Source of the DNA: Desulfuromonas acetoxidans DSM 684
GTDB taxonomy: Bacteria; Desulfobacterota; Desulfuromonadia; Desulfuromonadales; Desulfuromonadaceae
Reading direction: 5' to 3'
Assembly (NCBI RefSeq): GCF_000167355.1
Contig: NZ_AAEW02000005.1
Location: 62,001-126,000 of the forward strand
Length of the DNA: 64,000 nt
Numbering within the stretch: the first letter of the stretch is position 1; the number at the start of each line of letters is the position of its first letter. Of the stretch, positions 1 to 64,000 are shown piece after piece. The notes beneath the pieces are model-generated. The model worked only from the letters and a program-made list of their open reading frames with translations, was not told the DNA's origin and made no database searches. Both the position numbers and the translations under genes were made by a program.

Positions 1-1
1 T

Positions 2-1387
2 GAAGGAAAATTGCTCAGTTACTCCAATACCCGTTTTTATTACAACGAAAGTGACGGGACTCTTTCAGAGTCGAACTCCACGACAACGACAAACACATAT
101 GATGAAGACGGAAAGACGATAGGTGGTTCTTTTTATGATGCTACTGACAATAATGGCGACGGCATCCTCGACGACAGTGAATCAATAGTATGTACGATAA
201 CCTACGACAGTAGCGGATACCTCACTAGTCAAAGCTGTGTGACGACAAGTGACGATGATGGCGATGGTCCTACAGAAGCAACAGAAACAGTCAGTGATAC
301 AACTTACACACATACCTATACGGATGGGGTGTTGACTCAAACCATTGTTGAAGGTGGTGACGAAATATTTAATACTCCTTACACGCTCGATTTCACCTAC
401 AATGAAGATGGCCTGGTCGCCACAAAAACAAAGTCTTACAACAATTATGGTGAGAGTGGCATTGATACCTATTACAGACTCTCCTTCAGTTATGACTCAG
501 AAGGTCGAGTCATCGGCTACACCAATCGCTTTGAATATGATTCTAATGACGATGAGGTTCTGGACTATTTTGAGGAACGGATTTACACTTTCAGCTATGA
601 TGACAACGCACGCATTTTGACAAGCAATTATCAGTACCGAGATGACAGCACACCCACCGTAGAAGGGTACAATAGCAACTACCTGTACACCCATACGTAT
701 AGCTATACCGATGATGGATTGCTTTCATCCTATGATCGTACCTATCAGACCGATCTGGATCGGGATGGTGAAGTTGACAACGTGAGTTACACCAGAAATA
801 TCGAATACACTTATGAAAACGGTTATCTTGCTTCACTAAACTACGATTATGAAAGCACTGGCGATGATGAGGTCATTGACTCTCAGGATCATGAAACCCA
901 AGTGTTCACCTATCAGGATGGGCTGCTTAAAACCATCGTCTGGGAAGACGATGACAATAATGATGGCGCGATTGATGAAGCCACAACGATAGAAGCAACC
1001 TATGATGCATCAGGCCGAGTGACCGCCTACGAGGCCATCAATTATGATGGTGACTATGCCTCACTTGATGAAGCTCAAGCCGTAGCGTTAACCTACAACG
1101 CCGATGACACGGTAACAGGAACAATCACGATGACCAGTTACGGTGAAGGTGATCCCGAGGTGACAACAACCCCAGTGAACATCGATTTTTCAGCCAATGG
1201 ATTGCCAAGTGGTGGCATGGATTATACATTCGACACCATTGAACCCGACTATTGTGTTACCCCTTCAACTGAGACTCTTCTCTATTATCACGGGGACAAT
1301 TACATTAAAGAACAGACTTATCTCATCAATATCAAAATCCCTAAGATCCTTGGTATCATGTGGATGGTCTCCATGAGCGATTCTTAA
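2..1387 (+). CDS. Secreted YD-repeat-like protein with calcium-binding DxDxDG loops (5' partial)
   Basis: The reading frame is open to the left edge, so only the C-terminal ~460 residues are visible and the start and any signal peptide lie outside the window. The protein is built from degenerate units of about 45-55 residues. Each has an aromatic beta-strand motif of the type F-x-Y-D-x-x-G-R/L-V/L, like YD/RHS repeats, and then an acidic loop such as DNNGDGILDD, DDDGDG, DLDRDGEVD or DNNDGAIDE, which resembles EF-hand or thrombospondin type-3 calcium loops. The composition is strongly acidic and Thr/Ser/Tyr rich, with almost no Lys or Cys, which fits an extracellular protein. The last ~40 residues leave the repeat pattern. 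The adhesion or surface role is inference; no toxin domain is visible. Confidence 0.6.
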   Translation, partial: EGKLLSYSNTRFYYNESDGTLSESNSTTTTNTYDEDGKTIGGSFYDATDNNGDGILDDSESIVCTITYDSSGYLTSQSCVTTSDDDGDGPTEATETVSDTTYTHTYTDGVLTQTIVEGGDEIFNTPYTLDFTYNEDGLVATKTKSYNNYGESGIDTYYRLSFSYDSEGRVIGYTNRFEYDSNDDEVLDYFEERIYTFSYDDNARILTSNYQYRDDSTPTVEGYNSNYLYTHTYSYTDDGLLSSYDRTYQTDLDRDGEVDNVSYTRNIEYTYENGYLASLNYDYESTGDDEVIDSQDHETQVFTYQDGLLKTIVWEDDDNNDGAIDEATTIEATYDASGRVTAYEAINYDGDYASLDEAQAVALTYNADDTVTGTITMTSYGEGDPEVTTTPVNIDFSANGLPSGGMDYTFDTIEPDYCVTPSTETLLYYHGDNYIKEQTYLINIKIPKILGIMWMVSMSDS

Positions 1388-1390
1388 AAA

Positions 1391-1435
1391 CAATCCGGCC
1401 GGGCGTTCAACTGAACGTCCGGCCGGGTTTCTTTT
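1391..1435 (+). terminator. Intrinsic terminator after the repeat protein
   Basis: The arms CCGGCCGGGCGTTCA (1395-1409) and TGAACGTCCGGCCGG (1412-1426) are complementary apart from one G-T pair, and the hairpin is followed by a T-rich stretch (GGTTTCTTTT). It lies 8 bases after the stop codon. Confidence 0.85.
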
Positions 1436-1480
1436 ACCATTCGACTCTCACACCACCCGTTCTTCACTCTTCCCCTCATC

Positions 1481-1508
1481 TTGAATTCTCACTTCACCAT
1501 GTTATAGT
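1481..1508 (+). promoter_or_regulatory. Putative sigma-70 promoter of the sucrose operon
   Basis: TTGAAT at 1481-1486 and TATAGT at 1503-1508 are separated by 16 bases and lie 35 bases upstream of the fructokinase ATG. It is the only good match in the short gap between the terminator and the operon. Confidence 0.5.
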
Positions 1509-1542
1509 AATTACTCATTTTCCTTAACCAACTGGAGTGAAA

Positions 1543-2454
1543 ATGTCTCTACAGGGCAACACACCTCTGATTTTTGGAGAGGTTCTCTACGACATCTTCC
1601 CGGACCAGTCAGTTCTTGGAGGTGCTCCGTTCAATGTTTGCTGGCATTTAGCCGGATTTGGCCTTGACCCGCAATTTATCAGCCGTATCGGCACTGACAC
1701 TCTTGGCGATCAGGTTGTTCAATCCATGCACGATTGGGGGCTGGCGACCCAAGGGGTACAACGAGATGACAATCATACAACCGGGCGGGTTTCCGTCTCA
1801 CTGCAGCAAGGCCAGCCGCAGTATCTGATCGAGGAAAACCAGGCCTACGACCATATCGCCTCGGATCAGCATTATCCTTCCTATCCGCAAACACCACTGC
1901 TTTATCACGGCACCCTGGCCTTACGCTCCACAACCAACAGAAACACTCTCAACCATCTTCTCTCATCCACTCAGGCACCCAGTTTTGTGGATCTCAACCT
2001 GCGTACCCCATGGTGGAACCCGGAACGGATCACGGCACTCCTTAAACGATGCTGTTGGGCCAAAATGAATGATGTTGAACTGGAGATCGTCTCGCGTGAA
2101 GCAAGGCAGTCAGACGTACCGTTAACGGAACAGATCAAAAATCTGGCCGAAACGTTCAACATCGACCATCTGTTTGTTACCTGCGGAGAAAACGGCAGCT
2201 ATTGCGCCCAACAGGGTAACGTCTTTTTTCAACCTTCAGCACCTGTCGCCAATGTCGTCGACACCGTTGGTGCTGGTGATGCATTCAGTGCCGTTTGCAT
2301 CATCGGCCTGCTGTTAAACTGGCCAACGCAATCAATTCTTGAGCGTGCCGGCCAATTCGCCGCGTTTCTGTGTCACCAACGCGGCGCCCTGCTTGATGAC
2401 AAGCAGGTGTATCTCACTCTTTTACAGCAATGGAATGTAAACGATGACCAATAA
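1543..2454 (+). CDS. Fructokinase, PfkB-family sugar kinase
   Basis: Phosphorylates fructose to fructose-6-phosphate with ATP in the cytoplasm. The PfkB/ribokinase fold shows an N-terminal GEVLYDIFPD and a GGAPFNV sugar-binding segment, and near residue 245 the C-terminal DTVGAGDAF anion-hole and catalytic-Asp motif. The 303-residue length is normal. The ATG at 1543 is preferred over an in-frame GTG at 1537 because GGAG (1534-1537) is correctly spaced only for the ATG. Its 3' end overlaps the next gene by 11 bases. Fructose specificity is inferred mostly from the neighbours, since sucrose cleavage releases fructose. Confidence 0.85.
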   Translation: MSLQGNTPLIFGEVLYDIFPDQSVLGGAPFNVCWHLAGFGLDPQFISRIGTDTLGDQVVQSMHDWGLATQGVQRDDNHTTGRVSVSLQQGQPQYLIEENQAYDHIASDQHYPSYPQTPLLYHGTLALRSTTNRNTLNHLLSSTQAPSFVDLNLRTPWWNPERITALLKRCCWAKMNDVELEIVSREARQSDVPLTEQIKNLAETFNIDHLFVTCGENGSYCAQQGNVFFQPSAPVANVVDTVGAGDAFSAVCIIGLLLNWPTQSILERAGQFAAFLCHQRGALLDDKQVYLTLLQQWNVNDDQ

Positions 2455-4588
2455 GCGCGGTTTGTATGTTGTTCTCATCAGTATTCATGGATTGATCCGC
2501 GGCAACGATCTTGAATTGGGACGTGATGCCGACACCGGTGGTCAGACCAAATACGTTGTCGAACTGGCTCAGGCTCTTGGCAAACATACCGACATTGAAA
2601 AGGTGGAGCTGTTTACCCGGCAGATTTTCGATGAACGTGTTGCAGACGATTATCAACAAAGTGAAGAAGACCTCAACGATCATGCCCGGATCGTCCGTTT
2701 CCCCTGCGGCCCGAAACGCTATATTCGCAAGGAAAGTCTCTGGCCGCATCTCGATGTGTACATTGATAATGCCATTAAACACTTCCGTCGCCAGCGCCGA
2801 GTTCCGGATGTGATTCATGCCCATTATGCCGATGCTGGTTACGTCGGTGCGCATCTCGCCAATCTGATGGGCGTGCCTCTGGTGTTTACCGGGCATTCAC
2901 TGGGGCGCGAGAAAAAACGCCTGCTGATGGCCAACGGCATGGACGAAGCTACCGTCGAAAAAAAGTATGAAATTTCACGACGCACCGAAGCTGAGGAAGT
3001 GGCGTTGGACAATGCCTTGATGGTGATTGCCAGCACCCACCAGGAGATCAAACGGCAATATTCCAGTTACGAAAACTACCGCATCAAGCAGATGCAGGTC
3101 ATTCCTCCCGGTGTTGATCTGGAGCGTTTTTATCCCGCCAAACGGCGTGGTCGCTACCCGGCGATTATCAACCAGCTCAAACATTTTCTCGCCGAACCGG
3201 CCAAACCCTGCATCCTGGCAATTTCCCGTGCGGATGAGCGTAAAAACATCCAATCGCTGGTGCATGCTTACGGCAAAAGCGAACGATTGCAGGAGCTGGC
3301 TAACCTGGTGATCATAGCCGGTAATCGGGATGATATTCGCCGTATGGATCGGGGCGCACGCAAGGTGTTACAGGAGTTGCTTCTCAATATCGACACCTAT
3401 GACCTATACGGCAAAGCGTGTTATCCCAAACACCATGAGCCGGATGATATTCCCGAATTTTATCGCTTGGCGGCCCGCCTGCAAGGGGTGTTCATCAATC
3501 CGGCACTGACGGAACCTTTTGGACTCACCCTGATCGAGGCTGCGGCCAGCGGACTACCGATTGTCGCCACCAACGATGGTGGCCCGCGTGACATTATCGC
3601 AAACTGTCACAATGGCACCTTGGTCGATCCATTAAGTGAAGAAGATATCACCCAGGGATTACTCCGTGTTCTTGATGATCCGGAGCAATGGAAACGCTAC
3701 GCGGGCAATGGCATCAAGGGGGTCAAAAAGCATTACTCCTGGGACAGTCATGTTCGAAAATATCTCACTACCCTTAAAAAGAAATTGAGGCTCAGACGCG
3801 TGAATCGATTTTTTGAAGCAAAACGGACCCAGATCCCTACCGCAAAAAAATTCCTTATCGCCGATATCGACAACACCCTTCTCGGCCATGAAGGGGCGAC
3901 TGAACGTCTTGTTGAGGTACTCAAAAAACATCAGGGTGAGCTCGGTTTTGCCGTGGCCACCGGACGGCGCATTGAAAGTGCCCGTTCTGTGCTTAAAGAA
4001 TGGAACATCCCGGAGCCCGAAGTGTTTATTTCATCCGTCGGTACGGAGGTACATTACAAAGGAGCGGAATTGCAGCTTGATGAAAGCTGGGCCAAGCACA
4101 TCTCTTATCAATGGGAGCCGGAAAAAATCCGTGATTTGATCACTCCCCTGCCCGGCATTGTCACGCAGGAAAAGGCAGCGCAACGCACCTATAAAATCAG
4201 CTATTTTTACGACCCTAAAAAATCACCCACAGCCGGCGAGCTGCGGCGTATCTTGCGTCAGAAAAATCTGCACGCCAAAGTGATCATGTCACACGGACAA
4301 TTTCTTGATATCATCCCCATCCGCGCCTCAAAAGGCCATGCGGTGCGCTTTCTTGCCATGCGGTGGGGCATTGAACCGGAAGATATTATTGTTGCCGGTG
4401 ACTCCGGCAATGATGAAGAGATGCTCAACGGCAACACTCTTGGTGTGGTTGTCGGGAACTACAGTAAAGAACTGAATAAACTGCACGGCAAACATGCCGT
4501 CTACTTTGCTGAGAAAACCTATGCTGACGGTATTCTGGAAGGAATGGACCATTATGGCTTTCTCGAACAACTGGAGCAGACCCCATGA
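2444..4588 (+). CDS. Sucrose-phosphate synthase with C-terminal HAD (sucrose-phosphatase-like) domain
   Basis: Transfers glucose from a nucleotide sugar to fructose-6-phosphate, giving sucrose-6-phosphate. Residues ~1-450 are a GT4 GT-B glycosyltransferase: the GGQTKYVVELAQAL donor loop is near residue 30, FTGHSLGREK near 150, and the EPFGLTLIEAAASGLPIV Glu-x7-Glu motif near 360. Residues ~465-714 are a HAD-IIB domain with nucleophile motif DIDNTLLG and metal motif GDSGNDEEML. Both catalytic Asp residues of the first motif are present, so the protein could also dephosphorylate the product to sucrose (inference). The gene overlaps the fructokinase by 11 bases, and its stop overlaps the sucrose synthase start as ATGA. 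Confidence 0.9.
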   Translation: MTNKRGLYVVLISIHGLIRGNDLELGRDADTGGQTKYVVELAQALGKHTDIEKVELFTRQIFDERVADDYQQSEEDLNDHARIVRFPCGPKRYIRKESLWPHLDVYIDNAIKHFRRQRRVPDVIHAHYADAGYVGAHLANLMGVPLVFTGHSLGREKKRLLMANGMDEATVEKKYEISRRTEAEEVALDNALMVIASTHQEIKRQYSSYENYRIKQMQVIPPGVDLERFYPAKRRGRYPAIINQLKHFLAEPAKPCILAISRADERKNIQSLVHAYGKSERLQELANLVIIAGNRDDIRRMDRGARKVLQELLLNIDTYDLYGKACYPKHHEPDDIPEFYRLAARLQGVFINPALTEPFGLTLIEAAASGLPIVATNDGGPRDIIANCHNGTLVDPLSEEDITQGLLRVLDDPEQWKRYAGNGIKGVKKHYSWDSHVRKYLTTLKKKLRLRRVNRFFEAKRTQIPTAKKFLIADIDNTLLGHEGATERLVEVLKKHQGELGFAVATGRRIESARSVLKEWNIPEPEVFISSVGTEVHYKGAELQLDESWAKHISYQWEPEKIRDLITPLPGIVTQEKAAQRTYKISYFYDPKKSPTAGELRRILRQKNLHAKVIMSHGQFLDIIPIRASKGHAVRFLAMRWGIEPEDIIVAGDSGNDEEMLNGNTLGVVVGNYSKELNKLHGKHAVYFAEKTYADGILEGMDHYGFLEQLEQTP

Positions 4589-6969
4589 TCACTGAATTGA
4601 AAACACTGTTTAGCGAACACCGCCGCACACTCTATCTGTTGTGTCAGCAATTCTACACCCATGAAGACTCTCCATTTTTGCTGCGCAGCGATTTGCATCA
4701 ACTTTTTGACCTGTTTATCCAGACGGAACAAGGACAACTCCTTAAAGACAGTGCAGTTGAAGAGCTGTTCTGCTCACTTCAGGAAGCCTCCAAAAACGAG
4801 CCGTGGATCTATCTGGCGGCACGCAGTACCATCGGCCATTGGAACTACTACCGACTGCACAGCGAGGAGATTGAGATTGACGAGATCGATGTCTCGGAAT
4901 ATCTGGAATTTAAAGAGCGCCTGGTCGGCTATGAAGCACCTTCCGATGAGTATCTGCTCGAACTTGATATGACGCCGTTCAACCGTGAGTTTCCTAAACT
5001 TCAGGAAGCCCGCTCCATCGGTCGCGGGGTCGAATTTCTCAACCGTCATCTGTCGAGTAAGCTGTTTGTTGAAAAGCGCGAAGGCAGCCGCAAAATTCTC
5101 GACTTCTTGCGTGTCCACCAGCACCGCAGCACCCAGTTGATGCTCAATGGCATGATTGAGGATGTGCCTGGTTTGCAGGCCGCCCTACGCAAAGGGGTTA
5201 AGTTTCTGAAAAACTGTGATGAAGACACCTGCTGGGATGACGTCGCTCCCACCATGATGTCCTATGGTTTTCAGCCCGGCTGGGGTCGCACCCTCGAAGA
5301 TATCCTCGAGATGTTTCACATGCTGATGGATATTCTTGAAGCCCCCGATCCGCAGAATCTTGAAAAATTTCTCGGCCGTATTCCGATGATTTTCAGCATT
5401 GTTGTGGTGTCGCCCCATGGTTATTTTGGCCAGGAAAACGTTCTTGGCCTGCCCGACACCGGCGGTCAGGTCGTCTATATTCTCGATCAGGTTCGCGCGC
5501 TTGAAAAAGAGATGAAAGAACAGATTTACCGGCAGGGGTTGGATATTGAACCGAGCATTGTTGTTCTAACCCGCCTGATTCCCCATTGTGGTGACACCTC
5601 CTGCAATCAGCCCGAAGAACAGATTGCCGGCACCTCCAATGCCACCATTGTTCGGGTGCCGTTCCGCAATGATCAGGGAGAAGTGATCAACGACTGGATC
5701 TCCCGATTTAAGATCTGGCCTCACCTGGAGCGCTTCAGCCGTGAATCGGAACGCAAACTGCTCGAAACCATCGGCGCCAGGCCGGACTTGATCATCGGTA
5801 ACTATTCCGACGGTAATCTGGTGTCGTTCTTACTGTCGCGTCGTCTGCGCGTCACCCAGTGCACCATTGCCCATGCCTTGGAAAAAGCCAAATATCTGTT
5901 CAGCGGCCTGTATTGGAAGGAAAACCCCGAATACAACTTCCAAACTCAGTTCACCGCCGACCTGGTCAGCATGAACGCCGCAGATTTCATCATTACCAGT
6001 ACCTACCAGGAGATCGCCGGTACTGAGGAAAGTCTCGGTCAGTACGAAAGTTACAGTTCCTTTACCATGCCGGCACTGTATCGCGTTATCAATGGCATCA
6101 ACATTTATGACCCCAAATTCAACATTGTCTCTCCTGGGGCCGATGATCGTGTTTATTTCCCTTATTATGATGAGGAAAATCGCCTGACGGAACTCCATGA
6201 TGAACTGCATGAACTCATCTACGGTGATCACATGGAAGGATCGCGCGGCCTGCTGGACGACAAGGACAAACCACTGATCTTCACCATGGCCCGACTCGAT
6301 AAGGTCAAAAACATTACCGGACTGGTCGAATGTTATGCCAAATCAGAGCGACTGCGCGAACAGGCGAATCTGCTGGTTGTCGCCGGCAGTATTCATGTCG
6401 ACCACTCTTCCGATGCTGAAGAGCGCTATCAGATAGAAACCATGCACCGTCTGTTTGACGAATACCAATTAGATGGGCAAGTGCGCTGGCTCGGCAAACA
6501 TCTGCAGAAAAACAAAGCCGGAGAACTCTATCGTTACATCGCCGACCAAAAAGGTGTTTTTGTCCAACCGGCGTTATTTGAAGCTTTTGGCCTGACTGTC
6601 ATTGAAGCCATGGCCACCGGGCTGCCCATTTTTGCCACCCAATATGGTGGACCTCTTGAGATCATTGTCGATGGCAAAAGCGGTTTTCACATTGACCCTA
6701 ACGACAATGAAGAGATGGCTGAAAAGATCTGCACCTTTTTTGAACGTGCCGCTAACCATCCCCAATATTGGAAGGTGATCTCTGATGCCTGTATCACCAG
6801 AGTTGAAGAAAACTACACATGGTCGTTGTATGCCCGACGCTTGCTGACTCTGTCCCGGGTGTATGGCTTTTGGAAATATGTGTCCAATCTCGAACGAGAA
6901 GAGACGCGACGTTATCTTGAAATGTTCCACGGCCTCATGTTTAGAAATTTGGCATCAGAGACGCAGTAA
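4585..6969 (+). CDS. Sucrose synthase
   Basis: Reversibly converts sucrose plus NDP to NDP-glucose plus fructose. The 794-residue length matches the family (~800). The N-terminal half carries the sucrose-synthase-specific region, followed by a GT4 domain starting near residue 270 with the GLPDTGGQVVYILDQ loop and, near 665, EAFGLTVIEAMATGLPIF with FATQYGGPLE. The ATG overlaps the upstream stop by four bases (ATGA), which indicates translational coupling. With its two partners it forms a complete cycle: synthesis by SPS, cleavage by this enzyme, and fructose salvage by the kinase. Confidence 0.92.
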   Translation: MITELKTLFSEHRRTLYLLCQQFYTHEDSPFLLRSDLHQLFDLFIQTEQGQLLKDSAVEELFCSLQEASKNEPWIYLAARSTIGHWNYYRLHSEEIEIDEIDVSEYLEFKERLVGYEAPSDEYLLELDMTPFNREFPKLQEARSIGRGVEFLNRHLSSKLFVEKREGSRKILDFLRVHQHRSTQLMLNGMIEDVPGLQAALRKGVKFLKNCDEDTCWDDVAPTMMSYGFQPGWGRTLEDILEMFHMLMDILEAPDPQNLEKFLGRIPMIFSIVVVSPHGYFGQENVLGLPDTGGQVVYILDQVRALEKEMKEQIYRQGLDIEPSIVVLTRLIPHCGDTSCNQPEEQIAGTSNATIVRVPFRNDQGEVINDWISRFKIWPHLERFSRESERKLLETIGARPDLIIGNYSDGNLVSFLLSRRLRVTQCTIAHALEKAKYLFSGLYWKENPEYNFQTQFTADLVSMNAADFIITSTYQEIAGTEESLGQYESYSSFTMPALYRVINGINIYDPKFNIVSPGADDRVYFPYYDEENRLTELHDELHELIYGDHMEGSRGLLDDKDKPLIFTMARLDKVKNITGLVECYAKSERLREQANLLVVAGSIHVDHSSDAEERYQIETMHRLFDEYQLDGQVRWLGKHLQKNKAGELYRYIADQKGVFVQPALFEAFGLTVIEAMATGLPIFATQYGGPLEIIVDGKSGFHIDPNDNEEMAEKICTFFERAANHPQYWKVISDACITRVEENYTWSLYARRLLTLSRVYGFWKYVSNLEREETRRYLEMFHGLMFRNLASETQ

Positions 6970-6986
6970 CCTGTTTCCCATCGAAC

Positions 6987-7026
6987 CGTATAAAGCCGAA
7001 TCCCATAACGGGTCCGGCTTTATACG
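6987..7026 (+). terminator. Probable terminator hairpin after sucrose synthase
   Basis: There is a perfect 12-bp inverted repeat, CGTATAAAGCCG at 6987-6998 and CGGCTTTATACG at 7015-7026, with a 16-base loop. The T-tract after it is weak (TTCT), so termination is likely but not certain. Confidence 0.6.
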
Positions 7027-7045
7027 TTCTGAAGCCCTTATAGCA

Positions 7046-7112
7046 GGAGGTTGAAAAAGTCCCATCCGGGAGCTTTTCATCGACGAATGCGATTTCCACC
7101 TTGTCGCCCTAA
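7046..7112 (+). repeat. Partial dispersed repeat related to the 15.3-kb element
   Basis: The stretch with GTTGAAAAAGTCCCATCCGGG (7049 onward) resembles, on the opposite strand, the right end of the 153-bp element at 15286-15438, which reads GTTAAAAAGTCCCTTCCGGG. The following bases share a GACG...GCGATTT block. It looks like a truncated or decayed copy of the same intergenic repeat. Confidence 0.45.
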
Positions 7113-7335
7113 CCGCTTACTGACAATCCGTTCCCAGGCAGGTTCTCCCGACGATACTAAAACAACGATACCACATGTGGTAATTCTCATATCTTGTTTT
7201 GCCTATATCTAATCATTATTAGCTTCATTTTTTTGTCCATCTATCCTATAAGTACCATCTTAATTTAATGTTAGTGAATTATTAGACTTAAGAGTGGCCG
7301 AAGGGAGCCTTTAAAAGCGTGACGGAGATTGCATT
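7113..7335. other. Non-coding leader of the chemoreceptor gene
   Basis: No gene is seen here. The region is AT-rich, holds a perfect 14-bp palindrome (TACCACATGTGGTA, 7169-7182) that may be a regulator site, and ends in a GGAGA ribosome-binding site at 7324-7328. I see no strong sigma-70 promoter. Confidence 0.4.
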
Positions 7336-9576
7336 ATGTTTAGAAAACTGAAAATTGACACTAAATTGCTCCTTCTCATCGGATTGCTGCTACTACTGCT
7401 CGCAATATCTGTTGTCATCAGTATCAGTGGCTTATCGACCACTGTCCATAACGGCGAAGAAATGGCTGCTGGTAACCGTTTACGTGGTGAATTGCTAGCA
7501 CGTGAAGTCGACCACCTCAACTGGTCAAAACAAGTGTCTTTGTTCCTTACCGATCCTCATGTCGATGAACTGACTGTCCAGCTTGATCATACGCAATGTG
7601 CATTAGGCAAATGGTTGTATGGTTCAGGACGCCAGGAAGCAGAAGCTCTTGTTCCGGGGCTGAAAGAGGATCTTAAAAAGATTGAGCTGCCTCATCAGCA
7701 CCTGCATGAATCTGCTCAAAAAATCAAACAGGTCTACAAAACCGCCGATGCGCAACTGCCGCAATTTCTCACGGCAAAAGAGATGGACCATGTTTCCTGG
7801 GTCAATAAGGTTCAACAGGCGATTATTACGGGAGATAAAGATCTCAACGTTCAGTTTGATCCGACACAGTGCGGCTTTGGCAAGTTTCTCTACGGCCAAA
7901 AGGCCGAAGAAACCAGACGCGATCATCCTGAAATCGGTGAACTGCTCGAGGCCCTGAAAGAGCCCCATCAACAACTGCATCACAGTGGTAAAGCCATTGC
8001 CGAGTTGCTTCGCCAAGGGAACAAGCAGCGGGCGATTACTTTGTTTAATGACGAGATCACCCCCACCTTATACCAAACCCGCGTGTTGTTGCGCCAAGCC
8101 GGAAAACTGGCGGCGGATGCTCTTTCCGGTCAGAAACAGGCACAGCTTATTTTCAGCAAAGAGACCCAACAACATCTTGTTGACGTGCAAAAACTAATGC
8201 ACGACATGGATAAAGTCGTGCAGGCCAATATTATGTCTGACACCGTGATGATCAGCACTGCAGTTATGACACGTAAAGAGATTATTGCCATCGGTGTCAT
8301 TGCCCTGATTCTCGGCTTATCGTTAGGGTACTTTATTTCACGCAGTATCACCAAGCCTCTTCATCGCGCGTTTTCCGTTGTTGAAAAATATGGTAAAGGC
8401 GATACCAGCGACCAGGATCTGCCGCTGGGCGATGCCATCAACTGTTCTGACATGTTCAACTGTGGTCAAAAAGACTGCCCTTCCTACGGCAAAGAGGGCC
8501 ATTGCTGGGTAGAAACCGGTTCGTTTGGTGCCAATCCGGTGTGTAAGCATCTCACTGACGGCACCCATCAGGATTGCCGCGAATGTAAAGCCTATCAGGC
8601 CAAAGATGAGATCACCGAGTTGGGATCTGTGCTGATCGGCATGGCTCACAGCCTGCAATCACGCAGCGAACTGGCCGAAGCCATCGCCGAAGGGGACCTG
8701 ACACAAGAGGTGTCCATCTCCTCTCCCAACGACAAACTCGGCCATGCCTTAAAAACCATGTTGGAAGGCTTACGGGAGATGGTTGGCGGCATTCAAACCG
8801 CTGGTGAACAGATCGCTGCCGGTTCCGGTGAGGTGTCTGACGCCAGCCAGGCACTGTCTCAGGGTGCCACGGAATCGGCAAGTTCGTTAGAAGAAGTCAC
8901 CGCATCGATGAACGAAATGTCCGGCAAGGTTAAAGATAGTGCCGAACATGCCAATGCTGCCAGCCAGTTGGCCAGTGATGCGCAGAAATCGGCTGAAAAC
9001 GGTGACACGCAAATGGATGAGATGGTTTCAGCCATGGGTGCGATCAATGAATCGAGTCAGAACATCTCAAAAATCATTAAAGTGATCGATGAGATCGCCT
9101 TCCAGACCAACTTATTAGCCTTAAACGCAGCGGTTGAAGCTGCCCGCGCCGGTCAGCATGGTAAAGGGTTTGCCGTCGTTGCCGAAGAGGTGCGTAACTT
9201 GGCTGCCCGTAGTGCTAAAGCGGCCAAAGAAACCGCTGAGATGATTGAAGGATCGACATCACTCACCGAACGCGGTTCGCAGATTGCTCAGCAGACCTCT
9301 GAGGCCTTGAAAGAGATCATGTCTGGCACCACTAAAGTTTCAACGTTGTTAGAAGAAATTGCCATTGCCAGTAATGAGCAGGCCCAGGGTATTGAACAGG
9401 TTACAGTGGGTTTGTCACAGATTGATAAAGTGACTCAGCAAAATACGGCCACGGCGGAAGAGAGCGCTGCTGCAGCGGAAGAACTGTCCAGTCAGGCAGC
9501 ACAGATGCGTGAGATGTTGAAGAAATTCAAAGTCAGCGAAAACAGCGGCCCTCGCCCACCCATGTTGACCATGTAA
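7336..9576 (+). CDS. Methyl-accepting chemotaxis protein with duplicated CZB-like sensor and Cys-rich insert
   Basis: Membrane chemoreceptor. TM1 spans ~10-32. The sensor region has two copies of a CZB-like (chemoreceptor zinc-binding) unit: the first starts DHLNW near 58 and continues [10 protein letters not shown], the second starts DHVSW near 151 and continues [10 protein letters not shown]. Each ends in a PHQxLHxS segment. TM2 is ~317-338. The HAMP region is then interrupted by a ~50-residue stretch (about 370-420) with seven Cys in CxxC and CxxxxC spacing, resembling the two-CW type of insert. The C-terminal cytoplasmic domain has the conserved hairpin tip [19 protein letters not shown]. 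It is preceded by GGAGA seven bases from the ATG. Zn/redox sensing is inferred from the family and the Cys content. Confidence 0.88.
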
Positions 9577-9599
9577 GCATGTCATACAAATGAGACGAC

Positions 9600-9634
9600 A
9601 AAAGGCGAGCCGGAAAATTCCGACTCGCCTTTTG
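9600..9634. terminator. Bidirectional terminator between convergent genes
   Basis: The stem AAAAGGCGAG...CTCGCCTTTT has A and T tails on both sides. It sits between the chemoreceptor (plus) and the iron-sulfur subunit gene (minus) and can serve both. Confidence 0.85.
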
Positions 9635-9654
9635 CTTGGGTTTGTAAAAAAAGG

Positions 9655-10482
9655 TTACTCCTGCGAATCCTGATCCTGTTCAGAATCCTTGATCAAGAAA
9701 CTTCCGGCCATACCGATCAGAGCGAAGTTCTTGACCCCTTTAAACGTCGATTTTGCCAGACGTCCCATCAACAGACGGCGCATGTTGACATCGGCCACCG
9801 GCATAGTCAGCGGTGTGCAGGTTGTTGTCAGCAGAGACATATCCCGCTTGTTGCCGAAATAACGCACGTTCGGACCAATTTTGACCGCCGATGATTCCAA
9901 ACCAACAGCGCCTTTTTTGACGTATTTGGACACTTCGGAATTGGGATCGGACAGGTCACCGAAAATCCTTGCCCCGGCTAGACAGGTTTGGACACAAGCC
10001 GGTTGTTTGCCAACCGCCAGTCGCTCAACGCAGAATGTACACTTGTCAGCCTTGGGTTCGTCGCCCTCTTCGTTGACATAGCGAGCTTCATAAGGACAGG
10101 CATCCGCACAGGCCCCACAGCCCCAGCAGCCCTCCTTATTGATCTGCACCGTGCCGTTAAACGGATCTTTCCAGGTTGCAGAAACATCCATGGTCACTTT
10201 CTTTCCGGTCTTTTGGTCAACAAAAGTGCGTGATTCAATGTCATACGGACAGGCTTCAACGCAAGACGGCTCATTACAATGGTTGCACAACCCCGGATAA
10301 TACGTGTAAGACATGCCGTGCGGTGTTTTTGCCGGACCCAAACGTTTGACCCAATTGCGTTGTTGGTCACGATCTTCCGAATCCTTGCCAATGGGCACTT
10401 CCCATTCAGCGCGGCAGGCAACGGCGCAAGCATGGCAACCGATGCATTTTTCCAAATCGATAATCATGGCGTACTGACTCAT
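9655..10482 (-). CDS. 4Fe-4S electron-transfer subunit of a molybdopterin oxidoreductase
   Basis: DmsB/PsrB/PhsB-type ferredoxin subunit that carries electrons to or from the catalytic subunit encoded upstream. Four Cys clusters are visible: CIGCHACAVAC near residue 13, CNHCNEPSCVEAC near 67, CWGCGACADAC near 117, and CTFCVERL...CVQTC near 147-165. This is enough for four [4Fe-4S] centres. It has no Tat signal of its own, as expected for a subunit co-exported with its partner. The last ~40 residues contain a short hydrophobic segment (FALIGMAGSFLI) and an acidic tail. It is third in the minus-strand operon, 38 bases after the catalytic gene. Confidence 0.85.
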   Translation of the reverse strand: MSQYAMIIDLEKCIGCHACAVACRAEWEVPIGKDSEDRDQQRNWVKRLGPAKTPHGMSYTYYPGLCNHCNEPSCVEACPYDIESRTFVDQKTGKKVTMDVSATWKDPFNGTVQINKEGCWGCGACADACPYEARYVNEEGDEPKADKCTFCVERLAVGKQPACVQTCLAGARIFGDLSDPNSEVSKYVKKGAVGLESSAVKIGPNVRYFGNKRDMSLLTTTCTPLTMPVADVNMRRLLMGRLAKSTFKGVKNFALIGMAGSFLIKDSEQDQDSQE

Positions 10483-10520
10483 GATTCCTCCATTATGTTA
10501 AAATTAAGATGATCGACAGC

Positions 10521-12755
10521 TCAGGCGGGAATATCCAACGTTTTTCCCTGTTTGACGATGCGAACAAAACTGTTGCGCATGCCGTGCGTACCTGTTTCCG
10601 GGTCAACGGAACGGTTGCTGATCAGTGCATTGTCATCAATACCGGCCCCGGCAGCAACAGACAGTTGCGGATTGCGGCTGCCATAACCATGGGAAGTAAA
10701 AATGACATCTTTACGAATGCCTGGCGTGGTCTTAAGGATGGACGCACTGGCACTTTCAATACCGACCTCATTGACCAAGGTGATCTCATCGCCATCTTTC
10801 AAGCCCATGGCGGCCGCAACCTCATCATTAATCCATATCGGATTCTGTGGAATCTCATTGTGCAGCCAGGCATTGTTCTGAGTACGATTAAAGGAATGCA
10901 CCGGAACACGACCATAAATTAATCGTGCATGGCCCTTAGGCGCCTGGGGAACCTCAATGTAAGTAGGCGATCCCGGAAACCCGGCATCCTCAACTTTACT
11001 GTTGTGAAAATCAACGTCATATTGCACGTCGTAAGGGTCCTGACCCGGCTGAATATGGATACCGTCTTCCTGCTCCAATTGTTTCAGCGACAACCCGGCC
11101 CCGGCAAGAATGGTTTCCACCATCTCTTTGGATGATTTAGCCGGGATATGTTCTTCGTAATACATCCGTTTGGCCAACTCATTGGTAATCCAGACCGAAT
11201 CCTTGCGGTCATGATCGGCCGCCGTCGGCGACACCAGCGGCACACGCGCTGAAATATATTGCTGATGCGGCTGAGAGTAGTCCCATTGGGTGCCTTTTTT
11301 GACGTAATCATACCGTTCCAGATAGCTGGTTTCCGGCAAAAGAATATCAGCATACATGGTGATATCGGTCGGCATGACGTCACACACCATGACAAAATCC
11401 ATCTGCTCAATCATCTTAATGGTCAATTGCGGGTCGGGAATGGTCTGCATGGGGTTCTGCCCCCAGACAATCAACCCCTTGATCGGAAACGGATCGCCCG
11501 ACAGCGCAGTCTCTCGAATCAGGTCCGTTGGGGTTCCCGGTGGGGAAAACGGATATTTATGCAGCACATGATGCAGTGCCTCTTCATGCGGATTCATCAC
11601 ATGAGGCCAGCGGCAGCGGCCCACTTTGGGATTCTTCGGCTTGACAAAGCCCCCTTTAACGCCAATGGCGCCAAGAAGCCCGGTCAGGCAGCCCAGCCCG
11701 CGCTCGCGTTGAAAATCGTTGCCGTTCCAACTGGAATGGCGTCCGGGATGAATCGAGACATTGGGTGCGTTGGCCGCCAACATATCGGCCACTTCTTTGA
11801 TCTGACTGGCGGGAACATCGCAAATTTTAGCGGCCCAGTCCAGTGTGGCATGGGAGATGTTTTCGCAAAACTCCTCAAAGCCGTAACCAAAATCCTCGAC
11901 ATACTCTTTGTCGTATTTTTCCTCTTTGACCAGATAGTTCATAATGGCCAGCAACAGTGCCGTATCCGTACCCGGTTTAATCTGTACCCAGATATCGGCT
12001 TTGGCCGCTGAAGCGGAAAAGCGTGGATCAACAACAATCAGCTTAGCTCCACGCTCCAAACCTTTGAGGTATTTTTTAAGATGGGAAACGTGAACATTTT
12101 CACCCAAATGGGTGCCAAGCATGAAGATCGCTTTGGCATTGGCCATATCCACTTCTTCCCCGGCAGGCGTTCCCAGGGTCTGGATATAAGCGATATCGCG
12201 AGAACCGCGGCATTGAAAAAATGATGCCTCTGAGTTGTTCGGTGTGCCGACAACATATTCAAAATAATCCATGGGATACTTGGCCGACGACCCATGAGGG
12301 AAAATGGCCAGGGATCTCTCATCATAGTCATCGATAATCGCATTCATGCGCGAGGCACATTCATCGAGAGCTTCTTCCCAAGAGATGCGCTTCCATACCG
12401 GGGCGCCCCGCTTGCCGATGTTTTTCATCGGATATTTCAACCGATCCGGATCGTACAGCAGCTTAATCCCTGCATTACCGCGAGCACAGATACTCGAACC
12501 GTTGTCAATACTCTTTGGGTTGCCTTCCAGTTTCACCAGTTTGCCGTCTCTGACCTTGCCGACCAACTGGCAGCGCCAGAAGCACATACCGCAAATACCG
12601 CCGGTGACACTCTTGGTTCCGGCAAAACTGCCGGGGGCAGCATAGGGCTTGCGCACAAAAGGTTCCTCAGCCTGAGCCATTCGCGCTAATGGCACGGCCG
12701 CTGCAGCGCAACTTGCCGATTGTAAAAACTTACGCCGGGTTAACTTGATTGACAT
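10521..12755 (-). CDS. Tat-exported molybdopterin oxidoreductase, catalytic subunit (PsrA/PhsA-like)
   Basis: Periplasmic Mo-bisMGD enzyme of the DMSO reductase superfamily. The Tat signal TRRKFLQSA is followed by an Ala-rich stretch. The [4Fe-4S] site is CGMCFWRC...C near residues 55-85, then MopB segments including a Cys in SFFQCRGS that may be the Mo ligand, as in polysulfide/thiosulfate reductases, and a C-terminal molydopterin-dinucleotide-binding domain. The start at 12755 is chosen because AGGAGG (12765-12770) is nine bases from it; an in-frame ATG at 12764 would abut the AGGAGG directly. The first ~25 bases overlap the chaperone gene. The substrate cannot be read from sequence; a sulfur compound is the best guess. 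No NrfD/PsrC membrane subunit is adjacent. Confidence 0.85.
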   Translation of the reverse strand: MSIKLTRRKFLQSASCAAAAVPLARMAQAEEPFVRKPYAAPGSFAGTKSVTGGICGMCFWRCQLVGKVRDGKLVKLEGNPKSIDNGSSICARGNAGIKLLYDPDRLKYPMKNIGKRGAPVWKRISWEEALDECASRMNAIIDDYDERSLAIFPHGSSAKYPMDYFEYVVGTPNNSEASFFQCRGSRDIAYIQTLGTPAGEEVDMANAKAIFMLGTHLGENVHVSHLKKYLKGLERGAKLIVVDPRFSASAAKADIWVQIKPGTDTALLLAIMNYLVKEEKYDKEYVEDFGYGFEEFCENISHATLDWAAKICDVPASQIKEVADMLAANAPNVSIHPGRHSSWNGNDFQRERGLGCLTGLLGAIGVKGGFVKPKNPKVGRCRWPHVMNPHEEALHHVLHKYPFSPPGTPTDLIRETALSGDPFPIKGLIVWGQNPMQTIPDPQLTIKMIEQMDFVMVCDVMPTDITMYADILLPETSYLERYDYVKKGTQWDYSQPHQQYISARVPLVSPTAADHDRKDSVWITNELAKRMYYEEHIPAKSSKEMVETILAGAGLSLKQLEQEDGIHIQPGQDPYDVQYDVDFHNSKVEDAGFPGSPTYIEVPQAPKGHARLIYGRVPVHSFNRTQNNAWLHNEIPQNPIWINDEVAAAMGLKDGDEITLVNEVGIESASASILKTTPGIRKDVIFTSHGYGSRNPQLSVAAGAGIDDNALISNRSVDPETGTHGMRNSFVRIVKQGKTLDIPA

Positions 12756-13353
12756 GCTCCTCATCCTCCTTCGTGAAGAAATGGATCAATTTCATCATGA
12801 CCGGGAAATACGGATGGCGGCTTTCGTCGACGACGCGATTGCGAAACAGACAAAACCACGGTCGAAAAAACTCCGCTAAAAACTGCTCTGTCTCACAAAA
12901 CTTGCCGTCTTGTAACATGAGGGATAAAAACCGCAATTCATGATTCAAATGATCCGGAATATCATTAGGGCCACGCAAGTCATAACCTTGCTGGCGATAG
13001 AACACTTTGGTCTTTTCGGCACTGGGGCCAAATAGGATGCCTTCAGAATCGGTGTAAATTGAACCGTAAGGAGGGGCAATCACATGGGGAACCGCGTTGA
13101 TAAACAGGCGGGTATATTCCACCTGTAATGCCGTCAGACCCGGTTCAGAAAGGATATCATCAGGGGTTGGTAATGCTTTCAGCTCTTCTGTCCAGCCCAG
13201 TTCATCGAGGATTGAAACCAGTAATTGCCAATGGTCTGTCGTCAACCAGCTTTTATCAGGATACTCCATAGATTGCGCCATAAATTCAAGCAACCCGGCT
13301 AAACGCATAGCAATTTGACTGTTTTCTTGTTCAGAGGCACGACATTGCGCCAT
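12730..13353 (-). CDS. TorD/DmsD-family chaperone for the molybdoenzyme
   Basis: All-helical cytoplasmic chaperone that binds the Tat signal and helps cofactor insertion in the partner enzyme. The features are EYTRLFINA near residue 80, then an APPYGSIY segment, and PDHLNHELRFLSLML near 135, all typical of TorD. The 207-residue length is usual. The ATG has a good GGAGGAATT ribosome site. It is the first gene of the operon and its 3' end overlaps the catalytic gene by 26 bases, so the chaperone and its client are translationally coupled. Confidence 0.85.
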   Translation of the reverse strand: MAQCRASEQENSQIAMRLAGLLEFMAQSMEYPDKSWLTTDHWQLLVSILDELGWTEELKALPTPDDILSEPGLTALQVEYTRLFINAVPHVIAPPYGSIYTDSEGILFGPSAEKTKVFYRQQGYDLRGPNDIPDHLNHELRFLSLMLQDGKFCETEQFLAEFFRPWFCLFRNRVVDESRHPYFPVMMKLIHFFTKEDEEHVNQVNPA

Positions 13354-13405
13354 AATTCCTCCCTGATGAAAGAGTTGGGTACGAGGACCATGTGTTCCAC
13401 GTTGT

Positions 13406-13436
13406 ACGAATATCGATTCTACGTTCGAGTATTCGT
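13406..13436. promoter_or_regulatory. Inverted repeat upstream of the molybdoenzyme operon
   Basis: ACGAATA (13406-13412) and TATTCGT (13430-13436), with flanking CGA/TCG matches, form an imperfect dyad about 55-80 bases upstream of the chaperone ATG in an AT-rich gap. An operator is possible; the regulator is unknown. Confidence 0.35.
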
Positions 13437-13573
13437 TCTCTTATAGCATTAGTATTTATAATTAATCAAATCAGATATTCCGATCTTTATATAAATAATA
13501 ATTGTGCAGGGTAATAGTTGGAAATGAAAATGAGGCATGAAGATTGAGAAACACACGTTCGACAGGACACACG

Positions 13574-13604
13574 AAAAAGCCCCTCCATCAAATGATGAAG
13601 GGGC
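13574..13604 (-). terminator. Terminator of the FlgC-like gene
   Basis: GCCCCTCCATCA (13579-13590) pairs with TGATGAAGGGGC (13593-13604) with one mismatch. On the minus strand it is followed by TTTTT. Confidence 0.8.
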
Positions 13605-13633
13605 CTATAAAAGATGAGGTGAAAAAATCGGGA

Positions 13634-13969
13634 TCAGGCAAATGTATCGAGCAAATCACCAGACATGGAATCTGCCACAGAAACCGTTTTTAAGTTGGCA
13701 GAATAGAATTGTTTGGTTTGCATCATATCCACCATCTCTTTAGCCAGATCAACTTTCGAGGTCTGATTCTCTGCGGTTTGAGCATCACCTGTTCCATTGA
13801 CTGGTTTCTGTAACTGAGCCCGAACACCCCCCTGCTCGTTTTCCGCAAGAGTCACCTGGGATGGGGCATATCCTTCTGTTTGGCTGTTGGCAACATTATT
13901 CGCTGTGGAATTAAGGCGCAATGTCTGTGCCTGCAGGCCGGACATGGCGCTACTCATCGCGTCAATCAT
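13634..13969 (-). CDS. Small flagellar rod-type protein (FlgC-like)
   Basis: The 111 residues consist of the two ends of a flagellar basal-body rod protein with little between them. The N-terminal SSAMSGLQAQ...NSTANNVANSQTEGY is the rod-protein signature, and the C-terminal VDLAKEMVDMMQTKQFYSANLKTV is the coiled-coil partner helix. The start at 13969 (MIDAMSSAM) has AGGGAG eight bases upstream; the longer reading frame to 14041 lacks such a site. It is isolated from any flagellar operon and has its own terminator. It could be a rod protein or a repurposed FlgC paralogue. Confidence 0.7.
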   Translation of the reverse strand: MIDAMSSAMSGLQAQTLRLNSTANNVANSQTEGYAPSQVTLAENEQGGVRAQLQKPVNGTGDAQTAENQTSKVDLAKEMVDMMQTKQFYSANLKTVSVADSMSGDLLDTFA

Positions 13970-14204
13970 GGCGTTTCTCCCTGAATCAATCAAGAGTAAT
14001 ATAGTTCTATTTAGAGCGACAACCCTTGAAATGTCAAACAAAAATTCAACATTAACCTCCTGTTTCTACGTCATAAAGTTCTCATCATCCCTAACCTCTC
14101 GACATTACAGATCAATTGACGACCACCATATTTTTATTATTTTCCATCAATAAATTTGAAGATCGTTCCCGACAAAACCTTCAGAGTTCACACTTCAAAT
14201 ACAC

Positions 14205-14221
14205 TTGTCATCAGCTGACAA
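14205..14221. promoter_or_regulatory. Dyad TTGTCA-N5-TGACAA upstream of the hemerythrin
   Basis: A perfect 6+6 inverted repeat lies 55 bases before the first hemerythrin start. It could be a binding site for a dimeric regulator. There is no experimental or comparative support. Confidence 0.35.
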
Positions 14222-14275
14222 TCCCCCTAAACTGCCTGTCTGTGACTATCAATGACCTGACAACTATGAGGATTT

Positions 14276-14677
14276 ATGGCCTTCATCGAATGGAACCAGA
14301 ATTTTGCTGTCAATGTTGACCAATTTGACGATCACCACCGGCACCTTATCGACCTGCTCAACAAGACTCATGACCAGATTACCCGTCGTCTGGAGAAGGA
14401 AAAGCTCGGTCTGGTTCTGGTCGAATTAATTGAATACGCCAAATATCACTTCAGAGCCGAAGAAGTGTGGATGAAAAATCTCGACTATCCGAAACTCAAA
14501 CAGCACTGTGCCGAACATCACTATTTCATCAATCGCGTACAAGAGATGTGTGAAGACTACAACAGCGGGAACACAGCCCTGGCTCAAGAGCTGTTATCGT
14601 TCATGAAGAACTGGCTCTCCAGCCACATTCTGGGAACCGATCGGGAATATTCACGTTTTATTGAAGCAAAACCGTAG
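14276..14677 (+). CDS. Bacteriohemerythrin (first of two)
   Basis: Single-domain O2-binding di-iron protein of 133 residues. The ligand pattern is complete: DDHHRHL near 18-24, HFRAE (HxxxE) near 58-62, HCAEH (HxxxH) near 77-81, and HILGTD (HxxxxD) near 117-122. It has no transmembrane or signalling domain, so it is probably cytoplasmic and stores, carries or detoxifies oxygen in an anaerobe (family knowledge). It has a GAGG ribosome site before the ATG, and a paralogue lies 105 bases downstream. Confidence 0.92.
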   Translation: MAFIEWNQNFAVNVDQFDDHHRHLIDLLNKTHDQITRRLEKEKLGLVLVELIEYAKYHFRAEEVWMKNLDYPKLKQHCAEHHYFINRVQEMCEDYNSGNTALAQELLSFMKNWLSSHILGTDREYSRFIEAKP

Positions 14678-14782
14678 CTCAACGTTTAAATGCATTTCAA
14701 ACTTGCCTTACCTGTTTAAAAAGATTAGAATTTCATGTTTTTTTTTAACACATTAAATATTTTCTCTCTAAGGTTTCAACCC

Positions 14783-15181
14783 ATGGCTTTACTTGAATGG
14801 AAAGATCGCTTCCTAACTGGAGTCGACCCTTTCGACGACCACCATCGACATCTGTTCTTTTTGCTCAACAAAGCTTACGAAGATTTTGAATCCGGTAAGC
14901 TCAATGACTCAATGGGCGGGTTATTGAATGAACTGATCGATTACACGATTTATCATTTTCACGCTGAAGAAGTCTGGATGGAAGAGCATCATTTCCCTAA
15001 ACATGAAAAACACTGTCAGGAACATGCCCGATTTATGGCACGAATCAGTGAGCTGCATGTTGACTATCTCAGTGGTCAAACCAAAATCAACCTTGAAGTT
15101 CTCGCCTTTATGAAAAACTGGATCGAAGAGCACATCATGGTCTCCGATGCCGAATACGGTCGGTTCGATAAAATACACTGA
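14783..15181 (+). CDS. Bacteriohemerythrin (second of two)
   Basis: A 132-residue paralogue of the preceding gene with the same complete ligand set: DDHHRHL, HFHAE, HCQEH and HIMVSD. The ATG at 14783 (MALLEWKDRF) aligns with the neighbour's start and has TAAGG nine bases upstream. The upstream in-frame extension to 14735 is a run of Phe and Asn without a ribosome site and was dropped. The pair looks like a tandem duplication that has since diverged. Confidence 0.92.
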   Translation: MALLEWKDRFLTGVDPFDDHHRHLFFLLNKAYEDFESGKLNDSMGGLLNELIDYTIYHFHAEEVWMEEHHFPKHEKHCQEHARFMARISELHVDYLSGQTKINLEVLAFMKNWIEEHIMVSDAEYGRFDKIH

Positions 15182-15206
15182 TCCGCCACTTCAAATACGT
15201 CACCAT

Positions 15207-15237
15207 AAAAAAAGCAGCTTTTTCGGCTGCTTTTTTT
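15207..15237 (+). terminator. Terminator after the hemerythrin pair
   Basis: GCAGC/GCTGC stem flanked by A7 and T7 tracts, starting 25 bases after the stop codon. Confidence 0.85.
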
Positions 15238-15285
15238 ATGGCAAAGGATTCTTCTAATCCCCTTCTCACATGTTTCTGGTTTTAT

Positions 15286-15438
15286 CAGACTGTTGAAAAA
15301 CAGACTGTGGAGCCCATGGAGGGGCGACCAAAATCAAGGACAGGTTTTCAAGTTCTTGGTTTTGTAAGCATGACGAAAAATCGCATTTTCGGCTTGCGTC
15401 GTTGCAAAGCCCCCCGGAAGGGACTTTTTAACATTCTG
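15286..15438. repeat. MITE-like 153-bp intergenic repeat
   Basis: The ends are imperfect inverted repeats: CAGACTGTTGAAAAA on the left and, on the other strand, CAGAATGTTAAAAAGTCCC on the right. The interior has a GC-rich block next to each end and the segment GACGAAAAATCGCATTTTCGGC. A related fragment lies at 7046-7112. No transposase is present, so it would need one in trans if it is mobile. Confidence 0.5.
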
Positions 15439-15481
15439 TCATAACAAACAAAGTCCCATATCCGTTACTACTCAAGGTTTT

Positions 15482-17146
15482 ATGAAACCGGATTCGCTTG
15501 CCTTTCATTTTCACAAGATGGCGATACAACGTGCAACCACGACATCCCCGCCGTCTTCAACAAGCTCAGGATCCTGCCCATGGGGACGAGGCTGTTCCTT
15601 TTTGCCTGTTGCCGTTGGCGTGTTTGGGTTGTGTCTGTTACTGGCCGCCTGGATTTTAACGCTCAACCAGCTTCAATCCAACCGGCGCTCCCTGCTTGAT
15701 CGCGTCACCACCGAGCAACACAATCTGGTCTCTATTATCAGTAAAAACCTCACCCAAGCCATTGACGAACACCGCCCTTTGAAAACCATTGTCCGCAATG
15801 CGCTTGACGAGCAGGATACGGCGGAACTGAATCATATCCCCGAACTGCTCTCCGGCCAGCATTTTTTCAATCGCATGCTGGTCTGTAGCCGCAACGGCAC
15901 GCCGTTGTATCAGAGTTCTCCCGGCACGAATTACAGTGAACAACAGAATTTGCTCGCCACGTTTTTCCCGGTGCACCAGGACACAGACACGCCTTTTATC
16001 TTCAATGCTCAACTGCTGCGGCCTGATGCTCCGTGGCAGATCCCGCTGGTTTTTCGCATCGCCACCAACCGTTTTGGTTCCATCACCATGATTCTTGAAG
16101 CAGACCTCGGTTACTTGCTCAACCTGTATCAAGACGTCATGATCGGTCATAGCGGAATCATCCGAATCCAAACCCTTACCGGACAACCCCTGGTCCATAT
16201 TGAGCAAGGTGCCCTGGTGGTTGAACCTGCTACCACCCCTAACATTTACTGGCAGAGCAATCGCCAATTCGGTCAAACCAAGACAGCGTCCTATCAGGAT
16301 CACAGCCACTTGGTTTTGACCAGTTATCGCCACCTGTCGGCCTACCCTCTAACCATCAGCGTTAGCCAGTACCAGGATGAAATCCTGCAAAAATACGCTC
16401 ACTGGCGGCGTCAGCAATTGATGATTCTCAGTGTTGTCACCTTGCTCAGTCTCGTTGGGTTCAGTTGGCTGGTGTGGGTTGCCCACCAAAAACAGCATTA
16501 TCTGCAGGCCCTGCTCGCAGCGAACCAACAAAACGCACAGTTGATCAACCAGCTTGAGCATGAACACAAACAAGCCGTCGATGCTGCCTCGCGTGATCCA
16601 CTGACTAATCTGTACAATCGGCGTCTGTTTATCGAACTCGCTCAGAAACAACTCCTCTACAGCAAACGCAAGGAACTCCTTTGTGCCGTACTGTTTCTTG
16701 ATCTGGACCGTTTCAAAGAGATCAATGACACCTACGGCCATCATATTGGTGACCTGCTGTTAAAAAAAGTCGCTGACCGGTTGCGCGACACACTGCGCGA
16801 AGCCGATATCATTGCCCGCTACGGCGGCGATGAATTCGTCATTTTGCTCGACGGCATCACCCGTGATGATCACACCTTTCAGATCACGGAGAAACTTGTT
16901 CATACCCTCTCGCGCCCTTATACCAACCTTGACGGCTTAACGATTCACACCACGCCGAGTATCGGCGTAGCCATGTTTCCGAAACATGCCGAAGATGTCC
17001 AGACTCTGTTATTACAAGCCGATGTCGCCATGTACTGGTCCAAAGAAAACGGTCGCGCCCAATGGACGTTATTTCACCCCCGCCTGGCCAGTTCGTCAAC
17101 GGTAAGGCACAGCGCTCTGAAAACCGCCCTCAAGGAGAACTCATGA
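15482..17146 (+). CDS. Membrane-bound diguanylate cyclase
   Basis: Makes c-di-GMP. TM1 is ~40-62, a ~250-residue extracytoplasmic sensor follows, TM2 is ~312-335, then a short helix and a GGDEF domain from DPLTNLYNRRLF (~372) onward. The catalytic motif is intact (YGGDEF, ~458) and an RxxD inhibitory site (READ) sits five residues before it, so the enzyme is probably active and product-inhibited. Its stop overlaps the start of the PhnD-like gene by four bases (ATGA). The sensor region is not one I can name. Confidence 0.85.
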   Translation: MKPDSLAFHFHKMAIQRATTTSPPSSTSSGSCPWGRGCSFLPVAVGVFGLCLLLAAWILTLNQLQSNRRSLLDRVTTEQHNLVSIISKNLTQAIDEHRPLKTIVRNALDEQDTAELNHIPELLSGQHFFNRMLVCSRNGTPLYQSSPGTNYSEQQNLLATFFPVHQDTDTPFIFNAQLLRPDAPWQIPLVFRIATNRFGSITMILEADLGYLLNLYQDVMIGHSGIIRIQTLTGQPLVHIEQGALVVEPATTPNIYWQSNRQFGQTKTASYQDHSHLVLTSYRHLSAYPLTISVSQYQDEILQKYAHWRRQQLMILSVVTLLSLVGFSWLVWVAHQKQHYLQALLAANQQNAQLINQLEHEHKQAVDAASRDPLTNLYNRRLFIELAQKQLLYSKRKELLCAVLFLDLDRFKEINDTYGHHIGDLLLKKVADRLRDTLREADIIARYGGDEFVILLDGITRDDHTFQITEKLVHTLSRPYTNLDGLTIHTTPSIGVAMFPKHAEDVQTLLLQADVAMYWSKENGRAQWTLFHPRLASSSTVRHSALKTALKENS

Positions 17147-18021
17147 CAAAACACGGCTTTTTCATCTGTTTTCTCGTGGCTTGTCTGGTCTGGCCGTTGG
17201 GGAATCTGCAGGCCGACACAACAGATCACACAGCATTGCACTTTGCTATGATCCCGAAGAAGAACCTCGATCAGCAGATTAATGAAATGACGCCATTACT
17301 GCACCTGCTTGAAGAAAGACTTGAGCGCCCGGTCGATGTGGTACGTGTCAGTTCCTATCAGTCGGTCATCGAAGGACTGCTCTCTGCCGATATCGATCTG
17401 GCGATTTTGGGTCCAGCCTCCTATGCTTATGCCAAACAACGCGATGACACCATCGAAGCCTTTGCATCACTGAAAAGAAAATCAGGCACGTTTACTCCGG
17501 AAGGCAGTTATTATCAGTCGGTGCTGGTGACCCTGAGCGATGATGGTGTCACATCGCTCGCCGATCTGCGTGGCAGCAAAGTTGCCTTTACCGACCCGAA
17601 AAGTACTTCCGGCTCGGTAATTCCCCATTATGAGTTCAGAAAAAAGGTCAATACGCCCCTTCCGGCGTACTTTGGCGGCATGAGTTACACCGGTTCTCAT
17701 GATCGATCGATCCGGGCTTTGGTCAACTATCAGGTCGATGCCGCATTTGTTTCCAGTTCCCGTCTGGATGAGGCGGTGCGTAAAGGGATCGTCACTGCGC
17801 AACAGGTGACGATTTTATGGCGCTCGCAACCCATCCATTTCGATCCGTTTGTTTTCCGTGGTCAGTTACCCGAACCAGTCAAAGAGCAGATCCGCCACAT
17901 CCTGTTTTCATCACCAAAAGCCCTGCAGCCCATGTTTGACAAAAAGAATGCCACCGGTATCGTTGCAGTCAGTGACAAGGACTACGCGAACATTCACGCC
18001 ATTACCAGCCAGGAGCGCTGA
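17143..18021 (+). CDS. PhnD-like periplasmic substrate-binding protein
   Basis: Phosphate/phosphite/phosphonate-type solute-binding protein of 292 residues. It begins with a signal peptide (MTKHGFFICFLVACLVW...LQA). Family motifs include the FAMIPKKN strand, LAILGPASYAYAK near 87, and DPKSTSGSVIPHYEF near 145, the typical PhnD ligand loop. The start at 17143 has AAGGAG at 17132-17137; the longer frame to 17062 lies inside the upstream gene. No ABC permease or ATPase is nearby. The ATGA overlap with a diguanylate cyclase suggests it presents a ligand to that enzyme's periplasmic domain (inference). Confidence 0.8.
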   Translation: MTKHGFFICFLVACLVWPLGNLQADTTDHTALHFAMIPKKNLDQQINEMTPLLHLLEERLERPVDVVRVSSYQSVIEGLLSADIDLAILGPASYAYAKQRDDTIEAFASLKRKSGTFTPEGSYYQSVLVTLSDDGVTSLADLRGSKVAFTDPKSTSGSVIPHYEFRKKVNTPLPAYFGGMSYTGSHDRSIRALVNYQVDAAFVSSSRLDEAVRKGIVTAQQVTILWRSQPIHFDPFVFRGQLPEPVKEQIRHILFSSPKALQPMFDKKNATGIVAVSDKDYANIHAITSQER

Positions 18022-18024
18022 TTC

Positions 18025-18927
18025 ATGCCTGATCTCATTACGGCCATCCTTCCATTGGTGTTCACCTTTGCCTTAGGGGTGGTTTTGAGAGCATGGCGGG
18101 TGTTTGCCGCACAGGATGCCGACATCCTGCTCAAACTGTTCTTTTACCTGTGTCTGCCTGCCCTGATTCTGATATCGGTCAGCACCATGCACTTACGCCC
18201 AAGCCTGCTGTTTTTACCCGGTCTGTCCGCCGCCATCATTCTGATCACCTTTGTCATCGGTAAAGGGATCGCGCCGATTCTCGATCTCCCCCGCACCACG
18301 TTAGGGGTGTTTTACATCGGCATACTGGTCATGAACGGTGGTTTCACCTTCCCTTATGTACTGTCGGCCTATGGTGCCGAGGGGATGGCCATTGCCTCGC
18401 TGTTTGACTTTGGCACCGGCCTGATGGTGTTCACTTTCGTCTACTATCTGGCCTGTCGGCATGGCCAAAGCGGCAGTAACCATCGCCAACTGCTGACGAA
18501 ATTTCTCCTGTCACCACCGCTGTTGTCCCTGATCGTGGCCTTAACCCTCAATGTTACCCACACGGCCCTGCCGTCATTGATCATCAACTGGTTTACGCTG
18601 CTCAGTAACATGACCACCCCGGTGGTGATGCTGGCTCTCGGCATTGCCTTTCGGCCGCATTTGGTCCGCCTCGGTTCCTTGGCCAGTGTCATCGTATTAC
18701 GCATGGGGCTTGGCTTTGTTCTGGCCCAGCTGTGTGTTCACCTGATGGGAATTGACGGAATGATGCGGCATATTGTGGTGATGATGGCGTCGGCCCCCAG
18801 CGGTGTCAACACCCTGGCCTTTGCCACCATGGAGGGGTTGGATAAAGAGTTTGCCGCAGCCGTGGTCTCCTACACCACTCTAATCGGCATGATCTGGTTT
18901 CCGTTCTATCTGTCACTTGCCGTGTGA
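18025..18927 (+). CDS. AEC-family transporter (auxin efflux carrier type)
   Basis: A 300-residue integral membrane protein with about ten hydrophobic segments in two five-helix halves. The family segments GILVMNGGFTFPY (half 1) and MMASAPSGVNTLAFA (half 2, the crossover region) are visible. These carriers move organic anions such as malate. It begins three bases after the binding-protein stop, so it belongs to the same operon. The substrate is unknown. Confidence 0.85.
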   Translation: MPDLITAILPLVFTFALGVVLRAWRVFAAQDADILLKLFFYLCLPALILISVSTMHLRPSLLFLPGLSAAIILITFVIGKGIAPILDLPRTTLGVFYIGILVMNGGFTFPYVLSAYGAEGMAIASLFDFGTGLMVFTFVYYLACRHGQSGSNHRQLLTKFLLSPPLLSLIVALTLNVTHTALPSLIINWFTLLSNMTTPVVMLALGIAFRPHLVRLGSLASVIVLRMGLGFVLAQLCVHLMGIDGMMRHIVVMMASAPSGVNTLAFATMEGLDKEFAAAVVSYTTLIGMIWFPFYLSLAV

Positions 18928-18968
18928 ATCGCACGGCACCCAACATCATGAAGCTTTAAAAAAAGACC

Positions 18969-20699
18969 ATGACCACACAACAACGCGACTTACTGCTCAT
19001 CGATGGCTCCGCACCCTTCTTTACCCCGTTTCAGGATGGCCAACGAAAAAACTGGTCCAAAGCGCCGTTGACCGAACTTCAAAAACACGGCCGCATTGAT
19101 GACAATCTCAAACAAACCATCCTCGACGCCCTGACCCGCTACTGCCAGAAAGTGCGCGACATCGGCTACACCGCCATCACCTTTGATGACCTGGCCCACC
19201 TGACTCTGTTCGATTTCTACCCCTACATGCTCAGCCGCACGGTTCATTCGTATCAAGAGTTTTTCCGGCAAGTATTTGCCATTGCCAAGGATGCCGGTCT
19301 GGCCATCTACATCACCACCGACATCATATTCTGGAACCGTTTTATCGAAAGCCATACCAAACGGCGCGACGCCAAAATGCGCGAGCTGTTTGCCGAGGCG
19401 GTTGAACGTCTGTTTGATCTATTTCCCGAAGTGTCCGGCATCGTCACCCGCATCGGCGAATCCGACGGCGTCGACGTCACCTCACTGTTCAAAAGCCGCA
19501 TGGTGATCCGCTCACCGCGTCAGTGCAACCGCTGGCTCAAAGAGGTGTTGCCCGTGTTTGAGTCCCACGGGAAAACCCTAATTTTTCGCACCTGGGGACT
19601 CGGCGCATTTCGGGTGGGAGATATTATCTGGAATGAAGCCACAGAAAAGGTCGCCTTCGGCGATATTGACTCCCCCTCCTTTGTCGTATCACGCAAATAC
19701 GCCAGCGCCGATTTTTTCCGCTATCTGCCCCTCAACGAGCGGATCACCCATTCGCAACATCCCCACATCGTCGAATTTCAGGCCCGACGTGAATACGAAG
19801 GCTTTGGCGTGTTTCCCGCCTATATTGGCCGACAATATCAAGAATATCGCGACCAACTGGCCGACAACCCACTGCTGCGCGGCATCTCCGTGTGGTGTCA
19901 GACCGGCGGCTGGTCCCACTTTGAGCGTCTGACCTTTCTCAACGATTCCTCCCCATGGAATGAACTCAACACCGTCGCTACGCTCCAGCTTTTCACCAGC
20001 AACAACACCGCCGATGACATCCTGCGCACCTACTGCCAGCAACGCTTCCCCAATGAAGACCAGGATACCCTCATCGAACTGGTTCAACTGTACGACAAAC
20101 TCATTGACCAAATCTGGTACTTCGACCCGTTTGCCCGTCAGTCTCTGTGGTTTCGCCGCCTACGCGTACCACCGCTCCTGTGGATTTTCTGGGATACCAT
20201 CCTCGTCAATCGCGCCCTGCGTCTGGTATTTCGTACCTTCATGGGCAACAGCAAAAAGGTGCGCATCAACGACAAACTGCTGCGCAGCGACATCCGCCAA
20301 CTGCGCACCCTGACAAAAAAACTCAGCAAAAATCAACAACAACTGATCCTTGCCGCCGACACCTTTGAACTGCTCTACGCCTTGCGCCGCTTTTATCTCG
20401 GCAAAGCCGGCAACAAACGGGAGAAAAAAGTCTGCACCCGACTCAAGAAATATCACAACAAACACCCCAAAGGCTTTCTCGTCGAATGCGACTTCTCGCC
20501 ATTCCGCATTCGCTGGATCACCACCGGACTGTTCTTCGGCATCATCCTGCGCAACCAGTCGCGCTACCGCCTGCTCGACCGCTTCCTGCTCATCCCCCTC
20601 ACCGGCTGGATGTTTCCGCTGGTCAAGCGCTGGCAACGTCACCGCATTCCTGATCTGGCGGAGCGGCAGGCAGTCGGATTGGAGGTGTTTTTTCGCTAA
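18969..20699 (+). CDS. Uncharacterised protein with GH67-like TIM-barrel features
   Basis: 576 residues with no signal peptide. Residues ~50-350 alternate predicted strands and helices as in a (beta/alpha)8 barrel. The segments PEVSGIVTRIGESDGVD (~155) and VEFQARREYEG (~262) resemble the region of alpha-glucuronidases where acidic catalytic residues lie. The C-terminal 200 residues are Arg/Lys-rich and helical with a short hydrophobic patch (~515-540). A glycosidase-like role is a weak family impression and no catalytic pair can be named. It begins 41 bases after the AEC gene and ends 9 bases from the convergent mtfA, leaving no room for a separate terminator. Confidence 0.5.
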   Translation: MTTQQRDLLLIDGSAPFFTPFQDGQRKNWSKAPLTELQKHGRIDDNLKQTILDALTRYCQKVRDIGYTAITFDDLAHLTLFDFYPYMLSRTVHSYQEFFRQVFAIAKDAGLAIYITTDIIFWNRFIESHTKRRDAKMRELFAEAVERLFDLFPEVSGIVTRIGESDGVDVTSLFKSRMVIRSPRQCNRWLKEVLPVFESHGKTLIFRTWGLGAFRVGDIIWNEATEKVAFGDIDSPSFVVSRKYASADFFRYLPLNERITHSQHPHIVEFQARREYEGFGVFPAYIGRQYQEYRDQLADNPLLRGISVWCQTGGWSHFERLTFLNDSSPWNELNTVATLQLFTSNNTADDILRTYCQQRFPNEDQDTLIELVQLYDKLIDQIWYFDPFARQSLWFRRLRVPPLLWIFWDTILVNRALRLVFRTFMGNSKKVRINDKLLRSDIRQLRTLTKKLSKNQQQLILAADTFELLYALRRFYLGKAGNKREKKVCTRLKKYHNKHPKGFLVECDFSPFRIRWITTGLFFGIILRNQSRYRLLDRFLLIPLTGWMFPLVKRWQRHRIPDLAERQAVGLEVFFR

Positions 20700-20708
20700 G
20701 GGGAAGGA

Positions 20709-21500
20709 TTATCGACGGGATGAAATTAAGCGTTGGTAGGTATCTTGTTGATAGTATTCCTGCAACACACGATATAGATCCGGCGCCTGTTTGATCAGCG
20801 CACGAGGCTGGTCAAAGAATTGCTCCGTGGCCACAGCAAAAAATTCCGCCTCGTTGGTGGCCCCATAGGCATTGAGGAATGATTTCTTGCCCCTATCGGC
20901 ATCGTTCTTGAGTCGAAGATATTCACGGGAGCAGATGTCAATCCAGTCGCGGTATTCGTCCCGGTTGCTCAAAGGCGGCGTGCCATCGGCCGTGCCGTCG
21001 AGCATATCCAGTTTATGGGCGAATTCGTGATATATCACATTGTGGCCCGATTCCGGATGGCGACCTTCACGCAGCGCCGCATCCCAGATAATAATGACCG
21101 GCCCCTGTAAAAAAGCCTGGCCAAGAATCGGCGACTGACGGTCTGCCTGAATACTCGGCCGTTCAAAAAAGCCCGGTGTACGTTGTGGTGGCACAACCGT
21201 CGTTGGATAAACGATGATAGATTGAACATTTCGATAATAATTGTGGGGCAGCCCCAAAAGCAGCAGACACGCCTGGGCCGAAATAGTCACGCGAATTTCG
21301 TCGTCAATCTCCAGGCCACCCGCACCCTCCCACTGTTTTTCGGCGATAAACACCTGAATCAGGGCACGCAATTGGGCACGCTCGGCGTCAGTCAGCATAG
21401 CATCATGAGCCACATTACGACGGATAATGTCATCCCATGCAGGTGGAAAAACAGCCTGGGTCGGTTTTTTGCGGCGACGGTTGCGAAACCAGTCAAACAT
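20709..21500 (-). CDS. mtfA: MtfA-type zinc peptidase (M90)
   Basis: A 263-residue cytoplasmic metallopeptidase. The zinc motif HEFAH is near residue 158, in VIYHEFAHKLDMLDG, and a downstream Glu ligand is likely in NEAEFFAVATEQFF. In Escherichia coli the homologue binds the Mlc repressor and is involved in glucose phosphotransferase regulation; whether that applies here is unknown. The gene lies 30 bases downstream of hsdR on the same strand and is probably the native boundary of the restriction island. Confidence 0.85.
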   Translation of the reverse strand: MFDWFRNRRRKKPTQAVFPPAWDDIIRRNVAHDAMLTDAERAQLRALIQVFIAEKQWEGAGGLEIDDEIRVTISAQACLLLLGLPHNYYRNVQSIIVYPTTVVPPQRTPGFFERPSIQADRQSPILGQAFLQGPVIIIWDAALREGRHPESGHNVIYHEFAHKLDMLDGTADGTPPLSNRDEYRDWIDICSREYLRLKNDADRGKKSFLNAYGATNEAEFFAVATEQFFDQPRALIKQAPDLYRVLQEYYQQDTYQRLISSRR

Positions 21501-21530
21501 TGGGAGTTCCCGTTTTTGTTTTTAGGAATA

Positions 21531-24224
21531 TCAGCTCGACCAGCCAGAGCAGAGAACTTCAGCCTGTTTCAACACCAAATCCACCGCATCCTCTTGCTTA
21601 TCCGGTGGGTATTTATAACGGCGCAATGTCCGCCTCACCAGATTCCGCAATTTTGCTCGCACGCTCTCTCTCACCTGCCAATCAACCGAAGTACTGTTGC
21701 GCAGTTTTTCAGTGATCTCCACCGCGATTTTTTTCAAGATCTCATCACCCAATTCCCGCACCGCGCTTTCGTTGTTGGCCAGAGCGTCGTAAAAAGCCAC
21801 TTCGTCGGAATTCAGGCCCAACTCCTCGTCGCGTTTGAGTGCATTTTGAAAATCCTTAGCCATCTGGATTAGTTCTTCGATCACCTGAGCGGTCTCGATG
21901 GCTCGCGCGTGGTAGCGATTCAGCGTGGCCAGCAGGCGTTCGCTGAATTTCTGCTCCATCACCACATTGTTGCGGGTTCTGGCCTTGATGGTGTCGCGCA
22001 ATAGTTTTTCCAGCAGCACGGCCAGCGCCTCTTCCGCTGCCAAGGTCGGTGCCCCTTTCCCTTGGGCATTGACATAAACCTTTAGGGCTTGCTTCAGTTC
22101 GTTGGCAATGCCGATATAATCCACCACCAGACCACCCGGTTTGTCCTTGAATACCCGGTTGACACGGGCGATAGCCTGCATCAGGTTGTGGCCACGCATC
22201 GGTTTGTCGACATACATGGTATGGCAGCTCGGGCAGTCGAAACCGGTCAGCCACATGTCACGCACAATGACCAGTTTCAGGCCATCCTTGGCGTCCTTAA
22301 AACGCTTCTCCAGCCGCTTCTTGGTCGTCTTGTTATAGATGTGCGGTTGCAACAGGGGCCGGTCGGCTGCCGAACCGGTCATGATGATCTTGATCGCACC
22401 CTTCTCCGGGTCGGGGTCATGCCAATCTGGCCGCAAGTTGATGATCTCATTGTAAAGATGCACGCAAATCTCACGGCTCATGCAGACGATCATGCCTTTG
22501 CCTTCGACCACACTGGTGCGCGCCTCAAAATGGTGCACCAAATCTTCGGCAACCTCTTTTAACCGCGGCTCCGCTCCCACCAGTTTTTCCAGCGTCGCCC
22601 ACTTGCTCTTGGTGCGTTCGCGCTGTCTGACATCCTCCTCATCCTCAATAACATCCTCGACCTCATCGTTCAGTTCTTCAATCGCGGCACGGTTGATGTC
22701 GAGTTTGGCCAAGCGTGACTCAAAATAGATCGGCACTGTGGCCTTGTCATCAACTGCATCCTGGATGTCGTAAATGCTGACGTAATCGCCGAACACCGCA
22801 CGGGTGTCCTTATCTTCCTGAGAAATAGGCGTACCGGTAAAGCCAATGAACGAGGCATTGGGGATGGCGTCACGCATATGTTTGGCAAAACCGTAGATAT
22901 ACTGACCGCTCTTGGTATCGAGTCGTGCTTTAAAACCGTATTGGCTGCGGTGCGCTTCGTCACTGATAACCACAATATTACTGCGGGAGCTCAGGATGGG
23001 ATGCGCCTCCTCCCCTTCCAGCAGCGAAAATTTCTGCACCGTAGTGAAAATGATCCCGCCCGATGGTCGTGCTGCCAGTTCATCGCGCAGATCGGTTCGA
23101 CTGTCCACCTGGACAGGTGTCTGCCTGAGTAATTCCTTGGCACCGACAAAAGTTTCAAAGAGCTGACCGTCGAGATCGTTACGGTCAGTGACGACAACAA
23201 TGGTCGGGTTGTTCATCTCCGGCTGCTGCAACAGCTTCCCGGCGTAACAGCACATGGTGATGCTCTTGCCCGATCCTTGGGTATGCCAGACCACCCCGGC
23301 TTTGCGCGATCCGGGTTGAACTTCTTTGCCGTACGTGGCCCGTTGATCGGAGATTTCAAACTTTTGCGCCGGAGCCGAGGCGATCAGTGTTACTCGCACC
23401 GCTTCGCGCACAGCATGGAACTGATGATAACCGGCAATCTTTTTGATGAGGTTGCCATCGTCCAATTCGAACAGAATGAAGTAACGCAGATAATCGAGCA
23501 GCAGCTCGCGATCAAAGAAGCCCTTGACCACTTTCTCCAGTTCATATTCGAGTAGCGGCTTGTCATCCTCATTGCGAATTGTCCGCCAAGGCATAAAACG
23601 TTCTTTATTGGCGGTGAGCGAACCAATGCGGGCAGTCAAACCATCGGAGACCACCAACGCCTCGTTGCAGACAAACAAATCGGAAATTTCCTCCTTGTAG
23701 GTTTGCAACTGGTCATAGGCTTTCCAGATATCAGCATGAATGTCGGCAGGATTTTTCAGCTCAATCACGGAAATCGGCAGCCCGTTGATAAACACGACAA
23801 TATCCGGGCGACGCAATTGTTTAGTCCCAGCCACGGTAAACTGATTGACCACCAGAAACTCATTGCGTTCGACATTGTGGAAGTCGATGAGAAACACTTG
23901 ATCGGTCCGGATTTCATCACCATCACGGAATTCGACCGGCACCCCCTCAAGAAGCAGTTTATGGAAGGCGCGGTTGTTGTGGATCATCACCGGGGATTCG
24001 GGCTTGGTAATGGTCTCGGCGGCATCTTCAAAAGATTCAAGGGGGATATGCGGATTGATCTTTTGCAGAGCGGTGAGCAGGCGACCTCTCAGGACAACCT
24101 CCTGATAGTCGCTGCGCTCCGGCGTATCGCCATCGTGGGCAATGTCAGGGCCAAAGGCGTAGTCGTAGCCACCGGCACAGAACCAGTCCAGACAAATTTG
24201 TTCAAGCTGGTCTTCAGTAATCAT
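21531..24224 (-). CDS. hsdR: Type I restriction enzyme, R subunit
   Basis: ATP-driven DNA translocase and endonuclease. The N-terminal nuclease domain shows the PD-(D/E)xK series [21 protein letters not shown] near residue 145. The SF2 helicase follows with Walker A TQGSGKS (~310), DEAHRSQYG (~420), and motif VI in [13 protein letters not shown] (~690). The helical C-terminus is complete. At 897 residues it is shorter than the enteric enzymes but within range. The ATG has a GGGAG site nine bases upstream. It is the last gene of the hsd cluster, separated from hsdM and hsdS by about 4.6 kb of accessory genes. Confidence 0.92.
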
Positions 24225-24356
24225 TGGATGAGCTCCCCCCTGGAACTGAATTCATTGATTGACAACAATACGCATTGCCGGTAGAGTTTGCCTTAAGGAC
24301 TGGGGATTCCCGGTCGACAGTTGGCCTCAGCGGATACGTTGGGGCCTTTTGTTTTT

Positions 24357-25097
24357 TCAGGGGAAGCATTTTAGCCCCCAACCATCAAACCGCCCTCTAC
24401 CGTTCCTATAAAATTTGTTCTCAATGGTGTCGTAGGCACGGTTCGGTTGCTCTGGACGCAATATCCTCATCCCGATAGGTCGTGCAATCAAATCTGCCAT
24501 TTGTAGTCCTGCTGAATTACTTTTCTTGTCAGCAAAAACCACCTCGAAAGGCAGAGCACATCGATGTCTATTTTGCCCATCACAAACTCGACGAAATTCT
24601 AATTCCAACTCTGAGTCTTCTTGCGATCCGCGTTTTTCCACAACAATGTGGGTTTTCTGTTCCGTAGCACCGACTCCACGCAAATAATAGAAAATCCTTT
24701 CAAGTCCGAATCCTAAAGCGAGATGATACGGATTTTCTGGATTCGTATATTTTTCACGCAAAGGTTCCTTTCGAATAACAGATGCAATGAATGCGAATTG
24801 AGTTGCCGCAACAATATCGGTCAGCTCGTTTAAAAACGCCTCTTTTTTCTCACGAGTTTTCAGGATAGAAAAATCACCTCTATCTTTGCGGATGTCAGTT
24901 TCGTGTAAGATAACTTGATCGTGGCCGAAATGCTTAAATTTAAAATGCTTGAATGTAGGTACCAACCCGTCGGCATAATCGACTTTACGAAAAATGCAAA
25001 AAGCCAGCACAAACACAGGGTAGTTTTGGTCAATGGTCTTCAGGCCGTGGTCGCCACTTTCGTCCACAAAAACAATGTATTCGCTAAATTGCCCCAC
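24357..25097 (-). CDS. DUF3800 protein
   Basis: A 246-residue protein of the DUF3800 family, an RNase H-like fold often seen in defence and mobile contexts. Hallmarks are the N-terminal FVDESGDHG with its acidic pair and, near residue 210, the QMADLIARP segment. It starts with GTG at 25097. The ribosome site GGAGGGG overlaps the last codons and stop of the upstream relic, so translation was coupled to that reading frame. It is AT-richer than the flanking hsd genes. Function is unknown; nuclease activity is a family-level suggestion. Confidence 0.75.
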   Translation of the reverse strand: MGQFSEYIVFVDESGDHGLKTIDQNYPVFVLAFCIFRKVDYADGLVPTFKHFKFKHFGHDQVILHETDIRKDRGDFSILKTREKKEAFLNELTDIVAATQFAFIASVIRKEPLREKYTNPENPYHLALGFGLERIFYYLRGVGATEQKTHIVVEKRGSQEDSELELEFRRVCDGQNRHRCALPFEVVFADKKSNSAGLQMADLIARPIGMRILRPEQPNRAYDTIENKFYRNGRGRFDGWGLKCFP

Positions 25098-25100
25098 AAT

Positions 25101-25430
25101 TCACCCCTCCCGGCAAATCTGCTTTATGGCATCGTAAACCCAACCGGTGACAGTTGTGGTTTCCTTTAGTATCTTTCCGCACTTCTCCGACGCGATCTGG
25201 TTGCGGATCTTTTCAATCACCTCGGAAGTGATCCGTTCCTTGCCCAGGGCCTTCAGCGCCTGAACAATCAGCCCACTCTCTCGGTGCTTAAAGCCGATCT
25301 CTTTCAGTGCGGTGTTCTTGAACTCCAACGTGTAACTGAGGATGGAATATTTGCGATTCGGGCTGTCACCATCCGGGGCAATATCCGGCCCAAAGGCGTG
25401 GAGCCATCCCCCCCTCTTGGAACCAGTCAA
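25101..25430 (-). pseudogene. Hybrid relic: HsdR N-terminal fragment joined to an AbiEi/DUF6088-like C-terminus
   Basis: The first ~28 residues, including HAFGPDIAPDGDSP, copy the start of HsdR (compare [12 protein letters not shown] at the N-terminus of the 24.2-kb hsdR). From about 25345 the sequence changes to GFKHRESGLIVQALKALG...TGWVYDAIKQI, which resembles the C-terminal part of AbiEi/DUF6088-type antitoxin-like proteins. The only start is a TTG inside the HsdR-like part with no ribosome site, so this is a fusion scar rather than a designed gene. The DUF3800 gene follows after three bases. Confidence 0.55.
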
Positions 25431-25929
25431 GACAAAGTTGTTCGATTTGCCCCTCCTTCACTGTGATACAGGCTTGCTCGGAATGGTTCGGTTTCGTCGG
25501 ATAGCGATAACGCAATTTTTTCGTTTTCACCATCGGTTGCAGATAATCTTTACGTAAAACCTCCATAGAACGATTCAGCAAACGATGAACTGCTCCAAGG
25601 TCAGAGGAGATTGAGCGCATAGAGCTAAAATGACCCGCTCCATTTCCGTTGTTGGCGCTCTTTTCTTAGTTGCAACCGGCGCGGCTTTCAATTGCAAATC
25701 CCCCGACCCCCCAGAGCTATCCCCCAGAGCTATCCCCCAGACCTTCGCTGCGAACCCCCGAACCTCTGGATGTTAAATCATGGGGACGAATATCCATCAT
25801 GCCGATCATACGGCTGTGATCAACGGTTTTCTCAATCTGGGCCGTAACCAGAATCAGTCTGGCCTCCTGACTAAGATGATCAAATTGTTTACCCAAACTG
25901 TTCCGCAATACCTCCAACGTTTCAAGCAT
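25380..25929 (-). pseudogene. Broken AlbA_2-type winged-helix protein running into an HsdR N-terminal remnant
   Basis: It starts well: GGAG, then ATG at 25929, then MLETLEVLRNSLGKQF and a conserved LILVTAQIEKTVDHSRM segment. A 13-bp tandem duplication (unit CCCCAGAGCTATC, ~25710-25735) shifts the frame. Removing one copy restores GDSSGG...ERVILALCAQSPLTLEQF. A second shift near 25590-25600 is needed to reach RLLNRSMEVLRKDYLQPMV...YPTKPNHSEQAC, the usual C-terminal winged helix. The frame then enters HsdR-like QIEQLCLDWF and is broken again at a run of seven C (25408-25414). At least three disruptions make it non-functional as it stands. Confidence 0.65.
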
Positions 25930-25956
25930 GATTAAAAACTCCTGGCACCAAAATCA

Positions 25957-26874
25957 TCAGCTCATCTCATAGCTTTGTTGAATCAAATACTTAGCGCGTT
26001 CAAGATCGGCGTCATTACGGATGGTCAGTTCAAGGTTGCCTGTGCCGAAATGACCAATGTTTGACACATCACGGGAAAACCCAGCTTCCAGCCCGAGGGA
26101 CTGCGGATCAACCTTTAAAAAGACCAGGATATTGCCGCTTTGCGGGTGAACCTCAACACAGGCAAAGTTTTTGATCCGTTTAAAGGCAATGTAGAATTTC
26201 AAAACTTTCTTCTGTACATCATCACCCAGAGCGAGCAAAAACGTTTCCAGTGCCTCATAACGGCTGCGTTGTTCGCCGGATGCCTGGTTAAGATAATCAG
26301 AAACCGTTTTGTAACGGTTCTTACTGTTTGCGGCCCCAGGTTCCGTTGTTTTCTGCTCCGTAGTTTCCCCGGCGGTCACGGCATTGACCAGCTCCAGCAG
26401 CAACAGTTCATCGGCAAATTTTTTGTAGCGCAGCAGCTCAATATTGCGGTTGATCTGCTGCACCGCGTGAATGTCGTAGCGGGTGAAATCTCCGGCAATG
26501 CAGAGCAGGCGCGGCGTGCTCCATTCGATGTTATCCCGTGTCTCCTTACCGAATCTGTCCAGCGCCAGCAGCTCGAATTCCGCCTTGTGGTCCAGTAGCC
26601 AGTCGAGATAAAAGAGGCCTTGGTTGATGACGTTTTCATTCAAAGTACGTTTGTACTCGATAATCACCGGGCAGCCGTTTTCATCAATGCCCAAGGTATC
26701 GATCCGGCCACGGTGGGTATGGCCGGTGGAGTATTCCGAAGCAAGAAAGCGAACGCCGAGGAAGGTTTCCAGATTTTTTTCCAGCAGAGTTTGCAGCGAA
26801 CGTTCAAGGGCGACGGATTTACCTTCCAGTTCGGCAATGGTTCCGTTGATTTTGAAGAGTTTGATGTCACTCAT
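25957..26874 (-). CDS. NucS-like PD-(D/E)xK domain with DUF5655-type C-terminus
   Basis: 305 residues. The N-terminal half holds GRIDTLGIDENGCPVIIEYKR (~57-77), the D...ExK arrangement of an endonuclease-fold domain related to NucS/DUF91. The C-terminal ~110 residues, with RYEALETFLLALGDDVQKK and a KxxNFACVEVHPQ strand pair, match the DUF5655 pattern. It may cut or bind DNA as part of the restriction island (inference). It lies 64 bases downstream of the PIN-like gene on the same strand. Confidence 0.7.
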   Translation of the reverse strand: MSDIKLFKINGTIAELEGKSVALERSLQTLLEKNLETFLGVRFLASEYSTGHTHRGRIDTLGIDENGCPVIIEYKRTLNENVINQGLFYLDWLLDHKAEFELLALDRFGKETRDNIEWSTPRLLCIAGDFTRYDIHAVQQINRNIELLRYKKFADELLLLELVNAVTAGETTEQKTTEPGAANSKNRYKTVSDYLNQASGEQRSRYEALETFLLALGDDVQKKVLKFYIAFKRIKNFACVEVHPQSGNILVFLKVDPQSLGLEAGFSRDVSNIGHFGTGNLELTIRNDADLERAKYLIQQSYEMS

Positions 26875-26938
26875 ATGTCAACCTTTTTCGCGTTTGGACC
26901 TGTTAAATATTATGCCCCCGGAATTCCCGTAGGAATTG

Positions 26939-28846
26939 TTATTCGTCAATCCCCAATGCAGAATTTTCTTTTTGGACCAGCCCATGACAGCGCCATTCAC
27001 GAAAAAGAGAATAGACCTTTAAAGGTTTAAGGTCCCAAAAAGTGCCCGCCAAACGAAGTAAACCACTAACTCCAGCAACCGAAAGTAGTGCCCAGCCAAG
27101 TTCGCTTTGATTTGTAAGCTTGATAACCCCAACGACTGCAACAGCTCCCTGCGAGATCCAAATCAAAATTGAGAGCAGTAGAGCCTCCCTTTTTGCTGTT
27201 TTGTCACAACGCCAGTAAATTTTTTCCTTAATTGATTCATTGCGAGTCAATGCGTCTTGAAATTTTCTCTCAGCCTCCCCTCTTGCCTTCTCAGATAAGT
27301 CTAATTTATGGCTGTCTTCTTTTTTAATTTCCGAGACAACACGATTTAACGTCTCAGTAATTTTTTCCTCAGTAAGCGCGGCATCTTCACCAAGGGTTAA
27401 CTTCATCAGCTCTTCTTGCACATGTAAACTGCTTCTCAAGATTTGATGATCACGAGGGGTGATTGTTCCACTTTTTTGGAGTTTGTCCGCCTCTGCTAGA
27501 AATTTCTCCCAGAACTCACTAGTAGGTCTTAATGCTGCGTAGGCAAAAGCCAAAACCTCTCTGCGCGGTAATGAAGGTGCCCCTTGTGGAGCTTTAAGCC
27601 ACGCTGTGTTGGCTAAGCTAAAATCAGTGATGACAGTTGAAACCTCACGCGATTGTTCAATTTTTTTTCCGTACTCATAAGCAGCTTTAGAAAAACCAGT
27701 ATTGTTTGTCACAAAAACAGCTTTAGCTTTTTCTACGGTATGAGGGCACGTGCCTTTACGTAAAACATAAATACTTCGCACCGAGTTTATGTCATATTCA
27801 CGCGCATTTGGATTGTAGTAATTAACCTCATCGTTAAGTGCATCGGAAAAAGTGGTTTCTTCAATTTGAAATTCATGGATATAGCCCGGGGTTGGGTGAG
27901 CTTCAATTCCAGACGCTGCTAATTTTTCAACGGCGTTTTGCGCAGTCAATACAAGGTCTGACCTAGAAGTACCCGCTCTTCTTGCCTCGAAAATAACTGC
28001 GCCTCTCCCTTTGGGAGAATCAATATATTCAGCTGCACCGTTAATAACGTTTAGCAACTCATCCCGGGTATGGGTAAAAAATGACACCTTTCCGTCAAGC
28101 CGTTGCACCAATGCAACCAAATCATTACAAGATTGTTGTTTTTCTACACCCTCAAGGCCGAGATATTGCACCAACAAGGGAGTATCGAAATAAAAAGTAA
28201 CTTCTTTATATGTGCTCGATACGGATTGCAAATCTGGACAAAGAAGTGCGTTGGCCAGCATGTGACCCTGAACTATGACCATGAAATTCTCAAATCGTCC
28301 TGGGTCGGTTTTCTGCAAATTTTGTACATACTGGCTCACTAAAACGATTTTCCAACTACCATTGCCATTAACTTCTGGAAGTGCCGTTCCTCGGAGATAG
28401 GCTTTCATGCAGGGGATCGAGAATTTAGAAAGAAAAACTACGAGGCAATCCATCGCAGTATCATCATCTAATTCACGGTTTGCACTTTCTTTAGCGAACT
28501 CTCTAAACCAATGGACAACAGAGGAAATTTTCCTCGAAGCAGCCGCATTTTCAGCGGTCCAATCCTTTTCTTCTATTTCGCGAACGACATAGAAAACACC
28601 TTCAGACTTCTGCAGCAAACCCACCTTAACTAATCGCTGAAGAATTATCTGAACAGATCTTCGAGGGATCTCCAATCCATGCTCTTCTCTTAACTTCAAT
28701 GAAACAGAAGAGTCGTTAATGATTTTGAGTTGCCCATGCTTCAACACTCTCAGAATGAAAGGGCGAAGATATTCAAGATAGTCTTTGCCTTGGTCAATGT
28801 TTACTTTCAACATGGCAAGGCTTGTGAGTGTTGATTCGGAGTTCAT
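26939..28846 (-). CDS. Uncharacterised wHTH / PIN-like / coiled-coil / membrane protein coupled to hsdS
   Basis: 635 residues I cannot assign to a named family. Residues ~25-90 look like a winged helix (LREEHGLEIPRRSVQIILQRLVKVGLL). Residues ~215-400 look PIN-like: YFDTPLLVQYLG (first Asp), THTRDEL (acidic), EYDINSVRSIYVLR (Asp), and VFVTNNTGF where canonical PIN domains have TND, so one acidic position reads Asn. A charged coiled coil follows (~490-555), then two hydrophobic segments (~562-582 and ~588-606) and a short basic tail. Its ATG overlaps the hsdS stop (ATGA), so it is translated with the specificity subunit. It is AT-richer than hsdM and hsdS. A defence role is inferred from context. 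Confidence 0.6.
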   Translation of the reverse strand: MNSESTLTSLAMLKVNIDQGKDYLEYLRPFILRVLKHGQLKIINDSSVSLKLREEHGLEIPRRSVQIILQRLVKVGLLQKSEGVFYVVREIEEKDWTAENAAASRKISSVVHWFREFAKESANRELDDDTAMDCLVVFLSKFSIPCMKAYLRGTALPEVNGNGSWKIVLVSQYVQNLQKTDPGRFENFMVIVQGHMLANALLCPDLQSVSSTYKEVTFYFDTPLLVQYLGLEGVEKQQSCNDLVALVQRLDGKVSFFTHTRDELLNVINGAAEYIDSPKGRGAVIFEARRAGTSRSDLVLTAQNAVEKLAASGIEAHPTPGYIHEFQIEETTFSDALNDEVNYYNPNAREYDINSVRSIYVLRKGTCPHTVEKAKAVFVTNNTGFSKAAYEYGKKIEQSREVSTVITDFSLANTAWLKAPQGAPSLPRREVLAFAYAALRPTSEFWEKFLAEADKLQKSGTITPRDHQILRSSLHVQEELMKLTLGEDAALTEEKITETLNRVVSEIKKEDSHKLDLSEKARGEAERKFQDALTRNESIKEKIYWRCDKTAKREALLLSILIWISQGAVAVVGVIKLTNQSELGWALLSVAGVSGLLRLAGTFWDLKPLKVYSLFREWRCHGLVQKENSALGIDE

Positions 28847-30267
28847 GCAGATTCCTCGATCGTTTCACTTAGGGTATCAATACATAATTCACCAGACAGC
28901 AGCTTTGGAAGCAGGGTGTCACGGAGGAAAGAGAGGGACCGAGAGACTATTCGCAATTCAATTTCTTGGGCCAACAATGAAGAGAATAGAGAATCAAAAC
29001 TATCAATCCCACTTTTCTCTGGGGCAACACACAAAGCTTCGGTCAAATGCTTGCGCTGAATATGCCCCATTGTGACAGCCTTATCCGCTGCAATATTTTG
29101 AAAACGGGCAAGGTGGAATTTAGTCCAGTGAAGATAGAACCACTTCGGATAATTAACAGAGGTGACCTTGAAAAGATGCTGATTCAATGCCCCTTGCCCC
29201 CCAGTCCAGATATCGACAGTCAAACTACCTGACCAAGAGAATAGGACATCCCCATCATCCACGATGTATACCGGTTTTAATTTTGACGAAGCTCGATCAG
29301 CACCTTCGGTGTCCCCCTTTTTAAGTTGAGCAATTTTTATGACCGGCAACCAATCTGTTTCACTTTCAGGTGGAAACTTTTGAAGTGCCAACCCATTGAG
29401 ATAGTTTGCAACCTGATCAAGCGACTTCACCTCCCACCCCACCGGAATCAAACCCAACTCCGACTCCACCAGAGCATCAGGGAACAGGGCGGCGGTGGCG
29501 GCGAGTTGTTGGTATTGCTCGGGGGGGAGTTGGTCGAGTTCGGGCTCAAGTTTACCGCTGATGGCGCACATGGCGGCGCGCTCGGGGTCGCGGCCTGCGG
29601 CTTTGGCTTCGATCTTCGCTTTGACCGGCTCAAAATCGATGAACCAGCTTTTGAAGATGGTCTGGGCGATCTGTTCGAGTGTCTGGTTGATTTGGCGGTT
29701 GAGTTCGATTTTGTCGTCGAGGGCAGTCAGAACACTAGCAACCTGCTCTTGCTCCTCGATTGATGGAAGCACAAAAGGCAGCGCCGACAGAATCGAAGTA
29801 TTGAGGTTCGGCATCGTCGCGCCTTGGGCATGCCGAACAATCCATTCGCGAACTGATGGATGACCTAAATAGTACGCAGCATAAGGTGGGTGCACGACGC
29901 TTTTTTCGCCAAACCTCACACGCAAGCACCCGGTTCCACATAGCCAGCCATCCTCAGGTTCACGAACAAGAGCTCGGCGCTCAACATCACCACGTCGGCT
30001 GTAAACAATGTCACCAGTTCTGACTAGGTATTTCGAAAGTCGGCGTGCATCCTCAGGAGTAATTCGAGCAATTCCCTCCTCACTGATTCTGTTATCGCCT
30101 ATGTTCATCGGCATGATTGAGGGGATTCCGACCGGCACATAGTCGGCAGCATGGAGCTGACTTCCAAATGGCCCGGTCTGAACGTCTCCTCCACCCCTTC
30201 GGCAGACATCGCCAAGTGTTGCAACTTCCCAAGATGTCGAGAGAGGGAACAGGGACTCAACAGTCAT
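28843..30267 (-). CDS. hsdS: Type I restriction-modification specificity subunit
   Basis: Sets the DNA target. Two target-recognition domains (~10-175 and ~290-440) alternate with conserved helices: QEQVASVLTALDDKIELNRQ near 190 and the matching SFLRDTLLPKLLSGEL at the end. The start at 30267 (MTVESLFPLS) is preferred: it overlaps the hsdM stop by 11 bases in a typical hsdM-hsdS junction, while the longer frame to 30324 lies deep within hsdM. An Ala/Glu-rich spacer links the halves. The 474-residue length is normal. Confidence 0.9.
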   Translation of the reverse strand: MTVESLFPLSTSWEVATLGDVCRRGGGDVQTGPFGSQLHAADYVPVGIPSIMPMNIGDNRISEEGIARITPEDARRLSKYLVRTGDIVYSRRGDVERRALVREPEDGWLCGTGCLRVRFGEKSVVHPPYAAYYLGHPSVREWIVRHAQGATMPNLNTSILSALPFVLPSIEEQEQVASVLTALDDKIELNRQINQTLEQIAQTIFKSWFIDFEPVKAKIEAKAAGRDPERAAMCAISGKLEPELDQLPPEQYQQLAATAALFPDALVESELGLIPVGWEVKSLDQVANYLNGLALQKFPPESETDWLPVIKIAQLKKGDTEGADRASSKLKPVYIVDDGDVLFSWSGSLTVDIWTGGQGALNQHLFKVTSVNYPKWFYLHWTKFHLARFQNIAADKAVTMGHIQRKHLTEALCVAPEKSGIDSFDSLFSSLLAQEIELRIVSRSLSFLRDTLLPKLLSGELCIDTLSETIEESA

Positions 30268-31909
30268 AACCAAGCCCCGCCAAATTCCGTTTAATATCCC
30301 CTTCCAATTCACTACTCCGGGCAAACTGCTCCTGCAACTGCGTCGTCAACCGCGCCATCTTCTCGGCAAAGGGCTCGCCATCCTCCACCTCATCCGCCGC
30401 ACCGACATAACGCCCCGGCGTCAGTACAAAGTCGTGCTTTTTGATCTCCTCCAGCGTAGCCGAGCAGCAGAAGCCGGCCTCATCGGCGTAATCCTCCCCC
30501 TGCTGCCACACATGAAAGGTATCGGCAACCTTTTGAATATCCTCCGGCTTGAAGTCGCGCAGTACGCGATCTTTCATGTAGCCGAGGTTGCGGGCATCGA
30601 TAAAGAGCACCTTGCCGGAGCGGTCGGCCAGATTGCCCCGCGCCTTCTTGTTGCGGGTGAGAAACCAGATGCAGGCAGGAATTTGGGTATTGGTGAAGAG
30701 CTGCCCCGGCAGGGCGACCATGCACTCGACCAGATCGTGCTCCACCAGCGCCCGACGGATATCCCCTTCCGTGTTGGTGTTGGAACTCATCGAGCCGTTG
30801 GCCAGCAGCAGGCCCATGGAACCACCCGGCGCCAAGTGGTAGAGCATGTGCTGCAGCCAGGCAAAGTTGGCGTTGCCGGAAGGCGGCTTGCCGTAGTGCC
30901 AGCGCGGGTCGTCGTCTTTGACGCCGGTATCCCACTCCTTCATGTTGAACGGGGGATTGGCCATGACAAAATCGGCACGCAGGTCGGGGTGCTGATCGTT
31001 GGTGAAGGTGTTGGCCGGTTCCTTGCCGAAGTTGAAATCGAGACCACGGATCACCATGTTCATCGCCGCCAGCTGCCAGGTGGTGTGATTGTACTCCTGG
31101 CCATAGATGGAGACGTTGCCGAGCTTGCCGCCGTGCTCCTTGATAAACTGCTCGCTCTGCACGAAGAAGCCACCCGAACCCATGGCCGGGTCATAGACCC
31201 GCCCGGAGAAGGGTTGCAGCATCTCAACAATGAGGCTGACAATCGACTTGGGGGTATAGAACTGGCCCCCCTTCTTCCCTTCGGCGAGGGCAAACTGACC
31301 AAGGAAATATTCGTAGACATGACCGAGGATATCCTTGGCCTGCAACGAGGCGTGCTTGAAGGGGATGGTGGCGATCAGGTCGATCAATTCACCCAGCTTG
31401 GCGGGGTCGATCTGCAACCGGCCGTAGGACTTATTGAGCACCCTTTTGAGCTTGGGATTGTCCTTCTCGATGGCGTCCAGCGCATCATCGATCAGCCGAC
31501 CGACGCTGCGCATTTCATAGGTGGTTGTTTTACCGTTTTTGATTTCTATTTTTGTGCCAGGTGGCAGTTTAGCGTTGTCCTGCAAGTTCGCCCAGCGCCC
31601 CAAAGCCGGAACCCAGAACACGTTCTTCTCGGTGTAATAGTCGCGCACTTCCAGCTCAACGGCGATCTCTTCCTGACATTCGACTTCAGATGCAAAATCC
31701 GCAGGGTCGAGATAGTAATCATGATTTTCGTCCTGAAACTGCTCAATCAACTCTTGGCGGCGAATATCAAAGGCATCGGAAACGTATTTGATGAACAGCA
31801 GGCCAAGGACGGCGTGCTTGTACTGAGCGGCATCAAGGGTGGAACGCAACTTGTCGGCAGCATTCCATAATTTTTTTTCGAGGTTTTGCAGAAATTCCTG
31901 TTCGGACAT
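30257..31909 (-). CDS. hsdM: Type I restriction-modification N6-adenine methyltransferase
   Basis: The modification subunit, which uses S-adenosylmethionine. The N-terminal HsdM helical domain (FLQNLEKKLWNAADKLR) is followed by the methyltransferase core with motif I DPAMGSGGFF (~235) and the catalytic NPPF motif (MANPPFNMKEW, ~310). It is 550 residues long. It is the first gene of the restriction island and its stop overlaps the hsdS start. A long antisense frame in the same place is a shadow. Confidence 0.93.
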   Translation of the reverse strand: MSEQEFLQNLEKKLWNAADKLRSTLDAAQYKHAVLGLLFIKYVSDAFDIRRQELIEQFQDENHDYYLDPADFASEVECQEEIAVELEVRDYYTEKNVFWVPALGRWANLQDNAKLPPGTKIEIKNGKTTTYEMRSVGRLIDDALDAIEKDNPKLKRVLNKSYGRLQIDPAKLGELIDLIATIPFKHASLQAKDILGHVYEYFLGQFALAEGKKGGQFYTPKSIVSLIVEMLQPFSGRVYDPAMGSGGFFVQSEQFIKEHGGKLGNVSIYGQEYNHTTWQLAAMNMVIRGLDFNFGKEPANTFTNDQHPDLRADFVMANPPFNMKEWDTGVKDDDPRWHYGKPPSGNANFAWLQHMLYHLAPGGSMGLLLANGSMSSNTNTEGDIRRALVEHDLVECMVALPGQLFTNTQIPACIWFLTRNKKARGNLADRSGKVLFIDARNLGYMKDRVLRDFKPEDIQKVADTFHVWQQGEDYADEAGFCCSATLEEIKKHDFVLTPGRYVGAADEVEDGEPFAEKMARLTTQLQEQFARSSELEGDIKRNLAGLGYDC

Positions 31910-32396
31910 TCAACTCTCCACGCACGGCTTAGAATTTACACGTATCATTTTTACAAGTGGTTAAACTACACCCAACCACAGCATAAGTAAATGATTCTAA
32001 TATGTTATTCAACTGATCAACTTTAGGCAATATATAGAAAAAGGCGGCGGGAATCGCCTACTACGTCATTCGCATCACGCTCACTCCTGCGTAGGCTCCC
32101 CTTCGCTCGCTGATGTGGCCATCCCAGTGCTCTGTCAATGCTAAAAATTCGCGTGTATGGCACAGCTTCGTGCCGTTCACACAAGGCGCGAAAACGCAGA
32201 AGTGGCCAACCCACTTCAAGGTTTTGCAACGCCGTGGGAATGGTGCGAGGCGAAGCCAGACCCGAATTATTTAGGATTGCCAGAGCACTCACCGCTTTTC
32301 TGACATTTAGTCAGCGCTCGCTGCGCTTCGATTCCCGGCGCTGGCTTTCAGCATTAAAAAAGGATGCAACCCTTCAGGGCTGCATCCTTTTTTGAT
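31910..32396. other. Gene-free gap between hsdM and ssrA, with possible attachment-site remnant
   Basis: No gene is seen. AGGCGGCGGGAATCG at 32042-32056 exactly repeats 32403-32417, inside the 3' end of the tmRNA gene. The 340 bases in between are low in coding character, contain several short hairpins, and end in the tmRNA terminator. tmRNA 3' ends are well-known integration targets, so this pattern suggests one or more past insertions. Confidence 0.45.
32356..32393 (-). terminator. Terminator of ssrA
   Basis: On the minus strand AAAAAAGGATGCA pairs with TGCATCCTTTTTT around a GC-rich loop. It begins four bases past the CCA end of the tmRNA. Confidence 0.85.
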
Positions 32397-32749
32397 TGGT
32401 GGAGGCGGCGGGAATCGAACCCGCGTCCGAAAATCTTTCACTTAAGGCGTCTACATGTGTAGTCTGTGTTTTAAATTTAACCGCATGCAGCCCCCACAGA
32501 CAGGCTCTTACATGTGGCGATTCCGTTTAGATCTCGCTGTTGAACCACGGACTTGAACAACAACCAGCCTACTAAATTGACGTCGCTAGAAACCCGCAGG
32601 CGAAGAGACTAGAGACGTGGCAGACTTAAGCTGCCAGTGCGTACGAAACGTCAGTATCGGCGTTTGTATAAGATGGGCTTTTTAACGGAGCCTGCCCACT
32701 CCGACATGCAACCTTAGCTTCCAATCCCCGTCGAAACCTTGGCGCCCCC
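32397..32749 (-). ncRNA. ssrA: tmRNA
   Basis: Rescues stalled ribosomes together with SmpB. The 5' GGGGGCGCCAAGG and the 3' GGTTCGATTCCCGCCGCCTCCACCA-type end form the tRNA-like acceptor and T-arm (GGGGGCG pairs with CGCCTCC with one G-U). The tag frame at 32661-32626 reads ADTDVSYALAA then TAA, with GCC as the resume codon. The length is 353 bases. smpB lies just upstream on the same strand. Confidence 0.95.
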
Positions 32750-32764
32750 TTTCATTTTTTAAGG

Positions 32765-32793
32765 ACATAACCACACTAACATAAAACTGTCGA
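32765..32793 (-). promoter_or_regulatory. Putative ssrA promoter
   Basis: On the minus strand TCGACA (32793-32788), then 17 bases, then TTATGT (32770-32765), about 15 bases before the mature 5' end. The -35 element falls in one arm of a weak hairpin (TGTCGAT...ATCGACA) that could end smpB transcription. Confidence 0.45.
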
Positions 32794-32819
32794 TTTTTCG
32801 AGGTGTTTTATCGACAATC

Positions 32820-33272
32820 TTAACGGTTTTCTTTAAATATTTTTGCCATCTCACGGTCGGCCTGTTTCTTCTTGAGGCTTTCGCGTTTATCGTGCAATTT
32901 CTTACCGCGGCCAACGCCAACTTCGAGTTTCACATAGCCGTTTTTGAAGTAGATTTTTGTCGGCACCAGCGACAAACCTTTCTCTTCAACTTTACGAACC
33001 AGCTTGTCGATCTCGTATTTGTGCAGCAACAATTTACGGATACGGGTCGGATCGTGGTTTTCCCGGTTGCCCTGCTCGTAGGGGCCGATGTTCATATTGT
33101 TGATGAACAGCTCACCCTTCATGATGCGGCAGAACGATTCCTTGATGTTGACGTTGCCAAGACGCAACGATTTCACCTCGGTGCCGGTGAGAACCATGCC
33201 GGCCTCGTAGGTCTCCTCAATGTAATACTCGTGGTAGGCCTTTTTGTTTGTCGCGATAATCTTAATGCCCAT
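32820..33272 (-). CDS. smpB: SsrA-binding protein
   Basis: Binds tmRNA and carries it to stalled ribosomes. It is 150 residues long with the family segments [37 protein letters not shown] and a basic C-terminal tail ([17 protein letters not shown]). It lies 11 bases after the RseC-like gene and 70 bases before ssrA, an arrangement that places both trans-translation partners together. Confidence 0.96.
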
Positions 33273-33283
33273 GGGCGTTGATT

Positions 33284-33829
33284 TTAACCTTCAGTAGTAT
33301 GTTCTTCAGCGGCAGGATCATCCTGCTCGGCTGGAGTAATCACTTCAACAATGCGTGCCAGGGAGGTCTGGACCACGGCCGGGCGTCCGAAACGAAACAC
33401 GCCGAGGGTGCCGACCATAAAGGCGCCGCCGATCATCAGTGCCAACAGCGCTGCCGGAATACCGACGGGCAACAGGCTGGCGATAAAATAACCGACTGCC
33501 AGACCGAGTGCAAGCATGATAAAGGCAATGATGTATAAAAAGTTCTGCGAGTCGGCTAAACCGGCGGTGGTTTCGATCTCGACACGCACCGTATCCCCGA
33601 CCCGCGCATAGGGCTGATTATCCGCCAGCAGGCGGCGTTGGCCATTTCCACCGCTCTGACAGCAGCCACCGGAAGCTCCGCAACCACTACACCCGTCGCT
33701 TTGCTCCCTGGCTACAACAGCCAGGCGCTTTTCGCGCAGCTCAATGACCACGCCGGTCTCGCTGAGAGTGGTCTGGTGCTCAAACAGCCGATTGACCACC
33801 TCTTTGGCTGTGGGAATCTCTTCGATCAT
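33284..33829 (-). CDS. RseC/MucC-family membrane protein
   Basis: 181 residues. An N-terminal domain with a Cys cluster ([12 protein letters not shown], ~47-58) is followed by two transmembrane segments (~98-118 and ~123-143), the RseC layout. Relatives take part in SoxR reduction or sigma-E signalling in other bacteria; the role here is unknown. It has a strong GAGGAGG ribosome site and overlaps the amidohydrolase stop by four bases. Confidence 0.8.
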
Positions 33830-35103
33830 GCCCCCTCCTCAATACTTCGATCATAACGGATGTGACCGTCAATCACCACTAAAGAGACCTCATTCGTCCG
33901 CTCAGAGTGGCACAGGTGCTCCGTTAACTGGCTTCGAACCGGCGACTGCTCAGCACGGAGCACTTGAAAGGTTGCTCGACTCCCCGCGCCCAGATAGCCC
34001 AGGTCATCAAATCCCATCGCTTTTGCCCCGCCAACCGTCGCCATGTGTAACAACTGCTCACAACTCAATTCGCCTTGAAACCAGTCACGGGCAAAAGCCA
34101 TTTCATCCCAGATTGACAATGAGTCATTGCTGGCCAGGCTGTCGGTGCCAAGCGCCAGATTGACTCCTGCGGCGAGGTATTCGGCCACGGGAGCAACACC
34201 ACACTGCAACTTGGCGTTGGAACGCGGGCACAGCACCATACTACATCCGGACTCAGCCACCGTAGCGATCTCGTCACGATTAAGGTGAACGCCGTGGACC
34301 AGCAGCGTATCGGGACGTAGCGCTCCGGCTTTTTCCAGACAGGGCAATGGCCGCTGATGGCGGGGTTTATCGAGAAACGGCGTCCAACCGACGAAGGGAT
34401 AAAACTGATCAACCATGGGACCGCGATGTTGATGCATAAACTCGATTTCGTCATGCGATTCCGCCACATGCACCGTGGTCGGTAGATGACGACAACTGGT
34501 GTAGCGGTAGCTCTGCTCCAGCAGATCATCGCTGAGGGTGTATGGCGCATGCGGTGCCGCGCCCCACTGGCTGGTCGGCCAGTGTTCCCGGCAGTGATCG
34601 AGATTATCCCATTGCAAATGAACACGCACCGGATCGTGGCCCAGCACTTCGATGTAACAGCGCCCCGGCAATTGCTCGGCAACCGTGGCGTAAAAACCTG
34701 ATTCCGACAGGATATCGGCAATCACGCCGGTACCGCTGCGGATGGATTGCCGCAGGCCGTTGAGCCAGGAGGCTTTGGAAGCCTCACCATTAACCCGCCG
34801 GGCAATTTTAACGCGAATAAGGCGCAGCAGCCACGAAGTGAAACCCGCTTGTTCCGGCTCTGGAGAATGGACCTCAGCGGCCCATTGGGGAAAGTCGCTT
34901 AATTCGAGATGGGTGTGCGCATTGACAAACGCCGGTAACAAGATGCTGTCGCCCAGATTGACCATGTCGGCTTGAGGATAGCGCGCTGCCAGCTCTGCGG
35001 CAGGACCCACGGCAACAATGCGCTCCTGATCAATAACCAGCGCACCATCTTCGATGGGATCGGTTCGGATCGGCACAATATAGCGACAACGAAACAGCTT
35101 CAT
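33826..35103 (-). CDS. Amidohydrolase, possible aminofutalosine deaminase
   Basis: Metal-dependent deaminase or hydrolase of the ATZ/TRZ class, 425 residues. It shows the HxH metal motif in NAHTHLELSDF (~63), HVAES near 212, and the Asp ligand in GTDSLASND (~320). In menaquinone-making bacteria that use the futalosine route such proteins can deaminate 6-amino-6-deoxyfutalosine, but the sequence alone does not prove this. It is third in the panB-panC operon, eight bases after panC. Confidence 0.75.
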   Translation of the reverse strand: MKLFRCRYIVPIRTDPIEDGALVIDQERIVAVGPAAELAARYPQADMVNLGDSILLPAFVNAHTHLELSDFPQWAAEVHSPEPEQAGFTSWLLRLIRVKIARRVNGEASKASWLNGLRQSIRSGTGVIADILSESGFYATVAEQLPGRCYIEVLGHDPVRVHLQWDNLDHCREHWPTSQWGAAPHAPYTLSDDLLEQSYRYTSCRHLPTTVHVAESHDEIEFMHQHRGPMVDQFYPFVGWTPFLDKPRHQRPLPCLEKAGALRPDTLLVHGVHLNRDEIATVAESGCSMVLCPRSNAKLQCGVAPVAEYLAAGVNLALGTDSLASNDSLSIWDEMAFARDWFQGELSCEQLLHMATVGGAKAMGFDDLGYLGAGSRATFQVLRAEQSPVRSQLTEHLCHSERTNEVSLVVIDGHIRYDRSIEEGA

Positions 35104-35111
35104 GACAGGCC

Positions 35112-35969
35112 TCAGGCACGCACCGGTTGCAACAGATAGTGGTTGTCGATCAGTCGCGTGGTACTAAAGCGTACCGCCAGCAGAATCACAGCGTGCTCAT
35201 CGACCTGTTCCAGGTCCTGCAGAGTTTCATCGTGACAGATCTGAATGTAATCGATACGCGCATCAGGTTGAGCGCTGATGATATCCCTCGCTTGAGCGAT
35301 CAGTGTTGCGGCATCGCGTTGCCCGGCGACAGCCGACTCACAGACACTGCGGATGGAAGCAATCAAGGACAGCCCCTGGCGTCGCAGATCATCGCTGAGA
35401 TAAGTATTGCGTGAACTCATGGCCAAGCCATCAGGCTCACGGACAATTGGCATGCCGAGAATGGTGATCGGCATATTGAGGTCGCTGACCATTTTACGGA
35501 TCACAGCCAGTTGCTGAAAATCCTTCATCCCGAACAGGGCAACGTGGGGTTGAACCAGATTGAACAGCTTATTGACCACCGTGGTCACGCCATCAAAATG
35601 ACCGGGACGGCTGGCACCGCACAACCCCTCACTGAGTCCGGTGACCTGAACCGTGGTGGCACTGCCTTGCGGATACATGGCGTCGGCTTCCGGGGCAAAC
35701 AGAATATCAACGCCGGTTTTGGCGGCCAGCTCGGCATCGCGCTGTAAAGCACGCGGATAGCTGTCAAAATCTTCGTTCGGGCCAAACTGGGTGGGATTGA
35801 CGAAGATCGACAGCACCAGCAGGTCGCCACGACCGCGCCCTTCTTCCAGCAATGACAAATGGCCCTGGTGAAGGAACCCCATGGTGGGAACGAAGCTGAT
35901 CTTTTTACCTTGTTGACGCTCGGCCAACATCCGTTGTTGAAAGGCCTGAACATCGTGAATGATTTCCAT
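35112..35969 (-). CDS. panC: Pantothenate synthetase
   Basis: Joins pantoate and beta-alanine using ATP. The 285-residue class-I synthetase-like fold has MGFLHQGHLSLL (HIGH-type, ~30), FVNPTQFGPNEDF near 62, GMKDFQQLAVI near 150, and the KMSKS-like MSSRNTYLS near 187. It lies 12 bases after panB. Confidence 0.95.
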   Translation of the reverse strand: MEIIHDVQAFQQRMLAERQQGKKISFVPTMGFLHQGHLSLLEEGRGRGDLLVLSIFVNPTQFGPNEDFDSYPRALQRDAELAAKTGVDILFAPEADAMYPQGSATTVQVTGLSEGLCGASRPGHFDGVTTVVNKLFNLVQPHVALFGMKDFQQLAVIRKMVSDLNMPITILGMPIVREPDGLAMSSRNTYLSDDLRRQGLSLIASIRSVCESAVAGQRDAATLIAQARDIISAQPDARIDYIQICHDETLQDLEQVDEHAVILLAVRFSTTRLIDNHYLLQPVRA

Positions 35970-35981
35970 CTGCGCCCTCTC

Positions 35982-36782
35982 CTAAAAACTGTGTTCGTCG
36001 CCAGGAAATGTTCCGGCACGCACTTCATCGATGTAGCTGGTCATGGCTTCTTTGATGAGCGGAGCCAGATCAGCATAAACTTTGACAAACTTGGGCGAGT
36101 ATTTTTCGCACAAACCGAGAATATCGTGAATCACCAGCACCTGACCGGAGCAATGTACCCCGGCACCAATGCCGATGGTCGGGATATCGATACTTTCAGT
36201 AATCTCTTTAGCCAGATCGGCAGGAATCCCTTCGAGCACCACGGCAAAGGCACCGGCTTCAGCCACGGCTTTGGCATCGGCAATCAGTTGCCGGGCCTGT
36301 TCCTCTTTGCGGCCCTGGACACGATAACCGCCCATGCGGTGAATTGACTGCGGCGTCAGGCCGATGTGGGCGACCACCGGAATGTCCATGTTAACGATGG
36401 CACGGATGGTGTCAGCGACGTTTTCACCGCCTTCAAGCTTAACGGCGTGGGCTCCGGCATCCTTGACCAGACGTCCGGCATTCAAACAGGCGTCGCGCAC
36501 ATCCACCTGATACGATAAAAACGGCATGTCGGCAATGACCAGGGCACCCTGGCTGCCGCGCATCACCGCTTTGGTGTGATAAATCATCTCTTCCATAGTG
36601 ACCGGCAAGGTGGTGTCATAGCCGGAGAAGACACTGCCGACGGAATCGCCGACCAGAATCATGTCGATTCCGGCCTGATCCATCATCCGGGCGAAGGGGT
36701 AGTCATAGGCCGTTAATACGGTGATCTTGTCCCCTTTGGCGTACATGTTCTGAACATCGAGTACGGTGGTTTGTTTCCTCAT
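35982..36782 (-). CDS. panB: 3-methyl-2-oxobutanoate hydroxymethyltransferase
   Basis: First step of pantothenate synthesis: transfers a hydroxymethyl group from methylene-tetrahydrofolate to ketoisovalerate. It is 266 residues long. The motifs are GDSVGSVFSGYDTTLPVT (metal-binding Asp, ~46), KLEGGEN, HIGLTPQS (~137) and the catalytic Glu in VLEGIP (~181). It opens a panB-panC-amidohydrolase-rseC-smpB operon behind a structured leader. Confidence 0.95.
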   Translation of the reverse strand: MRKQTTVLDVQNMYAKGDKITVLTAYDYPFARMMDQAGIDMILVGDSVGSVFSGYDTTLPVTMEEMIYHTKAVMRGSQGALVIADMPFLSYQVDVRDACLNAGRLVKDAGAHAVKLEGGENVADTIRAIVNMDIPVVAHIGLTPQSIHRMGGYRVQGRKEEQARQLIADAKAVAEAGAFAVVLEGIPADLAKEITESIDIPTIGIGAGVHCSGQVLVIHDILGLCEKYSPKFVKVYADLAPLIKEAMTSYIDEVRAGTFPGDEHSF

Positions 36783-36955
36783 GGTCTCATCCTGTTTTTT
36801 GCCTGAACCATAAGGGATTCAGGCACAATGCATTTCAACGAAAAAGCCTTCCAGAGTCACGACGACTGGAAGGCCAAAAACAGCATCATGTTCCTAATGG
36901 AAACATGACCTCGCGCCGGTGAATGCCTCCGTCCCGGTCCATCGATCCGGGCAGC
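36783..36955 (-). promoter_or_regulatory. Structured panB leader with intrinsic terminator (riboswitch- or attenuator-like)
   Basis: On the minus strand, in order: a GC hairpin CCCGG...CCGGG (36951-36933); a conserved-looking purine-rich stretch; a hairpin around CATGTTTCC (36908-36888); an intrinsic terminator GCCTTCCAG...CTGGAAGGC followed by TTTTT (36874-36841); and a GCCTGAA/TTCAGGC hairpin (36824-36801) just before the AGGATGAG ribosome site. A possible promoter (CTGACG-N16-TATACA) precedes it. A terminator between promoter and gene implies regulated read-through. A published pan RNA motif occurs before pantothenate genes in some bacteria; membership here is untested. Confidence 0.5.
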
Positions 36956-37077
36956 ATGTATAAAGACGTATGATCAACGTCAGCGAGTTTGCCTGTCGGC
37001 TCCCCAGACGCGTTGCGGGCCAGCAAAACTCAGCAATCAAGGCTATAGGCGTGCCCGGTAAATGTCCAGATTTTTTT

Positions 37078-37099
37078 GGCCGCTCCGTTAAGAGCGGCC
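37078..37099. other. Hairpin downstream of the glutamate dehydrogenase gene
   Basis: Perfect 8-bp stem GGCCGCTC/GAGCGGCC with a six-base loop, 30 bases past the gdh stop. On the gdh strand it is followed by A7, not T7, so it is not a standard terminator. It may stabilise the mRNA 3' end. Between it and the panB leader I see no gene. Confidence 0.4.
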
Positions 37100-37128
37100 A
37101 GTGGCTATCCGGACAATCTCATTTTCTG

Positions 37129-40100
37129 TTAAAGCATCCCATTCAGATGATCAAGCATGATCATCAACGGGTGGAAGTTGGCGGCCGGTTGGTCGAGCAT
37201 CAGGGTCTGCAGCCGCTTGTAACGGCGGAAGCGCACCCGCGATTGCGCCAGAAGACGATCGATATTGCCGTCAAACTGTTGCAGCACTTTTTTAGCCAGG
37301 ACAAACTCGGCATGGTGATAGCCGGTACGCAAGGCATGGCGAGTCATACGATCCCACCGGTCACGCAGCGGCACCTGTTCAATGGCACTGAGCAGATCCT
37401 TGATTTCAAACTGGGACTGAACATCGCCCAGCACGACGGCAGCGGTATGAAGATCGATCTCTGTCTGTTGATGGAGGGCCATTACCGGCAGCAGGTTTTC
37501 CATCATCGGCAAGGTGGCAAACTGCAGGGCGTGCTCTTCATCCATGCCCTGAGCCACCATGTCTCCGGCCAACTGCTGACAGGCGTTCCAACGTTTTTCG
37601 GGCAACACACTGCTGAGCAGCTTGCCGTAGTCGGCAAGGTCCTGACTCATGGCGCTGAGTTGTTCAAAATCGATCAGCTCGCGTGCCTGACTCAGAGCCC
37701 AGTCGCACATGGCGGACAGGGTTTCTTCGAGTGCCAGCAAACGACGATATTGCTCTTTGGCGGGCATCTGATTGTCAAGCTGCTGAATTTGGCCACGTAA
37801 CGCCGCACCATCAACCAAGCGGTCAAAATGGATATACGCCTCAGCGACCTGATGCAGCGGGATGTCGTAACGGCGCCCCATTCGATAGCAAAAAGCACAG
37901 CCAGCCTGATTGACCACCAAGTTGGTGATCATGGTGGCGATGATCTCCCGTTTCAACGGCTGGCTGTCGAGATGATCGGCAAATTGGTCAGCAATAGCCT
38001 GCGGGTAATAGTCAGCAAGAAATTCCGCAGCCAATGGCCGGTCCGGCAGGTCAGACTCAAGCAGATCATGATAGAGCTGCATCTTGCTGTACGCCAGCAA
38101 AATGGCCAGCTCCGGCCGGGTGTAGGCGACTTTGCGGCCCATCACCTCTTTGCTGCCGGGCAGCGCCTCACTCTGGCGGTTGAGCAGATCGATGGTTGCC
38201 AGCCGTGCGGTCAGATCGATAAACAGTTCGCGATCCTGCTGACTGCGCAGACTGTCGAGGGACAGGCACTGGCTCTGACCATAGTTGTTGGCCAGAACGA
38301 CATCGCACACATCGTCAGTCACGGCTTCCAACAGGCGATCCCGCTCATCTTCATCGGCCACCTGACCCGATTCCATCAGGTGCTGCATGAAGATCTTCAG
38401 GTTGACTTCATGGTCGGAGCAATCCACCCCGGCCGAATTGTCGATGGCATCGGTGTTGATACGTCCGCCGTTCACGGCGTATTCGATCCGCGCCAATTGG
38501 GTCATGCCGAGGTTGCCCCCCTCACCCACCACTTTAGCGCGCAGTTGGCTGCCATTGATCCGTACCGCATCATTGGCCCGATCGCCGGCATCCTCATCCT
38601 TTTCACTGCCGGCTTTCACATAGGTGCCGATACCGCCGTTCCACAACAGATCAACATCCGCCATCAACAACAACCGGATCAGGCTGTCACCGTCGAGAGT
38701 TTCGTGACGCACGCCGAGCCAGTCGCGCACCTGCTCGGATAACGGAATCTCCTTGGCATCGCGATCAAACACGCCGCCACCCTCAGAGATCAGCTCAGCG
38801 TTGAAATCACTCCACGACGAACGTGGCAGTTCAAACAACCGCTTGCGCTCGGTAAAGGTGGTTGCCGGATCGGGATCGGGATCAAGGAAAATATGGCGAT
38901 GGTTAAACGCTGCTTTGAGACAGATTTGTTCCGAGAGCAGCATGCCGTTACCAAACACGTCGCCACTCATATCGCCGATACCAACAACACTGAACGGCTC
39001 ACTCTGGATATCGATGCCCATTTCACGGAAATGGCGCTGGACACACACCCAGGCACCGCGAGCGGTGATACCGAGAACTTTGTGGTCGTAGCCGCGTGAG
39101 CCACCGCTGGCAAAGCCGTCGCCGAGCCAGAAGTTGTAATCACGACTGACGGCATTGGCCGTATCCGGCAGATGGGCGGTGCCTTTATCAGCCGCCACCA
39201 CCAGATAGGGGTCATCCTCGTCGTAACGCACCACGTCTTGTGAGGGAACCACTTTACCGCTCACGCGGTTGTCGGTCACATCGAGCAAACCACGCATCAG
39301 GGTCTGGTAGGCTTTTTTCGATAAAGCCATGCCCTCTTCACGATCGGACCATGGAGTTTTGACAATAAAACCACCTTTGGAACCCACCGGGACAATCTGG
39401 GCATTTTTGGTCATTTGGGTCTTCATCAACCCGAGAATCTCAGTGCGGAAATCGTCCGGACGATCGGACCAGCGGATGCCACCACGGGCAACCATGCCAC
39501 CACGCAGATGGATCCCCTCCATGGCGGCGTTATGCACATAAACCTCAAACAGCGGTCGCGGTACCGGCATATCCACAATGCCGATAGCACTGATCTTAAA
39601 CGAGAAGAAATAGTCGTCACTATCCTTGCGCTTGAAGAAGTTGGTGCGCACCGTTGAATCGATCAGGTTGAAGATGGTGCGCAAAATGCGGTCTTCATTG
39701 ACATCATCCACCTCACGCAACGCTTCAATCAGCTCCATGCGTGCCGGAAACAGTGCCTGTTCGTCACGCACCACCGGATCGGCCCATTCCACCTTGTTGA
39801 TAAATCGCGATTCAAAATAGCGGTACAGTGCCAGGCAGGCACGTGGATTATTGAGCAGTGCAAAGGCTACGGTACGTTTGGTAAACGACGAGCCGAGTTG
39901 GAAATAGTAGTTGCGATAGGCGCGGAACACATCGATCTGCTGCCAGTCAAGACCGGTGGACACCAGCAGACGGTTGAGATAATCGTTTTCGGCCCGGCCG
40001 CTGCGCAGAGCGCGCAGGGCATCAAGCAGCCGCTCACGAATATGCAGCAGACTCTCTTGGCCTGGCAGTTTATTGAGCACGCCGAAGCTCTTGATAAACA

Positions 40101-41874
40101 GATCCTGGCCGTCAACATTCAGGGTGAAATCCACCTCATCAATGATGGTCAGATCGAGGTTGACCAGAATCGGCATCAATTCATTGAGATACCCCTGGCG
40201 GGTACTGTAAAACTGCAATCGACACGAGGAGTTAACCCCACTGTTGATCGGCCCCCACAAGTCAACCTGTTCCTGTTGTTCCTTGAGCAGGGTCTCCAAA
40301 CAATGAATATCACGCAAACAGAAACGCGGATGGATGCGGGAACGGTAATCCGGACAGAAGGCATCAGAATAACGCCGCCACAACTCCAATCCACGCTGAT
40401 TACCCTGCTCACGTATCAACACGGTGCGCAGTTTCTGCTTCCAGCTTTGGAGCAATCCCGTCAGTGAACTGGCCAGTTGATCAAAGTCGACATCTTTCGG
40501 TTTGTCACGACAGATCAGCGTGGCTTGGACAATGTAATATTCGTTGTTGAACTGCAGCACCCGCATGTTGGGTTTACGCGCATGAAAGTGGTAGGACAAA
40601 AAGTTTTCCAACTGGCTGAAATCGGCATTCTGACTCAGGGTGCGCGGAACAATCAACAACAAAGCCATGGTGCTCAATTCGGTGTCCATGGGAACTACCC
40701 GCACACTACCCTGCGGGGCAAACAGCAGTGAGTTGATAATGTGCTTGAGCTGCTCAACGGAAAGAAAAAACAGTTCTGGTTCGGGGAACGTGGCCAGCAA
40801 CGCTTCGATTTTTCGATAATTGTAGCTGCCTTCGGCAATCCCCAGATGTTCCAGGGCATAGGTGATTTTACTTTGCAGTGCCGGGACATCGAGAGCCGAA
40901 CAACCATGAACCGAACGCGTGTACAAGCCCAGAAGCACATGCTCGAGGATGCCGTGTTCATTGTATTTGTCACGTAGACAGATCGCTGTCAGCGGCTCAT
41001 CACGCCAGACCTGGCTGGGAATAACGGTCTGCATAACCAGAAGCGGTGATTTACGCATCAGGCAAGACTGAATCAGATCATCACACTGACTGAGCGCCTG
41101 TGGCTGCAGATAATTAGGGTGATCGGGATGATCGCTGATTCCCAGAGCTTTTTCCTTGAGAGCCTGAACCTGACCATCGTCACAACACGCGTCCAACTGC
41201 AGTTGACGATAGCCGAGCAGCAGAAAATGATCGTCTTTAAGCCACTGCCACAGATCACTGAACCCGGCTGCTCCGGCCAGACCTTCAAGCTCAGTGAAAC
41301 GTTGCTGCAGGGCCGGAGTATCGTTACGAAAACGATGAACCTCGTGAAAGACATCGGCCACATCCTGTTCAAGCTGTTCACACCCTTCCACCTGAGCCAG
41401 TTGAACAACAATGAACGACTCATCCGCATTTGACAGATCAGCATCGGCCAGCGTCACAATGTGCCCATCCTCACGCTCAACCTTAAGGCGCAAATGAACA
41501 ATCTCCTGCCAATCGAGATGCTGTCGGGTCAGGTAGACCTGTAACGAATCAAACAGATACTGTGCGTCCTCAACACTGCACAGTAACAACGAGATATGGT
41601 GCCCGGTCACGGGTATGCAACGTACCGCAACAGGCTGTTGGCGCGCGTCCATAGTGGCAAAAAAGGAGCTGATAATTTCGACCATCTCATCACTGCTCAA
41701 TTGCAACAGTTCACCGGGAACGGCCTGTCCTTTCAACGCTTTAAGCAATGAAAAAACCGCTGCACGTTGTGGGTCATCAAAGCGTTGTTTGAGAGAGTCG
41801 GTCAATGTAGCTAGGAGTTCATGGAATTGGGCAATGGTCTTACTGTGGGTTTGAAACTGATGAGATTGGTCCAC
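37129..41874 (-). CDS. NAD-specific glutamate dehydrogenase, large type
   Basis: Oxidatively deaminates glutamate to 2-oxoglutarate. At 1,581 residues it matches the 180-kDa bacterial class. The N-terminal ~700 residues are the regulatory ACT-like region. The catalytic core begins near residue 780 with LRGGMVARGGIRWSDRPDDFRTEI-type sequence, GSKGGF (~855, the catalytic Lys), DMSGDVFGNGM (~975) and WNGGIGTYVK (~1080). The start is GTG with a distant G-rich stretch, so an alternative internal start cannot be excluded. It is a single-gene unit. Confidence 0.93.
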   Translation of the reverse strand: MDQSHQFQTHSKTIAQFHELLATLTDSLKQRFDDPQRAAVFSLLKALKGQAVPGELLQLSSDEMVEIISSFFATMDARQQPVAVRCIPVTGHHISLLLCSVEDAQYLFDSLQVYLTRQHLDWQEIVHLRLKVEREDGHIVTLADADLSNADESFIVVQLAQVEGCEQLEQDVADVFHEVHRFRNDTPALQQRFTELEGLAGAAGFSDLWQWLKDDHFLLLGYRQLQLDACCDDGQVQALKEKALGISDHPDHPNYLQPQALSQCDDLIQSCLMRKSPLLVMQTVIPSQVWRDEPLTAICLRDKYNEHGILEHVLLGLYTRSVHGCSALDVPALQSKITYALEHLGIAEGSYNYRKIEALLATFPEPELFFLSVEQLKHIINSLLFAPQGSVRVVPMDTELSTMALLLIVPRTLSQNADFSQLENFLSYHFHARKPNMRVLQFNNEYYIVQATLICRDKPKDVDFDQLASSLTGLLQSWKQKLRTVLIREQGNQRGLELWRRYSDAFCPDYRSRIHPRFCLRDIHCLETLLKEQQEQVDLWGPINSGVNSSCRLQFYSTRQGYLNELMPILVNLDLTIIDEVDFTLNVDGQDLFIKSFGVLNKLPGQESLLHIRERLLDALRALRSGRAENDYLNRLLVSTGLDWQQIDVFRAYRNYYFQLGSSFTKRTVAFALLNNPRACLALYRYFESRFINKVEWADPVVRDEQALFPARMELIEALREVDDVNEDRILRTIFNLIDSTVRTNFFKRKDSDDYFFSFKISAIGIVDMPVPRPLFEVYVHNAAMEGIHLRGGMVARGGIRWSDRPDDFRTEILGLMKTQMTKNAQIVPVGSKGGFIVKTPWSDREEGMALSKKAYQTLMRGLLDVTDNRVSGKVVPSQDVVRYDEDDPYLVVAADKGTAHLPDTANAVSRDYNFWLGDGFASGGSRGYDHKVLGITARGAWVCVQRHFREMGIDIQSEPFSVVGIGDMSGDVFGNGMLLSEQICLKAAFNHRHIFLDPDPDPATTFTERKRLFELPRSSWSDFNAELISEGGGVFDRDAKEIPLSEQVRDWLGVRHETLDGDSLIRLLLMADVDLLWNGGIGTYVKAGSEKDEDAGDRANDAVRINGSQLRAKVVGEGGNLGMTQLARIEYAVNGGRINTDAIDNSAGVDCSDHEVNLKIFMQHLMESGQVADEDERDRLLEAVTDDVCDVVLANNYGQSQCLSLDSLRSQQDRELFIDLTARLATIDLLNRQSEALPGSKEVMGRKVAYTRPELAILLAYSKMQLYHDLLESDLPDRPLAAEFLADYYPQAIADQFADHLDSQPLKREIIATMITNLVVNQAGCAFCYRMGRRYDIPLHQVAEAYIHFDRLVDGAALRGQIQQLDNQMPAKEQYRRLLALEETLSAMCDWALSQARELIDFEQLSAMSQDLADYGKLLSSVLPEKRWNACQQLAGDMVAQGMDEEHALQFATLPMMENLLPVMALHQQTEIDLHTAAVVLGDVQSQFEIKDLLSAIEQVPLRDRWDRMTRHALRTGYHHAEFVLAKKVLQQFDGNIDRLLAQSRVRFRRYKRLQTLMLDQPAANFHPLMIMLDHLNGML

Positions 41875-42057
41875 GATCTGATTACCCCCCTGGTTGGATA
41901 ATAAGCTGGATGGAAATAGTATTGTAATGTTTAGAGTTTAGATGAGCGCCCAGGGTTTGGCAAGAACACATTCAGATTTGTATACGCGACAAATCCCCAC
42001 TCTCCGCGAGACTGAGGACGATCAATTCACCGTGGTATCTTTTCCCATGTAGACAGA

Positions 42058-42186
42058 TTACACACGTCGAATAAGAGACTTTTTAAGATGCTGCTCAAGA
42101 CGTTGACCATCACGACGAAATTGCCGATAGTTCAGCCAACCGATTCCCGCCAGAATTACGCCGCCAAGACAGATCGCTTCAATCAT
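42058..42186 (-). CDS. 42-residue single-span membrane peptide
   Basis: A good ribosome site (CGGAGGAAACT) precedes ATG at 42186. The product has a hydrophobic N-terminal helix (AICLGGVILAGIGWL, ~4-18) and a strongly basic tail (RQFRRDGQRL...KKSLIRRV). No family is recognised. It is too short for routine gene calling, but the ribosome site and composition favour a real gene. It is flanked by gdh and the repeat array. Confidence 0.5.
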   Translation of the reverse strand: MIEAICLGGVILAGIGWLNYRQFRRDGQRLEQHLKKSLIRRV

Positions 42187-42264
42187 AGTTTCCTCCGATC
42201 ATTAAACATATCTATCCCGACATGGCGACGTAAGAGAACGATGAGTATTGTGTAAAATCGTAGA

Positions 42265-43768
42265 GATGTTCATGCTGAACGAAAGAGCTGGGGCGCTAAA
42301 CAACAGACTCACCAAGGGTGGGCACCGTCCCACCCGTTTAATTGGTGCCACGGAAGAAATAGAGTAAGGTGTCAAACCGTTATCAACATTTACGCCAGAT
42401 ATGATGAGTAGCATGATTTGCCGAGCTAAAGGGAGGCACGCCGAATAAGTGAAGCACACCGGAAATCGCCCCATTATCGGTTGATCCAGGTCCAGGAGGT
42501 GTTCAAGCTGTTTTTTACATACTTTTGAATGCCAGTCAAAAGTATGTCGGTTGCCGGGACGAAACCCGGCGACCTTGCTCTTGACTTTGATCTTCAGTGG
42601 TTCGTCATTCGGAACGAATCGCGCTGGCAAACATCATCCGTTCGCAATTCTGGTACGCACGTGACGTGGGCTTCCGCGCCCACACCTCGGGCCACATTTT
42701 GCGTCGACAAAAGTGGCGCAAAATCGACTCCCGTCATTGCACCCTGCGGGTCCCCTCACTTCATTCGCTTACGCTGTGATGTCGGCAAAAACTCGCTCAC
42801 GCTCAAACAGTTTGCCGACAACCATCACAGCGACGCTCTTTGCGTTCGGTGCTGCTGAACGGGAGAACTTGGTTGCTAAATAACAACCCCAGACAGGGTG
42901 GGCAGTGCCCACCCGCTTAATCGGTGCCACGGAAGAAATAGGGAGCTGCGTCAAACCGTTATCAACGTTTTACGCCTAAGATGATGAGTTGCATGATTTG
43001 CCGACCTAAAGGGCGGCGAGCCGAGTCTGTGAAGCATAACGGAAACAGACTCACTGTCGGTTAGTCTAGGTTAAGGAGGTGTTCAGCTGGTTTTTGCATA
43101 CTTTTGGGCGGCCAGCCAAAAGTATGTCGGCTGCCGGGACGAAACCCGGCGACCTTGACGTTGATCTTGACCTTGCTCTTCAGTGGTTCGTCATTCGATA
43201 CTGATCACGCTGGCAAACTTCATCCGTTCGCAATTCTGGTACGCACGTGACGTGGGCTTCCGCGCCCACACCTCGGGCCACATTTTGCGTCGACAAAAGT
43301 GGCGCAAAATCGACCCCCGACCATTGCGCCCTACGGGTTCCCTCTCTTCGTTAACTTACACCGCGATGTCGGCAAAACTCGCTGCCGCTCAGACAGGTTG
43401 CCGACGATCATCGCGGTGACGTTCACTGCGTTCGGCGCTGCTGAACGGGGGAGCTTGGCTGCTAAATAACAAACCATCGCAGGGTGGGCACCGTCCCACC
43501 CGTTTAATCGGTGCCACGGAAGAGATAAAGGTCGGCGTCAAACCATTCTCAACGTTTTACGCCTGAGGTGGTGAATTGCACAATTTGCCGAGCTAAAGGG
43601 AGGCAAGCCGAATCTGTGACGCATAACGGAAAGAGACTCACTGTCGGTTAGTTTAGGTTCAGGAGGTGTTCAGCTGGTTTTTGCATACTTTTGGCCGGCC
43701 AGCCAGAAGTATGTCGGCTGCCGGGACGAGACCCGGCGACCTAGACCTTGATCTCGATCTTCAGCTCT
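42265..43768. repeat. Tandem array of a ~580-586 bp hairpin-rich unit (about 2.5 copies)
   Basis: Matching landmarks recur at offsets of 580 and 586 bases. GGGTGGGCA begins at 42316, 42896 and 43482. TTCGCAATTCTGGTACGCAC begins at 42641 and 43227. Each unit contains several dyads: GGGTGGGCA/TGCCCACCC-type, CATACTTTTG/CAAAAGTATG, GCCGGG-ACGAAA-CCCGGC, GTGGGCTTCCGCGCCCAC, and a long GTCGGCAAA...TTTGCCGAC. A stretch of about 85 bases from 42641 is identical in copies 1 and 2. The third copy is cut short at the DUF2062 gene. Short reading frames in it are not conserved in frame between copies, so I read it as non-coding. Confidence 0.8.
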
Positions 43769-43770
43769 TT

Positions 43771-44235
43771 TCACAAAACCATCGTCTTAACCGAGTCAGG
43801 CCGAAAGCGATGAAGCAGAGTCCGTGTTGCCAAATAACTGAGCGGAAACAACGCCAGGTTGATCCCACCCCACAAAACCAGAGCCTGCAGATTAACCAGC
43901 CACAGTTGTTCGAGTCCGGCCAGCGGAGCATCAAACAACTGAGCCACAAACTCACGATTAAGCGACACCGGATTACCGAACAACCGGGCACCCCAATAAA
44001 AAAACGGGAAAAATAGCGCAATCTGCACCGGGTACAACAAATAATTCACCAACTGGATCAGAGGGTGGCTCAAACGCCACCACCACCCCACCGCCAGACA
44101 GATGACGCAACTGCCCCACACCAGCGGCATGGTGCCCATCATCAATCCAACACTGATACTCAGAGCAATTTTACGGGTACTCAGCCCCTGACTGAACGCC
44201 CGAGTGACAGCCTGGCGCAGTCGGGAGCGCCACAT
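43771..44235 (-). CDS. DUF2062 membrane protein
   Basis: 154 residues, mostly hydrophobic, with about three membrane segments. STRKIALSISVGLMMGTMPLVWGS is the DUF2062 N-terminal pattern, and a NYLLYPVQIALFFPFF segment follows. It is the last gene of the four-gene operon and its ATG overlaps the preceding stop by one base (TGATG). The function of the family is not known; it is often found near envelope glycosyltransferases. Confidence 0.75.
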   Translation of the reverse strand: MWRSRLRQAVTRAFSQGLSTRKIALSISVGLMMGTMPLVWGSCVICLAVGWWWRLSHPLIQLVNYLLYPVQIALFFPFFYWGARLFGNPVSLNREFVAQLFDAPLAGLEQLWLVNLQALVLWGGINLALFPLSYLATRTLLHRFRPDSVKTMVL

Positions 44236-45278
44236 CAGATCCGCTCATCATGGACAAAAAAGCTCAATGTCGCCCCAGTGACGGTACTTTTGCCGGTGTA
44301 CCAGAAGATGACCAACCACACCGCCTGCAAAGACAGCAACACCAGCGGACTCCACAAAGCGGCCAGGCCATTGCCAATCTGGGCCGTCAGCGGCTCTGAG
44401 ACCGGAACCAGCCACGCCACGATCACGACATAAGCCATGCCGACAACACCCATCCACTGATAGGCACTGAAGCGCTGGTTGCCGCGATAATCAGCACGCA
44501 GAACTTCGGAAAACACCCGCCAGCCCTGCGTGACCACGGCGGTCAACATAAAAGCCCATTGGTAGTGGCCAAGCAAAAACAAGCCACTGCCAATCACCGA
44601 AACAGCCACGTAAAGAATCGCAGTGATCGCCTGAATCGGCACCACCGGCTGGCCCTGCAGACCACTGGCATAAGAAATTTTCTTGTTTTCGCCATAAAAT
44701 ACAAAGTGATAGCGCTGAAAAAGCTTGCGCAGCAGCGAGGAACAATCACTCAGAGGCTTGCCATAGCAGCAGCCGAAACTGATACACGCCAGCCGCCCCA
44801 ACCCTTCGCCCATGGCATAAGCAATTCCAAGGGCCGCCAGCGTTGCCAGCATCGGCAAACGGGGTGCATCACCACTCAAATTGATCAAACCAATCAGCCA
44901 CGGTGCCACAATAACACCGACAAACACCGCGCCACCCACGGTGAAGGTATGCGCTTTGCCTTCCACCACTTTTGCCACCCAGCGCGATGCCGGCACACAG
45001 ATGGCCAACAACAGAATGGCCAAAATCAGCAACGGAGCCAACTCAATGGCCACGGAACGCAACAGGATAATAAGCATTAACAACGCCATCACATAAGCGT
45101 TAGCCGTCAACAGGCCATACCAGGTCAGGTTGAATCCCTGCCAGGAACCGGTTCCCTCAGTTTTCACCGGTACAGCGGCCAGCATCTGCCAGCGTTCACC
45201 GGGAAGATATCTGCACCCCAGATAAAGTAAGGCCCCGCAGATCACTGTCAGGGCCAGAAGAAACAACACATTCTCCAT
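44235..45278 (-). CDS. Lgt-like (prolipoprotein diacylglyceryl transferase family) membrane protein
   Basis: A 347-residue integral membrane protein. The Lgt signature appears as GEGLGRLACISFGCCYGKP (~155-173), the GCCYG variant rather than the GRxGNFxNxE form, and RVFSEVLRADYRGNQRFSAYQ near 255 corresponds to the C-terminal Arg/Glu motif. The start at 45278 has AAGGAG seven bases upstream and shares one base with the previous stop. Because the Asn of canonical Lgt is missing, it may transfer a lipid group to a different acceptor (inference). Confidence 0.7.
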   Translation of the reverse strand: MENVLFLLALTVICGALLYLGCRYLPGERWQMLAAVPVKTEGTGSWQGFNLTWYGLLTANAYVMALLMLIILLRSVAIELAPLLILAILLLAICVPASRWVAKVVEGKAHTFTVGGAVFVGVIVAPWLIGLINLSGDAPRLPMLATLAALGIAYAMGEGLGRLACISFGCCYGKPLSDCSSLLRKLFQRYHFVFYGENKKISYASGLQGQPVVPIQAITAILYVAVSVIGSGLFLLGHYQWAFMLTAVVTQGWRVFSEVLRADYRGNQRFSAYQWMGVVGMAYVVIVAWLVPVSEPLTAQIGNGLAALWSPLVLLSLQAVWLVIFWYTGKSTVTGATLSFFVHDERI

Positions 45279-46318
45279 CAATCGTCTCCTTGTCGGGCTG
45301 GCTCGTCAGCCCGCGGTAAGGCAATGGTTGACCGCACCGGCACATCGGTTTCCACCAACGGGCGACCAAAACCAAGACTGAACCGGCTGCTGACACCCTG
45401 ACGCTGCTGGTTTTCCAGCAGATCAGGGCAAAAACGGATCCGTCCCGGCTCAAACAACAGCACATCGGTACTGCTGCCAGGGCGAAAAAGACTCTTGGGC
45501 TGGCCGCGCTCCAAGAGGACACCAGCCGCTTGCTCACTCACCGGCTCGTAACCTTGAGGATTGGCGCTGTAGCAGGACTGGATGTCACCAATCATCAACG
45601 CCACCACTTCAATCATCGCCACCAATCCGACCTGGCTACCGCCTTCAACATCGGTATCGATGATCGTGACCAGACGGCGATTTTTCGAATACGGGGTAAC
45701 CTCGGCTACCACAGCGCCGGGATTGCAGGCATGATAACGGCCACCCAGTTCGTAGATGTCACGAATCACACCAGTGACCGGAACATGGTTGAAATGATAT
45801 TTGTCCGGGGTCAACCGCAGGACGGCAAAATCGCCCTGGTTAAAGCACTGCAACCAGTCGTCTTTATCGGCACCCAGCAAATCGTCGAGAGAAAAGAATT
45901 TATCTTTGAGAAACAAGGCATCGGTCTGGGTCAATGAACCGACCACAAGACGAGCATCCGCCGTTGACACCACGGTTTCGACCCTGTCTTCCATGGGGCG
46001 GCACTGCCAGTAGCGTATTTTGCGCTCAAAAATCTTGCGCGGAGTGGTCAGTGTGGCCGGATCATCAAGACATTCACTGAGATCAACGCCGCATTTTTTG
46101 AGAAATGTATCCTGACCGCTGGCGCGACTGACCCGGTCGAGATCATAGTTGATGGTACCAAGCCATGAGGACACCCGCGGTCCGGTCAGGGCATTGAACA
46201 CAACCGGCGCGTACTCGCGCAACGGGTGGTACATCCAGCGCACCAGACGATCCGCATACAGAGTTTCATCACAAACCTGGCCACTAGCTCGCTCGATATA
46301 CTGGTGTGTCGCTTGCAT
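45278..46318 (-). CDS. Phosphatidylserine decarboxylase-like enzyme
   Basis: A pyruvoyl-dependent decarboxylase family member, 346 residues. LTPDKYHFNHVPVTG (~170) is the family DYHRxHxPxxG motif, and FRPGSSTDVLLFEPG (~275) contains the Gly-Ser-Ser self-cleavage site that yields the pyruvoyl group. An N-terminal ~120-residue extension is present. The start at 46318 has GAGGAGAG about 11 bases upstream; the frame to 46372 lacks a site. It overlaps the 815-residue gene by 35 bases and the Lgt-like gene by one. The substrate may be phosphatidylserine or a related headgroup. Confidence 0.8.
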   Translation of the reverse strand: MQATHQYIERASGQVCDETLYADRLVRWMYHPLREYAPVVFNALTGPRVSSWLGTINYDLDRVSRASGQDTFLKKCGVDLSECLDDPATLTTPRKIFERKIRYWQCRPMEDRVETVVSTADARLVVGSLTQTDALFLKDKFFSLDDLLGADKDDWLQCFNQGDFAVLRLTPDKYHFNHVPVTGVIRDIYELGGRYHACNPGAVVAEVTPYSKNRRLVTIIDTDVEGGSQVGLVAMIEVVALMIGDIQSCYSANPQGYEPVSEQAAGVLLERGQPKSLFRPGSSTDVLLFEPGRIRFCPDLLENQQRQGVSSRFSLGFGRPLVETDVPVRSTIALPRADEPARQGDD

Positions 46319-48731
46319 TGTTGTAGAAACTCTCCTCTTTGGATGGGGTTTGAGCGGCCTGCTGATCGACATGGATACTTAGCAGCACCAGATTGATCAG
46401 GCGCAACAAATTCGCACCATGCAGGTTCTGGTAACGAGCAGCATCCATAAGTTGATCATAGGCATCTGTCAGACGGCGCTGGCCACAGATCATGCGCAAG
46501 GTGGAGCGGACACTAGCGTGCTGGGTTGCCATACGCTGCAGATGTGGCAGCTCATGGCGCAGCAATTCAAGTGCCTCGTCCACATGGCGTCGCCGCAATG
46601 TGGTACGGTAAAACTCCTCAGCGGCACGGTTAAATTCAGCGGCCGGCACCTGAAGCGGTTGATTGGTACCCAGAGTACTCATGATGTCCGCCGTCAAGCG
46701 ACCGGACACAGAAAACTCATCAGGGCATTCGATACGACGCCGCAGATCCGCCATCAGCTCCCGGCAGCCCATCTGTTCAATCAGATCGGCACCGTCTTCA
46801 CTGAGCACCTCGATCAGTGCCCGACAATACTCCTTCTGATAAACACGCAGATAACCCGGATAACGGCGGCTGTTGCGAATCTGTTTGGTTTTGCGCAAAA
46901 TCCGCAACAGAAACCGGTTACGCGTGGTGCGCTTGACAAAGAAGGTCGGCAGGCCCAAAGCATGACCGAAGAAAATCTGCCGTCGTTCACTCTCAACGCC
47001 GGGATTATCGGGAATATGGCGGTGATCGTAACGCCCTTCAGCCATATATTTAAACGCCAGCGCGGTGATCAGGGTCTGCAAGGTGGTGGCTGCGCCCATA
47101 TCCTGTTCAAATCCGGCAAACAGACTGTAATGACGCCCTTCAAAGCCGCTGAATCCCATGGTATTGAATTCACGCATCTTAAAGAATTGATACAACGACA
47201 TGCGCGCATCAAATACACCCATGGCATCAAGATCGTGACGCAACCGTTCCTGATTACCCGCCACACCATTGAGCGCTGGACTTTCGTCACTGCTTAAAAA
47301 CCCAACCGGATAATCGACCAGACGAAAATCGGGGACAAAATCACCCTTGAGGCCAAACAAGCGGCTCAACGGACGGTCGATCCATTCCGGTCCAAACGGT
47401 GTACGGCTGTGGCTGATCAGATTGAGGCTGGACTTTTTGCGCCAACGCCGCCACAACATGCGCAAGTGGGTAAAATCCAGTTCGTGAGCAAGAAAACCCA
47501 GGGCTTTTTCCGGGTGAAAATCCTCAAAACCCAGCCGGTACGGGGCCGCACTGAAATTGGCGGCAAACAGCGGCAGAAAGTGCTCCTGAATCTTAATGGC
47601 CAGATCTCCGCAATATTTCTCTTCGTCAGCGCCAAACAGTCCGCGTTCTCCTTTCATGTGGGCGGTCAGGCGGCGACTGCCGAGGCTGATGTGGGAACCA
47701 TTGTTGGCCAGACTGATGTTGGACATGTTGGGCAACACCACCAGGTTGTTGGTGATAATCCCGGCCTCGCGCAGTTTGGCCACCGCATTGAGCTGGCTGC
47801 GACTGAGCACCTGATGACACAGATGCATGTACTGATGCTTCTCTTCCCCTTTGTCCCAGCCCGACAAACAGGGGCTCATATACAGCTCACGATAGAACGC
47901 ATCGGGAATCATCTCATTGAGCTGTTTCTGGCGTTGCGGTGGATGCGGCGCACAGTAGATCTGGGCCTGTTGTCCACTGGCCGTTAAACCGAACTGTTCG
48001 TTGGCATATTCGGTCAGCAGTTGGGTAAGCAGAAAACGCTTGGCGGTCTCGTGCGCCAGCGCCTTACCCTGGCCGTTATCGGCCGACAGTCCGACAACAT
48101 GAAACGAAAACGTCTCCGGGGAGGTGTTGTCGTTAAGGTAGTGATTGAGTAACCCTTCAGCGGTGGCGCGCAGATCCTGATGGAGGTACGGCTGGATGCC
48201 GATCAGATCGGCCAGAGACAGTTTGACCAGATAACTCAGCGGCAGGCGTAATTTTTGTTCACCCTGTTCATCGGTGAAGCAAAAACGGTGCAGATCGGAG
48301 CGGTTACCCAACTCCGGGTGACTTTTATCGGCAAGAAAATCCCGCTCCAGAACCTGCTGGGCATAACGACTCAATACGGAACGGTTGAAACGAACCCAAC
48401 TGTTTTCCCATACCTGCTGGCCCTGGTCGCTGATAAATTCACGCAGAGCTTCAACCTGCTTTTCCGGCGTATCTCCGGATTGGGTCCGTTTGATCATATT
48501 GGCAAAAAAACGGGATTGTTCGATGGTCTGCGGCAGATCAACCTGTGAAGCCGACCCCACCACAACGGCCTGCAACTCACTCTCAGAACCAGCGGTCACA
48601 TCACCATTCGCAAACGGCAAGTTCCCCAACGTGGTGCACCCCATCCGTTCAAACAAATCCGGAAGATTCGGCGTGTGGCGAGGATGATCGTGCCGGATTC
48701 GGTTGAGAACCTGCAGTCGTGGTGACTTCAT
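46284..48731 (-). CDS. Unrecognised 815-residue protein heading the lipid operon
   Basis: I do not recognise this family. It is soluble-looking with no signal peptide or transmembrane helix, rich in Arg and His, with well-formed alternating structure. The central segment (~325-380) NMSNISLANNGSHISLGSRRL and a Glu/Asp/His-rich stretch, GFEDFHPEKALGFLAHELDF (~405), look like an enzyme active-site region, and REFNTMGFSGFEGRHYSLFAGFEQDMGA (~525) is another candidate. It starts with AGGAGC before ATG at 48731 and overlaps the decarboxylase gene. Context suggests an enzyme that makes or uses the decarboxylase substrate (inference only). Confidence 0.7.
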   Translation of the reverse strand: MKSPRLQVLNRIRHDHPRHTPNLPDLFERMGCTTLGNLPFANGDVTAGSESELQAVVVGSASQVDLPQTIEQSRFFANMIKRTQSGDTPEKQVEALREFISDQGQQVWENSWVRFNRSVLSRYAQQVLERDFLADKSHPELGNRSDLHRFCFTDEQGEQKLRLPLSYLVKLSLADLIGIQPYLHQDLRATAEGLLNHYLNDNTSPETFSFHVVGLSADNGQGKALAHETAKRFLLTQLLTEYANEQFGLTASGQQAQIYCAPHPPQRQKQLNEMIPDAFYRELYMSPCLSGWDKGEEKHQYMHLCHQVLSRSQLNAVAKLREAGIITNNLVVLPNMSNISLANNGSHISLGSRRLTAHMKGERGLFGADEEKYCGDLAIKIQEHFLPLFAANFSAAPYRLGFEDFHPEKALGFLAHELDFTHLRMLWRRWRKKSSLNLISHSRTPFGPEWIDRPLSRLFGLKGDFVPDFRLVDYPVGFLSSDESPALNGVAGNQERLRHDLDAMGVFDARMSLYQFFKMREFNTMGFSGFEGRHYSLFAGFEQDMGAATTLQTLITALAFKYMAEGRYDHRHIPDNPGVESERRQIFFGHALGLPTFFVKRTTRNRFLLRILRKTKQIRNSRRYPGYLRVYQKEYCRALIEVLSEDGADLIEQMGCRELMADLRRRIECPDEFSVSGRLTADIMSTLGTNQPLQVPAAEFNRAAEEFYRTTLRRRHVDEALELLRHELPHLQRMATQHASVRSTLRMICGQRRLTDAYDQLMDAARYQNLHGANLLRLINLVLLSIHVDQQAAQTPSKEESFYNNASDTPVYRAS

Positions 48732-48928
48732 GAAAAGCTCCTGACATCGTGTGCAAGGTAAAAAACGTTGACGGTGCGCACGATGCCCGAAGTTTATGTG
48801 GATTGGATTTGAACCGTGTAAAGGTGCGGTTAGATCAGCACAAACATACTGTGCGTGTTAGCACTGTGTTTATGGGGACGTTATCTATGGAAAATATCAG
48901 CCCTTTTGCGGAGCGTTAAATGAACGTC

Positions 48929-51900
48929 CTACGAGGATGGCATGTCTTGTGAAAACCAAGTGATCCCCTCACAATTGGCGCAGCGACACTGACGGTGACG
49001 CATGAATTCTTCAAATTCAGCAACCGGTAACGGTCGACTGCAGAAATAGCCCTGAATGTAAGTACAGCGATGATCGTGAAGCAGCGTGACATGATCCTCC
49101 GTCTCAACCCCTTCTGCGGTAACTTTGAGATTCAAACTGCGCGCCAGCGCCAGAATCGACAGAACAACATTGGTGCTGTCACGGGAATCGGGCACCTCAA
49201 ACATAAATGAACGATCAATCTTCAAAATGTCAAGGGGCAGACGGGTCAGATAGCTTAACGACGAATAACCAGTGCCGAAATCATCGATGGAGATCTCAAC
49301 ACCAAGATCACGCAACGACCGGAGGATCTGCACCGTATTGTCAATATCCTCAATAATCATGCCTTCAGTGATCTCCAGCTCAAGAGCTTCGGCAGGCAAT
49401 TGCGCCTCTTTGAGGATATCAGCGACCAAGCGCGGCAGGTAATCGAGATCAAACTGGGCAGGGGACAAATTGACACCCATATGAAATTCGGGATACTCCT
49501 GCCGCCAGATGTGAGCCTGTTCACAGGCCTGGAGCAGCACCCATTCACCAATGGGCAGAATCAGCCCGGTTTGCTCGGCAATGGGAATAAAACGGTCCGG
49601 GGGCACCATGCCGTCACGACTGTGCCACCGCAGCAGCGCTTCCGCACCGACGACCATGCCGTCTTTGAGGTTGATTTTAGGTTGGTAGTAGAGTTCAAAT
49701 TCTCCATTGTCCACGGCTTCGCGCAACATCTCGGCCAAGCTCATTCGTTCAATCACCCGATCGCTCATCACCTGTTCATAATAACTGAAACTGTTGCGCC
49801 GAATATCTTTGATCGAGTACAGAGCGATATTGGCATTTTTGAGCAGTTCGGACACCGTTTCGCCATCATCGGGAGCCACGGCAATACCAACACTGGTGGT
49901 CAAACTGACCCGTTGTGCGCCAATCACAAAGGGGGCTTCAACGCACTCAAACAGTTCATCCAACAATGACCTGACCCGCTGTTTACGCAGAATAAAGGCG
50001 AATTCATCGCCGCCAATTCTGGCAACAAAGGAATCGTCATAACTGCATAACGTCAGGCGTTCGGAAAACATCTGCAGCAGTTTGTCGGCCAGAACCGGTC
50101 CAAGGGATTCATTGATCAGCTTGAACGCATTGAGATCGAGCACCATCACCGCCAGATTACAAGCTTCATCACAGGTAGTCAGGTGCTCTTCAAGCTTTTG
50201 CGCAAATGACACCCGGTTGGGCAGACCGGTCAGAGTGTCGAAATAGGCCAGTTGATGTAACTGGCGTTCAGCTTCTTTGATCTGACTGATATCGGATGAA
50301 ATGGAGAAAAAGTTTTTGATGGAACCATCGTGATCACGAATAGTATCAATGGTCACCCAGGAGACATATTCTTCACCGTTTTTGCGGCGATTCCACACCT
50401 CCCCTTCCCAGTGACCCGTATCGATAAGTTGCTTCCACATCTGAGCGAAAAACGCACCGTCATGATGATCAGACTGTAACAATCGCGGATTCTGCCCAAG
50501 GACTTCACCACGTGAGTAACCACTGATGGATATAAACGCCTGGTTAACTTCAATGATCTGATTACACCGATCAGTGACAATGATCGCTTCAGCCGTATTT
50601 TCAAACACCTTGGTAATCAGTTTCAAACGGCGCTCAGCCGCCAGAGCCTCGGTCACATCGCGACCAAAACCGATAAAATTATCGATCTGGCCGTTTTCAT
50701 CATATTCAAAGATGGCATCCCATAAAAACTGCCGCACCCTGCCATCGCGCATTTTCAGCGGCGCATGGAAATCACCGGTAAATTCACCATGGGCCATGGC
50801 TTTGGCAATATATCCCCCTAAATGCTCAGCTGTGGCCGGCGATGTGAACAGACCGAAAAAATTCTCCTGAAGGACATCTTCCCGTGCATAGCCGGTAGCT
50901 TTCTCCGCCGCCTGGTTAAACAGAATAATGCTCGAAGTATGATCAATACCGATCACCACCAGACCGGAATGCTCAATCATGTCTGAAAAGCGCTTTTCCT
51001 GCTGAAAGCGAATCTGATCACCAACGCGCAAACGCTCAAGCATCTCATTGATGGTGTTGCCGATGGCAGCGACTTCATCATCACCATCAACCTCAACGAC
51101 CCTGTTCTGATCCGCCATCTGATTGCGACCGATTTGCTCCAGCCCCTGATTGAGGCGTACCAGGCGGGACAAGACCAGCACATCGAGGATCATCTGGGTG
51201 ATAAACACCATGACGACACTGGCAAAAACAAACAGACCGAAAAACGCCAGCAGATTGCGTCGACTGAACTCACGCATAAAGCGAAAGCTCCCAGAATGCA
51301 AAACAAACGTGTCGTGCCCATTAAGATCGCTGAGGGATTTTTTCAGGCAGTTGTAAGATACGTCAGGACAAGTGCGCGGAGCCTCTTCAGCCAAGGTGAT
51401 CCCGGCATGCATCTGCAACTCGTGATTAACCCGCTGCCAGAACGCCTCGCCCAACAGAAGACCGACAACCACCGTCCCCCCAGAAGACGTGTCATCTCTA
51501 CCATGAACTATAGGACGTGTCACCAGCAACAGCGGTTGGTCTTTAAAACGAACAAGACCGTTTTGTCCGTCGCTCGTCGCCAAAGAAACCTGCTCTGAAA
51601 CCTCTGCAAAAAGATTGCCTTTGTAGTTGGCAAGGACATGAAGGGATTTTTGGAACACAGGGGATTGATCAGGACTGACAATAAGGACAAAATCGACGGG
51701 AAGCGTATCAAAAAAAGCCATGGACAGGCTGTTCTCGCCATCCCCCTCGGTAACGCGCCATAACGGATCGAGAATTGAAACGGAATGGGCGATATTGATC
51801 AGATCATTCTCTTTTTCGTCCAGCAGGTTTTCCACCCGCAACAGAGCTTCGTGGCCGAACTGACTCTCAACCTTTTCAAGGTTCTTTTCATTGAACAGTT

Positions 51901-51985
51901 TCAGGCTGAAGACAAACACACAGGTGAGAATCACCAGGGTCATCAGAATTCCGAGAAAGGTTTTGGCACGAATCGAAAGCGTCAT
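48929..51985 (-). CDS. Membrane PAS-GGDEF-EAL c-di-GMP protein
   Basis: 1,018 residues. TM1 is ~9-31, the extracytoplasmic sensor (possibly CHASE4-like) is ~32-255, TM2 is ~258-285, then HAMP, two PAS domains (~345-465 and ~470-590), GGDEF (RIGGDEF, ~656) and EAL (AEALLRW, ~780; DDFGTGYSSLSYL, ~920). The GGDEF motif is intact but the position of the RxxD inhibitory site reads YDDS. The EAL motif is intact, so phosphodiesterase activity is likely. A Cys pair near the C-terminus (CRCANC) is unusual. It is transcribed alone, divergent from the PUFA-synthase-like gene. Confidence 0.9.
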   Translation of the reverse strand: MTLSIRAKTFLGILMTLVILTCVFVFSLKLFNEKNLEKVESQFGHEALLRVENLLDEKENDLINIAHSVSILDPLWRVTEGDGENSLSMAFFDTLPVDFVLIVSPDQSPVFQKSLHVLANYKGNLFAEVSEQVSLATSDGQNGLVRFKDQPLLLVTRPIVHGRDDTSSGGTVVVGLLLGEAFWQRVNHELQMHAGITLAEEAPRTCPDVSYNCLKKSLSDLNGHDTFVLHSGSFRFMREFSRRNLLAFFGLFVFASVVMVFITQMILDVLVLSRLVRLNQGLEQIGRNQMADQNRVVEVDGDDEVAAIGNTINEMLERLRVGDQIRFQQEKRFSDMIEHSGLVVIGIDHTSSIILFNQAAEKATGYAREDVLQENFFGLFTSPATAEHLGGYIAKAMAHGEFTGDFHAPLKMRDGRVRQFLWDAIFEYDENGQIDNFIGFGRDVTEALAAERRLKLITKVFENTAEAIIVTDRCNQIIEVNQAFISISGYSRGEVLGQNPRLLQSDHHDGAFFAQMWKQLIDTGHWEGEVWNRRKNGEEYVSWVTIDTIRDHDGSIKNFFSISSDISQIKEAERQLHQLAYFDTLTGLPNRVSFAQKLEEHLTTCDEACNLAVMVLDLNAFKLINESLGPVLADKLLQMFSERLTLCSYDDSFVARIGGDEFAFILRKQRVRSLLDELFECVEAPFVIGAQRVSLTTSVGIAVAPDDGETVSELLKNANIALYSIKDIRRNSFSYYEQVMSDRVIERMSLAEMLREAVDNGEFELYYQPKINLKDGMVVGAEALLRWHSRDGMVPPDRFIPIAEQTGLILPIGEWVLLQACEQAHIWRQEYPEFHMGVNLSPAQFDLDYLPRLVADILKEAQLPAEALELEITEGMIIEDIDNTVQILRSLRDLGVEISIDDFGTGYSSLSYLTRLPLDILKIDRSFMFEVPDSRDSTNVVLSILALARSLNLKVTAEGVETEDHVTLLHDHRCTYIQGYFCSRPLPVAEFEEFMRHRQCRCANCEGITWFSQDMPSS

Positions 51986-52421
51986 AGATTATCCCGTACT
52001 GAAACAATAAAATACCCGCGTCCCTGTGCTTCCAACCGGGTTCTATCACAAGAAACGAGTTCAAAAACATGCAACATAAAGACAAGCACAACCATACTGA
52101 TTTCAAAGAGATAACACATCTAACCGGTTCTATGATAACGGCAATGGCTTATGAGAACAAGCTCCATTATTAAAATAAAGCCACATTAATCCTTTTACAG
52201 TGAGACTGAAAAAATTCGCCACCCTCCGCAGTGTATACGTGATTAACATCTCCCATTGCCCCTCTCCCGGCATCAACGTAGCGCAAAAAAAACCACCCGG
52301 CAACTTCTGCCAACATGCCTTTCAATCACCCGTCATTTGTAGTATAAGAATGTGTTTTACGTGGGAGCACTTCCCATAGATCTCTATTGACTGTTGATGT
52401 TCTAAACGGAAAATTCAATTC
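51986..52421. other. Divergent intergenic region
   Basis: 436 bases between the GGDEF-EAL gene (minus) and the megasynthase gene (plus). I see no gene, RNA or strong hairpin. It should hold both promoters, but I see no clear consensus match. Confidence 0.4.
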
Positions 52422-55400
52422 ATGCACTCTGAATCTACTCAGCGCCCTGCTGTTGCCATTGTCGGAATCGGCGGCATTTTTCCTCAAGCCCCGACTCTGG
52501 AACACTTCTGGTCCATTATTCGCGATGGTGTTGCCACAGCCTCACTGCCCCCGCAAGGGCGCTGGCAACTGCCTGTTGATGAAGCTTACCACCCGGAAGA
52601 AGGCAAAGCGGATTGCGTTTATTCTAAAAAAGCCTGCTTCGTCGATCATTTCACCCTCGATCTGCCCTATGACCAATTAAAGATCGACGAGGAGTTGGTT
52701 CACCAATTAGACCCGCTGTTTCAGTTGTTGCTTCAAGCCGGTGTTACAGCCTGGCAGGAAGGCAACATGGCCAAAGTCGATCAGCAACGCATGGGCGTGA
52801 TCGTCGGCAATCTGGCACTGCCCAGTGAAACCGCCTCCAAGCTGGCCCAAGACTACGTCGGTCGGACACTGTATGAAAAGCTCTTCGACCAGCAGCTCGA
52901 ACCGAGCACCTCACCGCTCAACCGTTACATGACCGGCTTGCCCGCCGCAGTGCTCGGCAAAGCTCTCGGCCTGGGCGGCACCTGCTTCACCTTGGACGCG
53001 GCCTGTGCCTCGTCACTGTACGCCATCAAACTGGCGGTTGATGAACTGCAATCCGGTCGCGCAGATGCCATGCTCACCGGTGGTGTAGCCCGCCCAGACT
53101 CGCAATATACCCAGATGGGCTTTTCCCAGCTGCATGCCCTGTCCCCCACCGGCGTATGTGCCCCGTTTGACCAATCAGGTAACGGTCTGGTGGTCGGTGA
53201 AGGCGCCGGTGTGCTGCTGCTGAAACGCACCGAAGATGCGTTGCGCGACGGTGACCACATTTACGCCCAGATTGCCGGTATCGGTCTATCCAACGACATC
53301 GGCGGCAGTCTGCTGGCCCCCATGTCGGAAGGCCAGTTGCGCGCCATGCGTGCCGCTTATCAACAGGCGGGCTGGCAGCCGCAAGACGTTGATCACATCG
53401 AATGCCACGCCACCGGCACCCCGGTCGGTGATGCCGTTGAATTTGCCAGTCTCAAACAACTCTGGCAGGACCAGGCCACCGATCACCGCTGCGTTATCGG
53501 TTCGGTCAAGTCGAATATCGGCCACCTGCTCACCGCCGCCGGATCGGCTGCCGTGATCAAAACCCTGCTGGCGCTCAAACATCAGCAACTGCCGCCCACG
53601 GCCGGATTTCAACAGGCCGGTGAACAGATGGGCATGGAAGACAGCCCGTTTGACGTGTTGCCCACCTGTCAACCCTGGCAGCGCAACGAAACACGACCTC
53701 GCAGGGCCGCAGTCAGCGCGTTTGGTTTCGGCGGCATCAATGCCCATCTGCTGCTCGAAGAATGGCACGAAAACGCTACTCAGCAGAAAACCTCCAAACC
53801 GCAAAGTTCCTGTGAGCCGATTGCTATCGTTGGCCTGGATGTGCGCCTGGCCGACCATGCTGACATCGCAGCCTTTCGCCGCGACTGGCTGTCCGATCAG
53901 GAGGAAGAAACGTCCTTCTCTTCGCCGAAGCATTGGTACGACGCTGAAACAAGCCAATGGTTTACAAAAGAATTTTCGCAACACAACAGTGAATCAGGAC
54001 ACTATCTTGATCAAGTTGCGGTACAGCCGGGGACCTTCCGCATCCCCCCCACTGAACTCAAAGAGATGTTGCCGCGCCAGGCCCTGATGCTGCAAAGTGC
54101 CGCAGCCGCTCTCGACGATGCGGGTCTCAAAAATCACGACCATCTCGACACCGGTGTGTTTGTCGGCACCGGACTCGACCTGAATGCCACCAGCTTCAGC
54201 CTGCGCTGGGGATTGCCGGAACGGGTACGCCGCTGGGCAAAGCAAAGTGGCAGTGACCTTGACCAGCAACAGCTCGAACACTGGTGCGACACCTTACGTG
54301 ACGCCATCTGCCCACCATTGACCGCCAACCGCACTATGGGTGCCCTGGGCAGCGTGGTGGCCAGCCGGATTGCCCGTGAATTCAAATGCGGCGGTTCCAG
54401 CTTTACCATCGCCGCCGAAGAGAACTCGTCCATCCAGGCCCTGCAACTGGCGACACAAGCGTTGCGACGCAAGGAGGTGAAAGTGGCGATTGTCGGTGGG
54501 GTTGACATGCCCGGTGACATTCGCGCCCAACTCAGTGCCAGCCAACTCGACCACCGTACACCGATCAATGAAGGGGCTTGTTCCGTCGTGTTGATGCCCC
54601 TGTCAGAGGCCCGGCAACAGGGACATACCATCTACGCGCTGATTCAGGACGTGACGACAGCCACGGCAGCGGATGATGGTTTGATGTCACCACGCCCGGA
54701 AGCCTTCAGCCGATTTGCCGACGTCACCGGCACGACGTATGTCGATCATATTGCCCCGAATACGGCAACTCTGGATATTCTGCGCAAAGAGATTCGGCCG
54801 TCATGGCCTGTTTCCAGCTCGCACCGTTATGGCCACAGCGGTGAGGCGGCCGGTCTGGTCGGCGTTATTGCCGCAGCCCTGTCTCTGCACCAGCGCATTC
54901 TACCAGCCTCGGCAGACAACGATGCCCGTTACTGGCTACACAATCGCCAGGAGGGACTACGTCAGGCCCTGGTGACCAGCACCGCCACCGGCGGTTTGCT
55001 GGCGGCGGTCCGCCTTGGTGAGGATGATCATTGCGACACCCCACTGCCGCAACGCCTACCTGCGGCGCCCTTGAATCGTGCCCTGTTTGCCGTATTTGGA
55101 TCAACACCGGGCCACCTGCTCAGCAAGTTGACCGAACTGGAACAGTGGCTGGCCCATCAGAACCAGACCGCCATTGCTCCACTGGCCGCGCAGTGGCGTC
55201 TCAGTTCGCAACCGGAGAACACACCGGGAATGGCCCTGACTCTGGTGTGCGCCCATGTGGCCGAGCTGGTCGAACAAATTGCCTTTGCCCGTGAACATGT
55301 GACGCAACATCCCGATCAGCGTCTCGACGGTCGCGGCGGTGCCCGCCTTCCAGCCTGCGCTCGCGACAATGTGTTCTACAATCCCGAACCGCTGGCCGAC

Positions 55401-58400
55401 AAGGGCCAAGTGGCGTTCATCTTCCCTGGGTCCGGCAACCAGTTCCCCCACATGGGACGGGAATTGGGCCTGCTGTGGCCGGAGATCTTTGAGCAGCAAC
55501 ATCGTGACAACCAGCGTCTCAAAGACCAGTTCCAGCCCCACCTGTTCTGGAACGGCACCGAGCGTGAGCAGATTGAGCAGGACCACAACGGCATGATCAT
55601 CGCCCACGTGGCGTTGTGTACCGCGCTGAGTGACCTGGTACGGCGTCTCGGCGTCTCACCCCAGGCCGCCATCGGTTACAGCCTCGGTGAATCATCCAGT
55701 CTGTTTTCCCTCAAAGCCTGGCAACAACGCGATGCCATGCTTGAACGGATTGAAGCCTCACCCTTGTTCACCCGCGATCTCGGCGGACCATGTGACAGCG
55801 CGCGTCAGCTGTGGCAATTACCAGACAATGACACGGTCGATTGGACATTGGGCATTGTCCCCATCGCTGCCGATCGGGTTGAACACGCATTGCAGGGCCG
55901 TGAGCGAGTTTACCTGTTGATCATCAATACCCCGCAGGAATGTGTTATCGGTGGCCAGCGAGCGGCCGTTGAGGCCCTGGTGGCAGATCTGGAGTGTCCA
56001 TTCATCGAACTGAAGGGCGTGACCACCGTCCACTGCCCAGTGCCGACCATGGTGGCCAAACCGTATCACGATCTCCACCTGTTTCCGACCACGCCACCTG
56101 AGGGTATCCGTTTTTATAGCTGCGCCAGTGGCCAGCCCTATATGCCGGATACGGAGAGCTGCGCAGCGGCTATCCTTGCCCAGGCGGTGGATCGCATCGA
56201 TTTTGTCCGCGTGATTGAAAATGCCTACAACGATGGCGTGCGCCTGTTCATTGAAACCGGCAGCGGCAATTCATGTACGCGCATGATTCCGCGCATCCTC
56301 GGTGACCGTGCCCATATGGTGCGCCCGGTGCATGTTGACAATCAGCCCATGGCCGTCACCGTTACCAGACTGATGGCACAACTGATCGCCGAAGGTGTTG
56401 AGTGCGATCAATCGCTGTTGGAGCAGGACGCGAAAAATCCGCTGCAGCCCGCCGGCAAACCGGCCAATGCCGTCATCCTCACAAATGGCCAGGCGAACTT
56501 GACTTTGCCACCCTGCCCAATGGAACAGCAGAACTCTTACGATGTATCACCGTCACCAGCGCGTCCACACGTGATAACGCAACCGTCACAGAGCAAGCCG
56601 GTTTCTGGGTCACAGCCGGTCACGAATCCGGTGTTTGCTACCATGAGCCGCACCCAGCACCACCATACGGCCTGCCACGACACCTTTCTCGGTCTGTCGG
56701 AGCAGATCCAGCAGCTCATGCAACGCAACCTGGAACTGCAAAAACAACTGCGAGCCCATCTGCCCGAAGAGTCTCAACCAACAGCACCTGCGCAACCGGC
56801 TCTTACGGCAACAGCCGTGGTCAAACCGCAGCAGGATGTGGCTTTTGACCGCGACATGTGCATGGAGTTTGCCATCGGTTCCATCGCTGCCATGCTCGGT
56901 CCCCGTTTTGCGCCCATCGACGACCATCCGACACGGGTGCGCTTACCCGATGAACCGCTGATGTTGGTGGACCGGATCATCAAGGTGGAGGGGGAACCCT
57001 GCTCCATGAGCCATGGCCGGGTGATCACAGAACACGATGTCACGGCGGACCGCTGGTACCTCGACGGCGAGCGCATCCCCACCTGTGTTGCGGTAGAGGC
57101 GGGTCAGGCAGATCTGTTTTTGTCCGGCTATCTGGGCATTGATTTTCACACCAAAGGTCATGCGGTTTATCGCCTGTTGGATGCCATTGTCGAATTCCAC
57201 AGTGAGCTGCCCAAGCCCGGTGATGTGATCCGTTACGATATCCGTATTGAACGCTTCTTCCGCCAAGGCGACACCTGGCTGTTCCGCTTTGAGTTCGACA
57301 GTACCGTCAACGGCCAACCGCTGATGACCATGCGCAACGGCTGTGCCGGATTCTTCTCCCAGCAGGAACTCGATGCCGGTAAAGGGATCGTTCACACCAA
57401 GTTCGACTTGATGCAACAACAGGGCAAACGACCGGCCGACTGGCAGGAACCGGTGGACATGATTCGTGAAAGCTATAATGGCGAGCAGATCAAGGCGCTG
57501 CGCAACGGCGACTTGGTGTCCTGCTTCGGCAACGCGTTTAACGCTCTGACGATCGGCACCCCTTACACTCTGCCCAGCGGTCACCTCGAACTGGTCGACC
57601 GGGTCACGGAAATCATTCCGGGTGGCGGGCGTTTTGGTCTGGGACAGATTCGCGCCGAGATGGATATTCAGCCGGACGACTGGTTTCTCACCTGCCATTT
57701 CTGCGACGACAATGTCATGCCCGGCACCCTGATGTACGAGTGCTGCCTGCACACATTGCGCATTTACCTGATGCGCATGGGCTGGGTCACGGCTGAAGGG
57801 GAAGCGGTCTGGCAACCGGTTCCCGGAGTTGGCAGCCAACTCAAGTGTCGTGGTCAAGTCACAGAGCACACCAAAACCGTCACCTACGAAGTCACCCTGA
57901 AGGAGTTGGGCTACCGCCCGGAGCCTTACGCCATTGTCGATGCTTTGATGTATGCCGACGACAAGCCGATTGTCGAGATCATCAACATGTCAGTGCGTCT
58001 GAGCGGTGTCACTCGTGAGGCAATGCAACAACGCTGGCACGCGGCCCCGCAGGTTGAAAGATCTGTGATCAAACCGGCCATTTACGACTATGACAGCATT
58101 CTCGCCTACTCGAATGGCAATCCGTCTGAAGCGTTTGGCGAACCCTATAAGATCTTTGATCAGCAACGGCGCATCGCCCGTCTGCCACGACCGCCGTTCC
58201 AATTTCTCGACCGGGTGACTGACGTTCGTGCCGAAGCGTGGAAGATGGAAGCCGGCGGCACCATTGAAGCGCAATATGATGTGCCCAGCGATGCCTGGTA
58301 TTTCGGCGAAGAGCGCACCGGTCAGATGCCATTCAGCGTGCTGCTGGAGATCGCCCTGCAACCGTGCGGCTGGATGGCCGCCTATGTCGGCTCAGCCTTG

Positions 58401-59147
58401 ACCAGTGATATTGACCTGTGCTTCCGCAATCTGGACGGCAATGCCGTCCAGCACCGTGAGGTCACGCCACAGACCGGCATCTTGTCCACCACGGTAAAAC
58501 TGACCCGGGTGTCCAGCAGCGGCGGCATGATCATTCAGAGTTACGATTTTCAAGTGGAAGACCAACACGGTATGGTGTACAGCGGTGATACCGTATTCGG
58601 CTTTTTCACCGAACAAGCCCTCGCCAACCAGATCGGCATTCGCGACGCAGCCCTGTATCAGCCGACACCGCAAGAGCAACAGGGATCACCACTGCCCTAC
58701 CCAATTCAGGCACCGTTCCCGGATGAAAAATTGCGCATGATCGATGAAATTGCCCTGTACGCAGCTGACGGTGGCCCGCACCAATTGGGTTACATTCGCG
58801 GCACCAAACAGGTCAATCCCGCTGAATGGTTTTTCCAAGCCCACTTCTATCAGGACCCGGTATGCCCCGGCTCACTGGGCCTTGAGTCCTTCCAGCAGTT
58901 GCTTAAGTATGTTGCCAGCCAGCGCTGGGCATGTGATGAAAACACGGTCTTTGAACCGATCACCCTCAACCATCAACACCATTGGATGTACCGGGGACAA
59001 ATCATCCCGTCCAACGATGTTGTGACAGTGGAAGCGGTGATTACGGCCGTGGACGATAAACAAAAGATTTTGACTGCAGATGGTTTTCTACAAGTTGACG
59101 GCAAGGTGATTTACCAGATGAAATCATTTTCACTGCGCATTTCATAA
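52422..59147 (+). CDS. PUFA-synthase-like megaenzyme, PfaC/Pfa3 type (KS-CLF-AT-DH-DH)
   Basis: 2,241 residues. The first ketosynthase has the catalytic triad: DAACASS (~192), ECHATGTPVGD (~325) and SNIGHL (~365). A second KS fold (~460-860) has AAEENSS where the active Cys should be (Cys to Glu), so it is a chain-length factor. The acyltransferase (~1000-1330) has FIFPGSGNQFPHMG and GYSLGES (~1083). A Pro/Gln-rich linker (~1350-1470) follows, then two double-hotdog FabA-like dehydratases with HFCDDNVMPG (~1757) and HFYQDPVCPG (~2140). No ACP, KR or ER domain is present, so it must work with other subunits. The order KS-CLF-AT-DH2 resembles myxobacterial Pfa3. No other pfa gene is within this window. 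Confidence 0.88.
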   Translation: MHSESTQRPAVAIVGIGGIFPQAPTLEHFWSIIRDGVATASLPPQGRWQLPVDEAYHPEEGKADCVYSKKACFVDHFTLDLPYDQLKIDEELVHQLDPLFQLLLQAGVTAWQEGNMAKVDQQRMGVIVGNLALPSETASKLAQDYVGRTLYEKLFDQQLEPSTSPLNRYMTGLPAAVLGKALGLGGTCFTLDAACASSLYAIKLAVDELQSGRADAMLTGGVARPDSQYTQMGFSQLHALSPTGVCAPFDQSGNGLVVGEGAGVLLLKRTEDALRDGDHIYAQIAGIGLSNDIGGSLLAPMSEGQLRAMRAAYQQAGWQPQDVDHIECHATGTPVGDAVEFASLKQLWQDQATDHRCVIGSVKSNIGHLLTAAGSAAVIKTLLALKHQQLPPTAGFQQAGEQMGMEDSPFDVLPTCQPWQRNETRPRRAAVSAFGFGGINAHLLLEEWHENATQQKTSKPQSSCEPIAIVGLDVRLADHADIAAFRRDWLSDQEEETSFSSPKHWYDAETSQWFTKEFSQHNSESGHYLDQVAVQPGTFRIPPTELKEMLPRQALMLQSAAAALDDAGLKNHDHLDTGVFVGTGLDLNATSFSLRWGLPERVRRWAKQSGSDLDQQQLEHWCDTLRDAICPPLTANRTMGALGSVVASRIAREFKCGGSSFTIAAEENSSIQALQLATQALRRKEVKVAIVGGVDMPGDIRAQLSASQLDHRTPINEGACSVVLMPLSEARQQGHTIYALIQDVTTATAADDGLMSPRPEAFSRFADVTGTTYVDHIAPNTATLDILRKEIRPSWPVSSSHRYGHSGEAAGLVGVIAAALSLHQRILPASADNDARYWLHNRQEGLRQALVTSTATGGLLAAVRLGEDDHCDTPLPQRLPAAPLNRALFAVFGSTPGHLLSKLTELEQWLAHQNQTAIAPLAAQWRLSSQPENTPGMALTLVCAHVAELVEQIAFAREHVTQHPDQRLDGRGGARLPACARDNVFYNPEPLADKGQVAFIFPGSGNQFPHMGRELGLLWPEIFEQQHRDNQRLKDQFQPHLFWNGTEREQIEQDHNGMIIAHVALCTALSDLVRRLGVSPQAAIGYSLGESSSLFSLKAWQQRDAMLERIEASPLFTRDLGGPCDSARQLWQLPDNDTVDWTLGIVPIAADRVEHALQGRERVYLLIINTPQECVIGGQRAAVEALVADLECPFIELKGVTTVHCPVPTMVAKPYHDLHLFPTTPPEGIRFYSCASGQPYMPDTESCAAAILAQAVDRIDFVRVIENAYNDGVRLFIETGSGNSCTRMIPRILGDRAHMVRPVHVDNQPMAVTVTRLMAQLIAEGVECDQSLLEQDAKNPLQPAGKPANAVILTNGQANLTLPPCPMEQQNSYDVSPSPARPHVITQPSQSKPVSGSQPVTNPVFATMSRTQHHHTACHDTFLGLSEQIQQLMQRNLELQKQLRAHLPEESQPTAPAQPALTATAVVKPQQDVAFDRDMCMEFAIGSIAAMLGPRFAPIDDHPTRVRLPDEPLMLVDRIIKVEGEPCSMSHGRVITEHDVTADRWYLDGERIPTCVAVEAGQADLFLSGYLGIDFHTKGHAVYRLLDAIVEFHSELPKPGDVIRYDIRIERFFRQGDTWLFRFEFDSTVNGQPLMTMRNGCAGFFSQQELDAGKGIVHTKFDLMQQQGKRPADWQEPVDMIRESYNGEQIKALRNGDLVSCFGNAFNALTIGTPYTLPSGHLELVDRVTEIIPGGGRFGLGQIRAEMDIQPDDWFLTCHFCDDNVMPGTLMYECCLHTLRIYLMRMGWVTAEGEAVWQPVPGVGSQLKCRGQVTEHTKTVTYEVTLKELGYRPEPYAIVDALMYADDKPIVEIINMSVRLSGVTREAMQQRWHAAPQVERSVIKPAIYDYDSILAYSNGNPSEAFGEPYKIFDQQRRIARLPRPPFQFLDRVTDVRAEAWKMEAGGTIEAQYDVPSDAWYFGEERTGQMPFSVLLEIALQPCGWMAAYVGSALTSDIDLCFRNLDGNAVQHREVTPQTGILSTTVKLTRVSSSGGMIIQSYDFQVEDQHGMVYSGDTVFGFFTEQALANQIGIRDAALYQPTPQEQQGSPLPYPIQAPFPDEKLRMIDEIALYAADGGPHQLGYIRGTKQVNPAEWFFQAHFYQDPVCPGSLGLESFQQLLKYVASQRWACDENTVFEPITLNHQHHWMYRGQIIPSNDVVTVEAVITAVDDKQKILTADGFLQVDGKVIYQMKSFSLRIS

Positions 59148-59223
59148 CCTTGAAAACACTTTAGGTTTTCACCGCAACACCCTTGATTTAAAGAGATATT
59201 AGAAAATATAGACAAGCTTACCC

Positions 59224-59251
59224 TTGAAACATTACGTCAAAGTGGTACGAT
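59224..59251 (+). promoter_or_regulatory. Putative promoter of the cytochrome gene
   Basis: TTGAAA (59224-59229), 16 bases, TACGAT (59246-59251), 43 bases before the start. Confidence 0.45.
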
Positions 59252-59294
59252 AGATTTTCTTTAATTTTATTGAGAACAACACAGGAGGAGTATT

Positions 59295-59783
59295 ATGGTT
59301 CGATGGATGATCATTATGACGGTTTTGCTGTTGTCAATGACCGCCTGCAGTTCGGATGAAGCACCGACACAGCACGCGGCCTCCTTGAGCAAAGCCATCC
59401 AGGAAGCCCCGCAGCCGGTCGAGGAACCGCAAGTTGTCGCCGCTGAACCGGAAACAGTTGCTGAAGAATCAGTCGAGCAGGTCAAACCAATGCCCTCTTC
59501 CGACTGCTCTGTCGCAGAGTTCAAACAATCTGAAGTGGAAAAGCCGACAGCAGAGCAACCGACCACATCGATTGTCTCCGTGGAGCTACAATGTACGTTC
59601 GGCCCGGTTCTCTTTGACCACCGTAGTCATGTAGAGATGATGAGCTGTGACACCTGTCACACCAGCAACCCACCAGGAAAAATCGCCAAAAGCAAAAAAG
59701 AGTTTCACGCCACCTGCCGCGGCTGTCATGCCGACAATGGTGCCGGACCAACCAAATGTCGTGAGTGTCACAACCGCGAATAG
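59295..59783 (+). CDS. Triheme c-type cytochrome lipoprotein
   Basis: 162 residues. The lipobox MTAC ends at Cys 18, so the mature protein is probably lipid-anchored. A ~95-residue Pro/Glu/Val-rich spacer follows. The C-terminal ~55 residues hold three CxxCH motifs (CDTCH ~118, CRGCH ~142, CRECH ~155) plus extra His residues (DHRSH, EFH) that could be distal ligands, like c7-type cytochromes. It has a strong ribosome site (AGGAGGAG). It probably moves electrons across the periplasm; its partner is unknown. The Cys at 65 and ~99 in the spacer are not in heme motifs. Confidence 0.88.
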   Translation: MVRWMIIMTVLLLSMTACSSDEAPTQHAASLSKAIQEAPQPVEEPQVVAAEPETVAEESVEQVKPMPSSDCSVAEFKQSEVEKPTAEQPTTSIVSVELQCTFGPVLFDHRSHVEMMSCDTCHTSNPPGKIAKSKKEFHATCRGCHADNGAGPTKCRECHNRE

Positions 59784-59800
59784 ATCAACACGCCATAGTC

Positions 59801-59833
59801 AAAACGCCGGCAGAGTCATTCTGCCGGCGTTTT
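59801..59833 (+). terminator. Terminator of the cytochrome gene
   Basis: AAAACGCCGGCAGA pairs with TCTGCCGGCGTTTT around GTCAT. The flanks allow use from both strands, and the convergent small membrane protein gene ends at 59852. Confidence 0.88.
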
Positions 59834-59851
59834 AGTGCCATCTGTTCCACG

Positions 59852-60088
59852 TCAAATCCGTTTTCCCTGATGCAACGATGTTCGTTTACGTGCTTTCCCT
59901 TTTCGAACGGAACGCCCCTTCCCCGCATTGGAACCCCTGAAAATCTTGATGATCTTTTCCCAAAAATACGCCAGAATAAACAGCGCGATAAAAGGAAGGT
60001 ATTGATACCAGGCCAGGGGAGTCAAAACCGACACAAAAAAAATCACAACGATCAGGGCGATCGCGCCCACGATGGAATACACTGCCAT
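59852..60088 (-). CDS. Small two-span membrane protein with basic tail
   Basis: 78 residues from ATG at 60088, which has GAGGTG nine bases upstream; the longer frame to 60217 overlaps the divergent gene and has no ribosome site. Two hydrophobic helices (~3-24 and ~29-48) are followed by a Lys/Arg/Gly-rich C-terminus (KGRSVRKGKARKRTSLHQGK). Function is unknown. Confidence 0.6.
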   Translation of the reverse strand: MAVYSIVGAIALIVVIFFVSVLTPLAWYQYLPFIALFILAYFWEKIIKIFRGSNAGKGRSVRKGKARKRTSLHQGKRI

Positions 60089-60161
60089 TTTGTTCACCTC
60101 GTTTTCATTACATAACACATGAGGCCAAGCCTCAGGACCCAGCGCACCACGCAGGAGACCC

Positions 60162-60683
60162 ATGCTCAACCTTAACCGCACCGAACAACAATATATCGAA
60201 CGTGCCCAACACATCAACCTTCATGATATCGATTACGACTCATTGCTCAAACATCGTTCGCATCATACCTATTCAGCACTTGGCATTGGGGCCTGTTTTT
60301 TTATGGTTGGTATTCTGTTGTTTGTTGCTGAAATTCTGCCGGATGTTCCCAGTATCGGTTCCATTCCCGTAACCATGATTCTGCTCACCGGTCTGATGGT
60401 TATCTTTTACGCCTTACGTTATCAAAGAGAAATTGAAACCCGCGTCACCTACGATATTCTACAGCGAATTCAGGCCATTGAGGGACACGATGGCTTTCTG
60501 TGGCGCATGAACACCATCATCAATGCCTATTGTCAGGAACAGTACGGCGGGCTGCCGGAGAGCATTCAGCAATTGCAAATTTCCTCTCAAGCGGGCGGGA
60601 TTGAGATGAGTGAAATCCGTCTGTACAAGGATGTTCTCAAAAACACGATTGTCTGGTACCGAAACAATATGCCGGAAGAGTAA
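60162..60683 (+). CDS. Uncharacterised membrane protein
   Basis: 173 residues with CAGGAGACCC before the ATG. Two transmembrane segments (~39-58 and ~66-84) lie between a polar N-terminus and a ~85-residue cytoplasmic-type C-terminal domain (TYDILQRIQAIEG...MNTIINAYCQEQYGG). No family is recognised. It is divergent from the small membrane protein gene. Confidence 0.65.
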   Translation: MLNLNRTEQQYIERAQHINLHDIDYDSLLKHRSHHTYSALGIGACFFMVGILLFVAEILPDVPSIGSIPVTMILLTGLMVIFYALRYQREIETRVTYDILQRIQAIEGHDGFLWRMNTIINAYCQEQYGGLPESIQQLQISSQAGGIEMSEIRLYKDVLKNTIVWYRNNMPEE

Positions 60684-60812
60684 TCCTTTTTTTGAACTTC
60701 GCCACTTTTAATTGCTCCAGCGAAGACCCTCCTTAAATCGTCTGATCCCACGTAATGCGGGCTTGCACCCCAGCAGGTCGCGATTGAAGGGAAAAGTCAA
60801 GAAAGTGTAGCG

Positions 60813-61910
60813 CTATAAGGTCTTGCGGAACTTGACTGCAGCAATCGTCAAAAAGCCCACGGCGTGAACCATCTCCCACATGATCTGTTGCCACAAATCC
60901 ACCAGCCCGGCTCCTTTGATCACCACGCCGGTAATCGCTTCAAACCCCCAACGCATCGGATTGAGATGGGTCAGATACTGGACGGCCTGTGGCATGTTGT
61001 TGACCGGAAAAAGATAACCACTGAGCAAAGCACAAGGCATCATGATGAAGAACGCTGTCAACAGCGCCTGCTGCTGGGTATGGGAGATGGTACTGATCAA
61101 TAAGGCCAGCCCCAGGTAGGAGAGGATATTCAGGCCGACGACAAAGATCAGCACAACCACACTCCCTTTGACGGTGATGCCGAACACCACCCGCGCCAGC
61201 ACAAACATCATGGTCGTGGTTAGATAGCCGGTCAGAAAAAACGGCAGGGTCTTGCCGATAATGAACTCAAAACGGCCAATGGGCGTAACCATCACCTGCT
61301 CAATGGTACCAATCTCTTTTTCACGGACAATGGCAATACTGGTCAGCAAGGTGCTGGTCACAAGAATCATCAGCGTGATCAGCCCCGGCACATAAAAGTT
61401 GCGGCTGTCGAGATTGACGTTGAACAGATTGCGCGGCACCAATTCAACAGCGGGCTCAATATGGGCGGTTAGAGCGCGATTGTAGCGCTGCAGCACGCTG
61501 CTGGCGTAGTTAAACATAATACCGGAGTCGTTGCTCATGGTGCCGTCGGCGATCAACTGGACGGCCACCGTTTTTCCCGATTCCAGATCGCGAGCGGTTC
61601 CGGCGGCAAACATCAGAATGCCCCGCACATCACCACGGTCCAACAACTGGCGAGCCTGGGCCAATGAATCCACCATGCCATACACCTTAAAATAGCCGGA
61701 GGCGATAAAATCATCGGTGATCTCGCGGGTGACCACGGACCGGTCGTCATCGACAATGACCAGATCGATGTTTTTAACATCCAGAGTCAGGGCAAAGGAG
61801 AACACCAGCAGTTGCACCAAGGGGAAGCCGAACACAATAATGCGCATTTTCGGATCACGCAGCATCTGCTTGAGCTCTTTGACCAGCATGGCTTTGAGTT
61901 TGAGAATCAT
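60813..61910 (-). CDS. ABC-2 type transporter permease
   Basis: 365 residues. An N-terminal helix precedes a large extracytoplasmic domain (~45-165), then five C-terminal membrane segments with the ABC-2 feature REKEIGTIEQVMVTPIGRFEFIIGK-type loop (~195-220). This is the YbhR/YhhJ class of exporter subunit. It lies one base from the second permease gene, and the two would form a heterodimer with the upstream ATPase. Confidence 0.85.
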   Translation of the reverse strand: MILKLKAMLVKELKQMLRDPKMRIIVFGFPLVQLLVFSFALTLDVKNIDLVIVDDDRSVVTREITDDFIASGYFKVYGMVDSLAQARQLLDRGDVRGILMFAAGTARDLESGKTVAVQLIADGTMSNDSGIMFNYASSVLQRYNRALTAHIEPAVELVPRNLFNVNLDSRNFYVPGLITLMILVTSTLLTSIAIVREKEIGTIEQVMVTPIGRFEFIIGKTLPFFLTGYLTTTMMFVLARVVFGITVKGSVVVLIFVVGLNILSYLGLALLISTISHTQQQALLTAFFIMMPCALLSGYLFPVNNMPQAVQYLTHLNPMRWGFEAITGVVIKGAGLVDLWQQIMWEMVHAVGFLTIAAVKFRKTL

Positions 61911-61911
61911 G

Positions 61912-63048
61912 TCAGTTCAACCTCAGTTTCAGCGCCCGATTGGCAATAAACACCATCACGGCGGCATACAGGGTCAACAGCATAAAATTGCTCACCATCA
62001 TCTCCAGCCCCACCCCTTTGAGATAAATACTGCGCAGCATGGCAATAAAGTAACGAGCTGGAAAAATATGGCTCAAAATGCGGATCGGCAGCGGCATATT
62101 GGCGATCGTGAAAACAAAACCACTCAGTACCAGCGTTGGTAAAAAGCCGGTAATCAGAGCGATTTGATTGGCGACCACCTGTTTTTTCAGCACAATGCTC
62201 AACACCAGTCCGTAAAACAGCACGCCGACGAGGAACACCGACGCCACCAGTAACACCAGCGCCGGTTCGCCACGCAACGGCACATCAAACAGCCATTGAC
62301 CGAGACCGGCGGCGATCAGCACATCGACGATACCGATAAAGTAGAGCGGTATCGCCTTGCCCAGAGTCAACTCCAGACGACGAATCGGCGTACTGATCAG
62401 TTGCTCCATCGTACCGGTCTCCCATTCACGGGCCACAGTAACACTGGCCAGCATGGATGCGATCACCACCATAACAATGGCAATAATGCCGGGAACGATA
62501 TTGTAGGTGCTGACCAGGCCTTGGTTGTACCAGGCGCGCATATGACCTTCAACCTGCCCCACCTGGATTTCGCTGCCAAGATGACGACTGCGCTCGACCA
62601 GGACCTGCTGACTGTACAGCCAGCCCAACGCCTGGGCGTAACCAAGAGCCAATCGACCGATGTTGGCATCACTGCCGTCGACAATCAGTTGCACCTGAGC
62701 GGTCTTTCCTTGTTCAATATGGCGGGCAAAATCACGCTCGATGAGCAACGCCACCAGAATGCGGCGCTGGCGCATGGCGCTCTGAACTTCGTCGAGCGTT
62801 TGCAACGAGTGCTCAATAGAAAAATAGCTTGAACCGTCAAATTGACTGATCAGATCACGACTTTGTGGCGACATGGAGCGATCAATCACAGCCGTCGGCA
62901 CCTGCTTGAGGTCCATATTCAGCGCGTAGGCAAACAACGCCAGCAGCAGCACCGGGATGGCAACAGCCAACGCCAGGCTGCGCCAATCGCGCAGAATATG
63001 GATAAATTCTTTGACCACCACGGCCTTAAGTCGCTGCAGGTTAATCAT
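61912..63048 (-). CDS. ABC-2 type transporter permease, partner subunit
   Basis: 378 residues with the same layout as its neighbour. TM1 is ~25-45, then an extracytoplasmic domain, then five membrane segments with REWETGTMEQLISTPIRRLELTLGK-type sequence (~205-230). ATG at 63048 overlaps the ATPase stop by eight bases; a TTG at 63066 is the alternative. The YbhS-like pairing suggests export of drugs or envelope molecules (family-level). Confidence 0.85.
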   Translation of the reverse strand: MINLQRLKAVVVKEFIHILRDWRSLALAVAIPVLLLALFAYALNMDLKQVPTAVIDRSMSPQSRDLISQFDGSSYFSIEHSLQTLDEVQSAMRQRRILVALLIERDFARHIEQGKTAQVQLIVDGSDANIGRLALGYAQALGWLYSQQVLVERSRHLGSEIQVGQVEGHMRAWYNQGLVSTYNIVPGIIAIVMVVIASMLASVTVAREWETGTMEQLISTPIRRLELTLGKAIPLYFIGIVDVLIAAGLGQWLFDVPLRGEPALVLLVASVFLVGVLFYGLVLSIVLKKQVVANQIALITGFLPTLVLSGFVFTIANMPLPIRILSHIFPARYFIAMLRSIYLKGVGLEMMVSNFMLLTLYAAVMVFIANRALKLRLN

Positions 63049-63997
63049 CGCTACGCGCCTGTTCAATTAATCGGATAAAAACATCTTCCATACTCGGCTC
63101 TGTCACAGAGACCTGTGCGGCCACCTGCTGTTGACGGAAGAACGCTTCCATTTGCCTCTGTCCTTGCTGTGCATCACGCACCGTCACATGCAATCCCGCC
63201 CCAAACAGCGCCACATCCGTGATCTGATCAAGGTCGGCAACCGCATCCAGCCATTGCTGGGGTCGCTCTACAGCAACCTGAAACAACAGGCCATCATGAT
63301 GCTGACTCTTTAATTGCGCCGCAGATCCGGAAGCGATCATCGCGCCGCGATAGATCAAGGCCAAACGGTCGCAATACTCAGCCTCTTCCATGTAATGGGT
63401 GCTGACAAACACGGTCACGCCGTGATCGGCCAGCTCGTTGATAATCTCCCAAAATAAACGACGACTGGCCGGGTCCGCACCACTGGTCGGCTCATCGAGA
63501 AACACGATGGACGGTGCATGGAGGATGGCGCAGGCCAACGCCAACCGTTGCCGCCAGCCACCGGCAAGATCCGCAGTCGGTTCAGAGCGGCGTTGTTCAA
63601 GTCCGGACAATTGCAGCGCCCAATCACGTCGCTTGGCCAGATGGGTGCCGGACAGGCCATAGATACCGCCGTAAAAGTCAATATTTTCCACCACCCGCAA
63701 ATCTTCATAGAGCGAGAACTTCTGGCTCATGTAGCCAATGCGGGTTTTAATTCGCTCGCCCTGACGCTGGACATCAAAACCAGCCACCTGACCGCGCCCG
63801 GCACTCGGCGTCAACAGCCCGCATAACATGCGGATGGTCGTACTTTTGCCGGCCCCGTTCGGCCCCAGAAAGCCAAAGATCTCACCGTACGGCACATCCA
63901 GAGTAATTTTGTCGACGGCGGTAAAACTGCCAAAGGTTCGTGTCAGATCCTCCGTAATTACAGCACTGCCTTGCGGGCTGTCGATCCCCTGAGCCAC
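63041..63997 (-). CDS. ABC transporter ATP-binding protein
   Basis: 318 residues visible. Walker A is FLGPNGAGKST (~43), Q-loop YMSQKFSLYEDL, signature LAGGWRQRLALA (~140, differing from LSGGQ), Walker B VFLDEPTSGADP (~160), and H-loop STHYMEEAE. A C-terminal ~75-residue DUF4162-like extension ends in PSMEDVFIRL. The visible start is GTG at 63997, three bases from the window edge, so a longer upstream start is possible. An HlyD-type adaptor gene might lie just outside. Confidence 0.88.
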   Translation of the reverse strand: MAQGIDSPQGSAVITEDLTRTFGSFTAVDKITLDVPYGEIFGFLGPNGAGKSTTIRMLCGLLTPSAGRGQVAGFDVQRQGERIKTRIGYMSQKFSLYEDLRVVENIDFYGGIYGLSGTHLAKRRDWALQLSGLEQRRSEPTADLAGGWRQRLALACAILHAPSIVFLDEPTSGADPASRRLFWEIINELADHGVTVFVSTHYMEEAEYCDRLALIYRGAMIASGSAAQLKSQHHDGLLFQVAVERPQQWLDAVADLDQITDVALFGAGLHVTVRDAQQGQRQMEAFFRQQQVAAQVSVTEPSMEDVFIRLIEQARSDD

Positions 63998-64000
63998 CTG

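Follow-up and report, generated by a model that had tools for sequence, protein, structure and literature searches.

Four overlapping genes lie on the minus strand of the window, by which we mean the whole 64,000-nucleotide stretch analysed (Desulfuromonas acetoxidans DSM 684, contig NZ_AAEW02000005.1, positions 62,001 to 126,000). The first, g1 (46284–48731), encodes an 815-aa protein with no Pfam match and a predicted carboxylate-amine ligase fold. It is followed by g2 (45278–46318), which encodes a 346-aa phosphatidylserine-decarboxylase-like (PSD-like) pyruvoyl enzyme (PS_Dcarbxylase, PF02666, 2.9e-32), and by g3 (44235–45278), which encodes a 347-aa membrane protein of Lgt fold (Pfam LGT, PF01790, 1.9e-7). 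The last gene, g4 (43771–44235), encodes a 154-aa DUF2062 membrane protein (PF09835, 2.3e-9; 37.8 bits against a cut-off of 27.4).

A sequence-only reading of the window had described overlaps of 35, 1 and 1 bases, and these coordinates were reproduced: g1 and g2 share bases 46284–46318, g2 and g3 share base 45278, and g3 and g4 share base 44235. The start of g2 is the ATG at 46318, with GAGGAGAG before it. As a trait of the whole unit, overlap holds up only in part. With start codons picked by rule, g1 and g2 overlap in 42 of 47 other loci, whereas g2 and g3 do so in 9 of 48; in family loci without the g2/g3 overlap, the gap between these genes is 6–426 bases. All four genes have dN/dS of 0.02–0.07 against two congeners, at high dS (0.67–1.05). 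The g1 frame is changed in two same-genus genomes, where g2–g4 look intact. A promoter scan found no sigma-70 sites within 43500–49000, an uninformative result, with 3.1 expected by chance.

A conserved three-gene core

The conserved unit is three genes, g1-g2-g3, without g4. In 31 of 297 genomes of the window's phylum (Desulfobacterota), all three have strong matches on a single contig and strand, and 264 genomes have none of them. One cultivated carrier of the operon is Desulfogranum mediterraneum DSM 13871 (L035). The sets of genomes with g2 and with g3 are identical (32 genomes). Two genomes break the all-or-none pattern, both with loci that end at contig edges: in G175, which has g2 and g3 without g1, the contig stops 146 bases beyond the g2 match, at the expected place of g1, and in G059 only part of g1 is present, at the end of a contig. 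An HMM search returned the same 31 full-length matches and the G059 fragment, with nothing in between.

The sequence-only reading had set conserved synteny against the prospect that the genes are neighbours only in this genome; the core linkage, kept in 31 of 31 full carriers, supports the former. Its four-gene unit survives as the three core genes, whereas g4 is an accessory add-on seen next to the operon only in the window's class. At 1e-3, tblastn detected no DUF2062 gene at any of 27 operon loci outside that class (L085–L111). The core itself appears reduced in the MAG L027, which keeps g1 and g2 with no g3 seen. An exact 8-residue pattern scan of genome contigs detected 12 loci, each under a delta-proteobacterial title, and must overlook many relatives because the 297-genome sample alone has 31. 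Distance matrices of g1, g2 and g3 are correlated (Pearson 0.76–0.83, 40 loci), which we set aside as evidence because species phylogeny was uncontrolled.

Several origins and roles for the locus were rejected. PADLOC gave no match to a defence system, no match to a plasmid was found among 72,556 plasmid records, and none of 13 pattern matches in viral contigs was a relative. In the flanks, a large cluster of 42 reading frames from 31 of 54 loci apparently comprises mixed signalling proteins. It lies immediately upstream on the same strand in only nine of 54 loci, five of them in the window's genus.

The predicted ligase fold of g1

The 815-aa protein had been called unrecognised, with the proviso that it might yet prove to be a known housekeeping family. 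No Pfam or NCBIfam family matched it, and no housekeeping family was recognisable there. When 47 g1 members were searched, matches were confined to single members (best Pfam 0.0011, a transposon HTH; best NCBIfam 0.031), and PF04107 (GCS2) matched none of the 47. A profile-profile comparison with 10 GCS2 sequences (hhalign) gave no match (E 0.14 over 18 columns), the best match in a PDB profile search was a spindle-pole protein (0.033), and the best among PHROGs reached 0.33.

The structure search that had been suggested alongside these profiles was more productive. The AlphaFold (AF2) model of g1 (pLDDT 89.2, pTM 0.91) aligned in VIA-align with 20 PDB entries of GCL, GshF, YbdK, PafA and Dop at Z 10.1–16.0. 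The best values were 16.0 for GshF, 15.9 for GCL, 15.5 for YbdK, 14.4 for PafA and 14.3 for Dop; GS-III scored 6.1–6.6 and everything else at most 3.1. By predicted structure, g1 is thus a new family with a carboxylate-amine ligase (glutamate-cysteine ligase / PafA-Dop) fold. This assignment is based on the predicted fold and VIA-align, because the GCS2 profile comparison gave no match and no Foldseek match reached E 0.001 (the best had E 8e-3 and a TM-score by query of 0.31). With it, a large protein family that is blank in Pfam and NCBIfam gains a predicted structural identity.

Conserved residues agree in part with this placement. The motif residues G48-x-E50-x-E52, E109, G345-x-H347, R520 and E531-x-R533 are invariant in all 47 aligned sequences. 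G48, E50 and E52 (each 47/47) lie in predicted strand 45–52, and position 49, mostly S, V, C, T or A, is not always hydrophobic. H347 (47/47) lies on strand 346–352, with S (42) or T (5) at the third motif position, and E531-x-R533 (47/47) on strand 529–535, with S at position 536 in 47/47. R520 (strand 517–520) and R470 are also present in 47/47, with superfamily equivalence by order alone. E109 (47/47) lies on strand 107–109, an equivalence assigned by eye, and strand 113–116 has no conserved acidic residue in the 47 sequences. The superfamily motifs given in PMC2588565 are Ex[EH] on core strand 1 (GhExE in PafA/GCS2), [HD]x[NH] or [HQ]x[NH] on strand 4, an Arg on core strand 5 with another in the loop before it, and Ex[RK]x2D on strand 6. 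The ExE, strand-4 H, strand-5 Arg and strand-6 ExR of g1 resemble them. However, g1 departs from the superfamily in having H-x-S/T rather than H-x-N/H on strand 4 and ExRxxS rather than ExRxxD on strand 6.

Glutamate-cysteine ligases (GshA/GCS1, GshF, YbdK/GCS2) share with g1 the overall fold (Z 15–16 among bacterial members), the ExE of the first strand, the GxH of strand 4 and the ExR of strand 6. The spacing from H to ExR is also similar, at 184 residues in g1 versus 178 in E. coli GshA. The active-site residues of GshA are E27, E29, H150, E328 and R330, whose positions were confirmed. Unlike these enzymes, g1 has no detectable sequence similarity to them, some 174 additional residues separating its first two motifs, the H-x-S/T and ExRxxS variants, a length of 815 aa and fixed partner genes. 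A replacement of glutathione synthesis was rejected: among 58 relatives, a GCS2 gene is present in 10 of 19 g1 carriers versus 29 of 39 non-carriers, so g1 and GCS2 neither strictly depend on nor exclude each other.

PafA and Dop, whose fold g1 shares (best Z 14.4 and 14.3), raise the quite unlikely alternative of protein modification. Here g1 would act like PafA, coupling proteins to a peptide or small molecule, and g3 would anchor non-standard lipoproteins, in line with the normal action of Lgt on proteins. However, g1 has other partner genes than PafA and Dop, a pyruvoyl decarboxylase would have no obvious role, and g3 lacks the essential histidine proposed in the peptide site of Lgt (His103, missing in 49/49). 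Nor, in a weak test, does a Pup-like small frame adjoin the core: no frame of 30–90 aa within 1.5 kb of it ends in GGE or GGQ, presumably the Pup-type end, in 54 loci.

The decarboxylase-like and Lgt-like partners

Judged from its alignments, g2 keeps the PSD catalytic and autocleavage residues examined. It scores 112.4 bits against PF02666 (cut-off 22), and a PDB profile search matched it to E. coli PSD 7cnw at 2.8e-18. D121, H175, H178 and S283 are invariant in 48/48; D121 and H175 align with D90 and H144 of 7cnw, and S283 was located by motif. The catalytic D-H-S residues of PSD are described in PMC7952604. g2 is like PSD (PF02666) in these pyruvoyl-type residues and unlike it in its cleavage motif, PG[S/G]S[T/S] in place of LGST (PGSST in 46/48, PGSSS in L086, PGGST in L098). 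It also falls far under the equivalog cut-off of the best curated PSD model, NF001941 (118.5 bits versus 371).

Further matches of the PDB profile search were L-tryptophan decarboxylases of the PSD family and their relatives (3.3e-7 to 6.2e-5). These matches, and the soluble peptides made by GCL-fold enzymes, would suit an unlikely reading in which g1 and g2 make a small soluble amide or amine (an osmolyte, cofactor or antioxidant) that g3 only binds or exports. Yet the match of g2 to E. coli PSD is far above those to PsiD-like enzymes, and g3 retains the residues of the phosphatidylglycerol (PG) site.

The AF2 model of g3 (pLDDT 91.5) aligned with E. coli Lgt 5azb at Z 13.3 over 235 residues (rmsd 3.9), and the next entry scored 4.8. 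Because models made up largely of helices can score around Z 14 without being related, this value carries weight mainly in combination with the Pfam match and its distance from the second-ranked entry. Foldseek also matched Lgt (E 8.2e-4). The protein is like Lgt (PF01790) in its fold and PG-activating residues. It keeps the PG-site residues Y54, R162, R254, E258 and R261; equivalents of Lgt Y26, R143, R239, E243 and R246 occur in 49, 48, 49, 49 and 49 of 49 sequences, the sole exception, at R143, being Ala in L099. PMC4728403 ties these Lgt residues to PG binding and diacylglyceryl transfer.

g3 is unlike Lgt where His103, Asn146 and Glu151 are replaced, in three cysteines invariant in 49 sequences (Cys165, Cys170, Cys171), and in longer N- and C-terminal segments. 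An altered Lgt signature had been noticed from the sequence, and it was borne out: g3 carries GLGRLACISFGCCYG where E. coli Lgt has GAGRLGNFINGELWG, and the signature GRLGNFINGELWG is absent from it, with GRLACISFGCCYG in its place. The equivalent of His103 (HGGL motif) is V120, and none of the 49 sequences has His in this column (V 30, I 6, A 6, T 4, L 2, C 1). In PMC4728403, His103 of E. coli Lgt is linked to the lipobox peptide and mutants without it are inactive, so that g3 is possibly no transferase. On present evidence, g3 seems to be an Lgt relative with the lipid donor kept and the acceptor changed. If true, such an acceptor switch would broaden the known uses of diacylglyceryl transfer.

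A housekeeping role for g2 and g3 was dropped because carriers have other genes of both families. Paralogue searches covered 38 of 48 carriers, excluding G001, G007, G011, G012, G013, G038, G039, G053 and G054 (mostly broken or fragmentary) and G333. At least one other PSD-family gene was present in 38 of 38, and a separate canonical Lgt in 37 of 38, with only the operon copy found in G216; g2 is the third PSD-family gene of its own genome. Largely refuted, too, is the notion of spare copies, in which g2 would be a surplus phosphatidylethanolamine (PE)-forming PSD, g3 a surplus lipoprotein Lgt, and their linkage to an unrelated g1 a coincidence. The PSD catalytic residues kept in g2 would fit it; the presence of housekeeping-type copies, the loss of His103 and the constant linkage to g1 among full carriers in the 297-genome sample make it very improbable.

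A candidate pathway to a membrane lipid

Gene linkage, predicted folds and conserved catalytic-type residues are directly supported. We consider it slightly better than even (a probability of about 0.53) that the core is a dedicated pathway of amide ligation, decarboxylation and PG diacylglyceryl transfer making an undescribed membrane lipid; each reaction, the step order and the lipid nature of the product are what we infer. The MAG L027 with no g3 seen, the changed g1 frames of two same-genus genomes and the motif departures of g1 count against it. In this pathway, g1 would activate a carboxylate at the expense of ATP and join it to an amine or thiol; by analogy, the carboxylate would be the gamma-carboxylate of glutamate. 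g2 would remove an alpha-carboxylate beside a free amine with its self-made pyruvoyl group. g3 would move the diacylglyceryl group of phosphatidylglycerol onto an acceptor other than prolipoprotein. Their joint product would be a diacylglyceryl lipid whose head group is a decarboxylated amino acid or amide, and DUF2062 may move or host an intermediate in one class. The sequence-only reading had proposed a dedicated lipid or lipid-transfer pathway. The dedicated, non-housekeeping unit and the lipid theme stand, and transport is less likely than biosynthesis because g1 has a predicted carboxylate-amine ligase fold.

Such a pathway would join three enzyme types in a single unit, which behaves as all-or-nothing across the sample and occurs in roughly one in ten genomes of the phylum. 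To our knowledge, no described pathway joins these types, and we found no paper on this gene set in the open-access literature searched.

A lipid product would also arise if g1 capped PE or another amine lipid made by g2, with g3 a PG-binding flippase or remodelling subunit and no transferase. R168 of g2 (48/48) falls in the HMM-alignment column of E. coli PSD Tyr137. That tyrosine is in contact with the lipid phosphate, and 15% of the family have Arg instead (PMC7952604); the g2 arginine is consistent with a phospholipid substrate. PE capping is nonetheless decidedly doubtful, as PE supply is already covered by other PSD-family genes and the conserved Lgt catalytic arginines would be unexplained.

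A further reading, in the order g3, g2, g1, would yield a sulfur analogue of PE, and we regard it as a long shot. Retaining Lgt chemistry without the protein acceptor, g3 would attach the PG-derived diacylglyceryl group to a thiol, either that of free cysteine or that of gamma-glutamyl-cysteine. S-diacylglyceryl-cysteine is a phosphate-free look-alike of phosphatidylserine and would therefore be the substrate of g2, which would turn it into S-diacylglyceryl-cysteamine; g1 would then add a glutamyl or related cap to the amine. With two C16:0 chains, this reading predicts [M+H]+ values of 672.523, 628.533 and 757.576.

Conservation and extent of the operon

Four genes lie head to tail on the minus strand from 48731 to 43771. 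They encode an 815-aa protein (g1), a phosphatidylserine decarboxylase (PSD)-like protein of 346 aa (g2), an Lgt-like protein of 347 aa (g3) and a DUF2062 protein of 154 aa (g4). The overlaps claimed in the sequence-only reading were confirmed on this strand: 35 bases for g1/g2 and 1 base each for g2/g3 and g3/g4. Relative to two congeners, dN/dS of the individual genes is 0.02–0.07 (dS 0.67–1.05).

Of 58 close relatives (counting the own genome), 19 carry g1, as do 32 of a phylum-wide sample of 297 genomes; one of the 32, G059, holds a mere fragment at a contig end. The same 297 genomes yielded 32 strong matches to g2 (at least 357 bits; next 88.5) and 32 to g3 (at least 264 bits; next 36.9); hits below these levels are taken for ordinary Lgt genes and other members of the PSD family. 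g2 and g3 mark out one and the same set of genomes, made up of the 31 full g1 carriers and G175, whose contig ends 146 bases past the g2 match. All three genes share one contig and strand in 31/31 full carriers, with g3 shifted away by ∼4.8 kb in G257 and a 2.5-kb stretch separating g1 from g2 in G114. A profile search with 47 sequences returned the same 31 full-length genomes plus the G059 fragment, and no genome of intermediate score. Overlap is seen for g1/g2 in 42 of 47 other loci and for g2/g3 in 9 of 48.

The conserved unit is three genes, g1-g2-g3. Co-occurrence of the four genes had been put forward as a check; it held for this core and not for g4 outside the window's class. DUF2062 was matched next to the operon in that class only, and at none of the 27 operon loci beyond it (L085–L111; tblastn at 1e-3, which a diverged copy could escape). 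Flanking reading frames of at least 80 aa were clustered across 54 loci. Beyond the core, one mixed cluster stands out (42 frames, 31 loci), some of its members bearing signalling-type motifs. Only nine of the 54 loci, five of them in the window's genus, have it immediately upstream on the same strand, and every remaining cluster covers at most nine loci.

Insertions were also seen. Two long genes in the same orientation, encoding 735 aa and, for the one that runs off the stretch, 487 aa or more, sit between g2 and the displaced g3 of G257 (L083). In three loci (L026, L088, L095), g2 and g3 are separated by the gene of a small protein that, by its sequence, we take to be a DksA/TraR zinc-finger look-alike.

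A housekeeping role for g2 and g3 was rejected after a search covering 38 of 48 carriers, and the operon is read as dedicated. All 38 have at least one additional PSD-family gene and 37 have a canonical Lgt; in G216 the search found the operon copy alone. In G282 the Pfam model finds the canonical Lgt alone, the operon copy being found by protein query. Nor is g2 the sole candidate for phosphatidylethanolamine (PE) synthesis. The own genome has two further PSD-family genes, one of them adjoining what is, read from sequence, presumably a phosphatidylserine synthase gene. Away from the operon, L142 4581–5498 (G000, C10) encodes a 305-aa PSD-family protein with a GGST motif, 32% identical to g2.

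Predicted activities of the core proteins

The 815-aa protein had been called unrecognised, and this was borne out: Pfam and NCBIfam gave only one-member hits among 47 members (best 0.0011 and 0.031). Its AlphaFold2 model (mean pLDDT 89.2, pTM 0.91) has GshF, GCL, Dop and PafA as its top eleven Foldseek matches, the best at E 8e-3 with probability 1.00 and none reaching E 0.001. VIA-align Z-scores were 16.0 for GshF, 15.9 for GCL, 15.5 for YbdK, 14.4 for PafA and 14.3 for Dop, then 6.6 for GS type III, followed by unrelated rows at 3.1 or less. PMC2588565 lists signature residues of the carboxylate-amine ligase superfamily, which served as a checklist. With strands equated by order and motif on the predicted fold, ExE (strand 1), H347 (strand 4), ExR (strand 6) and R520 (the strand before last) each occur in 47/47 aligned sequences. 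However, g1 has H-x-S/T and ExRxxS where that list gives H-x-N/H and ExRxxD, and no further acidic residue was found on the strands that follow. Profile–profile comparison with GCS2 gave no match. Because the model matches and invariant motifs agree while the GCS2 comparison failed, g1 is assigned to a new, sequence-isolated family with a predicted GCL/PafA-type ligase fold and is probably an ATP-dependent ligase. GCS2 glutamate-cysteine ligase itself was not found in the window's family (G000–G013, own genome and 13 relatives) and is present in 39 of 44 others searched.

g2 exceeds the PF02666 cut-off by a wide margin, and its nearest PDB profile match is 7cnw (2.8e-18), the E. coli PSD entry according to PMC7952604; PsiD-type decarboxylases score weaker. 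That paper gives the self-cleaving set of the E. coli enzyme as Asp90/Asp142-His144-Ser254, and D121, H175, H178 and S283 are unchanged in 48/48 g2 sequences. These observations make g2 probably an active pyruvoyl enzyme whose substrate resembles a lipid or an amino acid. At the cleavage site, 46/48 sequences read PGSST, versus LGST in PSD. R168 (48/48) occupies the column of Tyr137, a phosphate contact in the E. coli enzyme (PMC7952604), and the Ser166 column holds S (30), A (15, the window among them), P (2) or C (1).

The g3 model (pLDDT 91.5) has E. coli Lgt 5azb as its best structural match (Z 13.3, 235 aligned residues; second-ranked chain 4.8), although helical models may score this high through common arrangement. 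Despite this caveat, the Pfam match and the drop to the second rank favour kinship with Lgt. In a MAFFT alignment with E. coli Lgt, equivalents of Tyr26, Arg143, Arg239, Glu243 and Arg246 occur in 49, 48, 49, 49 and 49 of 49 sequences. Arg143 and Arg239 are described as essential and as forming the pocket that surrounds the scissile bond, and His103 as essential and a proposed part of the peptide site (PMC4728403). His103 is retained in 0/49 (V 30, I 6, A 6, T 4, L 2, C 1), Asn146 and Glu151 are replaced by cysteine in 49/49, and Cys171 is likewise invariant. Other residues of the E. coli network, such as Asn149, Tyr235 and Tyr259, are not retained. By these residues, the donor site appears retained and the site for the protein acceptor altered.

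A candidate lipid pathway

Since the three enzyme types occur only together in the sample, a three-step synthesis is suggested, in which a ligase, a decarboxylase and a phosphatidylglycerol (PG)-dependent diacylglyceryl transferase would yield a lipid whose head group bears an amide or amine. We give a dedicated lipid pathway by g1-g2-g3 a probability of roughly 0.53, graded slightly lower because the g1 Foldseek E-values and the helical-Z caveat count against it. The boldest specific product, a cysteine-based sulfur analogue of PE, is a long shot.

The active site of Lgt is considered to lie on the periplasmic side (PMC4728403) and PSD acts at the cytoplasmic side (PMC7952604), so the lipid or a precursor would need to cross the membrane. 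DUF2062 could help in this crossing, only where present. Alternatively, g1 might cap PE or another amine lipid made by g2, with g3 as a PG-binding flippase or remodelling subunit; we regard this as unlikely.

Altered copies and the downstream repeat

Some copies appear broken. The g1 reading frame shifts in two of the five g1-bearing genomes of the window's genus, at about 9025 of L039 (G007; near residue 140) and about 5478 of L038 (G001; near residue 92), one of the two being a single-contig genome; g2–g4 appear intact. At L027 6757–8190, an in-frame fusion joins g2 to the downstream portion of a DUF2062 protein, as would result from loss of g3, and a search of this genome, a MAG that may be incomplete, located no g3. 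The fusion and broken frames could stem from misassembly, or could mean that the pathway is dispensable.

Directly downstream of the operon, 42273–43761 contains two to three tandem copies of a ∼586-base unit without an assigned gene, parts of which are 67–93% alike, each copy with an inverted repeat around CATACTTTTGG.
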